64,000 nucleotides of DNA. Source: Nymphaea colorata. Taxonomy: Eukaryota; Streptophyta; Magnoliopsida; Nymphaeales; Nymphaeaceae. This document shows, in pieces, positions 1 to 64,000 of the stretch. A model generated the notes under the pieces. That model saw nothing but the letters and a program-made list of their open reading frames with translations. It was not told the DNA's origin and ran no database searches. The stretch lies in contig NC_045141.1 in assembly GCF_008831285.2 (NCBI RefSeq), positions 3,224,001 through 3,288,000 of the forward strand, written 5' to 3'. Both the position numbers and the translations under genes were made by a program. Each line of letters opens with the position of its first letter. Position 1 is the first letter of the stretch.

Positions 1-470
1 CTCTTTCTTAAAACTCTCTTGTTATATAAAGGAATGAAATATTGTATTGATACATACACAAAAATAAGAAAATTGGACTCTCTTGCTCGTGGACGTAGGA
101 TGCAAAGCTAAACCACGTAATACTGTGTGCCACTATTTGCATGTCGAGGCCAACTCTCCACCAATGCAATCAATTGATTTCTTGTCTAAGAAAAATAGGT
201 CGATCACAAATATGCTTGATGTCAAGATACACAAAAAATGAATATGTTGAGGGATGGTTATTAACTCGCCCAACCAACTCCCTATAGCAAAAGAAGACCA
301 GGTGATGGTAGGATCGATCACTCTTTGCTGCCCGTGCAAGGCATTTGCATACAATCTCTCAAGAAGCGCATGAAAGGCATTGAGGTAAAATTAAGCATAA
401 GTACTTATTCTAAGTCTATTTTTTTTATTCGAGGTTAAGTTAGGAAGAGATATGTAATGGGCCCTACAGT
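1..470. other. Left-edge intergenic stretch
   Basis: AT-rich sequence with no convincing coding region, splice pattern or repeat that I can recognise. It runs up to the short hAT-like element that begins at 471. Confidence 0.4.
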
Positions 471-662
471 CAAGGGCATAGCCAAGATAGGGCCCGCTTG
501 GGCCTTGGCCCCACCTCATTTTTTTTTTAAAATTTATACGTAAATGTTAGAAAATTTCACTTGTTCTATATAAACATTTTGAAACATGGTATTTCAGCCC
601 TAGTCGAAATTTAGAAACTTTAATTTGAACCCCCTCATGAAAAATTTATGGCTCCACCCTTG
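471..662. mobile_element. Short non-autonomous hAT-like element
   Basis: The ends form an imperfect terminal inverted repeat: CAAGGGCATAGCC at the left, and GGCTCCACCCTTG at the right, which reads CAAGGGTGGAGCC on the other strand (10 of 13 match). The flanking 8-mers cctacagt (463-470) and cctaaaat (663-670) agree at 6 of 8 positions, as expected for an old hAT target-site duplication. Termini of the CAGGGGCGGAGCC type are common in plant hAT elements. There is no coding capacity. Confidence 0.5.
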
Positions 663-764
663 CCTAAAATCCTTGTGTCTTAAAGGATCGAACAACTGAT
701 CATATGATCTGAACATCTACGCTCAATTTGTAGTTCACACACCACACTATCTGCACACAAGTTG

Positions 765-1201
765 TGGAGGGACTAATATCTCATATATCAATTTATCAAA
801 ATCATTCATCAAGTCAGGTTGCGTGGCAATGGCAATCGACAAGCTCCCATTATTGGAAGGGCTAGGCAGCCTGAAAGCCAGGCCCTCATCAGCTATGCCG
901 CCAGGTCCCATGGAAAATGGGTCTCCCCGACCCAAAGTCCTCATCATGAATGGGCAGTTGGTGATGCTCAAACGTGTGGGCCCCACGAATGAGCATGCTC
1001 AAGTCAAGTCAGGCTGTTGCTCTAGGTAGTCGAGCGCCGACCTCAAGTGCCGATCATCCATTCTTGAGATGGCATTGCAGATTTTGCTTGCAACATAGAA
1101 TGTAGGCATGGCCATGAGGTCACTGGAGACTGTGACCGGCATCGAGGTGAAGATGATGTTGCTGAAATAACCTGCCTGTAGTGGCGGCTAGAGCTGCGAG
1201 C
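765..1201 (-). pseudogene. HCT: HCT-like BAHD acyltransferase pseudogene, C-terminal half
   Basis: This is the 3' half of a gene related to hydroxycinnamoyl-CoA:shikimate/quinate hydroxycinnamoyltransferase, a cytosolic BAHD enzyme of the phenylpropanoid pathway. Reading leftward from 1201, the conserved blocks appear in family order: PPLQAGYFSNIIF, YVASKICNAISRMDD, LRSALDYLEQQPDL, then in a second frame LIRGAHTF and LPIHDEDFGSGRPIF, then back to MGPGGIADEGLAF, LPSPSNNGSLSIAIA and a degenerate end near 765. There is a frameshift at the 5-bp repeat in 1001-1010 and another near 915. The structural DFGWG motif reads DFGSG. The sequence stops exactly at the copia element beginning at 1202, and the other half resumes at 5921. 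The gene is dead. Another BAHD subfamily is possible, but the match to HCT/HQT is strong. Confidence 0.85.
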
Positions 1202-1531
1202 TGTTAGTGCGTAATCAAAGGAAGCTGAGTCATCAATCACTAATCTCTCACTCATCTTCTTCCTATATTTTTTTGAAAAGATATCTCCAACAGCCAACTA
1301 GTCGTTATCTTTGGATAAAGAGGAAACAAAACCGAAAATCTTATCTTACCTTTTCTGTTACTATGATTCCCTAATTTCCAAGAATCCTAATCCTATTGAT
1401 ATGTAGGGAAAGATTGGGCTGTATCATGTAACTCTTTAGATTGATGCTCGGTGGACTTGGCTCCCTCATAATGCCGAACCAAGTAAAGATTGTGTTGTTC
1501 TTTCTTTCCTCCCCTTACTTCCATCAGAACA
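1202..1531 (+). repeat. 5' LTR of the first copia element
   Basis: Starts TGTTAGTGCG and ends at agaaca. It matches the 3' LTR from its start through the block containing gtatcatgtaactcttta (about 1421-1438) and again from ctcataatgccgaacc to the end. Between those blocks, about 70 bp of the 3' LTR is replaced by a shorter unrelated stretch. That stretch contains the left arm of a 26-bp perfect inverted repeat (1441-1466, partner at 1621-1646). Confidence 0.88.
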
Positions 1532-1689
1532 ATGATTATCTGAGGACCTCGGGAGACCGTAATGTGATCATCTTCCCATGACTTACGGTGCAAAGTCAAA
1601 TCAGAGAGATGATGCATCTAAGGGAGCCAAGTCCACCGAGCATCAAAGCAATACCCTGAAAATTACCTCCACCCACTCAATAGTGCAAA

Positions 1690-4600
1690 CTATTTGAGTT
1701 GGGCGACGGTTGCTCGCTTGTTTCTTAGTAGAAGATCAAAGGTAGGATATACCAACAAAAAATTAAAATTCCGACTACTACAAATCTCAACGACGATGAA
1801 TGGGAGTCCAAGAATGGCATGGTCATGGGATGACTGCTCAACTCCATGGAACCATCCATACCAAATCTCTTTATACTGCACACAGAGTATGGGAAGCCAT
1901 GAAAGAACTTTACAGTGAGCAAAATAACCTTGCTCGGGTATACCATACAATGTGAAATTGCCAATCTCACTCTCCATGACCAAGATGTGTAGCGGTACGT
2001 TGGAAGATTCAAGAGCCTATATGATGAGCTCCTCAAATACCGACCAGCGACCTTTGATCCTCCTGTTTATAAACAGCGATTCAAAGAAGATCGAATCTTT
2101 AAAGTTCTCATTGGATTGAATGAGAACTATGAGACTTTAAGGACTCAAATCCTCAATACTATGCCATTGATAAAATTTAATGTTGTTCGCCAAATGATTC
2201 AGAGAGAGGTGTCAAGGTGAAGAGTCATGAGCGTCCCTCCTAAAGCAGACTCCATGGAGGACAGTCATGAAAAAATAGCAAGAAATTAGATCACACGCAT
2301 GACCACTGCTGGGAACTTGTGGGATGACTAGGGAAGGAAAAGGGTCTCTGTCAATCTCGGTCAAAGATGTCAACCTTGCAAACTTTGCCATCAAAGATGA
2401 CAAGGAGAAATTCTTTTAGAAATTTTCCAAGGCAAATCTTGTCTCATCTCAAGCAGTAGGCAAAATCTCAGAAGGTAAGCTCTATGCCTTATTGACGGCC
2501 ACAAGAAACAATTCCTGGATAGTTTATTCTAGTGCTACTGATCACATGACTAATGATCCCACAAGACTTACTGATCTAAATAGGGACCTTTATTGTTGTG
2601 TTTTTTCTACTGATGGGTCATCTATACAAGTTGTAGTCATTGAAAAGACAACATTCTTTGAGAAAAATATTAGTTTTGCTTTACTCGTTCCTAAACTTGC
2701 CGTCAACCTTATGTCAGTTAGCAAAATCACTCAAGATTATGATTGTCTTGTTGTTTTCTCTAAGAAGGATGCAATGTTTCAGAACCCGAGCATGAGGAAG
2801 GTGATTGGTAAAGGCCAGCGACATGGTGTCCTCTACACTTTGGATGCTGACAGTTTCAGTTTTTTTACTAAATTTAAATTGACTCGAAGGATAGATTATC
2901 AAATTTGACACACACGGCTAGGACACGTGATCGAAACCTCATTCTCCTCATCCCGTCTCTCACTATTGATAATAATAATGCATGTGAATTTGCCAAATTC
3001 ACACGCCACTTTCCAGTCGACTCATGAAAGGTCTACAAAGGCCTTTGATCTCATGCACTCAAATGTTTGGGGGCCTGCTCCAAAGGACTCTTATATTGGT
3101 TTTAAGTTCTATGTCTCTTTTATTGATGATATGACCCATAACCTAGATTTATTTTTTAAAAAATAAGAGTGGAGTGCTCAAAAATTTTGAAGAACTTTAT
3201 ACTCTCATCCTTACTCAATATGGTGCTAAGATTAAAATGCTTTGTTCTGACAATGGTGGTGAATATGTTAATGATACTTTGAAAAATTTTATGAGGAAGC
3301 ATGAGATACAACCTCAATACACTTGCGCCGGGACACCCCAGCAAAACAGCACCGTAGAAAGGAAAAACCGACGACTTTTAAATATTGTACGAGCTCTTAT
3401 GATGTACATGAATATACCACAAAATTTTTGGAGTGAAGCCATTGAGACAGCGTGTTATACATCTAATCGGGTCCCTAACTCTAGCAAAGAAGGAAAAATT
3501 CCTCTTGAACTTCTCCTCAACAAACCTCTATCACTTAAACACCTTAGGTGTTTGGGTGCAAATGTTTCATCCATGTACATGAAAGATTTAGAAATAAGTT
3601 TCAGCGGCATGCCATCAAATGTATATTCATGGGGTATTCAAGCAAGAAAAGGGGTTACCGCTGTTTTGGTCCTCTTTCCAAATGTATGACTGTATCACGG
3701 GATGTAAAGTTCTATGAAAATGAATTTTTTCTGACAGCTGCAGATAGGGGGAGGTCAGTAACAGATCTATTGAGAACAATGTTGATGATACTCCGGTCCA
3801 CTAGCTGACTTCTTCGCTAGTCAAATGCCTATATGCCAACCAAAGACCGCACATTTCCCTATTGATGACAGCAATCATGAAAGTGAGACGCTCATCTAGA
3901 GTAACACAACCGCCATCCAAGTTAAGTGACTACTACACTTACTTATCAGCTGAGAATATCCATTCAGTCAATAAATATCTACCTTTTGAAGCTCTCTCGA
4001 ATAAATACAAGTCATATATCTTTGCTACTTATGGTCATCAAGAGCTAAGAAAATTTATTGGAACTTGTGCAGATTTACGGTGGAAACAACCACAGAAGAA
4101 GAAATCAAGACACTTGAAAAGAACCATATATAGGACCTTGTTCCTCAACCGGAAGTAAAAAAACTGGTGGGCTGTCAATGGATTTATAAAATAAAGTTTA
4201 AAAGCAATGTGGATGTGGAGTGATATAAGGCTTGCCTCGTTGTAAAGGGGTTTACACAAACTAAGGGAATCGATTACAATGAAGCTTTGCTCCTGTAGCA
4301 AAAATGAATACGGTTAGTAGCATCTACAAAAAGATGGATTTTTTCTCAACTAGATGTAAAGAATGTGTTCCTTTATGGTGAACTATTAGAAGAGGTCGAC
4401 AGGGAAGTTCCACAAGGAGTTAGCTGCCGGCCTAGACATGTCTGCAAACTAAGGAAAGCCCTATACGAGCTGAAGGAATCCTCACGTCCCTGGTTTGCTC
4501 ACCTAAAGACTGCCCTTATCAAGTATGGATTTCAGCAAAGCTCTGCTGATTATACCATGTTCACATTTACCAGAAATTTCAAGGTAGCCATTTTGCTTGT

Positions 4601-5480
4601 GTATGTTGATGATATTATACCTACTGGAGACAACTTTGAGATCAACATGTTTAAATACCGAACTTGAAATCAAAGACCTTGGGATGTTGCGATACTTCCT
4701 TGGAATAGAAGTGGCTCACTCAGACAAAGGAGTATTCATATGTCAACGCAAATATACAATTGATCTCTTAGAAGGAACTGGATATCTGGGCACTAAACCT
4801 GTAGACACGCCTCTTGAGATGAACAACAAGCTAAGGAAAGAAGGTGGTGATGTTGTCAAGAACAAAGAGAGTTTCCATAAACTAGTAGGTAAGCTTATAT
4901 ATTTGATAGTTAGTCGGCCTAACATTATGTATGCCATCAGTGTCATTAGCCAATTCATGCACTAGCGGAGATCCAACCATGTTGAAGCTGCTGACCGAAT
5001 CTTAAGGTACTTAAAGGAGACATTGGGGAAGGGAATCCTAATGAGACAAGATCAAACTCTTCATGTTACTGGTTTTTGCAATGCGGACTGGGCTGGGGAC
5101 CCTAATGACATACAGTCAACCTCAGGGTACTGCACATTTATTGGAGAAAATTTGATCACTTGGTGAAGTAAAAATCAAGCTGTAGTTGCCCGTTCCAGTG
5201 CGGAGGCTGAATGTCGGGCCATGGCCATATGTATCTGTGAATTGATTTGGATTAAGTCCCTCCTCAAATATATGAAGGACGAAACTCACTCTCCAATGGA
5301 ACTTATGTGCGACAACATAGCCGCTATTCATATTAGCGCAAACCCCGTGTTCCATGAACGAACAAAACATATTAAAGTCGACTGTCGACTCTCATTTCGT
5401 TAGAAAAAAAATTCAAGATGGCACCATTGCAACATCACATGTCAGAAGCGATAGCCAGCTCGCGGACATCTTCACATAAA
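1690..5480 (+). pseudogene. copia gag-pol, multiply broken
   Basis: Gag resembles the UBN2 type (KSLYDELLKYRPATFDPP around 2008-2055). The protease active-site region near 2510 reads IVYSSATDHMT, so the Asp of the usual DSGA motif is lost. Integrase at about 2905-3690 keeps DNGGEY (3250-3267) and a readable TPQQN block. Reverse transcriptase at about 4163-4740 keeps YVDD (4600-4611). RNase H at about 5040-5420 includes CDNIAAIHISANPVFHERTK. At least six frame changes or stops separate these blocks. Domain order and motifs are typical of copia polyproteins, and the loss of protease chemistry and reading frame shows long decay. Confidence 0.85.
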
Positions 5481-5560
5481 GTCTAGGAAAAGAAAGACAA
5501 AGGATGATTGTGGAGAAGTTGGGACAGACCTATGTCTGCCTACCAACTTGAGGGGGAGTA

Positions 5561-5920
5561 TGTTAGCGTGTAATGAAAGGAAGCACGCTCATCTTCTTCC
5601 TATATTTTTTGGGAAGATATCTCCAGCAGCCAACTAGTCGTTATCTTTAGATAAAGAGGAAACATAACAGAAAATCTTATCTTACCTTTTCTATTACTAT
5701 GATTCCCTAATGTTTAGGGATCCTAATCCTACATGATCTGTAGGGAAAGATTGGGCTGTATCATGTAACTCTTTAAATAGAGTTCGTTCTTAATTGAACA
5801 AAAAATAAATAAGAGAGAAACAGAGCTTCCTCTATTCCATGGGCATAGGCTCATAATGCCGAACCTCGTAAAGATTGCATTGTTATTTCTTTCCTCCCTT
5901 TACTTCCTTGAAACTTAACA
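5561..5920 (+). repeat. 3' LTR of the first copia element
   Basis: A 360-bp repeat starting TGTTAGCGTG directly after the polypurine tract and ending CTTAACA. It retains a stretch (about 5772-5850, including ttaaatagagttcgttc) that the 5' LTR has lost, so this copy is closer to the ancestral LTR. The stretch holds AT-rich sequence that may have been the LTR promoter or polyadenylation region. Confidence 0.9.
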
Positions 5921-6465
<545 letters not shown>

Positions 6466-8130
6466 ATTGATGGCTCTTACCTCTCGCATTTGATATTCAC
6501 AAATACGGAAAATGAGCTTTTGTGTCTGTTGCTCGCTGCATCGAACTATTGAGTGTTAGGTATTCATTTGTTCATTCCCACTAGCCAGTCTCTACATCCT
6601 ACCATACTTCACGTCATCGACTAGTCACTTCTTGAGCGAAGCCCACATGGTTTGCTTTGTGAGTGCGTGCTCCGTGCAAAGGCCCCACGATTAGCTGTGC
6701 TCGAACTTGAGTGCTTGAGCTTGATTGATGCTTGCTGATACCCTTGCTGCTTCAAAACACTAAATTTTTTGAAACCTTTTAGAAACCTATTTTATTCTTC
6801 TAAAAACCTTCCTTTTTTCTTATTTTATAGGGGCATTTTGTTCATTATACACATCCCGTTTCCGTTTCCGTTCATGATCTGCTTGAAAAGCACCGGCTAA
6901 GCGCCGTAAAATGGACCCTACAAGATGATTTCCACCCCGTATCTGGGGGCCGCACTTGTGTGGTCTATAAGGATTGACGGTTGATTTTTATAATTGGAAC
7001 ACCCATCGCCACATCGTGCATCGTTTCGTTTCAGTGGAGGGAATTCGGGCTGCGGCAAACGATCTGCCGAACGAACCAATTTAATTAGCAGTTCATAGTT
7101 TGAAGGATCGTGCACCTGGCAGTCTGAATACAGACAAGCCAAGCGGCATGTTACCGACCTGCTGGATAAGGCCCCCATTGGACCCCTCCCTTTAGATAAG
7201 GATAAAGGCATCAATATGAGATGAACCTGAACCCCCGCTTTCTAATAATGCGTTCGCTCCAATAATGCCACTCCCCCACAATTTCAATCTCATTTTTCTT
7301 TCTCCTTGGTTTGCATGAAGGAGAGACGAATAAATAAAAGACACCACCGCCCATCATTAAATAATAAATAGTTTGCGTTTCCACTAAACAGAGCTTCAGT
7401 AGCACTCTTGCCGCCGCCCCACTGCTAAAGTCTAGTTATTTGAGTGATCTCGGAAGAACACAAAGACACGGTTTCCCAGTGCAACTGTCGAGTTTTCACG
7501 AGAAGGAAACAAAGTTCCCATGTGCATCACAAAAATCAGAATTTCTCAGTTACGATTAACAACCGCACAGGAAGTCATCTTTTGGAAATTGGAATTCCGC
7601 GTACTAGAAAATGATTCCACCGAACCGTGCACAAGAACACTTCCAAATATATAATATCAGACTTTTCCTCTCCTTCGACGTTACCACTATGCAAATTCAC
7701 AATTGGCAGACCAGAGATAGTGACAAAATGGTGAAGATAAGAGTGACAGACCAGGTCAACTGCACAGAAACCGCCCCTGCCTTCCAAACAAGGAAAAACA
7801 GAACAGCAAAAAAGGGAGGAAACGAAGAGAGGATCTCTCTCATCCCATTCATTTACCTACCAAAATTGAATTCAACTACTTGTAAAGCAAACTGCACAAA
7901 GCGAACAATTCTAGTCTCAATCTAACTGAAGCAGAAAGAAGAGAACTGAACAAATTTGCCAACCACCGCTCGTTTTAGGCTTAATTTGACATCTAGGGAT
8001 GCCAAAAGATTAACAAATGAATTCAGATAAATAAATCCCTTCGCATATATATGCACATACATACACAAATCAAAGAATTTGAAAAAACTACAAAAGAATT
8101 AACTTCTTTACATAGAGAGAGAGAGAGCGA
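6466..8130. other. Intergenic region and probable 3' flank of the zinc-finger gene
   Basis: No coding region I can support. Roughly the last few hundred bases (up to 8130) should include the 3' UTR and polyadenylation region of the minus-strand zinc-finger gene. No repeat is recognisable apart from a short GA run at 8115-8128. Confidence 0.4.
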
Positions 8131-8775
8131 TTAAAACAAGTGGGGTTTGAGCGTCGATGGGCTAGTGACTTCATCATTCGAGGAGAAAGCCCAGAAATCA
8201 GGGTTTGCTGGCAAGTTCAGGTCCAAACTCGGCTGCTTCGAGTGCATCAAAAAGTCATGGCTGCCGTCAGAATTACCAGAAACATTTGTGGCAGAAGCAG
8301 CGGAGCCTCCGTCCCAGTGGCACCTCTTGTGGCCGCCGAGGGCCTGGCCGGTGGGGAAGAGCTTGGAGCAGACGGAGCACTGGTGTATCTTGGCGACCTT
8401 AGCGCGTTCGGGGTGGCTGTAGCCGGAGTCAGCGGAACAGACGACCTTCTTGTGGCTGGCCTTGTGGCCGCCCAGCGCTTGGTAAGAGAGGAAAGACTTG
8501 TCGCAGACGGTGCATCTGTAGGCTGGATTGGTGGCCGCTGCTTGTAGTGGAGTCGTCGTCGCCGTGGCGGCAGTGTGGCCGCTGTTCGCGAGCATGACGA
8601 GGCACAGGGCGAGGTACTCTTCCTCGGATCTGGGGCGCTTGGAACGCTTTCCCTTCTTCCATGAGTCGAAGAGGGGGGCGTACTCCTCTGAGGTAAAGGT
8701 GGTGGCCGTGGCGGTGGAAGAGAAGCGATGTTGGTGGTCGCGAGGGAGAGAGAGTGTGTCAAGAAGAGCTGCCAT
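8131..8775 (-). CDS. ZAT10: C2H2 zinc-finger repressor, ZAT10/STZ-like
   Basis: An intronless 214-aa nuclear transcription factor of the plant C1-2i C2H2 class. These proteins typically act as stress-responsive repressors. Residues 41-47 (KGKRSKR) are the basic B-box, a nuclear localisation signal. Residues 51-63 (EEEYLALCLVMLA) are the L-box. Finger 1 uses C88, C91, H104 and H108, and finger 2 uses C133, C136, H149 and H153. Both contain the plant-specific QALGGHK DNA-contact helix. Residues 185-189 (DLNLP) form an EAR motif for recruiting corepressors. The DEV...P tail resembles ZAT10. An in-frame ATG at 8844 would add 23 residues. I prefer 8775 (MAALLDTL) because the family begins this way and the TATA box at 8897-8904 leaves 8844 only about 25 bases from the likely cap site. 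ZAT6 or another close paralogue is possible. Confidence 0.93.
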   Translation of the reverse strand: MAALLDTLSLPRDHQHRFSSTATATTFTSEEYAPLFDSWKKGKRSKRPRSEEEYLALCLVMLANSGHTAATATTTPLQAAATNPAYRCTVCDKSFLSYQALGGHKASHKKVVCSADSGYSHPERAKVAKIHQCSVCSKLFPTGQALGGHKRCHWDGGSAASATNVSGNSDGSHDFLMHSKQPSLDLNLPANPDFWAFSSNDEVTSPSTLKPHLF

Positions 8776-8896
8776 GAGAGGTCTGATTGATTTCTTAGGG
8801 GAAAGAAATCGGAGGGCAAAAGGGTAGTAGAAGGAGAAGGACAAGAAAGAAGTCTAGCTTTTGTGCGAGTGAAGAGAGCAGAGTTTGCTCTTCTTC

Positions 8897-8904
8897 CTTA
8901 TATA
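8897..8904 (-). promoter_or_regulatory. TATA box of the zinc-finger gene
   Basis: TATATAAG on the minus strand, about 120 bases upstream of the preferred start codon. This would place transcription initiation near 8865-8870 and give a 5' UTR of about 90 bases. The surrounding leader is rich in CT/GA, as is usual for plant stress genes. Confidence 0.6.
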
Positions 8905-9040
8905 GAAGAAAGAGAGTCGAGGGAAGGTGAGTGGCGGTTGGGAGAGTAGAAGAAGTTGCCGAGTAAGAGCTGAGAGAGAGCGAGAGAGATGAGCGAGTAT
9001 GCGTGTTCTGCGGACAAACTTGAGGTGTCCTTTTAGGAAG

Positions 9041-9047
9041 GCCACGT
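9041..9047 (-). promoter_or_regulatory. Candidate ABRE in the zinc-finger promoter
   Basis: The minus strand reads ACGTGGC, the core of an ABA-response element, about 140 bases upstream of the TATA box. A DRE-like ACCGAC lies at 9176-9181 on the plus strand. Both agree with ABA, cold or drought induction known for this gene family, but such short motifs also arise by chance. Confidence 0.35.
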
Positions 9048-9189
9048 TTTATGTGGGGTTGGTCGTTTCTTTTCTCTCTCTCCCTATCTGGAAGAGCTGT
9101 CTTCCGTAGTGGACAAGTCATCTCTTGAGTTTCCAATCTGGAAAATCAACAGAAAATTCCTCGTTTCTCACCGTTACCGACCTCCTTGT

Positions 9190-9600
9190 CCACGAAGCCA
9201 GCTCGAACTTGAGTGGCATAAGACACAGCTCGAGCTTGAGCCGAGCTCCTCCAGTTGGCTAACTCGAGCTCGAGGGCATAAAACGGCTAACCAAGCCATG
9301 TGTGAAAAATTAGTTTAATGTAAAGGGAGATGTTGAGGCTTGAATACTGAACACACGGGTTGCCAGCCTCAAAGGAAAACTATTTCCTTAGCTTTTTTAC
9401 ATGTGATTAAAAAATAAAATTACTGCTTATATTTTTTCCCCACAAGCTTAATCAAATTTAACCAAATCGAGTTGCCCTAGCTCAAGCTCGACTCATTAAA
9501 TTATACGATTTTTTTTTTTTTTACTCAAACCATCATAAAGTAGAGTTCAAGCTAAGTTTTTTCCAGCCGAAATTGGCTCAACTCATCTAACTTCTTTCCT
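9190..9600. repeat. CTCGAG-rich degenerate repeat
   Basis: Repeated agctcgagcttgag-like words on both strands (9198-9270 and 9476-9500), then a T run and agttcaagct words. The pattern resembles a decayed non-autonomous transposon common between plant genes, but I could not fix its ends or a target duplication. Confidence 0.3.
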
Positions 9601-10182
9601 TTTAAGTGTAAAAGCGAAAAAATAAAAATAAAAGAAAGACCAAAGCAAGGACGTCGATTTTGATTTTCCGAGTGCCGCGCTCACATTTGGAAAGTTCAAT
9701 GATTTGGGCTTCTTGAAGTTGGAAAAACAAAACCTTTTCCAACAAAGAACAACAACAGTAAGTAAATAACTAATTAAATAACATTGTTCAAGTATAAGAA
9801 AATGGCCAATTTTGTGGTAAAAAATTGTGAAACCACGAAAAAGTTTTCGCTATGGGCACATTTGGGATATGTGAGGACCTAGATTGGGCAATGACTAGGG
9901 AGGGGGAGACTGGAAGCACGCAGCTTGAGAAGCAAGCAAGCTCTAATGCCGGTGCAATACGACGTATTGATGAGCTCCCCATAATTAAATGTTGTATAGT
10001 GCAACGGGATCCATAAAAACTAAACTAACCCGTCGAATTTAAGATCAAGCAGCTGCGGGATTTCTGAACTAGACTTCAGGTTCAAAACTAGTCACATCGA
10101 TATGGGTAGGATTCAGGTATGGACATAGAGACATTAGTATGGACACGACAACTTTAAAAGCTATAGGTACGGAGATAAGACA

Positions 10183-10184
<2 letters not shown>
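9601..10184. other. Intergenic, nothing recognised
   Basis: AT-rich sequence without supported gene, RNA or transposon end. Confidence 0.35.

Positions 10185-10271
<87 letters not shown>
10185..10271. repeat. (AT)n microsatellite
   Basis: Uninterrupted AT dinucleotide run of about 87 bases. The length is likely to vary between individuals and may be inexact in the assembly. Confidence 0.95.
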
Positions 10272-10277
<6 letters not shown>

Positions 10278-10554
10278 TGCAGAAAAATTAGAATGAAAAA
10301 CATTTTAAATAAGCAATAAAAACATTATATGTTAACGAACGACGACTCTAAAACAAAGTTACAAAAAAATTAAATCAAGCAAAATTAAATAATTTGGATG
10401 AGCTTTGAGCTAAAAAGTATTTAAGTGTATCCAAGTACCCACTTGAAGTACGAGAATGATGACATGTGTACATAGAAGTTACTTAAGTACCCATGTAACT
10501 TAAACACCCATGTGAAGCACTTACGTGACATAGGTTTGTATTTACATCCAAAAG

Positions 10555-10629
10555 AAGATGAAAAGCGTTTTGTATTTTGGAATTTGGAAAAGCAAGATGA
10601 AAAGCGTTTTGTATTTTGGAATTTGGAAT
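10555..10629. repeat. 39-bp tandem duplication
   Basis: Two head-to-tail copies starting at 10555 and 10594. The first 35 bases are identical (aagatgaaaagcgttttgta...), and the copies diverge only at the end of the second unit. It is embedded in AT-rich intergenic DNA. Confidence 0.9.
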
Positions 10630-12150
10630 TGACCATTGAATTCCACTAGCCACACATCTACATCATTTCATAGGCTGCAAGAGTCTGAACCATTACATCA
10701 AGCAATCCCACACACATACTTAAAGGCCAACGAACAGCATGGTCAAGCGGAAGGCCGTCATCAGCATAGGCTTCCAACTTTTCAGCAGTGACATTAGTTC
10801 ACCGCCATAGCCTGAAAAAAAAAAAACCTTCCACATTTTCTAGTCCAATTGTTCTCATTGGTTAGTGGTATTCAAATTTCAACCCTCATGTATGCTATTC
10901 ACAGCAACAGACCCATCATTTGGAAACTTGTAGTATGTTCATCCTCAGTAAAAACTAAAATTCAAACAACAAGCAACTCAATCCAATATCTTTGTAGACA
11001 GTTATACAACTCAAAACTTAAGTAGCTTAAACTAGCAAACCATGAAAGCATCTATCTTACTTGCCAACAAAATAAAATTTTAAGAGAAGTGCCATCAAAA
11101 TAATGCAGTGGCTAGACCAGGAGACCAAAAGCTTTATGCTGATTCTTTGCTGATGGAAGAGAAGTAGAATCGACACTCTTCAATGAAGTCATATTAACTC
11201 CCTAGTGATGTACAACACCTCTCCAATACAATGCCAATAATAAATGTTATAATGTTATTAAGATCATCGTTTCACCTTGAGGAAGAACATCATGGGATCA
11301 TGCAACCTCTACCTAGCAAGTGGACCAAGTGGTTCTCCCAGTCCTTTACAACTAAGCATGAATTGAGGGCATTGCATTGATCAGCATGAAACGTTTAAGG
11401 CCCTCAAATGCCAAGAATAATATTCATTTCTTAATCATGGCCACATCTCCACATCCAAAGAGACCCAACTCTTTTCAATTTAACCAAGCTTGAGCCAAAT
11501 AATTTGAGACACAAAGACAAAAGAATAGAAACAAAAATAAGAGCAAATTGAATATTTTGCACTACATGGATAGGTATTTATGATATATGATTGTGCCAAT
11601 GGAGAAGAGGAAAATGTACCATTGACAATATTCACCATTGAAGCAAGCACTAAGTGTATGTTAAGATGAAAACTCTATACAGCAAAAACACTTCAGAAGA
11701 TGAGTTTGTTTCATCATTACAAGTCAAATAAGTAAGTTAAGTAACACAAGTACTCGTGTAAAAGAAGAACTTCGGGACTAGAGCCATTCCATCTTGAATC
11801 CTTTTTCTGTGTGCTTGTATAACTTATTAATTCTCACAGAAATGGCTAACTAATGTGATCAAGTGAGAATGCTTCTTGAAAGGGGAAGATGTGGGATTAT
11901 CTAGTGCCATATTGGCAGAATTAACATTACCATCTCGCAACTAGCCTGATTAATGGGCTGCAACTTTTATTTCAAGATTTTTTCTCACATTTTGATGGGC
12001 CGATGGCATGGAAGTTTTATTCCATGGGCAAAACTCATGACGGTTTTTGGATTGTTAAGCCTTATGATTATATAAAATCAAATACAAAATAGCATGACTT
12101 CATGGCCAACCCACTCTCATAAAATCAGATTTTCTTGGGCAGATATTCAT
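10630..12150. other. Intergenic, nothing recognised
   Basis: AT-rich with only short random frames. I see no gene, no splice-supported exon and no clear transposon terminus. Confidence 0.35.
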
Positions 12151-12189
12151 GCTAGACAAGAACAAGAGATTCAGGTGCCCAGTTATAGG

Positions 12190-12480
12190 ACCCTGTTAAG
12201 AACGAGGCTCTGACTCTCTTCAACTCACCAAGAGAATAGAAACCAGAAGAAGAGAAAGAGAGAAATAACACACAAAGATTTATGTGGTTTGGAGACAACG
12301 TTCTCCTACATCCACGGTCACCACACACAGCAGTTTTTACTATCGCAGAAAAATTACAGAATACAAGCCAAAACGACACCCTTATGAACATCAAATTCAT
12401 GCAAAACCCACAGCAAAAAAATGACATAAATGTTACCATCAAGTATGGATCAGGCTCCACACTCCAACATACCTGCCATG
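12190..12480. repeat. Possible dispersed retrotransposon-derived repeat
   Basis: Contains cacaaagatttatgtggttt followed by ctacatccacggtcacc. This word pair recurs in many plant genomes next to LTR elements. No LTR ends, coding domain or duplication are visible here, so the assignment is tentative. Confidence 0.25.
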
Positions 12481-15400
12481 CTACACAGTCAGCAGAATAT
12501 TTATTATGTTCACACACTATCGCCAACATATTTCACATGGAAATGAACAATAGCATATCATATCATGTAATAAAAATTGGCCAAACAGAAAATCACACAA
12601 TTTTTCACTTTGAGATTGACAAATTTTTCTCATGTTCCATATCCATCTTTATGGATTAATCAAGCAAGAGCAAACAATATTTAACATCTTCATTCCCTTG
12701 ATGTACAATTTTCTCTTCAACACAAAGAGCATCCTTGGAAAAGCAAAACTGTGTGCCCATAGGAACACACATACACAAAGCTGATTATTGTTGGAATACA
12801 TAAGCAAATATATAATAGCATGACGTATCAGAAAAAAGCAAAATTTAATAGCAAGAATTGCTAAGCAAATACATTAGTTTAAATGAAGACTAACATATAA
12901 CAGCAACTTGCACCATAACCATACACCACCATTCTCACATGTAGCTGGTATAGTTGAAGAGATCATATGAATTCATAAACAAGTAATTGTAAGCAGACAC
13001 CATAAACAACCATCATGAATGTTGACAAACATGCATCATCACCATTCATAAAAAGCAAAACAATACTTTTCATTTAACTAGAATCATGTGAAGAAGGAGC
13101 TAGAAGAGCTATGATCATGTGGAGAAGGAAATTAAACCCATAAACAATAACATGAATACCCATTTTCATCATCCTAAAGCAAACTATATAGATAATTTGA
13201 CTAATAGGCATGCATTAACTGGATAGAAAATCATGCTATGTGGAGTGAGAAAATTAAGTGTCATCAATAGCACTTTAACTTTTCATATACATCGTCGTCA
13301 AGTGCAATTTTATGCCCTTGAAAGAACGGGATTCGGCTGATCTCTTCCTGTTCCACTGAATATGAACAAACAATCTATGTAAAGCCAAAGCAAGGAAACC
13401 ATGCTTTCAAACACATCATGGAACATGAAGAAGGAGCTTAAGTTTACTTCGGAAGCAGCAAAGTTCTATCTATAGACTCACATATGCAATTTGTAATGAT
13501 CTTAAAGTTATGTATCTAAGGCATTTTTTCTTTGTGAAAATGACAATGAGAAACAAAGAAATTGCAGATGGTAACCAATTAATGGATTGACAAAATAAAA
13601 GGTCGCTATAGATGGAGAGCTACAACATCTTACTAACAAAGCACACTTAGGGTGCTGCTGGTGTACAATATCATATAGTGTGCAACTTTGAAAGATGGTT
13701 GAGTGAGCAATGGCAACATACAGACCTTGTGCTCAACGGTAAAAAAAAAAACTTAATTTATAATGGATAGAGTGTATCAATTTGGGGCAGTTGTGTCCTG
13801 CTTTTTGAGCAAAGCAAACAGAATCGAGGGGGGTGATTAAGGTGCATATGAGTAGGGAAGATGAGACACAAAGAGAGAATAAGGGTGAGAGAATGATTGG
13901 AAGAATTTTTGCTATTACCGAGGTGAAGAGTTCCTCCACTGCTGTTGGAAAACCCAAGGCTGATGCTACTGCTCTTCCTCCTCTCTTTTAAGAAACAAAA
14001 TGGAAATGGAGTCCAACGAAGGGTGCTTGCATGTGCGCGTGTGTGTAAGAGAGAGAGGAGATTGGTACCTATGATGGGTGAGAAGGAATCTTCTGTCGTG
14101 AATGTTATAGACATACATCCAACCGTTGAAAAGAATATTAAACAAATTTATTGGATGAAGAAAAATGTTATAGTACCCGACAATGGAGAGTGTCATGATA
14201 AATTCATGTAGGGCTTCAAACATTATGGTGTTCAATTTGCTCAATTTCCATGCAACAATTTTCAAAAATTTACCTAAGTTCCAGCACAAGGAGCTTCAAA
14301 ATATGTATAAGGTGTTGTCTCTACTATTTTGGCACAATGGCTAATTTTAACATCGATAGATGACAAGTGTTTGTGTTCATGTTGTTCATATACGAGGTGC
14401 AAACTCAATTTCTTGTTAAAGTCGGATCTAGCTAGTTAGCTTTTGTTTCCTTTGATAACTAAAAATTATACAAGATTGTCAATTGGAAAAACCATTACCA
14501 GCGGCAGAGAAAAAAAATTTCTTTGAAAGGCCATAAACTTTTATCTAAATTGACATCTTTTACAACCAATAAACATGGAAACATCTTTGCCAATTCGAAT
14601 AGTTGTTTTTTGTTACTCTCTTTCATTTTCTTATTATTTTTATGGATACCATATATTTTATTTAAAAAAATTGATCCCAAAATTTACACTTCAATATTTC
14701 GAAGCCTACGCCTCGCCTCAAGGTAGGATCAATGTCTCACTTCACTTCATTGCCATTAACAATATGGTCTACTATTTCCGCAATGCAACATGGCTACAGC
14801 TGGAGTGGGCAGTGCATGGATGAATGCAAATGCCTTTTAATTAACCAAGTCAAAAATTCTGAGCTCATCATCACCCTTGAACTGATTTGAGAAGCAATGA
14901 AAAGCGGTTCTTTCTAGTTTTCTAGTCCAAGTCCTTTTTGAATGAAGGTATGTTAAATTTCTATTGTACGTTTGATTTGATTTGTTAAATTATAACAGCT
15001 GAAGCCTAGTATGTTAAATTTCTATTGGACATTTGATTTGTTAGTCTTTGTGCATTTTTAAGGAATCACGAAGCAGATAGTATGTTCTATTATGAATTTC
15101 AAGTTTCTTTATATTGTAATGTGGAAACAGAATTCCACAACACATAAGCAGGTTTCTATCTTAATAGGACTGGTTTATGTGTGCACAAGAAACAATGTTA
15201 GGTTTTAGAATATGTTAATTTATAAGCACTTCAACTTCGATCAAATGCTTGGACCTTCCCAAGAATGTCATTTGGCTGAATCAGACCATATTCTTGGATC
15301 TAGGCAAACAATTTTAAGATAGACCTACCATCACCATGCATCTCATTTGCAAAAATCATTGAGTCCTAAGAGCTCATGTCCGTTTCTAGCATTTTCATGA

Positions 15401-15824
15401 AAATTTGTTCTGCAATATTGATTATGCCAGCCTTTTCATACATATCCAACAAAGAACTCTATACACAATTAAAAGAAAGAAAAGAAAACAAAAAGTGGAA
15501 TTCATAAAATGAAACGAAGATATAGAGGAAGGAAGGAAGATCTAAAAACATATAGGCAGGGACAAGGAAAGAGAGAGAGATGCATTTTGGGTGTCCTTTT
15601 CAGGCATTTCAAAAAGGGAAAAAGAGCAAATACTAAGAGAAAAACCGATTAGAGACATTTTGGCACCCTTTTGGGCATTTCAAAAAGGATGGAGAGAGGG
15701 GGGAGAAAGAGCAAGAGGAGGAGAGAAAGATAAAGAGAATTGGCATTTGAACTTTACAAAAATCATTGTGTTGATGGAAACATCTGCACCCATTCTTGTT
15801 GAGTGAGTAACAATAGAAGCGAGC
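12481..15824. other. Intergenic, nothing recognised
   Basis: AT-rich, with short simple-sequence runs (GT and GA near 14030-14060). There is an imperfect 61-bp-spaced direct repeat (gtatgttaaatttctattg at 14948 and 15009), and a direct repeat of ggcatttcaaaaagg near 15602 and 15674. No gene is supported. Confidence 0.35.
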
Positions 15825-15872
15825 AACACACACACACACACACAGACAGACAGAGAGAGAGAGAGAGAGAGA
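15825..15872. repeat. Compound (CA)n(GA)n microsatellite
   Basis: CA dinucleotides pass through a few CAGA units into a GA run, a typical compound microsatellite. Confidence 0.9.
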
Positions 15873-16008
15873 ACTTGGTTCCATACCAAAGGAATTGTAG
15901 AGTGATGAAGACAATGCCCTATTAAGAAGAGACTGCAACTACGATGAAAAGGAAGATGACTGTGAAGAGGATGAAGTCACGAGCTTGCAAGAGGGAACTC
16001 ATTATTGA

Positions 16009-16116
16009 ATGGGTGGAATAAAACACCAAGGAGAAAAATCACACCTAATGAGGCCTGACTTCATTTGTAGCATTAAAATATCAAATCCACCCAAAACTCT
16101 CTGGAGTTTTATTCCA
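16009..16116. repeat. Small inverted repeat, MITE-like
   Basis: gtggaataaaacaccaagg at the left faces gttttattccac at the right, giving a short stem around about 65 bases of loop. Flanks and duplication are unclear. It could be a small foldback transposon. Confidence 0.35.
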
Positions 16117-17047
16117 CATTTGGTGGGATCCAAAGTTTTTAATGTACGATGGAAGTAAAATTCCACTACTACAATAGAATTCTGCCTATTCAAATGTCCC
16201 TTAAAGTTTATATGACCGGCATGATTCCAGATCCGAGTGCTCAGATTATCTTAGCCAGACTAAGAGGGATATTTTTGAGAACTTGAGTTGACTCTCCGCA
16301 AGAGATTAGACTTTTAGAGATTTGTATGGTAAAAATTTAATTATTCAGTGCACAATTTGGTGATATTTTATTGTATTATGAGAGACATACCATGTATGTT
16401 AGCACTAATCAACAATCAACCAGATATAGAAAATGAAGGGTGATTCATGCTCGTTTACTGTGTAAGTCATATGGATACAAGATTTAATATTCATACCATA
16501 TCCATGTTTTTCCCTTATGGACTCTTGACTATGTTTTGTGGTGGTGAATTAATGATGCTCCTTTTAGCGTGCTACCTACAGACTTTGAATGATTCAGTCT
16601 AATAAGGGCGTATTTGAGAAAGCAAATAGTTTTGTTTTAATCATACATATAGGAGATGTAAATCATTTATCACTTAATAAATGCTTTTATTTACCGTCGG
16701 CAAGTTGAACCGCCACAATGATAAACTAAATTCAATAGTAAATAAATAAGTACAGTAGGAGGCCCTCAATCAAAAACATTCAACACGATCATATGCAGAG
16801 GAATTGAATGTGTTGAGACTCATGAAGGTGAAATTTTAATCTATGGTACAATGAACTACGTGTACAACTAAAGTGCATAAATTATTTTTTTTTGCAAGTT
16901 GAGCTAATTTGGTACACTAACCGGTATGCAATTGGTTATTCACATCCATGCTCTCAGGTCGCACTACCCTATCACCAGCATGTTATCCAAGGATAAATGT
17001 TTTATATACTCTAAGAGTATAATAAATAGTTTTCCCATCATGTATGA

Positions 17048-17350
17048 GTGGGAGGATGTTGGATTTTAGATTTAGATCCGGCCATGATGGGCTAGATCCA
17101 AAGTGACACTGCAACTCAAATGAGTTGCTTAACCACACATGTAAACCTACCACTAATGTGGTGGTAACAGAAGGAGATATGCAAAAGGGTAGAGTAAAAT
17201 AAAGATGTGAGAGTGAGTGAGTATCCTTAAAAGTGATTAGGGTTGTGGAATGTTAAATGCTTTTTTGAAACACTTTGAAAACATTGTCCCCATCGAGCAC
17301 AAGAGACAATAATATATTTCTTCTCCACAATCTTCTAGTGCAAGACTCAA
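17048..17350 (+). repeat. Possible copia 3' LTR remnant
   Basis: A purine tract gtgggagga (17048-17056) is followed directly by TGTTGGATTTTAG, the usual junction of polypurine tract and LTR in copia elements. The far end and a second LTR were not found, so only the left boundary carries weight. Confidence 0.35.
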
Positions 17351-19734
17351 ACTATGCAATCAGATGCCCATATTCATTAGTTGACATATAGTTGTACGTT
17401 TGCTTATTTCGTACATATATAGGAGCAATAACTGATTGCAATAAAATAACATACTGGGTTGCAATTCCAAGTTGTTTTTCAGCTATGCTGCATGAAACCG
17501 AGAGGTTTTTGTCTAGGATGGTTTTACCAGTATATGTGATTTTATTAAGCTTTTCCTTAATTCAATGTATTTGAAGGGCAAAATAATGGTGTATTTTCGA
17601 GCATAAAGTCTTTCCATTTTGATTGTGATGCAAAATCAATTCATGGCTTCATATTTTTCATATGGTTATGATTTTTTATGTGATTTGCACATTGATAAGT
17701 ATATTTGTTTTTTTCATGATAATTTTAAGCATGACACTAATAAATTGAAATATTAATATATAGAGTGACAAAAAGTTTATTAATTTGTGCTTTATCACCC
17801 AACTGATTAAGCATACATTAATTAAATTTTTTTTACATCCTATGGAAAAATCCAATATCTGAATTGTGCTTAAACTTAATTCAAATGACAACCAACGCCA
17901 TGTAATTTGCCATGTTTGGGAGTATAAGTGAAGCAAAATAGCAGGTTTTCTTACAAAATATTTACGTTGTTACATCCAAATGTCTTTTGCTAATTGCTCT
18001 TGTTATGCGTAATCATTTAATTTGACCATAACAAACCTATTTGGGGTCAGTTTGTGGCATATTTAGGTCAGATCATAAGGTTTTGCCCTGACTCATTGCC
18101 TTCCTTATCATTCTGTTTGAATTTAAAGTCAGTTCACAATGTTTTCTTTATTGGTTTATCAATATCTTTACTAGTTTGAGTCATAAGCTATTTATTGACT
18201 TAATGACTGGATCAGGCAATAAGTGAATCAGTTCGTATATACAGGTTTAGATTGATTTCATGTCATATTGCTTTGGTTCATAAGGTATTGAACCAATTAC
18301 AAGGGTTCTATGACCAATTCATAAAGCTTTGAGATTGGCTATTTATTGTTTTAGCCAATTCATATGTTTTTGAGTTTTCGAATGTTTTATAATGGGTTCT
18401 TCAACTATACACACTATTATTTTCTATGGAACATTTTTCTATTTTTCTCTAATTGGTAATTATTTGAGCAATATAATTGTTTATAAGTTGATTTAAAGAT
18501 ATTATGACTGCATTTACGTTTTCCATTCATGGGTTCAGAATAATGCTTAATAATTTATTATTTGCATGGATAGAGTATGATCATGAGTACAGAATGAATT
18601 TTGCTATTCCATGCTTATTTATTACATGGTATTGTTCATAAAAGTAGTAAAAAACATTATTTACATACCATTATACCACTTGTCAATTTTGTGATGGTTG
18701 TTTGGTTTACTACGATCAATATTAATCTAATGTTAAAGTTGTGTACCTGCTCACATGCATTAAACTCCATGCAAGTGTTTTGATTATTTAGACATCATGT
18801 AATATTGGCATTAAGAGCAGTAAAATACCTAAACTAATGTGAATTTGTTACTATCAAACAGACTAAGTATATGACTGATCCTAAGTCTTATGTCACTATT
18901 TGTGTTCAATAACGAGTTGTACCCGACTTATTAAAGCAGTGAGTTTTACTCCAACAGTTCATCATGTACAAAGTTTAAGTAAGACCAGATAGGAGAGGTA
19001 CACTGTAACACATGTAGCGTATGGCATCCAAAGCTGTCTTTCACTTATCTTTAGTTTGCATGATCTCTTAGTTTTATTAAGTTAAAGCGGAGTACCTTTG
19101 CATATCAGGGTTTACCACCCAAGTCCTATCCCAATGACCTCTTGCGTTTGCCTTTGAAAGTGTAAATCTAAATGACCTTAAAACTAACCTTGCTATCATA
19201 CTCTCACTTGGAAGTTATTCTCTTTGTTAATACTTTGAATATTGTTGTATGAAATTATCCAAAAAGCTTTGGAGTTATAAAATAATTCTTAAATTTTATT
19301 CTAAATTAGAACATAGATGAAGTTGTGATTTTCATGAAAAGTGGGAGCTTTAGCATATTTCGGCATGTTGTGCAGTAGAATATAGCTAGGGTGGGAGGCA
19401 TTATTTCTCCTTTTAGACAATTTACTTAGAAGTGCTATTATAACTTTTTTTTTTGACATAAAACTTTGTCAAAATATAGTTATTAACATGTTGTGATTGT
19501 ATGTTTGTTAGATTCTTCAAAGTAGAAAATTGATCTAAAAGGAAAAAAAAGTGCTTTTGTAATTGTAGTAAGTACTCTATATGAGACGCTAGCATAGACT
19601 ATCTGGTTTATAAATTTATTTTAGGTCTAGTGAGTGTGAATTTTGTTAGAAGCTCATGCAAGATCTTGTTTAGATAATGAAGTTTAATATAACATTCTTT
19701 TCATTGTTATTGTTTGAAAAGAAATGAAAATAAT
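17351..19734. other. AT-rich intergenic, nothing recognised
   Basis: Very AT-rich, with no supported gene. It may contain further decayed retrotransposon sequence, because copia-like ends lie on both sides, but no domain can be read. Confidence 0.3.
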
Positions 19735-20063
19735 ATTTTATGTATTTGTTGACATTGAAAATAAGAAAGATTATTTGGATCCTCTTACTAAAACATTAGC
19801 ATCAAAACTATATATATTGAAGATCATTAATGAATTTCTATTAGTTAAATTCATTAATTTTTATATGATCAGTTTTCCATGCTTTGCAAGGTTTTTTTTA
19901 TAAATGTTGTGTATTTTGCATAAGTTTTTCTATTATTTAGAAGTAACAGTTTCTGAAAACAACAACTTAAAGGATTTACTACATAGATTTAAAGGCACTC
20001 TATTCATATAATATTTGTCATGCAGTTGTAGAATACATATTTTTTGGCTAAGTGGGAGAAGGA
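19735..20063 (+). pseudogene. copia RNase H tail and polypurine tract remnant
   Basis: At about 19770-19800 the plus strand reads DYLDPLTKTLASKL, similar to the ADPLTK block that ends copia polyproteins. About 250 bases on, aagtgggagaagga (20050-20063) resembles the polypurine tract next to a 3' LTR. The spacing fits a copia 3' end, but no LTR follows that I can recognise. Confidence 0.4.
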
Positions 20064-22850
20064 TTTTTTTTTTTTCCAACCTTAAGTGGCACTAATAACA
20101 TAATAAAGACAATTATTTTATTTAGGTGGAAACCTAGTTATTGCTTAATTGATGCGTTTAATCAGTTAATTTTCATGTTAAAACCTATGTTTGTTATAAT
20201 CATGTTACTACCTCAATATCTACGTGTTCAACATATATTATTAGAAGATGAACATGGGCAATATTATGCAGTCCAGAAACACACAGTGGAAGAACTTGCG
20301 CTCAACATCCCCTTGAAACCTGTGCTCATTGAAGGCATCAATGCGTAAGGAGATGACATCTCTGCCCCAGCTTTAAATTGCAGTACAAGAGAGCTCCAAA
20401 ACTGTGCAGCTCAAGTAACCTCTTTAAAAGGCTTGAAGGTTTGTACATGGATTTTTTTATTAAGATAATAAACAAAATGGGCGCTAACTAAAGCATGTTC
20501 TATCATCAAATTCGGCTAAAGCAAGCCAAGAAGCAACTTGTTCTTAAGCTCATGGGAGTATTTTGCATTTGCTTATTCAAGATCTCATTCTTTCTACATT
20601 CAATAGCTCCACCAACATTCCCTACACATTTCCTCCTCTCCTTTCAACTCCCCTACTTAAACCACTTTCTCTATACCAATTCTTTAAATTCTAACTCCAC
20701 CAGTATTATTCGACCAAGTGCAGTTCTTTATGAGCAAACCTCAGTATGGCGAAAAGAGATTAATCAACTAGAGACTCAACACACACCAAAACCAATTTGG
20801 TCACTTTTAAGTAATGTGTTTTCACCAGATCTCCGAACACACCACCTTTCTTAAGCTACATGCATACTGAATGCCCCTCTTGAACCTCTTCATATTCAAA
20901 AAATCTTAAGGTGGATGTGAAGATCTTTTAATCTTTGCACTTCGGGCAATGACGCAGCTGATGAGGTAAAACCGAGGTGTGCATCAATGCTGGTGGAATG
21001 TGAAGATCTACCATTATTTTCCAAAATGAATAGACCAAACATTAAAATTTATTAAAGGGAAAAGTTTTAAAGAAAACAATGTGGTTCCAGAAGGAGAGAG
21101 AGAGAGAGGGGGGAGATAGAGAGATAAAGAGAGATCCGACATAAAGTTGGGGCCAAAACCACAGTACAAGCAAAATAAATGTAAAGTGGGGACCTTAGCT
21201 GACTCACCAGTTGCCTCGAGAATCACCCGAGTCAGCTCAGATTGCTAGAAAACCTGGCCATGAGTCAAGGTTGGCCTAGCTCGCCCCTAACTCAGTCTAA
21301 CTCGGCCCGACTCAGCCAACTTGTCCTGACTCGCTTGGTTATTTTAAAATTCAACCGAGTCAATGAGTTAACTTGTTGACCATGATCATCTTCCGATCTG
21401 AGTCCGAGTCATAGGTTTGCCAACTATGGTTGGGACCAAACCACAGTACACGAGAAAAATGAGAAAGTTAGATAAGCAAAATAACATAAAATAATATCAA
21501 CATAGAAGCATGAGATTCAATTCCATGGTCGTATGCGGACCCCACAAACATTTGTAATTGGCCCAAGTTTCATAACAAGATAGTCTCCATGTCTTATCTC
21601 ATCAAAGAAGACCAAAGAATTCTTGAACCAAATAGCATCATTCATATCCGTCTAGAGACCCCACCAAAAATTGAATTGCTATGCATGCATACCGTGAATG
21701 GCATGTTTTTGCTAAATTTTTTAATGAAGGTGGTTATTTAAAGTTTTTCATTAATTGGGTATGTTTTTTTAGTACTCTCAAAACTTAAGCAGGATTTTGC
21801 AAATTTGTTCGTTTATTTTTGCTTGAATTTTTTATCCAACTTGATTGCCCATTAATTTACATGAAACATTTGAATATGGTTAGTCTCCAATGGCCTATAC
21901 CGGGCTATCAGCTATAAAAAGAGAGTCATGAAGAAACTTAAAAAATGATAAGCTTTAGATATTGTATGAAATTCAACGGTGACTTGGGCACTAGAGCATT
22001 CCACGAGTGACAATGAAATGCTCCAACTGCCTGATGCCACATGGCAGACCTGACACATCGCGTCAAGCGACTGGGGCATTTCACCAAATGCCTTTGTTTC
22101 CAAGTCATCATCTCTCATCAGTCTGTATCAACCATTTTTTAAACTAAAGAAAACTTTCTTGCTATTTTGTTAAAATATCAACTAACATAAGTGGAATCAA
22201 CCCCTACCCCATTGGCAAAAAATCAGCTCATATTTGGGGGAACACTTATAATTAGCTGATATCCGCATACTAGTGAGACATTTATCTGGTGCACAAATGC
22301 GAATTAAAAGATGCAATAAATAAAAGAAATATCCGAAAACCATGATTATGAAAACGCAAGGGGTACAAGAATGTGGCTGGTGGGAGTAGAAGAGAAAGAG
22401 ACAGAGCAAATGCATCTGCCAATGCACACACGACATGTAAAGGGAAGATCAGGGGAAACACGTATAAGGAAGAAGCCAAAGAACGAGTCTCCTACATCCT
22501 TCCTTTTTCAAGTAGTGGACCTAACAACGTTTCACGCTGACCAATCCACCATTTATCCGTAATTGTGAAATAGATAAACTTTTTAAATTTTTTGGTCATA
22601 ACCTCAACTTCAAATCCGATTCTGCAGACTTAAATTCATTATGAAGCAAGGAACAGTTTATGTCGGCCTTTCACATTGATCTTCCAATTATCTCAACAGC
22701 ATTTGATCAATTTACAATGGAAAACAGTGGATAAAAGCAACTCCTATCGAACATCTGTTCTTAGAAGCTGAATCAGTACGAAAACTTTAAGAACAGCAAA
22801 GTTTTCCTTTCATTTTTTTTTCTTGGAAAGTAACAAACAAGAATTGGGCT
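20064..22850. other. Intergenic with an ACTCGG-rich repeat
   Basis: No gene is supported. At 21190-21420 there are many actcgg/ccgagt words, suggesting a decayed non-autonomous element. It is flanked by a direct repeat of gttgggnccaaaccacagtac-like sequence near 21148 and 21429. The frames at 20052-20348 and 20495-20854 lack any recognisable domain. Confidence 0.3.
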
Positions 22851-23420
22851 GTTAACAGGATTATTTTACGAAGATGAAACAGATGAAAGGTGGCGGGTTA
22901 ATTAGGTCGACCTTGGAGCAGGAAGCCCTATTTAAGAGCACTTGGTTTTTAATTTTTTTTGGTTTGCGATTCCATGACTATTAGAGTTTGTAATCACTGC
23001 ATCAGAGTAGCATCAGAACTTGAGATTCTCTCCTTTCTATCAAAGTGGCATCAGAACTTGAGATTCGTTTCTTTCTATCAAAGAGGTATCAGAACTTGAT
23101 ATTCTCTTCTTTCTTCCAGATGAGTAATGAGGCAAGGAGCGATCCACCAGATTTTAGAGAGAAACAATGGGAAAAAATTGAATGGAAGAAACTACTGTCT
23201 GCATCCTGGAAACTGTCACCAAAATGTACAAAGACGATATTAGCCTAGCTGAAGATTTGGTGGAGGTCAAAAAAATTATTGAACCCAGGAACAATGAGAA
23301 ACCGATGAGCAAACAAATACAGTACAGCATGATGAAACTCTTGTTCAACCGGTTCATGCTGTTGATGTGTCCGGCCAACTGGCCAAGCGACCAATGGAAA
23401 ATCTCAGTCCAAGTAGTGTG
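22850..23420 (+). mobile_element. LTR-retrotransposon leader remnant with triplicated primer-binding-like site
   Basis: Three 38-bp tandem units start at 23006, 23044 and 23082. Each contains tnncatcagaactt or tatcagaactt, which resembles the tRNA-Met primer-binding core TGGTATCAGA. A TATA-like tatttaag lies at 22930. A short acidic/basic frame follows from 23121 (MSNEARSDPPDFREKQWEK) and continues in another frame to 23421. This looks like an LTR end, leader and gag start, but no pol sequence or second LTR was found. Confidence 0.45.
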
Positions 23421-23574
23421 ATTTTCTAATCACCAACATTTCTTTCTGGTACTTTGGACATAGCCGGTGATGATCGTGAAAAGTTCTGCATGGAAAACAA
23501 TGGTTTAAGGTTCTAGAATATGTTTCTACAACCTCCCAACCTTACCATTAGGGCCTCTTCTCCCCTAAGCTTAG

Positions 23575-24620
23575 GCACCAGGCCGGGCCACCGCCGGGTA
23601 CCCGATACCCAGCGGCCCGGGTCCTGAAAAAATTCTTAATGGGCTGATCTTATCAGGCCCGGCCCGGGCCACCGCCGGGTACCCGATACCCAGCAGCTCG
23701 GGCCCTGAAAAAATTCTTAATGGGCTGATCTTATCAGGCCCGGCCCGGCCCGACCCACTAATTAACGGGTCGGGCCCGGGCTTGATCCTGTGATGGGGGC
23801 CTGAGAAACCCAGCAACTTTTATATATATATATATATAAAATTAACTTAGGTTAGGGTTTCCAGTTTGATAACTTTGTTTCAATGTTTCATACCTTCATT
23901 CTATACTTTCATTCTCCCCGTCGGCGAACGCCTCCTCCGGTCCTCCCGTCACCCGTCAGCTTGTCCTCCCTATCGCCCATCGGCTCTGCGACTGCCACCT
24001 TGCCGTCACCACCACGCCATCACCGCCGGCGCCGATGTTGCAGCAGTTGTGCCTAGACTGGATGCTCAGCTGCCTCACGAAGTTGGGACGGAATCTGAAG
24101 ATGAGGGGGACGACATCCCTGCTGCCATCAAGAGCGGTGATGATGACAAAGAGGAGCTGATTCACTTTCTTTTGAGTCCTCTCGAAGGAGGATGAGCAGG
24201 AAGTCGAAGGAGGAGGAGGCGAATGAAACAGAGGAGGAGGAGGAAGAAGACATGAAGCCGCAAAATTTCCTCCCAGGAACCTAGCGCAGCAGTTGGACAT
24301 GACCATCTCACCCCTCCTCTCACTCTCTTACCCAGTAAATCTGAGCCTCACGCTTTCTTACGCAGCCCTAAACACCCTTTCCTTTCTCCCTTCCCAACCT
24401 CCTCGGCCTCTTCTGTGTTGGGATGGTTGTTCATATACATAAAATAATGGAGACAGAGGAAGAGAGAGAAACAGGCACATAATCGTAATCGGGAGTATAA
24501 GCTCAAGCCCGAGGCCCGATTAATGATCGGCCGGGTCCAGCCCGATTATTAACGGGCTGGGCATCGGGCTTGATACATTACACGGGCTCAAATTTTAACC
24601 TTTTTATTGAGCCGGGCCCA
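23575..24620. mobile_element. GC-rich repeat island with GGCCCGGGC ends
   Basis: The left end is a pair of 81-bp tandem repeats (23588 and 23669) rich in ggcccggcccggg and cgggtacccgatacc. The right end (24500-24620) is rich in gggctgggcatcgggctt. The block taattaacgggtcgggcccgggcttgat (about 23758-23790) and the right-end block share their order, so these parts are direct rather than inverted. Between them (23900-24300) sits unusually GC-rich DNA with an acidic coding-like stretch (TESEDEGDDIPAAIKSGDDDKEE). GGGCC-rich ends are typical of certain plant non-autonomous DNA transposons. The interior may be captured gene sequence, but I do not recognise the gene. Confidence 0.5.
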
Positions 24621-26138
24621 GCCCTATTCTCCCCAACCAGTTCCACCACTGTTGGTCACCCTCCGCACCCCTCAAAGAATGTCGTCCAATTAACAAAGCT
24701 AGTTATATATGTCCCATGGATATATACTTTTCATTCACTAAGGTCAATACCGAAACTTTACATGGTAAGGTCCATCCCCGGTCAAATTTGTTTAGTACGT
24801 GCTAGTTCCAGCAGGTCCACCACCAATAATGGAGAGGTCGGGCATCACCTGATGCCATTGTGCCCTAACGCATAGAGTGCATGACGATTGAGCCCAGCAC
24901 CCTTTTAGGATCCCAAGCGGGAACTGGGCCGTTTTGGAACTTGGAATGAGACACCCAGCCTATTTCATTTGAGAAAGCGAGGCTAGGGCCACTTGCAATC
25001 AGGTCCATAAATAGTTGTCTTTAGGAAATGGAGCCCAAGGCCAGTTTTGGGGTGGTTAACCTTTGGGCTCAAACTGTGTTTATCTGATCCCAATCAAGGC
25101 TGTATAGTTTTTGTAGTAGAGGAGGAAAGAAGAAAGCAAAGAGAAGAAAGATGAAGACCATTTCTCATTGTTCTAAACATGGTGTATCCAAGATACCATT
25201 CATCGAGTACTACTCTTTTTCAACCGAAGGAGAACGGCACAGACCTAATCTATCTAGTTTGGTTTTTATGATGGATCTACCTTTATTTGTTTTGTAGGCT
25301 CCTTCATTTGTTTCATTTTAAGTTATTAAGTTTAGGTAATGGATTCAAAGATCCAACTTTAATAACGAAGCCATATTGAAGAGCACATTTTGTTCTTTTG
25401 ACAACAAGAGAAGATTGATTAATTGAGTTTACCCTAACTTCTCTACTCCTTAATGTTTCTTCCTTTCTTTCTTTTATTCATTATTTTGCTTTAAAGTTTT
25501 TGTTGGTTTGCAATTTCACAACAGCTAAATGAGGCACTCCAATAACTGCATTTAGATTTTACCATCCAAGTGAAGGTAGATGTCTTCTCCTTCACTCCCC
25601 TTCCCCCCTCCCAATCTTCAAAGGTTTTGGGGCTGCTTTTGGTGTCTTGAGATGCCATCTCCATTACACTTTGACTGGCAAACTAGTGATCCTCTTTTAA
25701 AGCACAGAGAGTTGATGCCTTTATGCTTGAACCAAAAACTGGCTGCCTACCAGCCTATAACCTAAGTCATTGTGCCAACCCCCTTGGGAATAACATATAC
25801 ACCCACTTAATGAAAGAGCTTTGTCGGAATACCAAACTAACTATCTTTATTAATATAAAATTACTTTTTATTATAATACATTTATTTTATAAAAAAAAAT
25901 TACCTTACAGAACTTTCTGGTGATTAATCTGAATCATATACACCTACTGGGGCCAGGATAGTCTCCTCCCTTTTATTCCCAAAAAAATTTACATATTTAC
26001 ATAATAGGATAAAAAAAACCAAACACAGAGACCGATCAACCTCTCAGTTGTAGAGCCAAGATATATCACATCACTACCATGCAAGTGCCTATTACTAAAA
26101 AACTAGACATGAGCGTAGGGAAATACTTTTTCCAGAAA
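24621..26138. other. Intergenic, nothing recognised
   Basis: No coding region, RNA gene or transposon end that I can support. Confidence 0.35.
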
Positions 26139-27545
26139 GATGAGGCTTTATCCCAAAGCAACAACGTGCTCCACAAAGAAGTAAGACGGATTCATCGACA
26201 CATAGAAAAAATGATGGCAGTGAAAGCTCACTTTTAACGATGGCCAGAAAGACATGTCGATGTCCAAAGGAAAATGTCGCTGAAAATGAGCCTTCATCGA
26301 CGCGTATCGCAAGCTGGACATCCATAAAAATTAACTTTTATTGACACGTGGTCCGATCAATCCGCCGGTATAACTCCATCTTCATCCATGTGTATCGTCT
26401 GGCGTTCTAATCATTCTTTTACTGACGTCCTTTAAGCATCGCTAAAATTTGACGGATAAGTTTCACCAATGTCTTTAAGTAGGGCATTTAGCGACGTTTC
26501 TTACGTGTCGGTAAAGGCTTCCCTGACTTATAACTCTGCCTTAGTCCTTCTTCTTCTTTCTTCTTCTTCCCTCTTTTCCTTTCTCCTCTTTCTTCTTCCC
26601 ATCAACGATTACCATGTTTTTCTAGCGAGTCTAGGTGTTTTTCATTGATTTGGATGGCTAATTGACAAAAGATTGGTTCATCCATCCTAATGTTCGGTTT
26701 TTTTAATTTATAAATGATTTTAGGTTATAACATGTTTGAAGGGTTTATATCCAATTTTTTTTGGGCAAGATTTCACTATTTTCTAGTAGTATTTGGCAGT
26801 GAAGCTTTTGCTTGCAACATTAGTCAAACATTTCTATCTATCTTCCTTCGTTGTTGCTATTGTTTTTCTAATTTCTGTAGGGCGGCAAGAGAGATGAGGC
26901 TTTATCCCCAAACCAACATGCTCCACAAAAAAGTGACACTAGAAAGAAAGACAGATTCACCAATGCATAGAAAAAAGGACGTCCGTGAAAGCTCATTTTT
27001 ACCAATGGCTAGGAAGACATGTCAGTGTTCGAAGCAAAATGTCGCTGAAAATGTGCCTTCACCGATGCGTATCGCAAGCTGGACGTTGGTTAAAATTAAA
27101 CTTTTACCAACATGGTCCCAGCAATCCGCCCGTATAACTCCATCTTCATCCATGTGGATCCTCTGGACGTCGCTAATAATTCTTTTACTAACGTCCTTTA
27201 CGCATTAGCAAGAGTTGGTGGATAAGTTTCACCGATGTCTTTAAGTAGAGCCTTTACCAACGTTTCTTAACCATTGGTAAAGGCTTCTCCCACTTATAAC
27301 ATTGGTAAAGGCTTCTCCCACTTATAACTCTGCTTGAGCCTTTCTTCTTCTTCCCTCTTTTCCGTTCTCTTCTTTCTTCTTCCCACCGATGATTACCATG
27401 TTTTCTTGGTGACTCTAGGTGTTTTTCATTGATTTGGATGGCTAAATGACAAAAATGTTGGTCCCTCCATCCTAATGTTTGACTTTTTAATTTATAAATG
27501 ATTTTAAGTTATAGCATGTTTGTATGATATATATCCAAATTTTTC
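26139..27545. repeat. Diverged tandem pair of about 650-bp units
   Basis: Unit 1 (26139 to about 26775) and unit 2 (26893 to about 27545) share order and sequence throughout. Both contain gatgaggctttatccc, aatgtcgctgaaaatg, cgtatcgcaagctggac, tataactccatcttcatcc, a TTC-rich block and ttcattgatttggatggct. The offset is 754 at the start and 784 at the end. Part of the difference is a 28-bp duplication in unit 2 (27273-27328). Words such as gtcggtaaaggct and gcgacgttt recall subterminal repeats of CACTA elements, so the pair may be transposon interior. Confidence 0.75.
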
Positions 27546-27686
27546 TAGAAGATTTGGCTGTGAAACTTTACAATAATGTTTGTTGAGCTTAGTACTTTCA
27601 ATTTGGTATATTAATTATAACGGCATCATAGCTGTTTTGGAAGACTCTATTTAACATATTAATAGTTGTTGTATGGTACGTTAATC

Positions 27687-27889
27687 CACTACAGGAAACT
27701 ACACTATTGGCAGCCGCTCTTGCCGTCACCAATAAAGCCACGGCGTGTGCCGTAGTGTTATTGGCAATGGCGGATGCACAAGAGGATAGCCAAAGGCTGC
27801 CCTTACCCTTTGTGGCGTTGGGAGAAGCCTTTCGCAAGGGTGAGGGACATTGCCAATAACTATGTTGGCTACAGCTCTTTTTTCTAGTG
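27687..27889. mobile_element. Candidate short CACTA-type element
   Basis: Begins CACTACAGGAAAC and ends TTTTTTCTAGTG, whose complement begins CACTAGAAAAAA. Inside, attggcaatg-like words face inward from both ends. CACTA...TAGTG ends with subterminal repeats define the CACTA superfamily. The expected 3-bp target duplication is not seen (atc against aca), and similar words continue to about 27950, so the right boundary may be wrong. Confidence 0.45.
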
Positions 27890-29825
27890 ACAATGGAAAG
27901 AACCATTGCCAAAATGTACATTGGCAACAATTCTTGCCATTGCCATATGATGCATATATTTATATATAAGAACACTTTAGTTAAAATTTTATTATACATA
28001 ATTTATACTAAAACATGTCCAATCATACACAAAATTAAGGAGTCTAGACGTGATTCACTTCATTCAATCCTACATTCATTGATTTACATGGTGAGCATTT
28101 GTATGCAATAGATTCTTACGTCTTCCCTTATCTTCCAATTGATTTATCATTGCTGTATAGTAATCATCTCCCTTCTTCCACAGGACTGCTCTGTAAAGCT
28201 CCTTTGTGAATATGTGATCCGTTTGCTGCCACTGCTGATTCTAGGTGTCAACGACGTTTTCCACCATATTTTCAGGTTTAATTTCTTCCCACAGCCTCTT
28301 GTATCTCACTGCCATTGGGAAGAGGCATTATGCATGTCAGCTTATTTTTGTAGCTACAACATAGAAAGTGATACCATCTTAAGCTGGAGATATAAATATA
28401 TGAGTTGTATTCTTTAGATACAAACACAAATGTCCATTATCCAAAAGCAGAGTGGGATCTTGAAAAGTGGGCAAACACATACTTCACTGGAAGTACAAGA
28501 TCAGTATATTAGAAGTAAACTTCAAAAGCAAAATCATAACACTAATAGTTTTCTTGAAACACCAACAGTCATCAAGTTAGTAAAGTACTCGAACTAATAT
28601 ACAAGTTCCTCAAGGAAAAAAGAGGTAAAATAGAATCAACCAACATGGAAACTCTTATAGAACATAGAAAAATGATCCTATGGACAATTACAAGTGATAG
28701 AAATTACAATACAAAGAAGGTGCAATTAGGAGCAGTTTTTCAAGAGAAGACAGCATAGGTGTAGTTTTGGTGGGATAAAATGCTGCTTCAACAGAATGTT
28801 ATGTGTCAAGTCACTACGTATACAAGGGAAAGAGTGCCTTTTGGAGTTAGTATTTGGAGTTAGTCTCTAACCCTAAACTCCAAATATGTTAGTTTCTCTT
28901 GTTTCCCACAACAACTTATTTCTTTTCCTTATAAGTGGAACCATTTTTTTGCGTATGAGGATAATAATGATGTAAATATCAGAGCCTTTCAAGGTAAATC
29001 AAAACAACAGATGAACATAGAATTCATCTATGGTTGGAGGTTTACTTGTTTTAGTCACCAGCAATCTGATGATGCTGGTTCAGCAGCTGCTTCATGATAA
29101 AATCACAAAAAAATATGAGTTGGCCTTGCAAGCAAACATAACCAAGAACCAAATCATGGATAACCAATAATAATCACATAGGCCAATAATTGAACAACAC
29201 CCCTCTTTATGATGTGTATAAATGAGCAATTTATAAGAAATTACAGAATGAACGATCTTGAAACTCAAGGATTTGTGAGAATCAACAATGATTCACCCCT
29301 AGCCATTTGAAATGACACAAACCGATGAGATTCACGTAAGTTTTTTAAAACCATGTTTATTTTAATCTCAACTAAATATCAAATCTTAAAATGGCAGATC
29401 TAAAATATATGGCAGACCAAGAACAAAAACATCCTTTATCTAACCAATGAGGCTAAAAGGTCAAAAGGCAAGTTTCTATCTTTCCAAATCAATCATATAC
29501 CAAGAAAAGAAAATCTGTCCTTTTTTCTTTTTGTTTTCTCAAAAGGAACAAGATGTGGTTTGCAAAAAAGCCACCAACAAGGAGACAGCAGGTCCAGTCA
29601 CACTATAACTATTGAGCACTGTGTTTGAAAAACTTACATAACACCTCAATAGTGAACAAAAATCTGAAGACTATAGAAGATTTTGGGTAGTTTTCATTGT
29701 TTTATTTATTTGAAGGTTTTTGTGTTATTTTAACGATCTCTATGTGATTGTCTATATGCTTATATACACAACTATATGTAACACTTAGTGTTATATTTCA
29801 TTAAGCTTTTTTTTGTTATAGCTGT
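27890..29825. other. Intergenic, nothing recognised
   Basis: AT-rich, with no supported gene. A small hairpin (tatttggagtt / aactccaaata) lies at 28849-28886. Confidence 0.35.
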
Positions 29826-29839
29826 GTGTGTGTGTGTGG

Positions 29840-29878
<39 letters not shown>
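29826..29878. repeat. Compound (GT)n(GA)n microsatellite
   Basis: A GT run, a short G run, then an uninterrupted GA run. Confidence 0.9.
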
Positions 29879-29882
<4 letters not shown>

Positions 29883-29982
29883 AACACTTGTCTTAGTGTG
29901 TTCAACTGTTCATGTGATTGCAATGGCAAGGGAAGGAAGATGGTAAAGTGGACGGATGCTGAAACCTGGAGCGTGCAGCTTA

Positions 29983-30180
29983 CCTGAGTTTCACATCAAA
30001 CTACTTGCCTTCATAATGAGGCTGTCCATAAATAGGAAGAGAATGGACTTGACGATCCCAAAGAATATATATATATATAGCCTGAGTTTCACATCAAGCC
30101 TTCATAAAGAGGCTGTCCATTAACAAGAAGAGAATGGACTCAACGATCCCAAAGATATATATATATATATATATATATAT
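29983..30180. repeat. 98-bp tandem duplication ending in AT microsatellites
   Basis: cctgagtttcacatcaa starts at 29983 and again at 30081. Each unit continues through gaggctgtccat, agaagagaatggact and cgatcccaaag and ends in an AT run. The copies differ by a few substitutions and a short indel. Confidence 0.85.
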
Positions 30181-30409
30181 ACAGTCTACAAACCCTCTCT
30201 TTTCAAAGCATGCCTAATGGAAGAAATTTGACAAAACTGACAAATTCCAAGTGACCCTCTGATTTTTCATGATGCTGGTTATAGATCAAGTTCACATGCT
30301 CAAATGTGAAGCGTACTGAAGCTAAATGGACCAGTTTCTTCCTCTCCAAAGGGATCAACCAAACTTACAAAATTGGGACGCAGAAGTGAGAACTGAGAAC
30401 CAATGTTTA

Positions 30410-30790
30410 ACAATATATCCTACGGCCCTTTTGCCTATCTCCAAATTCCTGAATTTTCTACAAGAACTTAGCAGAGCACTCCAAACGACGGCGTCTAGCT
30501 TGATTGGCATGGTATGTATGAGGTCTTCTGCTTCCGTGAGACTCCCACTACAACCATACACATCTACAATGCAAGCATAGTGTTCTAAACTTGGACTAAT
30601 GTCATAATTAGCAGTCATTCCTTGGAAAAACTGCAGCCCTTCCTCCTGTAAGCCGGCATGGCTACACTCAGAGAGCACGCCAACGAAGTTGATGTCGTTA
30701 GGCTTGATTTTCTCCAACTCCATTCTACTGAAATGAGCAAGTGCATCACTAGGACAGCCATTTGCTGCAAGCCCCAAATCATGACATTCT
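30410..30790 (-). pseudogene. E-class pentatricopeptide-repeat protein fragment
   Basis: A single frame contains GLAANGCPSDALAHFSRM, IKPNDINFVGVLSECSHAGL, SLEHYACIVDVYGCSG and VWSALLSSCRKFRNLEIGK. These are the last PPR units and E motif of a PLS-type PPR protein, a family that binds organellar RNA and acts in editing or processing. Full proteins have many more repeats. Here nothing upstream of 30800 continues the array, and the frame loses similarity after IGKRAVGYIV. The piece is therefore a truncated remnant. Its 5' side lies about 200 bases from the GC-rich island at 31010, but I see no direct join. Confidence 0.8.
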
Positions 30791-31009
30791 TTTAATATAA
30801 TAAACTTTCCGTTCATTTTCATTTTATATTTGTTGAACTTTCAAGAGCCGCAAACTTATGACTTGTTAAATAGAGATATTTAAGAAATCATCAATGAATG
30901 GTATAAATTGTAACATGCGACTGTAAGTTTGAACTCTAAATAATGTACGGTCGATGTCTAATAAAGCAATATTTGCGTCAATCGCTTGCCGGGGAAAAGC
31001 TGGGCCGGG

Positions 31010-31935
31010 CCGGGCCCGGGCCCGATAAACCGGCCCGGCACCGGGCCCGATAGGGCGGCCCGAAAGGCCCGACTCCTGCCCTCGGGTCGGGCGGCCTCCG
31101 TCCCCCGCTTGTTCCCATCCCCTCCCTCTCCTCTCCCCCTCTCCCTCTCCGCTCCCCCTCTCTCCCTCTCTGGTTCCCCTCCCTCCTCCGCTCCCCCTCT
31201 CTCCCTCTCCCTTCCCGTCTCCCTCTCCCTCTCTGGTTCCCCTCCCTCCTCCGATCTCATTATCGAGAAGGGATATGGAAGGGAGTCGGCTATTGTGGTG
31301 GTGGTCGCGCGCGCGAGGAGAAGGGCGCTCGATGACAAATTGGCAACGAGGCGGCCACCTTCTAGGACGCCACGATAGACGCAGCCATGGCTTCCGCAAC
31401 CCAATAGCGTCCTCGGCGAGAACCCTTTCGTCGCCTTCTCTAGCTCCTTGTACTCGAACCTTCTGATCTCCGGGGTGGTGGTCGTGGTCGGCATCCCCTG
31501 TTGGCTGTTGCTCCTGCAGCCCTGCTGCTTTTGTTTCTGTTTCTGCTTCTGCATCTTCTTCTTCCGCCTGTTAATCGTGAAGTTGGCGGAGTCGCAGGTG
31601 GCCACCGCCGAGTCGGCTCTGCAGGAGAGGCTTAGGTGCCCCATCCTCCTCCTCCTTCTCCTGCCCCCTGTTGGGGACTTCAGGATTTAGGGGTTTCACC
31701 GTTTCAGAGGGTCATGTCTCACAGAGGCGGGCGTGGCGTGGGAGGGAGAGCTCCACCCCCCTTCCTCCTCTGGTTCCCTCTCCCTCTCTGGTTCCCTCTC
31801 CCTCCCCCTTCCCATCTCCCCTTCGCAAGCACCTGGCCCGGCCCGCCCTCCTCCTCTCCCTCCCCCTTCCCGTCTCCCTCTTCGCAAGCACCGGGCCCGG
31901 TGGCCCGGCCCGGCAATATTATCGGGCCCGGGCCG
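31010..31935. mobile_element. GC-rich repeat island with inverted GGCCCGGGCCCGATAA ends, carrying a kinase fragment
   Basis: The 16-mer ggcccgggcccgataa at 31013-31028 has a perfect inverted partner at 31919-31934. Both ends also have ccggcccgg/caccgggcccg words. The interior is strongly GC-rich and pyrimidine-rich (ccctctccctctc arrays), set in AT-rich surroundings, and it encloses the kinase fragment at 31342-31644. GGGCC-type inverted ends with captured gene sequence suggest a Pack-type non-autonomous DNA transposon. No clear target duplication was found, so the exact ends and superfamily are open. Confidence 0.6.
31342..31644 (-). pseudogene. 5' fragment of a receptor-like (cytoplasmic) kinase
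   Basis: About 101 codons from a plausible original start ([18 protein letters not shown]). A basic stretch (RRKKK, 26-30) and a Lys/Gln run follow, then the beginning of a protein kinase domain: [20 protein letters not shown] and the glycine loop [13 protein letters not shown] (GxGxxG, residues 82-87). The reading ends at GGRLVA, just before the ATP-binding lysine expected in subdomain II, and runs on into simple sequence. It cannot encode an active kinase. The N-terminus recalls plant receptor-like cytoplasmic kinases with MGYLSC-type starts. It lies inside the GC-rich island, which suggests capture by a transposon. Confidence 0.7.
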
Positions 31936-32256
31936 ATGTTTTCTTTGTCATTTTCCATGACATTGCAAGTTCTGTGTTTTACAAATTTGACCTCAAGTAA
32001 AATGCGCTCGTGATTGCCTAGAATTTACCTTTCCACGTAGAAATATGGAGAAAACCTTACTCTTGGGGCTAATACAAGTACAACACATGAAATTATTTCT
32101 CACTGAGGGAACGTAGAATACATTAATCAGAAGCACAGTGGTGCCTTTTGTAGGACCCAATGCCAATACGTCATGAAAACAGTAATTGCCCGTGTAGGGA
32201 TCGTGTAAGTGTTCCCCTGGGCCATGTTATTTAATGTTTGACAGTTTTTTCGTTGG

Positions 32257-32703
32257 TAGGGATGTGAATATATATTATTCCGATCAGATATCCAACCAAA
32301 CCATTTTAAAAAAATGGGACATGAAAAAAAAATTAACATCTGATTAAGAAATCAGATCAGATTCGGATTAACATCCGATCAGATTCATATTTGGATATAC
32401 ATAAATATCTGAGAATTGGATTTATTTTTAAACAAATATCTTATATCTTATGGTTTTACATTTTTCAAATCGGCCAAATGTGGTTCAAAAATTCGGAATT
32501 GGATATGAATGTCAAAAGCATATTCGGTTCAAATTTGGATTGTGAAATTGGATTTTGTACTTGAATTCGAATCTGACTTTTTTTTTTTTTGTTCATATTT
32601 GAATACAAATTCAAATCCAAATATCCAAATATCCGAAAAGGTGGATACACTTAAAGTAAAGGAAAGGTGTATCCGATTCAAATTTAATTCATTGACATCC
32701 CTA
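32257..32703. mobile_element. hAT-like MITE with TAGGGATGTCAAT-type ends
   Basis: Starts TAGGGATGTGAAT and ends ATTGACATCCCTA, a 13-bp terminal inverted repeat with one mismatch. The interior is full of atccgaat/attcggat words. The flanking 8-mers ttcgttgg and ggcattgg share 5 of 8 bases, so the duplication is weak. The same ends occur on the element at 49800-50810, which supports a family. Confidence 0.65.
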
Positions 32704-34425
32704 GGCATTGGCCTTTGCAACATGTTAGGTTACGTTAGAGTCAACCAACTAGTCAGTTGGTTCATTATTTACAAATAGACAACCTCTTTCTTATCCATAG
32801 TGCTAGTTGAACCTCTTGTTATTGCAAACTTTGCAATTGTTTTGTTCTTATAGTTTCATTGTACGTTCTCCAACTTCTTACAATTGTAACGTTGGTGCTA
32901 AGAGTCATTATTATTTCCATGGTTGCCTTAAGGTCTTCAAAGGCCTAAAAGTTATCAACTTAATTACCAGAGTTACTATACCAACTACAGCCAAGTCCTT
33001 GGCCATGGAAAGCATTTTGCTAACATCATCCAATATGTTGCACGATTCATTCGTCTTGTACGAGTTATATTGTCCAAGAAAGAACTAAATATGGCTCCTA
33101 GAGGCGGTACCATATTTCGAAACAATAACATCAAACATCATAGTTTATTTAATCTATAAAGACCCGAATATTATATAATATCATCGGCAGTGTAAGGTTG
33201 CATTATTGTCATCACTCCCTTTGTTTTTCTTCTATATCTGTTTGTTTTGTCAGCAGTAATTGCAATTGTTCGATCCTAGAAAATGTGTTCAAAGTCTTTG
33301 GGGGCGAATATAGGAGGATTCTTCTCTCCAATATGTTGAAGGTTGTCCCATTCGATTTGTCAGCCTTGGTGAGTTGAGAGTCAGAGACTCTACTAGACAT
33401 TTTGAATTTGATTAACAAATTTAGTTTGTGAATAATTTAAGAGGGAGTCTCCAATTTTCAATTTTAACTTAAATCAACCACTTTTCAGCAAAAAGAGAAA
33501 AACTGTTGCCAGAGAATTTATTTGTTTTTTGCTAGGGCTGATACTACTCTACTGCCAAAGTATGGCGGATTTTAAAACAGATGAAGTTGCCCAGTGGAGC
33601 AACTGGGGAGAGATCAAAAGATTCGCACATGGATAGAGTTTGTTTCAATTCAACAGAGGCCTGTATTTATTTATTTATTTATTTGATTAATGTCTTTAAT
33701 TAAATGGTTTTTCCGTTGTTCATGCACTTGCTGGGCATTTTATATTCGTGGGTTTTATCCTAACTGCAAAATGCTTGCAATTTCAGCCGCACTAATGGAA
33801 ATTTGTAATTTTAGAAAACTACATTCGAAACATATTTGCATGGTGGATGAGCAGGAGGCCCTCTCTAGATCGCTTGATCATAGGCAAAAACAATGAGAAG
33901 ACACTTTATCACTCCAAATTTGAAATCCTGATGTGATAAAAGATCCATAATAAAATCCATGATTCATCAAACCAAGTATCTATCTTAGGTCAAACATAAG
34001 ATCCACAATTAAGATCTTTAGTTTTACTTTTTTGTGTTGAGAAGAGGGAGAGGGAGAGGGAGAAAGAATTAACGATGTTAATGAGTCCCTCCGTTCGAAG
34101 GTGAGAGGTAAAACAGGAATTATTAAGCGTTTGATTATAGTGAACAAGATGTTTAAGTCAGTACGACAGAGGGACACAGCCTGCCTGTCTGTCACCGCTA
34201 GAGGCACGAACGGTTTTCAGGAAAGAAAGCGACAGACACATCACGGGAGGATGCAGTGCACTCGCCTCCTCGGTCCAACTACTGAAGTCTGTCTCACCCA
34301 CTCCTGATTAATAGGAAAAAAGTTTTTATAATTAGGCATTTAACTTTCATTTGTAATTTAAGCTTTTGCACATTGCGTGTCCTTTTACTCGATAAGGTGA
34401 AAGGGCACAATAAATACCATTTATT
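32704..34425. other. Intergenic region upstream of ACX4
   Basis: No supported gene. The stretch around 33440 (ttaagagggagtct) is purine-rich like a retrotransposon polypurine tract, but no LTR follows. GA-rich sequence at 34042-34068 is simple sequence. Confidence 0.3.
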
Positions 34426-34540
34426 TTGACGGTTCCTAGAGTCAAAAGTGAGGCTGGAAAGGAAATTCAGAAATTAGATGCGCAGTTCTCAGAATTGTTG
34501 GCTGAAGGTAACGAAGAATTTCCCAAATTAAGAGGACATG

Positions 34541-34690
34541 ATTTTTTGAAAGACCAAACAAGTTGGAATCATTTCCAAGTCTTTTGTCATCTCTATCCGC
34601 CTTTTCTCGGAGGATTTTTTTTCAAAGACCAAAGAAGTTGGAAGCGTTTCGGACTCTTTTTCGATCTCTATCTGACCCCTCCTGCCGTCG
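34541..34690 (+). promoter_or_regulatory. ACX4 promoter / 5' UTR region with imperfect 75-bp tandem repeat
   Basis: The stretch with aaagaccaaa-aagttgga...ttt...atctctatc occurs at 34549 and again at 34624, just before the GC-richer leader of ACX4. No clear TATA box is visible, as is common for housekeeping plant genes. Whether the repeat lies in promoter or leader depends on the unknown start of transcription. Confidence 0.4.
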
Positions 34691-34780
34691 CCGTAAGCTA
34701 GCGTCCCCTTCTTCCTTCTCTTTCTGGCGGGGATCGGCGGTCAACGGCGGCTCTCGCTAACGGAAAAGCCAACCATCAAC

Positions 34781-34866
34781 ATGCAGCGGCCTTCCGTCAC
34801 CGGACAATCACCGGATGGCGGTAAAATTTTCTCGCCGCTCACTTCTTCCAGAGAGACGCCGATCAT

Positions 34867-34901
<35 letters not shown>

Positions 34902-37900
34902 GTTGTCCCTAATATGGAATAGTCTCTCACTTCTGCTTTCTTTCTTCTTGTTTTCTTCTGGAATATGTCGCTAATATCCGGAGAATTCATGTTTCGTGAA
35001 GAAATCAAGCTGGCTGTATCATGTGGGAAGTTGTTTCCCTTTCTAATCCGTCATTCTTTTTATATTTTTTATTCATTTTTTCTGCGAATCTTTCGTTTAT
35101 AGTGAAACGTGCAGACTCGATCTGCAAGTACGGGGAAGCGAGGTGCTAAGCTGACAAATATCGCAGTTGTTTTTCCTTTCCTGGAAAGAGTCGTAAAGCG
35201 GTCTGATGTTACGCCTTGCGTTTTCGAACTTGAATATAGTGATAGATTGAAACTAGTTTCCGGTTTGACTGTTGCTTTTTTGTAACTTTATGTTTTTGAT
35301 TTTTTTTTTTTTTTTTTTTGTCTTTCTTCCTTTTCTAAATCGAAACGAGAGGCGCATAAAGATTTTTTATTTCTCTCGAGTTTTGCGCCGGTATTTTATC
35401 CGTTAAAACTGTTTCACATTATTCCAGTTTTGAACTTTTGGTCGTTCGTCTTGCACCTGACTGGGTATGATTGCTGGTGTTTATGTAACTTTTAGTTGCT
35501 TATAGAATGTATAATAACATGTTAGGAGAGTGTTTTTTTTTTCATTAATTTGTTTGATCGATTTGGTGATTCATCTGGTTTCTGCTAGAATCTGTAATCA
35601 TAATTTGTTCGTCAGTTCGTAGGCCTAGATGTATTATGAGTTTCGTTGAAAAAACAAACTGAAAGATACCAGCTGAAACAAACTCTAGTCATTGAAAAGT
35701 TAGTATAAGCATGAATAAAACTATGAGACTTCAAGAGAGAAACTTTCTCTGTAGTAAAGAGGAAAAGAAGACTCTTTGCATATATATTGAATGACGGGGA
35801 CAGTCAACCATGCCTCCCAATTTATCTTGCTTCCTAGTGCCTCCTAACTCTTAAACAGGAGGAGGTGTTGTTTCCTATATAAATTATAGATGAACTAAAA
35901 ATGTTGATAAGATTCAAAAAGCAATCATACAAATCGATTCTACAAGTTAGAGTATAAGATTTTTAAAATAGTGGCCTTGACTTTCTCCATTCTTAACATC
36001 CAAACTAGTCATCGGCTTTTCAAGATTTTTTTTTCTTAAAATGTTAAAATCCATTAGATTAACAAAAAAATTATACAAATCAAATGTACGAATTAGAGTT
36101 TAAGATTTTTAAAATAACAGTCTTGGATTTCTCGGCTCATAACATCCATTCTAGACAGCGACTTCTCAAGTTTTATTTCTGACAAAAAATCTTGGGAAGG
36201 CAATGTCTGGATTAGATGTTATGAGCAGATAAAGCCAAGAGGCCCAAGACTGTTATTTTAACCTTATAAACTCTAATTTCTATGATTTTTTCTTTTTTCA
36301 AATCTTATGGTTTCTAACATTTTTAATCCATGTATAAGTTATGTATATGAAACAACACTCTTAGGATTTGAGAGTTAGGAGGCCCTTGGAGGCAAGATAA
36401 ATTGGGAGGCATAGTTGACTGTAATCTTATAAACTCTAATTTCTCTGTTTTTTTCTTTTTTTTGAATCTTATGGATTCTAACATTTTTAATCCATCTATA
36501 AGTTATGTATACGAAACAACACTTGTAGGATTTGAGAGTTAGGAGGCCCTTGGAGGCAAGATAAATTGGGAGGCATAGTTGACTGTCATATATATATATA
36601 TAAAATTAAATACACATGTAAAGCATCTCCTTTTCCTTTATATGACAAATCAATTTTGAAATGTCATAGTTTTATTCATGCTTATACAATCTTTTCAACG
36701 ATGGGAGTTTGTTTTCAGCTTGTGTCTTTCACTCTGTTTTTGCTTTTGCCTCATCCCATCCCCGGTTGTCATCCTTCCTCTTCTCTTTCCCTTTCGAACA
36801 ACACATCCTGTGTAGTGTTATTGCCCAAAAAGTTTGTGAATCTGCCTTGAAAATGAAATTATTAATTTTCTTTCAAAATTCCAACCTTACAGAAGCAATC
36901 TTTATAGGCTGAAACTTGTAGATCCCCTCATGGATGAGTTTATCTGAATAGATAAATAGAATCTTATTAATATTTGAAATTTGGTGGTCAAGTTCTTTTA
37001 AAAAGTACTCTCAGGTTAGGAAAATCTTAACCACAACTGTAGATAACCTAATAAAAGGGGGAACTGTAGATTTTGAATCATGGAGATGTTTGAATGTTGA
37101 AAAGAGAAACATTTAAAAATTCACTTTCTTGAATGTAACTGCACGTTTTTTGCTTGATTACATTGCACTTGATCTTCATTTCCCCTCATGCCCTCCTTTT
37201 GAGCTGTTTTAGTTATTATCAACTTGGTCTGGTTATTCTTCTTAATTACATATGTTGAAGAGATGTTATGAATAAAAGCTACAGTCTTTGGTTTGTGCAT
37301 GTCTCTTGAACTACGTTAGCGTGCTTTTCATACAGATGCTTCCAAGGATGAGCAGAACCTATTTGCTGGAATTGGACTGCCTCCCACAGATGTCTCTGTT
37401 GCATTTCCTCAGGCGACTTCGGCATCATTGTTTCCCCCTTTTGGTATGAAAAAACTGCTGATGATACCTAATTGCATCTGCCTTTTATAAAATACTTTAT
37501 ATTTTTGATCCATAGCATTGTCCCAGATATGATGATATTATCGAAAAGATTGTGATGTTAACATGAGAAACAGGCAAACCAAAAAACATGAAAAAACACA
37601 TTTTTTAAAAGAAATCTGGAAAAAAAATATTGCAACTTTATGCATACTTTTTCATCCATTTAATTTCTTTGCTTAACCTGGGCATTATACAAATTTACAA
37701 TGTAAAACAGTTGATAGTGAAATTCTATTTAGAAAAGGGCAAAGTGGGTCAAAAAGTTAAGAAATGGTTATCTTTGAACCTACTATTTCCTTTAATGATA
37801 AAAAAGGCACTTAAGAGAAATTTTAGGTCTTTATATTGAGCCCTGTCATTTGAAAAAAATGGTGAGACTTGAGGAAGCTGCCTTAACATTGCTAGGATCC

Positions 37901-40900
37901 TACAAGAGCATTCACTGTATCACATATGTATTCTTTTCTCATTTTTTCATTTTTTTGTTTCTTTTTCTGATTAATTTTCCAGGAGCTCACAGTTTTCTCA
38001 TTCTATTGGAGGAGCCTGAGACGTTTCATTATTACTTTAGGCAATTCAGTTAGTTTTTTTTTTAAGATTTAAAGTTTAAACATCGGTGCGTAGTTAGAAC
38101 TAGAAGTACGATGAATTTCTGTTCTGTTTTTATGCATCATTTGTTATCAGAATTTTGGGTTCATATATGTTGATTTCTCAGGGGTTTTGATATGAACTTT
38201 TGTGGAAAGCTCGATTTAGTTGTCCACAAGTCCTAGTCAAAAATTAAACTTTCAGCAAGTGTTTTATTTTCTATGTTTTTTCATTAGGAGCTATACTGGC
38301 GGCCATGCAGACCTCTGTTTGGTGGCCTTTTTATTAAAACTGAAATTTTGTAGGGCAGCCAGATTATAAAGAAAAGGCTACCCAACAGAGCTTTGTAGGA
38401 CAACCAGACTTATTTTCATTTATTAGATTTGTGTTTCATTTTCAGATTTCTGTTTTCATTTTCTTCCACTATGTCTCAGGACAAACAAAACGTAAAGGGC
38501 TAATTAGATAGAGTGTTTTGAGTTTGCAATTCTTACTCACTCAGTACATCTGCATAAGTCCTCTCACTTTAATAAAACTTATTTTTCACATTAATGTTTG
38601 GTTAATATCTTAATTCCAAAGATTTAATTCTAAATTTTATAGTTTTGTTTCCTGAATTTGTTTTAGGGCTTTGGTGGGAGATGTTTGGATCTTTTGTTTT
38701 TGTGCTTAAGGTGTGGCAATTAAAATTCTATATCAGCAATGTAGTGCTTCAGCTTGTGAAAGAAATAGAGTGCATTTGATGCCACACAAAGAAGAGAAAT
38801 AATCATGCATTGTCCAGATTAACTGATTTGGTATTCATTAGGATGAATATGCGTTTGCTAAACATGGTTCTAGGTATATAAAAGATAAAAATGTAAATTC
38901 TTTCTGTATAGACCATGGGGAACCATTCTATGAAAGAAAATTTAGATACTAGGATAGAGAACAACTTGTCTCCAGACAATGAGAAAATAATGATGAAAGT
39001 GGAAGGCAAATAACAAGACGTGAGCATAGAACAACTGAAGAATCTGACTCTACTTCATGGGACAAAAACAAAGTCTTGATTTTTTTTGTTTTGTAAATGA
39101 AGAATGACAATGACTTGATTGTATTTTTTGTTGATAAAGCCATAAGGGTGCAAACTGTTGTTAGTTGTGTATTAGCTAGTTCTCATTTTCTAAATTTCAT
39201 TTGTGGCTTTGCTAGTTTGCTATATTGGATTTCTTTCGTGGTATTGTGATTGTTAAATCTTGTTTCTAGTTTTCATTATTAAAACCTTAAGCTTAAGTTA
39301 ATTTTTTTATCGTCATTTTTATCATCATTAGAACATTATTTTATCATCTTATGTAGTTAATTTTTTGTATCTATCTCATTTATTTTATTGTACCTTATTT
39401 TAAGATTTCTTTTCATTTTTTGAAAAAATTACCAAGATTTTCCTGAGAAAAATGACTTTGCTGGAAAGTGCCAGAGGAAAAAACTCGCTGTTGAAAACCC
39501 GACAATGATATATGTGACAGTTAACGATAGTAAATTGTGTAAGAAATAGTTTTACTTGTTTGATCAATGAACTATGGGATTTAACTAAAACATTTGAAAT
39601 ATTGGTTATGATCATCAGTGCAAGGTTCTTGACCTGTTTATTGCTTGCTATTACACTTGCAGCCTCAGATTATTATCAGCTGGATGATTTATTTACTGAT
39701 GAGGAGAAAGCACTCCGAAGAAGGGTGAGAGAGGTGATGGAAAAAGAGATAGCCCCTATAATGGCTGAGGTATTATTTTTTGATGGTTTTCTTTCTTGAG
39801 AAGATGTGCTTATTAGATGCTTATGAGCAGGAGAGCTGTATAAGTATCTTCCTCTATGTATACTGTTATTTTATCTTTATGATGGTAAAAGTCCTTATGA
39901 CTGCAGTACTGGGAAAAAGCAGAGTTCCCTTTTCATAAAATTCCTAAGCTTGGTATGCTGAAGGTTGCTGGGGGGACAATAAAGGTATGTTTACATTTTT
40001 TTTTCCGTTTTACTTTTATCACAGGATATTTTGTTGTTGGCTTAATAATCTTTTATAATATTTAGGGATATGGATGTCCTGGGCTTTCAATTACTGGAAG
40101 TGCTTTAGCCGTTGCTGAAATCGCAAGGGTTGATGCAAGCTGTTCGACATTTATATTGGTGCATTCATCCCTTGCCATGCTAACAATTGGTAACTATGTC
40201 ATTTTCAAGTTCCCTGTCTGTTGAAATTCTTTTTACCCCTAACATTCTACAGTGTCAATGCTGATCCTTGGTTGCTGGCTGGGAAATAGCTCTCTGTGGT
40301 TCAGAGTCTCAGAAGCAGAAATATTTGCCTTCTCTGGCAGATCTTCAAGCTGTTGCCTGCTGGGTAGGCTCTGCTTCATGCCTTGACATATGTCCCAACT
40401 TTGATTTTTCATTGTGAGATCCACTGTTTCATAGAATTTTGGCCACTGGCTTCTAATGGTCAGTGATCTAATATCTATTGATACTTCACAGGCTTTGACA
40501 GAGCCAGACTATGGGAGTGATGCAAGTTCCTTGAGAACATCAGCGACAAAGGTTTAATATATCTTCCTCAAAAGTTCATCATTAATCCTTCTGCAAATAA
40601 GCATTCAGATGCCTGATGGTGGAAATTCTGAACTTTGAGCATGTTTCTTATGCCAACCTTAAGCTCCTTTTAAATCATTTTTTTCCTTTTCAAATCTGAA
40701 TTTTGCAATTCAAACTTGTGTAACTTTCTTTGTCATATGTTTGTAAAGTTGCTGAACTGAATTAATTTTCCTCCTGAGAACAGGTTCCTGGAGGCTGGAT
40801 AGTTGAGGGTCAGAAGCGTTGGATTGGAAATAGCACATTTGCTGACATATTGGTTGTCTTTGCGAGGAACACAAGCACTGACCAAGTTAATGGGTGTGCT

Positions 40901-43900
40901 GTTCAGCCTGTTCTTGATGCACATACATTTAGCTTATCTTTGACTTTTGCATTTTTTGGTTGTCTTTCCAGTCTGCGTGCTTTTCTAAATTTCCTTTTCT
41001 AAAGTGGCTATTGCATCTGATCGTTAACAAAGTCTTGGTGCTTTTGCACAACCCATGAAATTGTTTCCCTTATTCAGACCCATGGCATGGGGTTTAGCTT
41101 GGTACAAATTCATATCAAGCTTATTTTTTTCATTGCTTATCACTTGCAGGTTTATTATAAAAAAGGGATCGCCTGGACTGAAGGCAACTAAAATAGAAAA
41201 CAAAATTGGATTAAGGATGGTGCAAAATGGTGATATTCAGTTTAGAAGAGTCTTTGTCCCAGATGAGGACAGATTGCCTGGTGTTAATTCTTTCCAGGAC
41301 ACAAATAAGGTATACTGTTCATGGGAGGATATTTTTCAATCACTACTTTGGAGATGAATTTACTGTCGGATTAAGAAGTGTTTCCTGAGAAGTGTTTGCC
41401 TGGTTGAGATAATAGGATTGTGGTATTTTGGAGCTTGAATGAAAATACATGTAATACAGTTGATTTCAGAACTGGCACACTGTATTTGGAATCTTGAAAC
41501 TAAATTGTGTAGTTTAAGCTTTCAAATCCTTAAGGTCAATTCTTTAGGTCTTTTGGATGTAAGTTGGATGTTAGATGGGGGAATTGGATGACAGATTTGA
41601 GTTGCCTGAACCCAGTTCAACCCTTTCAAATTGGTCTGTTTCTCCTGCTTGTTAAGTGGCTTTTCTGCATTTTTCCCAACTAGTGATAGGGGCTCGTGTA
41701 AATGGATTTTTCAAAAATTTTGTTAGTCATATACAAGTGATACCAAATATAAATCGTACTGTTTTTGTTCCTATGAAGCCATTAACAGTAAGCAATCTTC
41801 AGGTTCTTATGCTTAAAATAAATTTCTGTTTCCTGTGTACAGGTACTTGCTGTATCACGTGTTATGGTTGCATGGCAGCCAATTGGGATTGCAATGGGTG
41901 TCTATGATATGTGTCACAGGTACAGAATTAATTATGTGTATTATGATAGTTACATGTATTGTCGCTCAAGCTGGATGAGTTAAGCATGGCTTGCTCCAGA
42001 CCATGCTTTGACTTGTCTACTCCAGCTCATGCTGGTGAAGCAGCAGTTGCACCTCACAAGCTGAACCTAGACTCACTTGTTTGATCAAACGAAGAAAAAG
42101 AATGAAACCATAGGATGCAGGACAACTCATTGAGATGTCCCAAACATATATGATAGTGATACATCTGAAGAAGTCTATGCTCAGGCTCATTTGAAAATTT
42201 CCCAGTAGCTTCTCTTTGTGTGAGGAAATAAGTGCATAGCTTTAGTCAGGCATGAAAACTTACAATATTAGTTTCAATGTTTGCCTATTTTCATTTATTT
42301 GGCTAATTTGGTTTCACCCAACTCACCTTGTTATATCATTAGTTCCGACCATACACAAGGTTTAGAGTCAGTGGTGGAAATGTTCCTGAAACTGTGATTT
42401 GTTTCTCCAGTGTTCTTCTCAAGCATGGGCCTTTTCTTCAATATTCGGGTCAGAGATTACTTTGCATTCGTATGCATGCTTTAGGATCAACTGCATGCCT
42501 TATATAGGATGCTTTTACCTTTTAAAGTGATTTTGGACAAAACTGACTTTATAAATGCGATCTGCAAGGTTCCTTTTTTTTTTTTTTAAAGAATTGGCCC
42601 TGAACTAACATGACAACGTGTCCAGGATGTCATAGCACTTTAAAGTTCAATTGTCATCAAAATGCCAAATTATAGTTAGAATGCACAGCTTTACATGAAA
42701 AAGGGAAAAAGAACAAAACCACTTCGAAGGTCAATTTTTAACTAACCATCAGATTTACATCATTAAACTTTGACTGCAACAACTTAAAACATTAAGATGT
42801 AGGGTAATTATAATAATACTAGATACAAGCTTTTTTGTTTCTAAACTGCGCATTGTGATCACCCTTGGGACCACAAATTCTTATTATTCCTATGCTTCAG
42901 GTATTTAAAAGAGAGAAAACAATTTGGTGCATCACTGGCGGCATTTCAATTGAATCAAGAGAAACTTGTCAGGATGTTGGGTAATGTTCAAGCAATGTTC
43001 CTTGTAGGATGGCGGCTATGCAAGCTGTATGAATCTGGGAAGATGACATCTGGTCAGGCCAGTTTAGGGAAGGTACATTTTCATTTTCAATAGACGATAG
43101 AACTGTTTTTACTGAAAATCTAGTACGTTCACTTAATGGGATGTCAAACTTCGGAAACCAGGCATGGATTACTCTGAGAGCAAGGGAGACAGTTTCTCTT
43201 GGCCGGGAGCTACTTGGTGGTAATGGCATCCTGGCTGATTTCCTGGTAGCAAAGGTATTAGAAAGAAAAATTTGCTGTTGTATTTTCATTTGCTTGAGGG
43301 CATTCTCTCTCCATTTAATCAAGAGAAGCAGCATCTGTTGGCCTCTTAATATTTCATGTTACCACTGTTGGCCTCTTAATATTTCATGTTACCACTGATG
43401 GAGTCAAACCATTGTACTTCGTGTGTCTTAGAAGAAGAATAAGGGTATATTTTTTGGTCTGCTAAGTTTTTCGCTCAACTTATAAAAAGCTTTAACAATG
43501 ACAAATGACATCCACGTAATGACAACTGTGGAATTTTATAGACCTAGATATCTGGAAATGTTTTGAGAGTTCAAGAGGAATACTCTGATGGGAACTTTGG
43601 AGTGCATTTCTATTCAAGCTTTTATCTTCCCTGAAAATATATGAACATATTATCTAACTTGGTCCCTTGCCGTGTTTTACACTGTTACACAATTTAATAT
43701 GCTTTCCCATTATTAACGAAAACTGGAGTTTGTATTCTATAAGTTTTTTAAGACGGTGTATTTTTAAAATTATTCAAAAGTGTTCCTTAGATCCTTGTTT
43801 GAAGGTAAAACACAAGCTTTTGTCAATTTAATGGCTGGCTGGAAACAAGCAACTAACCTGTTTTATACTTGGTTGGGTTCCCACTGCCACCTATTTTAGG

Positions 43901-44296
43901 TACAGTTTTAAAAATTTTCCTGGTATCATCATTAGCTTTTATTATTATTATTATTATTTACTATCACTACTACTACTATTTTGATGAATATGATGACGAT
44001 AATGATGATTGTGTAGACCTGAGATTATTTTCTATCTATTAATTATTTTGGGGCGATAGAACTCCATGACGTACTTGCTAATTTTCAGTCACTCAATTAT
44101 ATCCAATAGTTTTGATGGCTGAAATCCTTTCTTCTCGTTCATATGGAAAATGCGTGTTTTCCAGGCTTTCTGTGATTTAGAGCCCATTTACTCCTACGAA
44201 GGCACTTATGATATCAATAGTCTTGTCACTGGAAGAGAAGTCACTGGCATTGCAAGTTTCAAACCAGTTGTGCTTGCCAAGCGCAGCCGACTCTAG
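34781..44296 (+). CDS. ACX4: Peroxisomal acyl-CoA oxidase 4 (short-chain), 13 coding exons
   Basis: This FAD enzyme oxidises short-chain acyl-CoAs to trans-2-enoyl-CoA and passes electrons to oxygen, in peroxisomal beta-oxidation. My exon model is 34781-34820, 37336-37443, 39663-39769, 39907-39984, 40066-40189, 40290-40363, 40492-40551, 40784-40893, 41150-41309, 41843-41919, 42901-43072, 43162-43254 and 44165-44296. Every junction is GT-AG and phase-consistent, giving 444 aa against about 436 in Arabidopsis. Visible blocks are [25 protein letters not shown] (178-191), [27 protein letters not shown] and YEGTYDIN, with the probable catalytic base Glu413. The C-terminal SRL is a peroxisomal targeting signal (PTS1). 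Exon 1 codes only 13 residues before a 2.5-kb intron. I chose ATG 34781 because its donor (GGCG|GTAAAA) has the required phase 1, and the N-terminus is the least certain part. There are no stops or frameshifts. Confidence 0.93.
34866..34900. repeat. (CT)n microsatellite in ACX4 intron 1
   Basis: An uninterrupted TC run starting about 50 bases downstream of the first splice donor. CT runs close to transcription starts are common in plant genes. Confidence 0.9.
35800..36588. mobile_element. Foldback element with internally duplicated arms in ACX4 intron 1
   Basis: The left end (acagtcaaccatgcctccc) is the reverse complement of the right end (gggaggcatagttgactgt), and similarity continues for over 160 bases inward. 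The right arm is repeated in tandem (36264 and 36427, 163-bp period). Part of the left arm is also repeated (aatgtt...atacaaatc near 35899 and 36040). The centre is near 36180. It is non-coding and resembles a foldback MITE. catatatat lies near both outer ends and may be the target site. Confidence 0.75.
38312..38391. repeat. Small inverted-repeat element in ACX4 intron 2
   Basis: ctctgtttggtggccttttt faces aaaaggctacccaacagag about 40 bases later, pairing at about 18 of 20 positions. It resembles a tiny MITE of the kind seen in plant introns. Confidence 0.5.
43335..43394. repeat. Perfect 30-bp tandem duplication in ACX4 intron 12
   Basis: Two identical units starting ctgttggcctcttaatattt at 43335 and 43365, about 80 bases after the splice donor at 43255. 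Confidence 0.95.
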
Positions 44297-45549
44297 TGAT
44301 GGAGAATCATGGAGATGTGCAGATATTGAATAAGAGCCGCTTTTAAGAAGCAACTGTTTCCCAAAGCCATCGTTGTTTGTGGGCTCAATAACGTACATGA
44401 ACTTGTGCATTCTGATTTTTCGTAAGCTCTGAAACAGTATTAGACGCAATGTTCCCTTTCATTCTGATCTACAACTGAATGTACTTGTGTCGGAACTGTT
44501 GTAAATTGTATATTTCTTGTGGACAGTTGATCTTGATGATGAGAACGTATAAATTTTAGACAACTTTGTTAATAGATCCCAGACTAGCCTACGCATGACT
44601 CCACTATGACCGTTTTGAAGTGGCATGCGGCAGTATCTAAACCAAAATTATACATGAAAATTAGAGCGTCTATATTTTTCCGATGTAAAAACTGGGGAAG
44701 CTTTAAGGAGTCTTTTTCCTTTTAATAGTCCAGATAATTTTTCTTTTTATGAATAACAGAAAAATTCACTGGCCCTTTTATAAAGTTTGTCGACAAGGGC
44801 CCCGTCTACTTGGTAGTTCAGATTTTGGACTTGGTGGCCTTCACTCTGATTAAACTCTAAACTCTATTTTCGTGGACACTTCAAAGGGAAGCAGCTTTTC
44901 ACAAGAGTATGCATTCGGCGTTTTGTACCTTCCAATTTTGTCGGATCTCCTAAAGAGAACCAGAATGCTTCTTCCCATTGCAAGTCAACCTATAACTGGT
45001 ATGAGCTACCAGTCATCATGAGCATGTTTTTGTAATGAAGATAAACCAAATATTTGCTCTGGACAATGATCTGGAAGCCTTTACTTCTCTTTCTACAAAA
45101 TCGACATATTCATAAGTTTATCTGCTTTTGTTTAACAATCAAGTTTCACATTTAAAAGCTACGTATACTTAATTGGGTTCCTTCCAGCTTGGTGTTTCTC
45201 TTGTTTTATGAAGAGAGAGAGAGAGAGGTAGGTAGGTTACACTTCATGTCCGTGGATTTTAAAATACAGCAATTATAAATTCTTGACTTGATGTCCAACA
45301 TATACATAGACACATATGTATGTATCATATTAAAACAGTTCAAAAAGATGTGTCATCCCCGAATTGACCTTTGGAGCAATTAACATCTCACGTCCTAACG
45401 ACACTTTCTATGCATAAAAGTAATTATAATATACCCTATTTTTTCACATGAAAAACAATTTAAAAAAGCGTGGGATAATCCTCAAATCAACCTTGTCTTA
45501 CCGGACACTTAACAAATTCCTTCTGCCATAATAATACTTATACTCACAC
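44297..45549 (+). other. ACX4 3' UTR and downstream intergenic DNA
   Basis: The 3' UTR probably ends within about 250 bases of the stop codon, in the TA-rich stretch near 44480-44580. The remainder shows no gene, with a short GA run at 45212-45227. Confidence 0.45.
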
Positions 45550-45611
45550 AATAAGGTGGGTGGGGTGGGGGTTGTGGGTCAATAAGGTGGGTGGGGTGGG
45601 GGTTGTGGGTC
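45550..45611. repeat. Perfect 31-bp G-rich tandem duplication
   Basis: Two identical units (aataaggtgggtggggtggg...) at 45550 and 45581. The multiple GGG/GGGG runs could form G-quadruplexes on the plus strand. Confidence 0.95.
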
Positions 45612-45886
45612 GGTGGAGGGAGAGAGATGGACCTACTGCCTGTTAGAGAGATAAAGCTCACCCAACCTTTTATTTTCCTAGGGGCCCTTTTTCGGTGCCT
45701 TGTAGTGTTGTTCCCGCTGTGCATCAAATTATGCATGCAAAAATAAAATAATTAAAGACAATCAATTCAAAGTACCTTTAGTTTTGGTTTATTAATATGA
45801 TCAACCATATTAATTAAAAAAATGACCATTTGAAGATGTGTCTTGATTAGAAACTACTCTTTATTCCTATAAGCACAATCTATACG

Positions 45887-46021
<135 letters not shown>

Positions 46022-46399
46022 CAATTATTGTAAAAAGAAAGTTTGACACAATGTCACACCTAGAATATTATAACTAAAAAAGGTTTACAATTAACTCAAA
46101 AAGGTTTGGATTAAAATAACCTATGGGCCGTTTGATTCATAGGGATTACTAGAATTTTGGTATCAAAAGTCTCTTTTTTGAAAAAAAAAAATGGAATCAC
46201 TTAATTGAAATAGCATTTCGTTCCAGAATTATGGACCAGTTTTGGAATCTGACTTTTGGAATCAAAATCTGACCCTGGAAAGTCCCATTTTAATTCCAAA
46301 CTAAAAATTTAGGACAGGGCAACAAAGTATTCTCTTTTTGCACGTGAAGAAACCCTCCTTGCCATTGCTCTCTCGTCCTTCATCAACTTGGAACGAGTT

Positions 46400-47020
46400 A
46401 TGTATGCGTACATAACAAGCGCACTCTCTTACTACTAAAATGTATATTTACTTTAATGCCCTAACATTGCATATGCATAACGAATATTCTTAATCATGTT
46501 ATATCATACCTATGTCATTATCTCATACCTCTTTATTATCTCATGGCCCTATTGTTACCCCATAACCATTATCTCATACCCCTTATCATTATCTCACACA
46601 CATTTCATATCCATTATTTCATACCCCTGCCATTATCATACTCATGTCGTTATCTCATACTCATTATATCATACCCCTATCATTATCTCAGATGCTACAT
46701 GTATGAGGTAATGACAGGAGACAGAATGAGATAATCACCGAAGTATAAGATAATGATGATTATGACATAATGATATGAGTATGAGATAATGACCGATGTA
46801 TGAGATAATGAGTAAGAGATAACAAGAGCATGAGATAATGACATGAGTATGAGCTAACGGCATAAGTGAGACAAAAAAAATGCTTCTTTGCTGCTTAGAA
46901 GGGTATATTGGTCATAATAATATGTATATACAGACTAACAAGTTTGAGCTTTATCGAATCCCAAAATCTTCTTTTTGGATTTTTTTTGTCCCTACAAAAG
47001 TTTTCTTTTTCTGGGACATT
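46400..47020. mobile_element. Repeat element with cattatctcatacc / gagataatga arrays, copy 1
   Basis: Irregular short repeats of cattatctcatacc (46490-46690) are followed by their reverse complement, gtatgagataatga (46700-46860), so the region can fold back. Next come gggtatattggtcataa and gtccctacaaaag. The same arrangement recurs at 47200-47945. It is non-coding, with unresolved ends. Confidence 0.55.
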
Positions 47021-47081
47021 TTTCTGTCATGATTAAAATAACACACAAAAATTTCATATTACATGACATATATAATCTCTT

Positions 47082-47149
47082 CGTCATCAGCTGTTAACTC
47101 GTCAACACTATAGTGCGTCATCAGCTGTTAACTCGTCAACACTATAGTG
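47082..47149. repeat. Perfect 34-bp tandem duplication
   Basis: Two identical units starting cgtcatcagctgttaactcg at 47082 and 47116, lying between the two copies of the gagataatga element. Confidence 0.95.
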
Positions 47150-47199
47150 CAGTACAATTTCTATTGTTGCTCTTTTCGAGATCAAGTTCTATACGCTGC

Positions 47200-47945
47200 T
47201 CTGTATACATAATGAGCGTATGTTGAATGTGGACCATACTACCATAAGCATTTTTACATTACGTATGCACAATAAATATTTTTAATCTTGCCATTATTTC
47301 ATACCTCTATCATTATCTCGTACCTCTGTCATTACTTCATACTCTTATCATTATTTTATGTATGTTATGTCATACCTCTTGTTATTATCATACCCATGTC
47401 ATTATCATACCCATGTCGTTATTATCCCATGTCACATGTCAATAATAGGAACACATAACGTCTCATACCCATTATCTCATACCCTTATTATTATTATACT
47501 CATGTTGTTATCTGATACCTATTATATCATATCTCAGTCATTATCTCATTCTTGTTAGCATCTGCTATTATTTCATACCCATAGTCTCTAAGATAATGAC
47601 AAGAAATGGCATTAGAAAAGATTGGGTATAAGATGACGACAAGAGTACGAGATAATGATAACAATATGAAATAATGGGTACGAAATAATAACAGAAACAT
47701 GGGATAATGTGTATGAAATAACAAAAGAGGTATCAGATAATGACAGATATATGAGATAATGCTGTGAACGGAAAAAAAAAACAAAGACCGTTTTTTGCCG
47801 TTCATAAGGGTATATTGGTCATAACGATATGTATATATAAAATGACAAGTTTTATCTTCATCAAACCCCAAAATCATTTTTTTTACGGTTTTCTTTTTTG
47901 TCCCTACAAAAAGTTTCTTTTTATATTAATCATAAACATCTTTTG
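47200..47945. mobile_element. Repeat element with cattatctcatacc / gagataatga arrays, copy 2
   Basis: Same layout as copy 1: an array of cattatctcatacc-like words (47290-47570), then the inverted words (47590-47760), then gggtatattggtcataacg and tttgtccctacaaaa. It is clearly diverged from copy 1, so both are old members of one family. Confidence 0.55.
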
Positions 47946-47968
47946 TCACAAACAATTTATACACGGCA

Positions 47969-48157
47969 TGTAACACCCAAAAATTTAGTCTCATATTGAA
48001 GATTGTCAGAGATCTTCAACGGCCTATAAAAGGGGTTATTGAATACACAGTTGTCTTAGTTCCTAGCCTTTTTGAGGTTGGAGCCGAAATTGGTAGAGGG
48101 TGGATTGGGATCCGCCGAACCAGGAATTTGAACCCATAAAGAGGTTAGGTCATTACA
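47969..48157. mobile_element. Possible short solo LTR
   Basis: Begins TGTAACACCC and ends cattaca. It is flanked by cggca (47964-47968) and cagca (48158-48162), a 5-bp duplication with one mismatch. taacaccc-type LTR starts are common in plants, and the cctataaaag in the middle could be a TATA box. There are no internal domains, so a solo LTR or TRIM is the best guess. Confidence 0.45.
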
Positions 48158-48239
48158 CAGCATGACATATATATATAGGGCTCTTTAAACTCACCATTGT
48201 GAGTAGGCATGCCCCTCCCATTGTCTTCCCCACCCTCCC

Positions 48240-49300
48240 TCTCTCTCCCCTGAAGTGAACTGCCCTACTGACAACAAATTCTTAGCACTATGAGGGGTCT
48301 TGTAATTTAATGTCTCCAATATTTGATACAAAAATGAAAGACCCATTACCAACTGGAATACATTCATTTTGAGATGCCGATTGCTTGTTTTGGAGAGACT
48401 GATTATCCATGGTTATATGGTTGAAAGACCCCTTATCGTCAACATCATTGAGAGATATGGCTGAAAAAGCCTGGGGGTAATACCCCAGCACGTTTTTGTG
48501 GTATGTCCTTTTCTACCACAATATTGACAAATAATAGCAGACTTGGATACTCCATATTGATTATTGGTTGAATTATTCTGATGACTGGATCTCCCACGGC
48601 CTCAACCCCTACAGAATTGATTTCGTTCGCATTCAAATAAAATGCTATTTGAGAGTTTTCATTTTGCTCCACCTGGTGTGAATGCAGCATGTTGACACGC
48701 TTTTCCTGAATCAGCAATAACTCGTAGAAATCTGAAAAATCAAGAGATTGCCAAGAAGTACTTGCCGTGACAGATGTCACAAAACTTTCATACTCCATGG
48801 GAAGGCCTTTCAAAGCGATTTGCAGCAGATCCCAGTCATTCACCACATGGCATGCTGCTGCTAGCGTGTCTGCCAACAGCTTGATTTTGTAAAGGTATTC
48901 AGCCATGGTGAGATTCTCCTTTTTGATAAAATATATGTCCTTCTTTAAAATCAAGACTCTCGATGCAGATTGAGAGCCATATGCCTTTTCTAAAATTGAC
49001 CAAGCTTCTCCCGTGGATTCAACTAACATAATTTTGTGATCCAGCCTAATGCTAATTGGTCAGAGTGTCGCAAAATCTGATATTTAGGGCCATCCTTGGG
49101 TGAAGAGTTAAGAGGACCCATCTATGAACCTAAGGAGGTCCTGACTCACCATTACCATCTCTAGTTGTGAGCGCCAAAGCAAGTAACTTTCCCTGTTCAG
49201 TTTCGCTGAAACCAAACTCGCTGCAGCGTTCCACTGGATGTTCAGGCTTGGTGCTGCCATGATTGAAATCCTTGCAAGAGCCATAGGCTCTGATACCATA
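48240..49300 (-). pseudogene. copia gag-protease fragment
   Basis: Reading leftward: a primer-binding site TGGTATCAGAGCC (49286-49298), a gag start (LNRESYLLWRSQLE), and a UBN2-type gag core (AWSILEKAYGSQS, MAEYLYKIKLLADTLA, LPMEYESFVTSV). After a frame change comes a CCHC knuckle (CQYCGRKGHTTKTC), then a protease-region tail (IPVGNGSFIF) and LLSVGQFT near 48260. Integrase, reverse transcriptase and RNase H are absent, and I saw no LTR at the left end. The element lost its 3' two-thirds and carries at least two frame changes. Confidence 0.85.
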
Positions 49301-49799
49301 AAAGACACTGAGCAGAATCTTGAAAGAAACTTTAGTGGTCTCAGATATTTCTCGTGAGCCACAGAGAGTAAATATTTATATTTTCAGCACTGATAATTAT
49401 GGTGCAAACCAAAAGGAAATTATAACATGTACCAAGATTACAATGCAATTGTACATACAAGATTTATGGAAACAAAAAAGATGGCAATAAACAGAATGGA
49501 GATTTTCTGGACACCGAACGTTTACCTTTTTCACTGCCTTTGATTTTGCACTTGACATTATCTTCACCGCTCATACTCTTATCACATCTCAACTCCAAAT
49601 TGATTCTAATTTCGTTTAAGATCGGATCCTTTATTCATCCTAAACACACACACGAAAGGTTGTCAAGCAAAAATGCAAAAATAATGGGTTTTTGATCAAT
49701 TTTGAACTGCAAAATACATGAATGACATGACATGCGAAGTATACAATTCATCCAACATCAGCAGTGACAAGGATAGAGAAGGACAAATGAGGATGTGCA

Positions 49800-50810
49800 T
49801 AGGGATGTCAATTTATCCATTTGGATCGCATATCTGGCCAAAACGTACAAAAAAAAATGAATATAAAAAAATTTAGCATTTGATTAAGAGATTTGGTCGA
49901 ATTCGGATACACATACATATATGATCAGATTCAAATTCATATTGGAATTAGTTTTAAATAAGTATCCTATAAGCAATGCCCTTACATTTTACCTATGTCA
50001 CCGGGTGCGTTTCCTTTGAGCTCGCACCCGCACCCGACGCGTTGCGGGTGCGGGTGCGCTCCAGGTGCGCACCCAATCAGCACACGATGTTGAGCTCGCA
50101 CCCGGGGGTTGGATCTAGTTCCGAGTCGAAACCAAATCCAAACCAAGTTCATCTGCGTGTATGGTTTGGATCTGGATCTGATTTTAAAATGAAACCAAAT
50201 CCAAAATCCACAAAATCAAATCCACCATTCTCACCCGTCGCGGTTAAATCTAATTTAAGACATCTATAGATATATTATATGTTCTCTTTTCTCTTTAAAA
50301 AAAAAAACAATACAGGACTAAAGAATGGTGGCTTTCATATAAAACGATCTGTTTGCCTTTTTTTTCAAACATTTCTTTTTTGATTTTTTCCCACTATCAT
50401 AAAATGTATAATTTTAATTGTGTTATTCAATTTCTACGAAAAATTAATAATAATAATAATAATAATATTAATATTAATAAAATATCTTCACCGCACCGCC
50501 GCACCTAATTTTTTTGAGATGTGCCGCACCGGCACCAGCACCCGCACCGGCACCGGCACCCGCACCCCGCACTCAGGTGACATAGCATTTTACGACTCAG
50601 CTAGATTTGATGTAAAATTTAGATTTGGATGTGGATTCAAATATTGGATTTGGATCAGATTCAGATTGTCAAAATCAGATCTCAGATTCAGATCGGGACA
50701 TGATTTTTCTTCATTCTATTTCAAATCCGAATATATGAATATCTGGAAAAAATGGATATGGCTAAGGGTACATCAAATTGAATATGATCTCTGATCTCTT
50801 GACATCTCTA
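49800..50810. mobile_element. hAT-like element with TAGGGATGTCAAT ends, hosting a second hAT-like element
   Basis: Starts TAGGGATGTCAAT and ends TTGACATCTCTA. The flanking 8-mers gatgtgca (49792-49799) and gacatgca (50811-50818) match at 6 of 8. The atccgaat/attcagat-rich interior resembles the element at 32257-32703. It is interrupted at 49993-50585 by another element with its own perfect duplication. Without that guest it would be about 410 bp. Confidence 0.7.
49993..50585. mobile_element. CTATGTCAC-family hAT-like element, copy A (nested)
   Basis: Starts CTATGTCACCGGGTGCG and ends CGCACTCAGGTGACATAG. It is flanked by a perfect 8-bp duplication, cattttac (49985-49992 and 50586-50593). The subterminal regions are arrays of gggtgcgg or gcacccgcacc. 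There is no coding capacity. An 8-bp duplication with short inverted ends indicates the hAT superfamily. Confidence 0.85.
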
Positions 50811-50847
50811 GACATGCAAGTCATCACCCAATATCTAAAAAGACTGA

Positions 50848-51365
50848 TCATTCACTCACATGGCTTTCCTTAAGGAAACGCCAACTAAACCTATTAGAGG
50901 AGCTTCTGAGAAGTTGAACTGTCAAGCAAGCTACCGGTTTTCCTCCCTCTGTGTCGTGGACTTCAAAGTCACCCCTATGAGCAGGCAACGTTCGTGAGTG
51001 AACCTCTGACGCATGGAAGCCCTTTACTTGGCAAGAACGATTGTCTAGCAAGTAATAGCCAGGAGAGTGCTGATCACTATCAAATAAAAAATTTAAAACC
51101 AGATTGCCCTTGCACCTTGGGGACTCCCATTCACATGTCGAAGCAATCGTGTTCCCATCGTGGCAGACCCAACGCAACAATACACAACAGTTTGGAAGCC
51201 ATTCGAACGATCTCTAGAATCCTTGATATCATCTGCCTTTTGGAAGCAGGACAATTAAGAAAACAAGATGGCATTTGGCACGCTCAATCATACCTCTCGA
51301 GGTTTCATGATGACCATGGAGCAAGAGCCATTGTAGGCACACGCAGTTTGCTGATCTGTAGCTAA
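50848..51365. other. Unrecognised coding-like stretch between the hAT element and the RlmN-like gene
   Basis: Both strands have open frames: minus 50848-51180 (contains FEVHDTEGGKPVACLTVQLL) and plus 50994-51365 (contains LEAIRTISRILDIICLLEAGQL). Composition is closer to coding than the surroundings. I recognise no family. It may be a decayed exon of a neighbouring gene, transposon interior, or chance. Confidence 0.2.
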
Positions 51366-51625
51366 TAGAATGTGATAACTCAGATATTATGGTGCCTTTT
51401 ACATGGAAAATGTCAATACCATTCCCTTGAGTTCAATCGAAAAGCAATTCCCAATATTCCCTTTTGTGCTACAATCTAGTTGGTCTTTCATAAGAAAATT
51501 CATGGACACTAGAAATTTTTCATGAAAGTATAATTTTTTCATTAAGATGAGCAGTCACAAGGTTTCTTTTACAGATTGAACACCTGCATATTTCTGGTAA
51601 CAAAAGTTCTACTTTCAGTTCGCAC

Positions 51626-54367
51626 TTAGGTATGAAGATCTTCAATATCTGGCAATTCCATGCTGGCACTGAGTTGGGAAGTTGGCTTTGAAATCTTAAT
51701 TACCAATTGACCACACGCACCACTTATGTCCTGGCCCATTTGTTTGCGAACTGTTGTCCGAATTTTATAAACTTCTCTCAACATCTTCTGAAACTTTTTC
51801 ACATTCTGCTCAGAACTGCTCATAAAATGACTTGAACTACCGATTGCATTGAAAGGTATCAAGTTAATAACCTGGACATCATGCAGATAAATCTTACACA
51901 TAACAATCAAAAGAAATGTTGACCAGTCCTAAGGACTTGAAGGATCAGTTCTTCGTACAAGTATGAAGATTAAAACTCACCACGTCAAGTGTTTTAAGCA
52001 ACTTCCCAAGCTCATGAGCATGCTGCTCTTGATCATTGATGCCGTCAAGCATGATATATTCAATGAAGATTTTCTGGCCACTGAAAGCAAGAAAAACTAT
52101 AAAGTTCTTTAACTCAAATTTTGAGATTAAAAAGAAAAAGGAAAGTAAACCGTGTCTGAGTTGCACCACTTCTCCTGATACAGATGTAAAACATCCATAA
52201 GCCTTTGCAGAGGAAAGGCACTGGCAGCAGGCATTATCTGACACCTTATATCTTGAATGGGAGCATGAAGAGAGACGGCAAGTCTCACATTTGGCAAGTC
52301 ATCTTTTAACTTCTTGATAGCAGGGATAATGCCAACCTACATGCAAAAAATCTGAGAAGCAACTTCATTTATACTGCAAACCCTTTGACTTCCAAAGGCT
52401 AGTAAGTAAGCCAAACTTCTTAAACTACTCTTCAAGGAAAAAAAAAATGGTAAACGAAGAGCATATTCATCATAATAACAATTCAAAGAACACTAGAAGA
52501 AAACAGAATTGACATAGAAAAACATTATTTTGCTCCAATGTTATTGAACATATATTTTGACAACAAACTCGTATGTTTACAGTTCTTATAAATGATTAAT
52601 CCCTCTGTAATCTGTCACCTTCCATTCTTCCTTGGTGATAGTTCCAGGGTCATGGGTAACAGATGTCATTTGGGTCAGTTCTTAAGAGACCCTGCATTTG
52701 TAGTAAATATAAACAGGCATCTGGGATTAGGGTTGTCTGTGTGAATTTTAGGGTTTTCTTCTTGTTAATGCTGTACCAGGGTAGTAGTGGGAATACAACT
52801 CGCACACATTGCAAGAAAAGAACCCTAAAACTCTGAAACTCAACCCTAAACCCAGGTTAGAGTAACTCTCAGAGGGAATACAACTCAATAACCTCCGTTG
52901 AAACCCCAATCTACCAGCGTGCCTGTTTATATTCACTACCAACACAGGGTCTGTCTAAGACCCGACACAAATGAGACCCTTTACCCATGACCCAGCGATT
53001 ATCACTTGGTCTACCCTCTCCAATGGATGTAGTTTTTAGCTCTTTGGGAAAATCTCTATATTCTAGTAATGCAGGATAGCATTTTGCATGTTTCTCACTT
53101 ATAGTGCATGTTTTAGATTATATCACAAGTTCACAACATATAATTGTTCATTGTCAAGTGCCAAACATTATGATTATCATCAATCAACAATAATCATCAT
53201 CGTATTCATCGTCTTCCTTATTTTCTTCTTTAATTGTTTCAACATTCAAATGGAATGTCCTCACCAATATATGGTCAATTTTTCTAGAAAACTAGTAAAA
53301 CCTCCCCCTTCCACAGTTATAAAAGATGTTTAGAAAGTGGAAGGAAGGAGTTTTTTAAAAAGAAGCACGACAAAACTGGATTAAAAAAATGGGCCTCAAG
53401 CCACTTTTGTTTTGTTTTGTCCCCGTATCATAAGATATAGGGGGCGCATATTGGTCGTATCGTATGATACTTATGGCCCTCATATTGCACGATACAGGGG
53501 ATACGCCTATGATACAAAGGCGTATCATAAAACCTTTTTAACATATACAATACGTATCGGACGACACGGACCCATATCACGTGATAAGGATAACACTGCA
53601 ATGGCTATATTTCTAGTTGTTGGACATTCCAACAACAGCTTCTCCTTCCCATCTATTAGATTTTATGTCCCTTATGTCATTTTAACCTTTTGTAAGCTCT
53701 TTTTATGAGTAATCAATAATACTATTCATACTTATTCTGTGTACCATTGATACAGACTGTGTACTGTCTGTATTCAGTCATTTCCCCGTCATGTGTTGAT
53801 TACAATAACCTGAGTGTGTGTGATATAAAATTCAGTGTATATCACAACTCCTTCTATGGTATCAGAGCAAAAAGATTCTGCCCTGAGTTAATTTATGCTG
53901 AGAATATTTTGAAGCAAGTTTGTGATCAATTGTCGTATTCAAGAAATCAAGACCTGATCCAATGAAGGGGACAAATGTCATCAGCAGCGTTGTCCTAGTT
54001 TGAGTCTTACACAGATTGTCATTCTTTCACGGTGCTTCAAGGTGTGTTCCCTATTCCCCTCATTCTTTAGAGAAATGGAAGAAAAAGAAAATCTCTCCCT
54101 CCAACTCTTGCTCAAACTTAATTCCACAAATTATGTTACATGGGCTTCTACTATGAAGCATCATATTGGTAGAAAGGGTCCTTGGGGGTACCACTGATGG
54201 CTCCAAAAAGGAACCTAAACTTACCAATGCAGTCGCTTACATTGACCAAAGTTGTGGATGGAAAAGCCAAAGACCTGGTGGGAGCTATGTCACATAGGTT
54301 CGGGTACGGGTACGGACCATTTTCAAAAAATTTGAGTGCGGGGGTACGGCCGTACACACACGCGGAC

Positions 54368-54430
<63 letters not shown>

Positions 54431-57400
54431 AAAAAATTTCAAAATGAATAACATATTCATAACTCATGATCCAAAACACATTATGGAAGTAATTAACATA
54501 CAAATATATCCACTTTCTTGATTCTCCGTCGCATCATCAAGATTAGAAGGAGCAACAGGTCACACTTTTAAGATATATTGACATCGCTATGGTTATGGCT
54601 CACACTATTATCGAAGAGTCAAGTTATAGAGAAGGGATCACTTTTCAAAACATTGTATGGAAGATTTTAAATGAAAAGTTGTGAGGAACTATGTGCAAGA
54701 AAGGTTTAGAGTGAAAAAGGAAACAGGAAAAGAGAGGGGGATTTTTAATTTTCAACTCAAAAACTGGACAACTTTGGACTCGGTCAAAGTTGACCGAGTT
54801 CAAAAATAGACAAAAATGATCCTGGGTACGTTGACCGTACCCGATGCTGCGTTGACCGCACCTTTGCCGCACCCAGGGCCGTACCCGTACCCGTGTAACA
54901 TAGAGTGGGAGTTTAAAAGTAGAAAGCCAAAAATGATTAGGTGAAAAAATAAAAGAATGTGAGGATTGGACATCACAAAGTCATGTCATGGTTCTTAAAT
55001 AGTGTAGAAACCTCAACAAGTACACATTGCCGAATTTAAATATATAAATCAAGCATGGGAATTTTTCAAAGAGATGTACATGATAAGAGATGTTGCACAT
55101 AAATAAAATGTGCAGGTGGAAAATCTCTAAGCTTCAACAAGGAAATAATCTATAAAGGATTACTATGGAAAATTTCCTTGGTTGTGGATGAACTATCATT
55201 GTTTGAACCTAAATGGCATGTCGTCAAGATATTCTTCATCAAAAATTGATAGAGGAAGACAAATTTTATCAGTTCATTATTGGCTTAACGCTTGATATAG
55301 TAAAGGCATCACTCATTCATCGACCAAGTGTTCCTACCATCCATGAAGCGCTTGTTGAACTAATAATGGAAGAAAATAGACTAATTTATGGTAAAGAAAG
55401 AGCAGAAAGTGTCTTGGCGGTTTGTAAACCAGAAAATAACATTAGACCTTATTGACTACCATATTTTGGAAGAAATAATGAAGATTCAAGTATAAGGGTG
55501 ATTTGTTTTCAATGCCACGAAGCTAGACACATAAAACCAAGATGTCCAAAGCTGAAGAAACTTGAAAAGAAAGCAGCTACAGCAGAAAGTCATCAAGAAC
55601 CAGGTTCATTTGGAGGATTATCACGTACCCAACTTGCCAAAGCACTTCAACCACTCTTGAAAGAGAATTTTGCAACAACCGGAGCTGTTACAACTTCATC
55701 ACAAGGTACGATTCCTTGGTTGCTTGACTCCAGAACTTCCTTTCATATTACACCAAATAAATCATGCTTAACTAAATGCAAAAATAATTTTTATCCTTGC
55801 TTTGTTCAACAGCTGATGGGACTTCATTGAATGTAAAACCATTGGTAGATTTGAATAAATTCAAAAAAGAGGTTTTTAAAACACCAAACAATAGATGCAT
55901 TCTCAATTGAATCTCAACCTTTTATTGGTATGTCAAATAGCTGATCAGGGCTGGAAAATCAGTTTCGTACACGATAAATGTTTTATACAGGGTCTCTTCT
56001 CCGAGAGGACGATTGGGAAAGGACATAGAAGAAGTGACCTGTAGTTTGTGGATTTTTTGGACCTATCTAAACCTCTTTGTATTACAACCATAAAGAAGAC
56101 ATTTCTTTATGGCATCAAAGATTAGGTCATCCAAGTTTGAGCAAATTTAATGTATACAAGCGTTAAAGAACTTTTATAATGAAAATTTGTCCTGTAATAA
56201 ATGCATTTTGGGCAAAAAGAAGTCTCTTTTGGAAATGGAACTTATATGAGCAAAAGATCCTTTTGAGTTGATTCATTTGGATGTATAGGGGCCAACTGCA
56301 ATTTTCTCTAAAGGTGGATTTGCTTATTATGTTATATTTGTGGATGATTTTATGAGATATGTTTGGGTATACCTCCTCCAACATAAATATGAAACTTTCC
56401 TCTGTTTTAAAACATTTTATCAAATGATTAAAAATCAATTTAAAACAAATATAAAAAATTTATGCACAAATTCTGGTGGAGAATATTTATCAACTCTTTT
56501 TAAAGAATACTTGGAAGAAAATGGGATACTCCGTCAAAAATCTTGTCCAAGAACCCCTCCACAAAATGGAATTTCTGAAAGAAAACATTGTCATATCATA
56601 AAAACAACAAAAACTTTGCTGATTTCAAAATATGTTCCCAAAAACTTTTGGGCTAAAGCAATTTTTATGTCAGGTTATCCAATTAATACAATGGTATCTA
56701 AAGTCTTCGATAACATAGCTCCTTTTCAAACTTTACAATACGGAACCTAACTATGATAGATTAAGAGTATTTGGATGCAAATGCTATATTTTAAATGATA
56801 AGAATAATAAATTATCTTCAAAAGCTATAAAATGTGTTTTCTGGGATATTCTAAGACACAAAAAGGATACAAATGCTATGATGTTAATAATGATAAATTA
56901 TATATTTCATGAAATGTGATTTTCATTGAAAATAAAAAAGGATTTGAAAAGGAAGAAACTGAACATAATATGGATTACTCTTTTTTGTCTGATCTTCTAC
57001 CTTGAAACAATGAAGAAGTTGAAAAAAATGCAGCAACTGGCCAAGAAAGTCCTAGTATTGAATCTCGTAAAGAAATTATCACCTATCATAGAAGAGAAAC
57101 ACCTAGAGATATTCTTACAAATGACCCTTCTCTTGAACCACCAGTGGGAAGGCCTAAAAGGAGTATTAAACATCCTGAAAGGTTTGTTTCCTATGAGTCA
57201 TTTAGTCCCAAATGTAGGAAGAGATAGGTAACCATACACTTTTTTCTTGAACCCACTAGTTATCATGAAGCTATTCAGAGCCCTCAATGGATAGAAGCAA
57301 TAAATGCTGAATTAAAAGCCTTAAAAAATGTGAGACTAGGGAGATCATACCTTTACTGAAAAATAAGAAAACAATAGGCTATAGCTGGGTTTTTGAAGTT

Positions 57401-60400
57401 AAAACCAAAAGTGATGCTACCCTAGAAAGTTTTAAAGCTAAATTAGTTGCCAAAGGATATTGCCAAGAATATGAAATGGACTATGAAGAGACATTTGCTC
57501 CAATTTCCCAGATGACCTCAGTTAGATCCCTCATAGCAATAAGCTCCATTAAAAGATGTCCAACATATCAAATGGTGTTTAAAATATTTTTTTTATTAGT
57601 GAATTTACTGAGAAAGTATACGTCACCTCCTCCAGGATATAAAATATCTTAAGGGTCTGTTCTGCACTTGAAGAAGGTACTTTATGGTTTGAAACAGGCG
57701 ACTAAGGCCTGCTATGACAGATTCTGCAAGGTTTTGAGACTTTTGACTGAACATGGATTCGAGTGATGTTACTCAGATACTGCTTTATTTGTAAAAAAAT
57801 CATCTCTGTGATTTTACTTTTTTATGTAGATGAAATGATCATTACAGGTGATGAATATGATAAAGATGAAGTGAGAAAAATCAAACAACTTTTAAAAAGG
57901 GAATTCAAAATGTCAAACTTGGGGTTCCTCACATATTTTCTTTGTACAGAAGTCAGTTAATCTAGAAGAGGATATCTGATATTCCAGATCAAGTTGTCGA
58001 CATAGTTAATCGCTCTGGAATCTCTAATAACAAGTTTATTGAAAATCAGAAGTACCTGGAATGAAAATGAAGATAAATGATGGAAAAGCAAAGAAAAATC
58101 CTACACCATATTGACAGTTGGTTGGAGCTCTCTCCTATCTATCTATTATCAGACTTGATATTGCTTATATTGTGCATTTAGCAAACTAATTCCGACATGC
58201 TCCCACTACAGTTCATATGGGTACAGTAATGAGAATCATTCGGTACATAAAAAATACCATTAACAAGGGTGTTTTTTTGCCCTCAACTTCTTCTTTGGAA
58301 TTAATTGTATATACTGATACTAATGGGAGAAGAGACCCCAACAATCAACATTCCACTACTAGTTTTTGTGTGTTTTAGATACTTTGTTGACTTTCTAGAG
58401 ATGCAAGAAGCATCAAAGAGTATTTTTGTCTTCCACAGAAGCATAATAATGAGCAATGGCATCAACTGCTATGGAAATTGTGTGGCTAAAATGTCTACTC
58501 AAAGGCATGGGACTGGAGTTTGAAAAACCGGCAAAGTTGTGCAGTGACTATAAAAGTGCGTATATATATTGCCAGCAACAACATTTCTCATGAGAGGACT
58601 AAAAATATCGAAATGGACTATAACTTTGTCATAGAGGAACTTTAAAAGAAATCCATCAAGTTGTCCTTTGTTACATCAAAAGTTTCAGCTGGCAGACTTT
58701 TCACCAAAAGGCTTGTACCATGATTCTCCTTTATTTTTAGCAAACTTTCAGTGGTTTCACCATAAGTTTAATGAGGGTGTTAAAAAATATGTCAGAAGAT
58801 TTACTACTAAATTAGGATTTTTTGCATCAGATTAGATTTAATTTGTTTCTTTGATGTCATATTTTTTAAATTATTTATGCATTTTCTTTTGTGTTCGTTT
58901 ATTTTTGCTTGCTGCCATTTACTAGCTGTTGGAATATCCAGTGGATATATTTCTAGCTGTTGGACATTCCAACAGCTTCTTCTCCTTCCTATTGATTGGA
59001 CTTTATGTCCCTTATGTAGTTTTAGCTTTTCGTAAGCTCTTTTTATGAGTGATCAAAAATACTTTTCAGAGTTTATCTCCTCTCCTTGTGAGGATTCTTT
59101 GTTTATAACTGATACAGACTGTGTATTGTCTGTATTCAGTCATTTCTCTGTGTTGTGTTGTTTACATGAACCTGAGTGTGTGTGATTTAAAATTCAGTGT
59201 ATATCATAATTCATAACTCCTTTCAGCATGCACATTTAATATCATTAGAAAATTCAGTCAGATAGCATCTCCTTCCCTGACTCCTACCTCAAATTTCCAG
59301 CATTTCTTATGTTTGTGACTGATCTGAGCTTGACCATGTGGTATTTGAAATATGTCACTTTAGATCATATTCATCACAGTTAATGCCCTTAAGAAATTCA
59401 GAATCATACACCATCCTTTTTCTTAGCATCCAATAGTGGTTTCCTGAACAGTAAGAAATAAGTGTTCGCATTATGAAGAGTTATCATATAAGGTAGTATT
59501 GCACGCCTAGATATGGTGCTGACCACCAAAACAGAGAACCTGGATGACAAAAACGAACAATACCATGCATACTGAAAGGACTAATACATCACTCACAGGG
59601 TTAAATGTCAATTATTGTTGCATAGATAGATGGACAGTTTCTGGTCCAATGCTTCAACATTAGCTAATTTTTCTACAGTTGGTGCAGATCAATGCTGACT
59701 GTTGCTCAACATACGTTACCCACTATGAATGATTGTGGTGGAGGATAGGCTGGAAATTTGTGGTACACTATTTAATGATTAAGGTGTGTCCAATGGTTGA
59801 GGTGGCTCTTGTTTCTTGAATTTTAAACAGCTTTAGATGAAATTTTGAGGGATTTTCTATTCTATTACTACAAACTATATAAATCAACTCTTTAGGAAGC
59901 TACCATGACCACCTGCACTAGACTATGTCACATAGGTACGAGTACGGGTGCCGGTGCACGTACTGGTGTGGGTACGGGTACAGACCATTTTCAAAAAACT
60001 TGGATGTGGGGATACGGCCGTTTATATATATATATATATATATAAACAAGAAGAAATACTTAGAAAATATATATCAATGGATCTTGCAGCAGTGTTTTTA
60101 AGAAACCTATGAAAAACTATCTTGCAGCAGTGTTTTTAAGAAACCTATGAAAAACTTTAAACATATGGACAATAGAGCAGCCCTCTAGATAGTCGAATTT
60201 CATGCAAGAAAACAAAAATACGACTAAAAACAACAATAAAAAGGAAAAAAAGTTCATGCAGGAAGGTCACCGGAGGTTGCTGGAAGTTGCTGGATGTCAC
60301 AAGAGGTCGCCGGACGTCACCCACAATTTTGTGGAGGCTCTGCGTTTTTGAAAGGAAATACTAAAACAAAAAAAAAACCTAAGTTTTGGACGAAAATGGA

Positions 60401-60805
60401 CTTGGTCAACATTGATCGAGTCTGTTTTTGGACGGATATGAACCCGGGTACGTTGACCGTACCCGATACGTACCCCTACCTGAGCCGTGTGCCAATGGCG
60501 TACCCGTACCCGTACCCATGTCTCACCCGACCGGTAAGGGTACTCCACCAGAAAAAACGTACCCATGTTACATAGGCACTGGATGATGCATGCTGTCCTG
60601 AGGCACCAAAGTCAACCATCATCCATCAAAAGTGCAGCAAACTGGACTTACCTACCAGACTCAACCTTGACTCATGTGATGGTTCTTATCAAGAGTCATA
60701 ATTTCACAAATCCAATAGCTCATTTACATAAAAAAATTTATATTTATGCTTTTACCATATACCATTTGTATATTCTTGTTTGCTTTTAGTATCAAAAACT
60801 GTTTG

Positions 60806-60852
<47 letters not shown>

Positions 60853-63800
60853 CATTTACACAGCACTCTCAATTTCTTGAAAAATGCAACAACCCTGCAT
60901 CCACACCCATATTCATGCAAATATCCTTTGCTCCATCAAGCCTCTATTCAATCTTTTATGCTAGTGAAACAAGTAAATTGTTTCTGACAGTTGAAAATTG
61001 AAACATTACAAAATATGTGTTTAAGAAGTGAAACAGAGATGCACAAGGAAAAACTTCTAGGGTATGTCACATAGGTGTGGGGTGCGGGTGCGGCATCTGA
61101 AAAAATCTGGGTGCGGCGGTGTGGCAAGGGTATTTATTATTATTAATTTATTATTATAATATATATATACATATATAACAACAAATTATCCATAAAGCAC
61201 AAAATTATCAAATAACTGAATCAAAATTGCAATTTGCAAACGCGAGTCAGGTGTGCGCCTAGAAACGACGATTTTAGTCGGGTGTGGCTGACCGCACCCG
61301 ATTCACTTTAAACTTGGCTGGGTGGGAATCTGGGTCGCACCCGCACCCACACCAGCGTCGCGTTGACGCGGGTGCAGGTCCAAAAATGGCACACCCTTGT
61401 GACTTAGCTTCTAGGATGGCCCCTGTCAAATATAACTTAGGACAAGGGACAAGACCATAATGAACAATCTCAAGATGTATAAAAAGTACTCTGTGTAATA
61501 CAGCTTTTTATCAAGTCTAAGTCCTATAATCTGTCTCAGTTTGATGACATACAGTAGATATGGTAATTCTCTTTGGTGATAATCGAAATGGGAAGCTTAT
61601 CATGGACTGGACTGCTTCAACTACTGCTGTATAGTTGTTCAGTGGTTCCCCCATTCCCTGCATATCCAAGTGATAACAGTGAGTAAAGCTCTCTAGAATT
61701 GTGATATACAAAGGTGCAAACATAAGAGATGATGGTATGGGGAACAACAACGTTAACAGGATCCACAAAGAATGAAGCTGAACAGAATACCTTCGGTGCA
61801 AAGTGCTATCAGTACAATTAAACACCACTTTCAATACTTTAAACTATTAGTGGTTGAAGGAAGCAGCACTAGCCATGAGTTCAATACAGTATTGCAGCAA
61901 TTAGGCAAAGCAAACAAATCTGTTACAGTCAAACCAAGTAAAAGAAAGCTCCATTGCGGACCAGCTGAATGAATACTTGAACTCTTTTCAAAAGGTCTAC
62001 TGTCTACATATTTGAGATAAGGAATTGTTTCCAAATGAAACTGGAATACAAATGCAACTGACTCATAAGCAAGAAGAGATGGAGATAACCATGTAGTTTC
62101 TAACAAATGAACAATATCAACTGAGTAAAGTACGTCTAAAGTCATGCCGATCGCGAAGATCATACCATAAAAACAACATTTCTAATGCTTGAGATAAAAG
62201 ATGCGTGAACCAGTTGCTCCACAATCTCCCCTGATGACAGATTACACTTAAATCCCATACTTCCTGTAGCGCAAAATTTGCAACTCATTTTGCAACCTGC
62301 CTAGAAAATTCAAAATAAATCAAAGACATTTCAATGATTAAAAGGAACTCAAGCAAATGTAAGAGATGGAAATATTTTTCCAATAGCATGTGTACAGCAA
62401 ATTCAACACCTGAGATGATATGCATAAAGTTGACCTTGGACCTCCAGGTCGAGGTTTGCCACCATACTTCCCGAGACGTGTGTCATATCTCATAATAACA
62501 GCTTCAACATGAGAACCATTCTGATGACAAAAATGTGGTCAATGTCATATAATGTGTCGATGTAGAAAAGGAAAAGAATGGATTCTCTGTTAATCTGAGT
62601 ATACCATCATCAGCTTTCCTAAAAACAAAAAGCTTTTCAAGCCACAGCCAGAAAATGCACAAAGAAACATGGACCTTGAGTGCAAATGGAACTAACCAGG
62701 AGTGCAGCAAGACAAAGAATGAAATAGCTAAAGCCTCAGGTTTTTCATCAACACAATTTCTAAGTATTTTAATTAAGCACGCAGTTTACATGCAGGCTTT
62801 TAATAAGAATTAAGAACATAAAATGAAGGCATATATTTTTTGTAACATGAAAAATACACACCAGTCCTCCACAAAGTTGAGCACAACTGCAGAGTGGGTC
62901 TTCCGCAACTGCCTTCAAGCAGAACGGAAAGGTGATTCAGCATTGCAGCCACTCTGCACTCTGGAGCTTTTCCGAGGTATGTAGACAAAAGATTTAGGAG
63001 GCCAGGGACATTGCCTGGGGACAGGGGTTCACTTGGCAATAGGATTTCTTCTCATAGAAAAAGGAAGAAAGAATAACATTGCAATTCTAGTATCAAAGAA
63101 GTTCATTTTCACATTGGGACGGATCAGTTTCCTCCACCCCTTTGGAAGCAAACTTCTCATACAGTCTCAAAAGCATGAAAAAAGCATGTAATTCAGTTCC
63201 AAAGAGAGCTTTTAGAAACCATATTCCAAGGTTTCAAGAAAAAATTTCAGGTGACCGAACACTATAATGGAAAATACAAGAACCCAAATTTTCAATTATT
63301 ACAATCCTAATAAATTCTTACTATTCTTCTACTTAACCTCTCCACTTTCTGACATGCAATGAATCTAAAAGTAAGGCAGTTAATAACCTTACGTTTATCC
63401 ATGTGTGTGTTTGTGTGAGCGTTTAAGAGAGAGGGAAAGAGACAGAGAGTAACTGAAAGAAATCAATGCCAATTTAGTGGCAATGCCAATCGCAAGCACA
63501 AGCTGAAAGAAATGTGCACACCTGCAATCTGACAAGCAATTTAGTGGTAACCTTGTCTTCAGAATTTGTAACTAATTCCACGATAGACGTCATCGGTCTA
63601 AATTTGGAAACCAGTACAGGGTAGGCAGCAGAAGGCAACGATGGAACGTCATTGATCTGACAGTTGGGTTGATCAAGAATGTACCTGGATATTAAGAAAT
63701 GGTAGTCCTAACAAAGATTTAGAGTTACCGAAGTTTCATAATATCAACTTATAAAAACAAAACAACCAGACAATAATCGTAAGATCTCGAACTACTGAAC

Positions 63801-64000
63801 AGGATCGTGCATATTCACACAGACAGGGGACATAAGAAGTTAAAACCACAAACAAAGGGACGATAACTCGATTGTGGTGCGATCTCGGTATTGATGCTTT
63901 CTTGTTCTAGGCAAATGGATTTGGTGGAAAGGGGAGAGAAGATGAAGAATTGATTTACTTCCAGATGACGGGAATGAAGTTGGCGCTAATTCCAGCTTCT
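51626..64000 (-). CDS. RlmN/Cfr-like radical-SAM RNA methyltransferase (5' end outside the window)
   Basis: Radical-SAM enzymes of this family methylate C2 of adenosine in rRNA or tRNA, using a protein cysteine as methyl carrier. The plant target is not established here. My exons, in coding order, are 64000-63959 (partial), 63684-63522, 62520-62410, 62300-62166, 61657-61553, 52336-52170, 52080-51981 and 51871-51626. All junctions are GT-AG and in phase. Motifs: TLCISSQ (carrier/catalytic Cys region), CKMSCKFC (CxxxCxxC iron-sulfur ligands), [17 protein letters not shown] across a junction, [30 protein letters not shown] and [10 protein letters not shown] with the second catalytic Cys. For exon 52336-52170 I used the donor at 52169, because the later GT at 52150 breaks the frame. 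The intron 52337-61552 is 9.2 kb and holds a copia and several DNA elements. No stop interrupts the coding exons, so the gene is probably active. Confidence 0.92.
52635..53005. mobile_element. Foldback MITE-like element in the RlmN-like intron
   Basis: The left arm (gtgatagttccagggtcatgggtaa...aaatataaacaggcat) and right arm (tgcctgtttatattcac...ttacccatgacccagcgattatcac) are inverted copies over about 90 bases. The centre is rich in aaccctaaa-type words that also pair with each other. There is no coding capacity and the target duplication is not clear. Confidence 0.65.
53006..53601. other. Intronic DNA with a cgtatcgtatgatac-rich stretch
   Basis: At 53415-53590, words such as tatcgtatgatac, gatacgcctatgatac and cgtatcataaaa recur on both strands, suggesting another small decayed repeat. 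Its ends could not be fixed. The remainder is plain AT-rich intron. Confidence 0.35.
53602..53856 (+). repeat. 5' LTR of the intronic copia
   Basis: Aligns with the 3' LTR from tggctatatttctag onward and ends just before the primer-binding site. The approximately 17 bases that begin the 3' LTR (TGTTGGAATATCC...) are missing here, so the left boundary is approximate. Confidence 0.8.
54075..58720 (+). pseudogene. gag-pol of the intronic copia, multiply broken
   Basis: The gag start ([13 protein letters not shown]) is interrupted by the DNA element and resumes near 55080. A CCHC knuckle [14 protein letters not shown] lies at 55504-55545. The protease motif reads LLDSRTSFH rather than DSGA. Integrase (56330-56740) reads CTNSGGEY, so the first catalytic Asp has become Asn. 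Reverse transcriptase (57240-57960) reads YVDE instead of YVDD. RNase H remnants extend to about 58720. Several stops and frame changes separate the blocks. Loss of three catalytic acidic or glycine positions plus frame decay makes it inactive. Confidence 0.85.
54285..54903. mobile_element. CTATGTCAC-family hAT-like element, copy B (inside copia gag)
   Basis: Starts CTATGTCACATAGGTTCGGG and ends CCCGTGTAACATAG. The flanking 8-mers ggtgggag (54277-54284) and agtgggag (54904-54911) match at 7 of 8. The subterminal arrays are gggtacgg and ccgtaccc. Like copy C, it contains gggtacgttgaccgtaccc. An AT microsatellite lies near its left end. Confidence 0.85.
58927..59225 (+). repeat. 3' LTR of the intronic copia
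   Basis: A 299-bp repeat starting TGTTGGAATATCC and ending ctcctttca. It carries an extra stretch (gagtttatctcctctcc, about 59069-59085) not matched in the 5' copy. Confidence 0.85.
59226..59914. other. Intronic DNA, nothing recognised
   Basis: AT-rich intron sequence of the minus-strand RlmN-like gene, with no recognisable repeat or exon. Confidence 0.4.
59923..60575. mobile_element. CTATGTCAC-family hAT-like element, copy C
   Basis: Starts CTATGTCACATAGGTACG and ends CCCATGTTACATAG. The flanking 8-mers gcactaga (59915-59922) and gcactgga (60576-60583) match at 7 of 8. It has gtacgggt subterminal arrays, and shares ggacttggtcaa and gggtacgttgaccgtaccc with copy B. Inside is a perfect 38-bp tandem duplication (60081 and 60119). 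Confidence 0.87.
60081..60156. repeat. Perfect 38-bp tandem duplication
   Basis: Two identical units starting atcttgcagcagtgttttta at 60081 and 60119, inside hAT-like copy C. It is therefore younger than that copy, or inherited from its source element. Confidence 0.95.
60584..61053. other. Intronic DNA with a TA microsatellite
   Basis: Plain AT-rich intron. A TA run at 60811-60849 is the only simple repeat. Confidence 0.45.
61062..61407. mobile_element. CTATGTCAC-family hAT-like element, copy D
   Basis: Starts GTATGTCACATAGGTGTGG (first base changed) and ends CTTGTGACTTAG. It is flanked by a perfect 8-bp duplication, cttctagg (61054-61061 and 61408-61415). The subterminal sequence is gggtgcgggtgcgg, with ggctgaccgcacccga inside, closer to copy A than to B or C. 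It lies about 145 bases downstream (in gene direction) of the GEP-motif exon of the RlmN-like gene. Confidence 0.87.
62521..63521 (-). other. Intron of the RlmN-like gene with an unexplained open frame
   Basis: Between the two N-terminal exons. A minus-strand frame at 62800-63039 (contains [20 protein letters not shown]) looks coding-like but does not fit the enzyme family or its splice phases. It may be an alternative exon, a captured fragment or chance. Confidence 0.3.

Follow-up and report, generated by a model that had tools for sequence, protein, structure and literature searches.

Transposons of the hAT superfamily have short inverted repeats at their ends, usually with A at position 2 and G at position 5, and duplications of 8-9 bp can be left by Mutator, P, Merlin and Novosib elements as well. 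The closest described lay-out is that of Ac/Ds, in which a few transposase-bearing elements are accompanied by many short and heterogeneous derivatives with common ends and some subterminal repeats (PMC3260210), and for hAT insertions a target preference nTnnnnAn has been described (PMC3878927). We compared with these systems four elements, A to D, present in one window, that is, the whole stretch of 64,000 nucleotides of Nymphaea colorata that was analysed (contig C4, 3224001-3288000). It is very probable that they are non-autonomous hAT transposons, mobilised by a hAT transposase from longer elements elsewhere in the genome. Their membership of hAT is strongly supported; they are elements of an ordinary kind, firmly identified, and their novelty is modest.

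All four elements listed in a preliminary description of the window were found at their positions, with the inverted ends and the duplications reported there. Element A (49993..50585, minus strand, 593 bp, GGGTGCGG type) has the ends CTATGTCAC/CTATGTCAC and the duplication CATTTTAC at 49985-49992 / 50586-50593 (8/8), and is inverted with respect to the other three. Element B (54285..54903, plus strand, 619 bp, GGGTACGG type) has the ends CTATGTCAC/CTATGTTAC and the duplication GGTGGGAG/AGTGGGAG at 54277-54284 / 54904-54911 (7/8); element C (59923..60575, plus strand, 653 bp, GGGTACGG type) the ends CTATGTCAC/CTATGTAAC and the duplication GCACTAGA/GCACTGGA at 59915-59922 / 60576-60583 (7/8); and element D (61062..61407, plus strand, 346 bp, GGGTGCGG type) the ends GTATGTCAC/CTAAGTCAC and the duplication CTTCTAGG at 61054-61061 / 61408-61415 (8/8). 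The 8-bp duplication, a feature of hAT, is thus seen at 7/8 or 8/8 in 4/4 window elements. A search of the window gave 10 candidates that combine CTATGTCAC-type ends with a duplication of 6/8 or better; only A, B, C and D among them belong to the strict class, with 7/8 or better and no more than 2 end mismatches in total. This exceeds the expectation from 60 dinucleotide shuffles of the window, in which the strict class appeared once in total and the loose class had a mean of 1.5 per shuffle and a maximum of 4. The division into two subterminal types is also supported: A and D contain GGGTGCGG repeats, B and C GGGTACGG repeats. The two exceptions are a GGGTGCGG within B (at 54867) and another that lies in none of the four elements (24663).

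The same description had taken the four for copies of one family, and this part of it did not stand. A (minus strand) and D are 81% identical over 84 bp, B and C are 73% and 74% identical over 111 and 81 bp, respectively, and the interiors are largely unalignable with each other. A, B, C and D are four related families, to which mainly the ends and the subterminal blocks are common.

Copies were sought across the whole assembly (407.8 Mb in 783 contigs), and the loci fetched were A-type and B-type ones and, for the D type, the three places L109, L110 and L111. For the A family the best pieces, A itself aside, are 85-98% identical (best 40 of 783 candidates scored), the top match elsewhere being on contig C3 (95%). 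Duplications of 7/8 or 8/8 were found at 25/28 A-type loci (22 at 8/8 and 3 at 7/8, A counted in); L003, L006 and L008 failed. For both the A-type and the B-type loci the end finder allowed up to 3 end mismatches and kept, within 40-60 bp, the duplication that matched best, a procedure slightly biased towards hits. The duplications of the 25 loci all differ from each other, and the copies diverge from their consensus by 1.6-7.8%. Short inverted ends and the G at position 5 are present; at the end where element A reads CTATG, 15 of the 25 copies read CAATG, 5 CTATG, 2 CTCAG and 3 CACAG, A at position 2 being counted at one end of 15/25 copies and the base being otherwise mostly T.

For the B family 40 places were scored of 1002 candidates, with the top match elsewhere on contig C8 (95%). 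At least 7/8 was reached at 24/30 loci (14 at 8/8, B counted in), while 6/30 failed; six of the 24 have common flanks and represent one insertion multiplied together with its host repeat, so that the count becomes 19/25 independent insertions with 7/8 or 8/8. The divergence of 17 B-type copies from their consensus is 2.7-7.1%. Most of the fetched A-type and B-type copies therefore keep the ends and the 8-bp duplications, in agreement with the hAT identity first proposed.

In the C family the best piece per place is 71-83% identical (40 scored of 1012 candidates; top match elsewhere on contig C14, 77%), and the family is older and diverged. For D, the segments 1-179 and 176-346 match other places separately, and the two halves were not found side by side elsewhere in the best 40 of 609 candidate places scored; the top match, on contig C1 (82%), covers the first half only. 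MITEs are non-autonomous, non-coding elements under 1 kb that form a homogeneous multicopy family with fixed ends; such a family was found for A and B, C being older and diverged, and was not seen for D in the 40 scored places. One insertion shared by D and the loci L052-L054 and L056-L058 was considered and rejected, because the flanks are unrelated. We also observed that the duplication of D, CTTCTAGG, resembles that of those loci, CTTCCAGG, and that GTATGTCAC comes next in both cases, a likeness for which we have no explanation.

The duplications themselves were examined for the hAT target preference. In 25 A-type and 19 B-type insertions, a set from which the loci that failed and five repeats of the amplified B-type insertion were excluded, T at position 2 or A at position 7 was found at 52/88 duplication positions (p 7e-8), with 31/50 in A and 21/38 in B. 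This is a tendency, since both preferred bases occur together in only 14/44 duplications, and in B alone positions 3/6 are as biased as positions 2/7 (22/38 vs 21/38).

The search with D led to L109, where a 5' match and a 3' match on the same strand, within a span of 3.7 kb, enclose a gene with broken reading frames. This gene matches DUF659 (PF04937) at 5.4e-26, with a second DUF659 piece just below the cut-off, and the hAT C-terminal domain (PF05699) at 2.6e-14 (53.2 bits, cut-off 21.4); one further piece gave no domain match, and 64 residues of the C-terminal piece match the Hermes transposase (E 3.2e-5). The flanking segments, D 33-179 and D 176-346, overlap in CAAA, and D therefore resembles such a shell from which the interior has been deleted, the putative junction being at D 176-179 on the plus strand. 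The first 32 bases of D are missing from L109, and a clear duplication was not seen there. Subterminal blocks of A (minus strand), B and C likewise have counterparts in L109, where a B/C-type 5' block stands truncated and reversed just past the gene. Between B 14-300 and this reversed block there are 218 identities, 44 mismatches and 44 gaps, and the last codons of the gene are included: the transposase 3'-end remnant in B, at 54524..54560 (B 240-276, minus strand), is 95% identical to L109 3377-3341, and its reverse frame reads 16 residues vs 19 in L109. From this arrangement we infer that L109 is a chimera, with a D-type shell around a B-type gene. The 30 hATC loci that scored best, taken with 1.5 kb on either side, were searched for these ends and gave none, as did the 1.3 kb downstream of 20 further hATC loci; the hATC place of L109 itself is absent from the 150 hATC places listed.

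A search for a relative with the same ends and a hAT transposase, as had been advised, led to contig C2. When the N-terminal 305 residues were used as query in a protein search, 132 matches were obtained (129 of 1101 candidates scored); many of them are 62-91% identical and many others 46-60%. We use two transposase groups that are identity bins (at least 62%, and below 62%); members of the second group are about 54% identical and often 670 aa long. The C2 element (22026188-22029730, 3543 bp), known from its two outer regions, has the exact 8-bp duplication AGTAGAAG on both sides, the end CTATGATACACAGG following it on the left and GTGACATAG preceding it on the right. Its right end corresponds to the B/C 5' end and its left end to the B/C 3' end, and the left end CTATGATAC differs from CTATGTCAC at two of nine bases. 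Between the ends lies an N-terminal transposase match of 87% with an open frame of 698 aa and one stop in the matched stretch. The transposase-bearing relative that had been predicted exists.

The association was then counted across the genome. The B-type end pattern with at most 2 mismatches occurs at 320 sites, and its reversed control at 0; 100 of the 320 were compared with 121 transposase places, each counted once, after 11 additional pieces belonging to them had been dropped. Among the 68 places at least 62% identical, 12 are followed, 1.5-4.2 kb downstream, by a convergent B-type end, and the remaining three arrangements are not represented; random placement gives a mean of 0.08 pairings and a maximum of 2 in 500. 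With the same 100 end sites, the places below 62% identity (n=53) gave 0 downstream convergent pairings and 1 upstream. The GGGTACGG type, to which B and C belong, is tied to the close transposase group.

It could be argued that the elements belong to another superfamily with 8-9-bp duplications, such as Mutator, P, Merlin or Novosib, and that the link to a hAT gene reflects chance nesting; duplication length alone is not diagnostic for hAT, and the end starts with CTATG, where usual hAT ends have A at position 2. However, CAATG stands at one end in 15/25 A-type copies, the duplications show the T2/A7 bias, the 12/68 pairings with a hAT gene follow one fixed arrangement, and transposase codons lie within B. 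We consider this alternative very improbable, and the transposase evidence led us to reject any superfamily but hAT.

The GGGTGCGG type, that of A and D, has blocks of its own. The right end CTAAGTCAC is common to D, L109 and L111, the latter being a 1653-bp element with D-type ends and the exact duplication GTAATCAG. In L110, GTCATGAC precedes a D-type end that is followed by decayed antisense transposase pieces; a second end of L110 was not found. Over 68 residues, these pieces share about 37% identity with the close clade, a divergence that suggests a separate D-type enzyme. One could go farther and propose that one hAT lineage has given rise to two systems, differing mainly by one subterminal base (GGGTACGG vs GGGTGCGG), each with its own transposase clade, and that shells and genes have been exchanged between them, as in L109; we hold this to be rather doubtful. 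If it were true, a single genome would offer a natural series in which to follow changes in the DNA code read by a transposase. It is also possible, and we would put it only tentatively, that one transposase serves both subterminal types, the B-type genes being filler in D-type shells, with no two matched systems. L109 agrees with a single enzyme in having a close-clade gene within D-type outer blocks and the truncated, reversed B/C-type block beside it, and so does the interior sequence that L111, with its D-type ends and exact duplication, has in common with L109, whereas the low identity of the pieces beside the D-type end of L110 speaks against it.

The setting of the four elements bears on how they arrived. 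In an RlmN-like gene (51629..61843, minus strand) pieces of exons were recognised near 61.55-61.67, 52.17-52.34 and 51.70-51.87 kb. The first two meet at profile position 199 (near 61.55 and 52.34 kb), so that a single intron of about 9.2 kb (about 52337-61549, minus strand) contains B, C and D; A lies past the last recognised exon. B is inserted in a decayed LTR element (53599..59212, plus strand; LTRs 53599-53850 and 58939-59212, differing at 34 of 252 aligned bases), classed as Copia-type by eye from its reading frames. A is inserted in an older element (49800..50810, no strand assigned) with ends TAGGGATGTCAA/TAGAGATGTCAA and a duplication GATGTGCA/GACATGCA of 6/8, classed as hAT-like from ends and duplication only. 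A and B are thus insertions into other repeats, and the four elements arrived separately. Local hopping, which the preliminary description had considered, or tandem duplication of one founder would account for four elements in 11.4 kb, and the flanks of 36 A/B loci, some of them from the amplified insertion, contain 8 further end hits in 93.6 kb, vs none in the 123.3 kb surrounding 50 hATC loci; this comparison set is not a random control, and the bunching is therefore only a hint. Since the interiors of the four are different and their best relatives lie elsewhere in each case, on contigs C3, C8, C14 and C1 for A, B, C and D, and the duplications and immediate surroundings differ as well, we give local origin from a single founder hardly any credence.

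Under the reading that we prefer, that of non-autonomous hAT elements, each of A to D would have inserted by cut-and-paste, leaving an 8-bp duplication, with the transposase supplied by longer elements elsewhere in the genome. The landings would have been separate, B (in the Copia-type element), C and D in the RlmN-like intron and A in the older hAT-like element. B, C and D may derive from internal deletion, and the 4-bp overlap at the junction of D is what interrupted gap repair would give. The transposase may recognise the 9-bp end together with the adjoining GGGTACGG or GGGTGCGG array, and this enzyme, or a relative of it, possibly mobilised A and D as well.

Overall, the hAT identity and the two subterminal types of the preliminary description are retained, while the single family and the local hopping are not. 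Four orphan repeats now have a place in a hAT group that, within a single plant genome, includes members bearing a transposase, two subterminal codes and deletion derivatives of various kinds. The ends can be used by annotators, and the group offers a test case for the joint divergence of subterminal repeats and transposases; the knowledge of hAT elements in general is unchanged.

Concerning other described repeats, no paper describing these end sequences was found in open-licence PMC full text, where papers containing such a 9-mer dealt with other subjects among the matches listed. The end pattern was not found in viral and bacterial contigs, as expected for plant repeats. A repeat of Solanaceae and rosids reportedly has ends CTATGTTGCTCGGACTC and a general lay-out like that of the present elements; by a comparison made without alignment, the first six end bases are the same and the remaining sequence differs. 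A tobacco small RNA contains a CTATGTTGCTCGGACTC stretch (PMC3237444). Among plant hAT MITEs, BniHAT-1 and BniHAT-2 of Brassica nigra are similar in being 666-673 bp long, non-coding and multicopy with 8-bp duplications, but they belong to another species and their account contains no CTATG or CAATG end, the comparison being one of descriptions (PMC7385995). With Hermes, a hAT element of solved structure, the likeness is by sequence and concerns only about 64 residues of the C-terminal piece of L109. Unlike Ac, with ends C/TAGGGATGAAA and a hexamer, the present elements have ends CTATGTCAC/CAATGTCAC and GGGTRCGG arrays, and the likeness to Ac rests on lay-out and not on transposase sequence. 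In that lay-out they resemble maize Ac/Ds in their 8-bp duplications, short inverted ends and subterminal repeats, in having few transposase-bearing elements and many short derivatives, and in the filler DNA that these derivatives contain (PMC3260210).

The B-type copies at six loci of the whole assembly (L052, L053, L054, L056, L057 and L058) are a single insertion that was copied along with its host repeat, and the flanks of the other five are 96-99% identical to those of L053. The duplication of this amplified insertion, CTTCCAGG, and its first base, G, are similar to those of element D; the flanks of the two are unrelated.

Within the window, inside the RlmN-like intron, element B interrupts a decayed LTR element at 53599-59212. 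This LTR element was classed as Copia-type by eye from reading frames, and its LTRs differ at 34 of 252 aligned bases. Element A interrupts an older element at 49800-50810, called hAT-like from its ends (TAGGGATGTCAA/TAGAGATGTCAA) and its duplication (6/8) only. A fifth, decayed element is possible at 10088-10533, where the B-type profile matches 10091-10213 (E 0.007) and GTGACATAG lies at 10525-10533; a convincing duplication was not found in this stretch, as judged by eye.

Among the best 40 of 783 candidates in the search with A, two A-type copies lie on the same strand, 166 bp apart (G000:C7:9492888-9494170). L111, the stretch that carries the 1653-bp D-type element, has a 389-bp element as well, 2 kb away at 3744-4132; its ends are B/C-like and its AGGAAAAG duplication is exact.

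The protein search of the assembly with the N-terminal 305 residues of the transposase (best 129 of 1101 candidates) revealed a second, related transposase group, about 54% identical to the query. At seven of its places, among those scored, the score is the same and the open frame is 670 aa long; two of these places lie 2.7 kb apart on contig C9. This group looks young.
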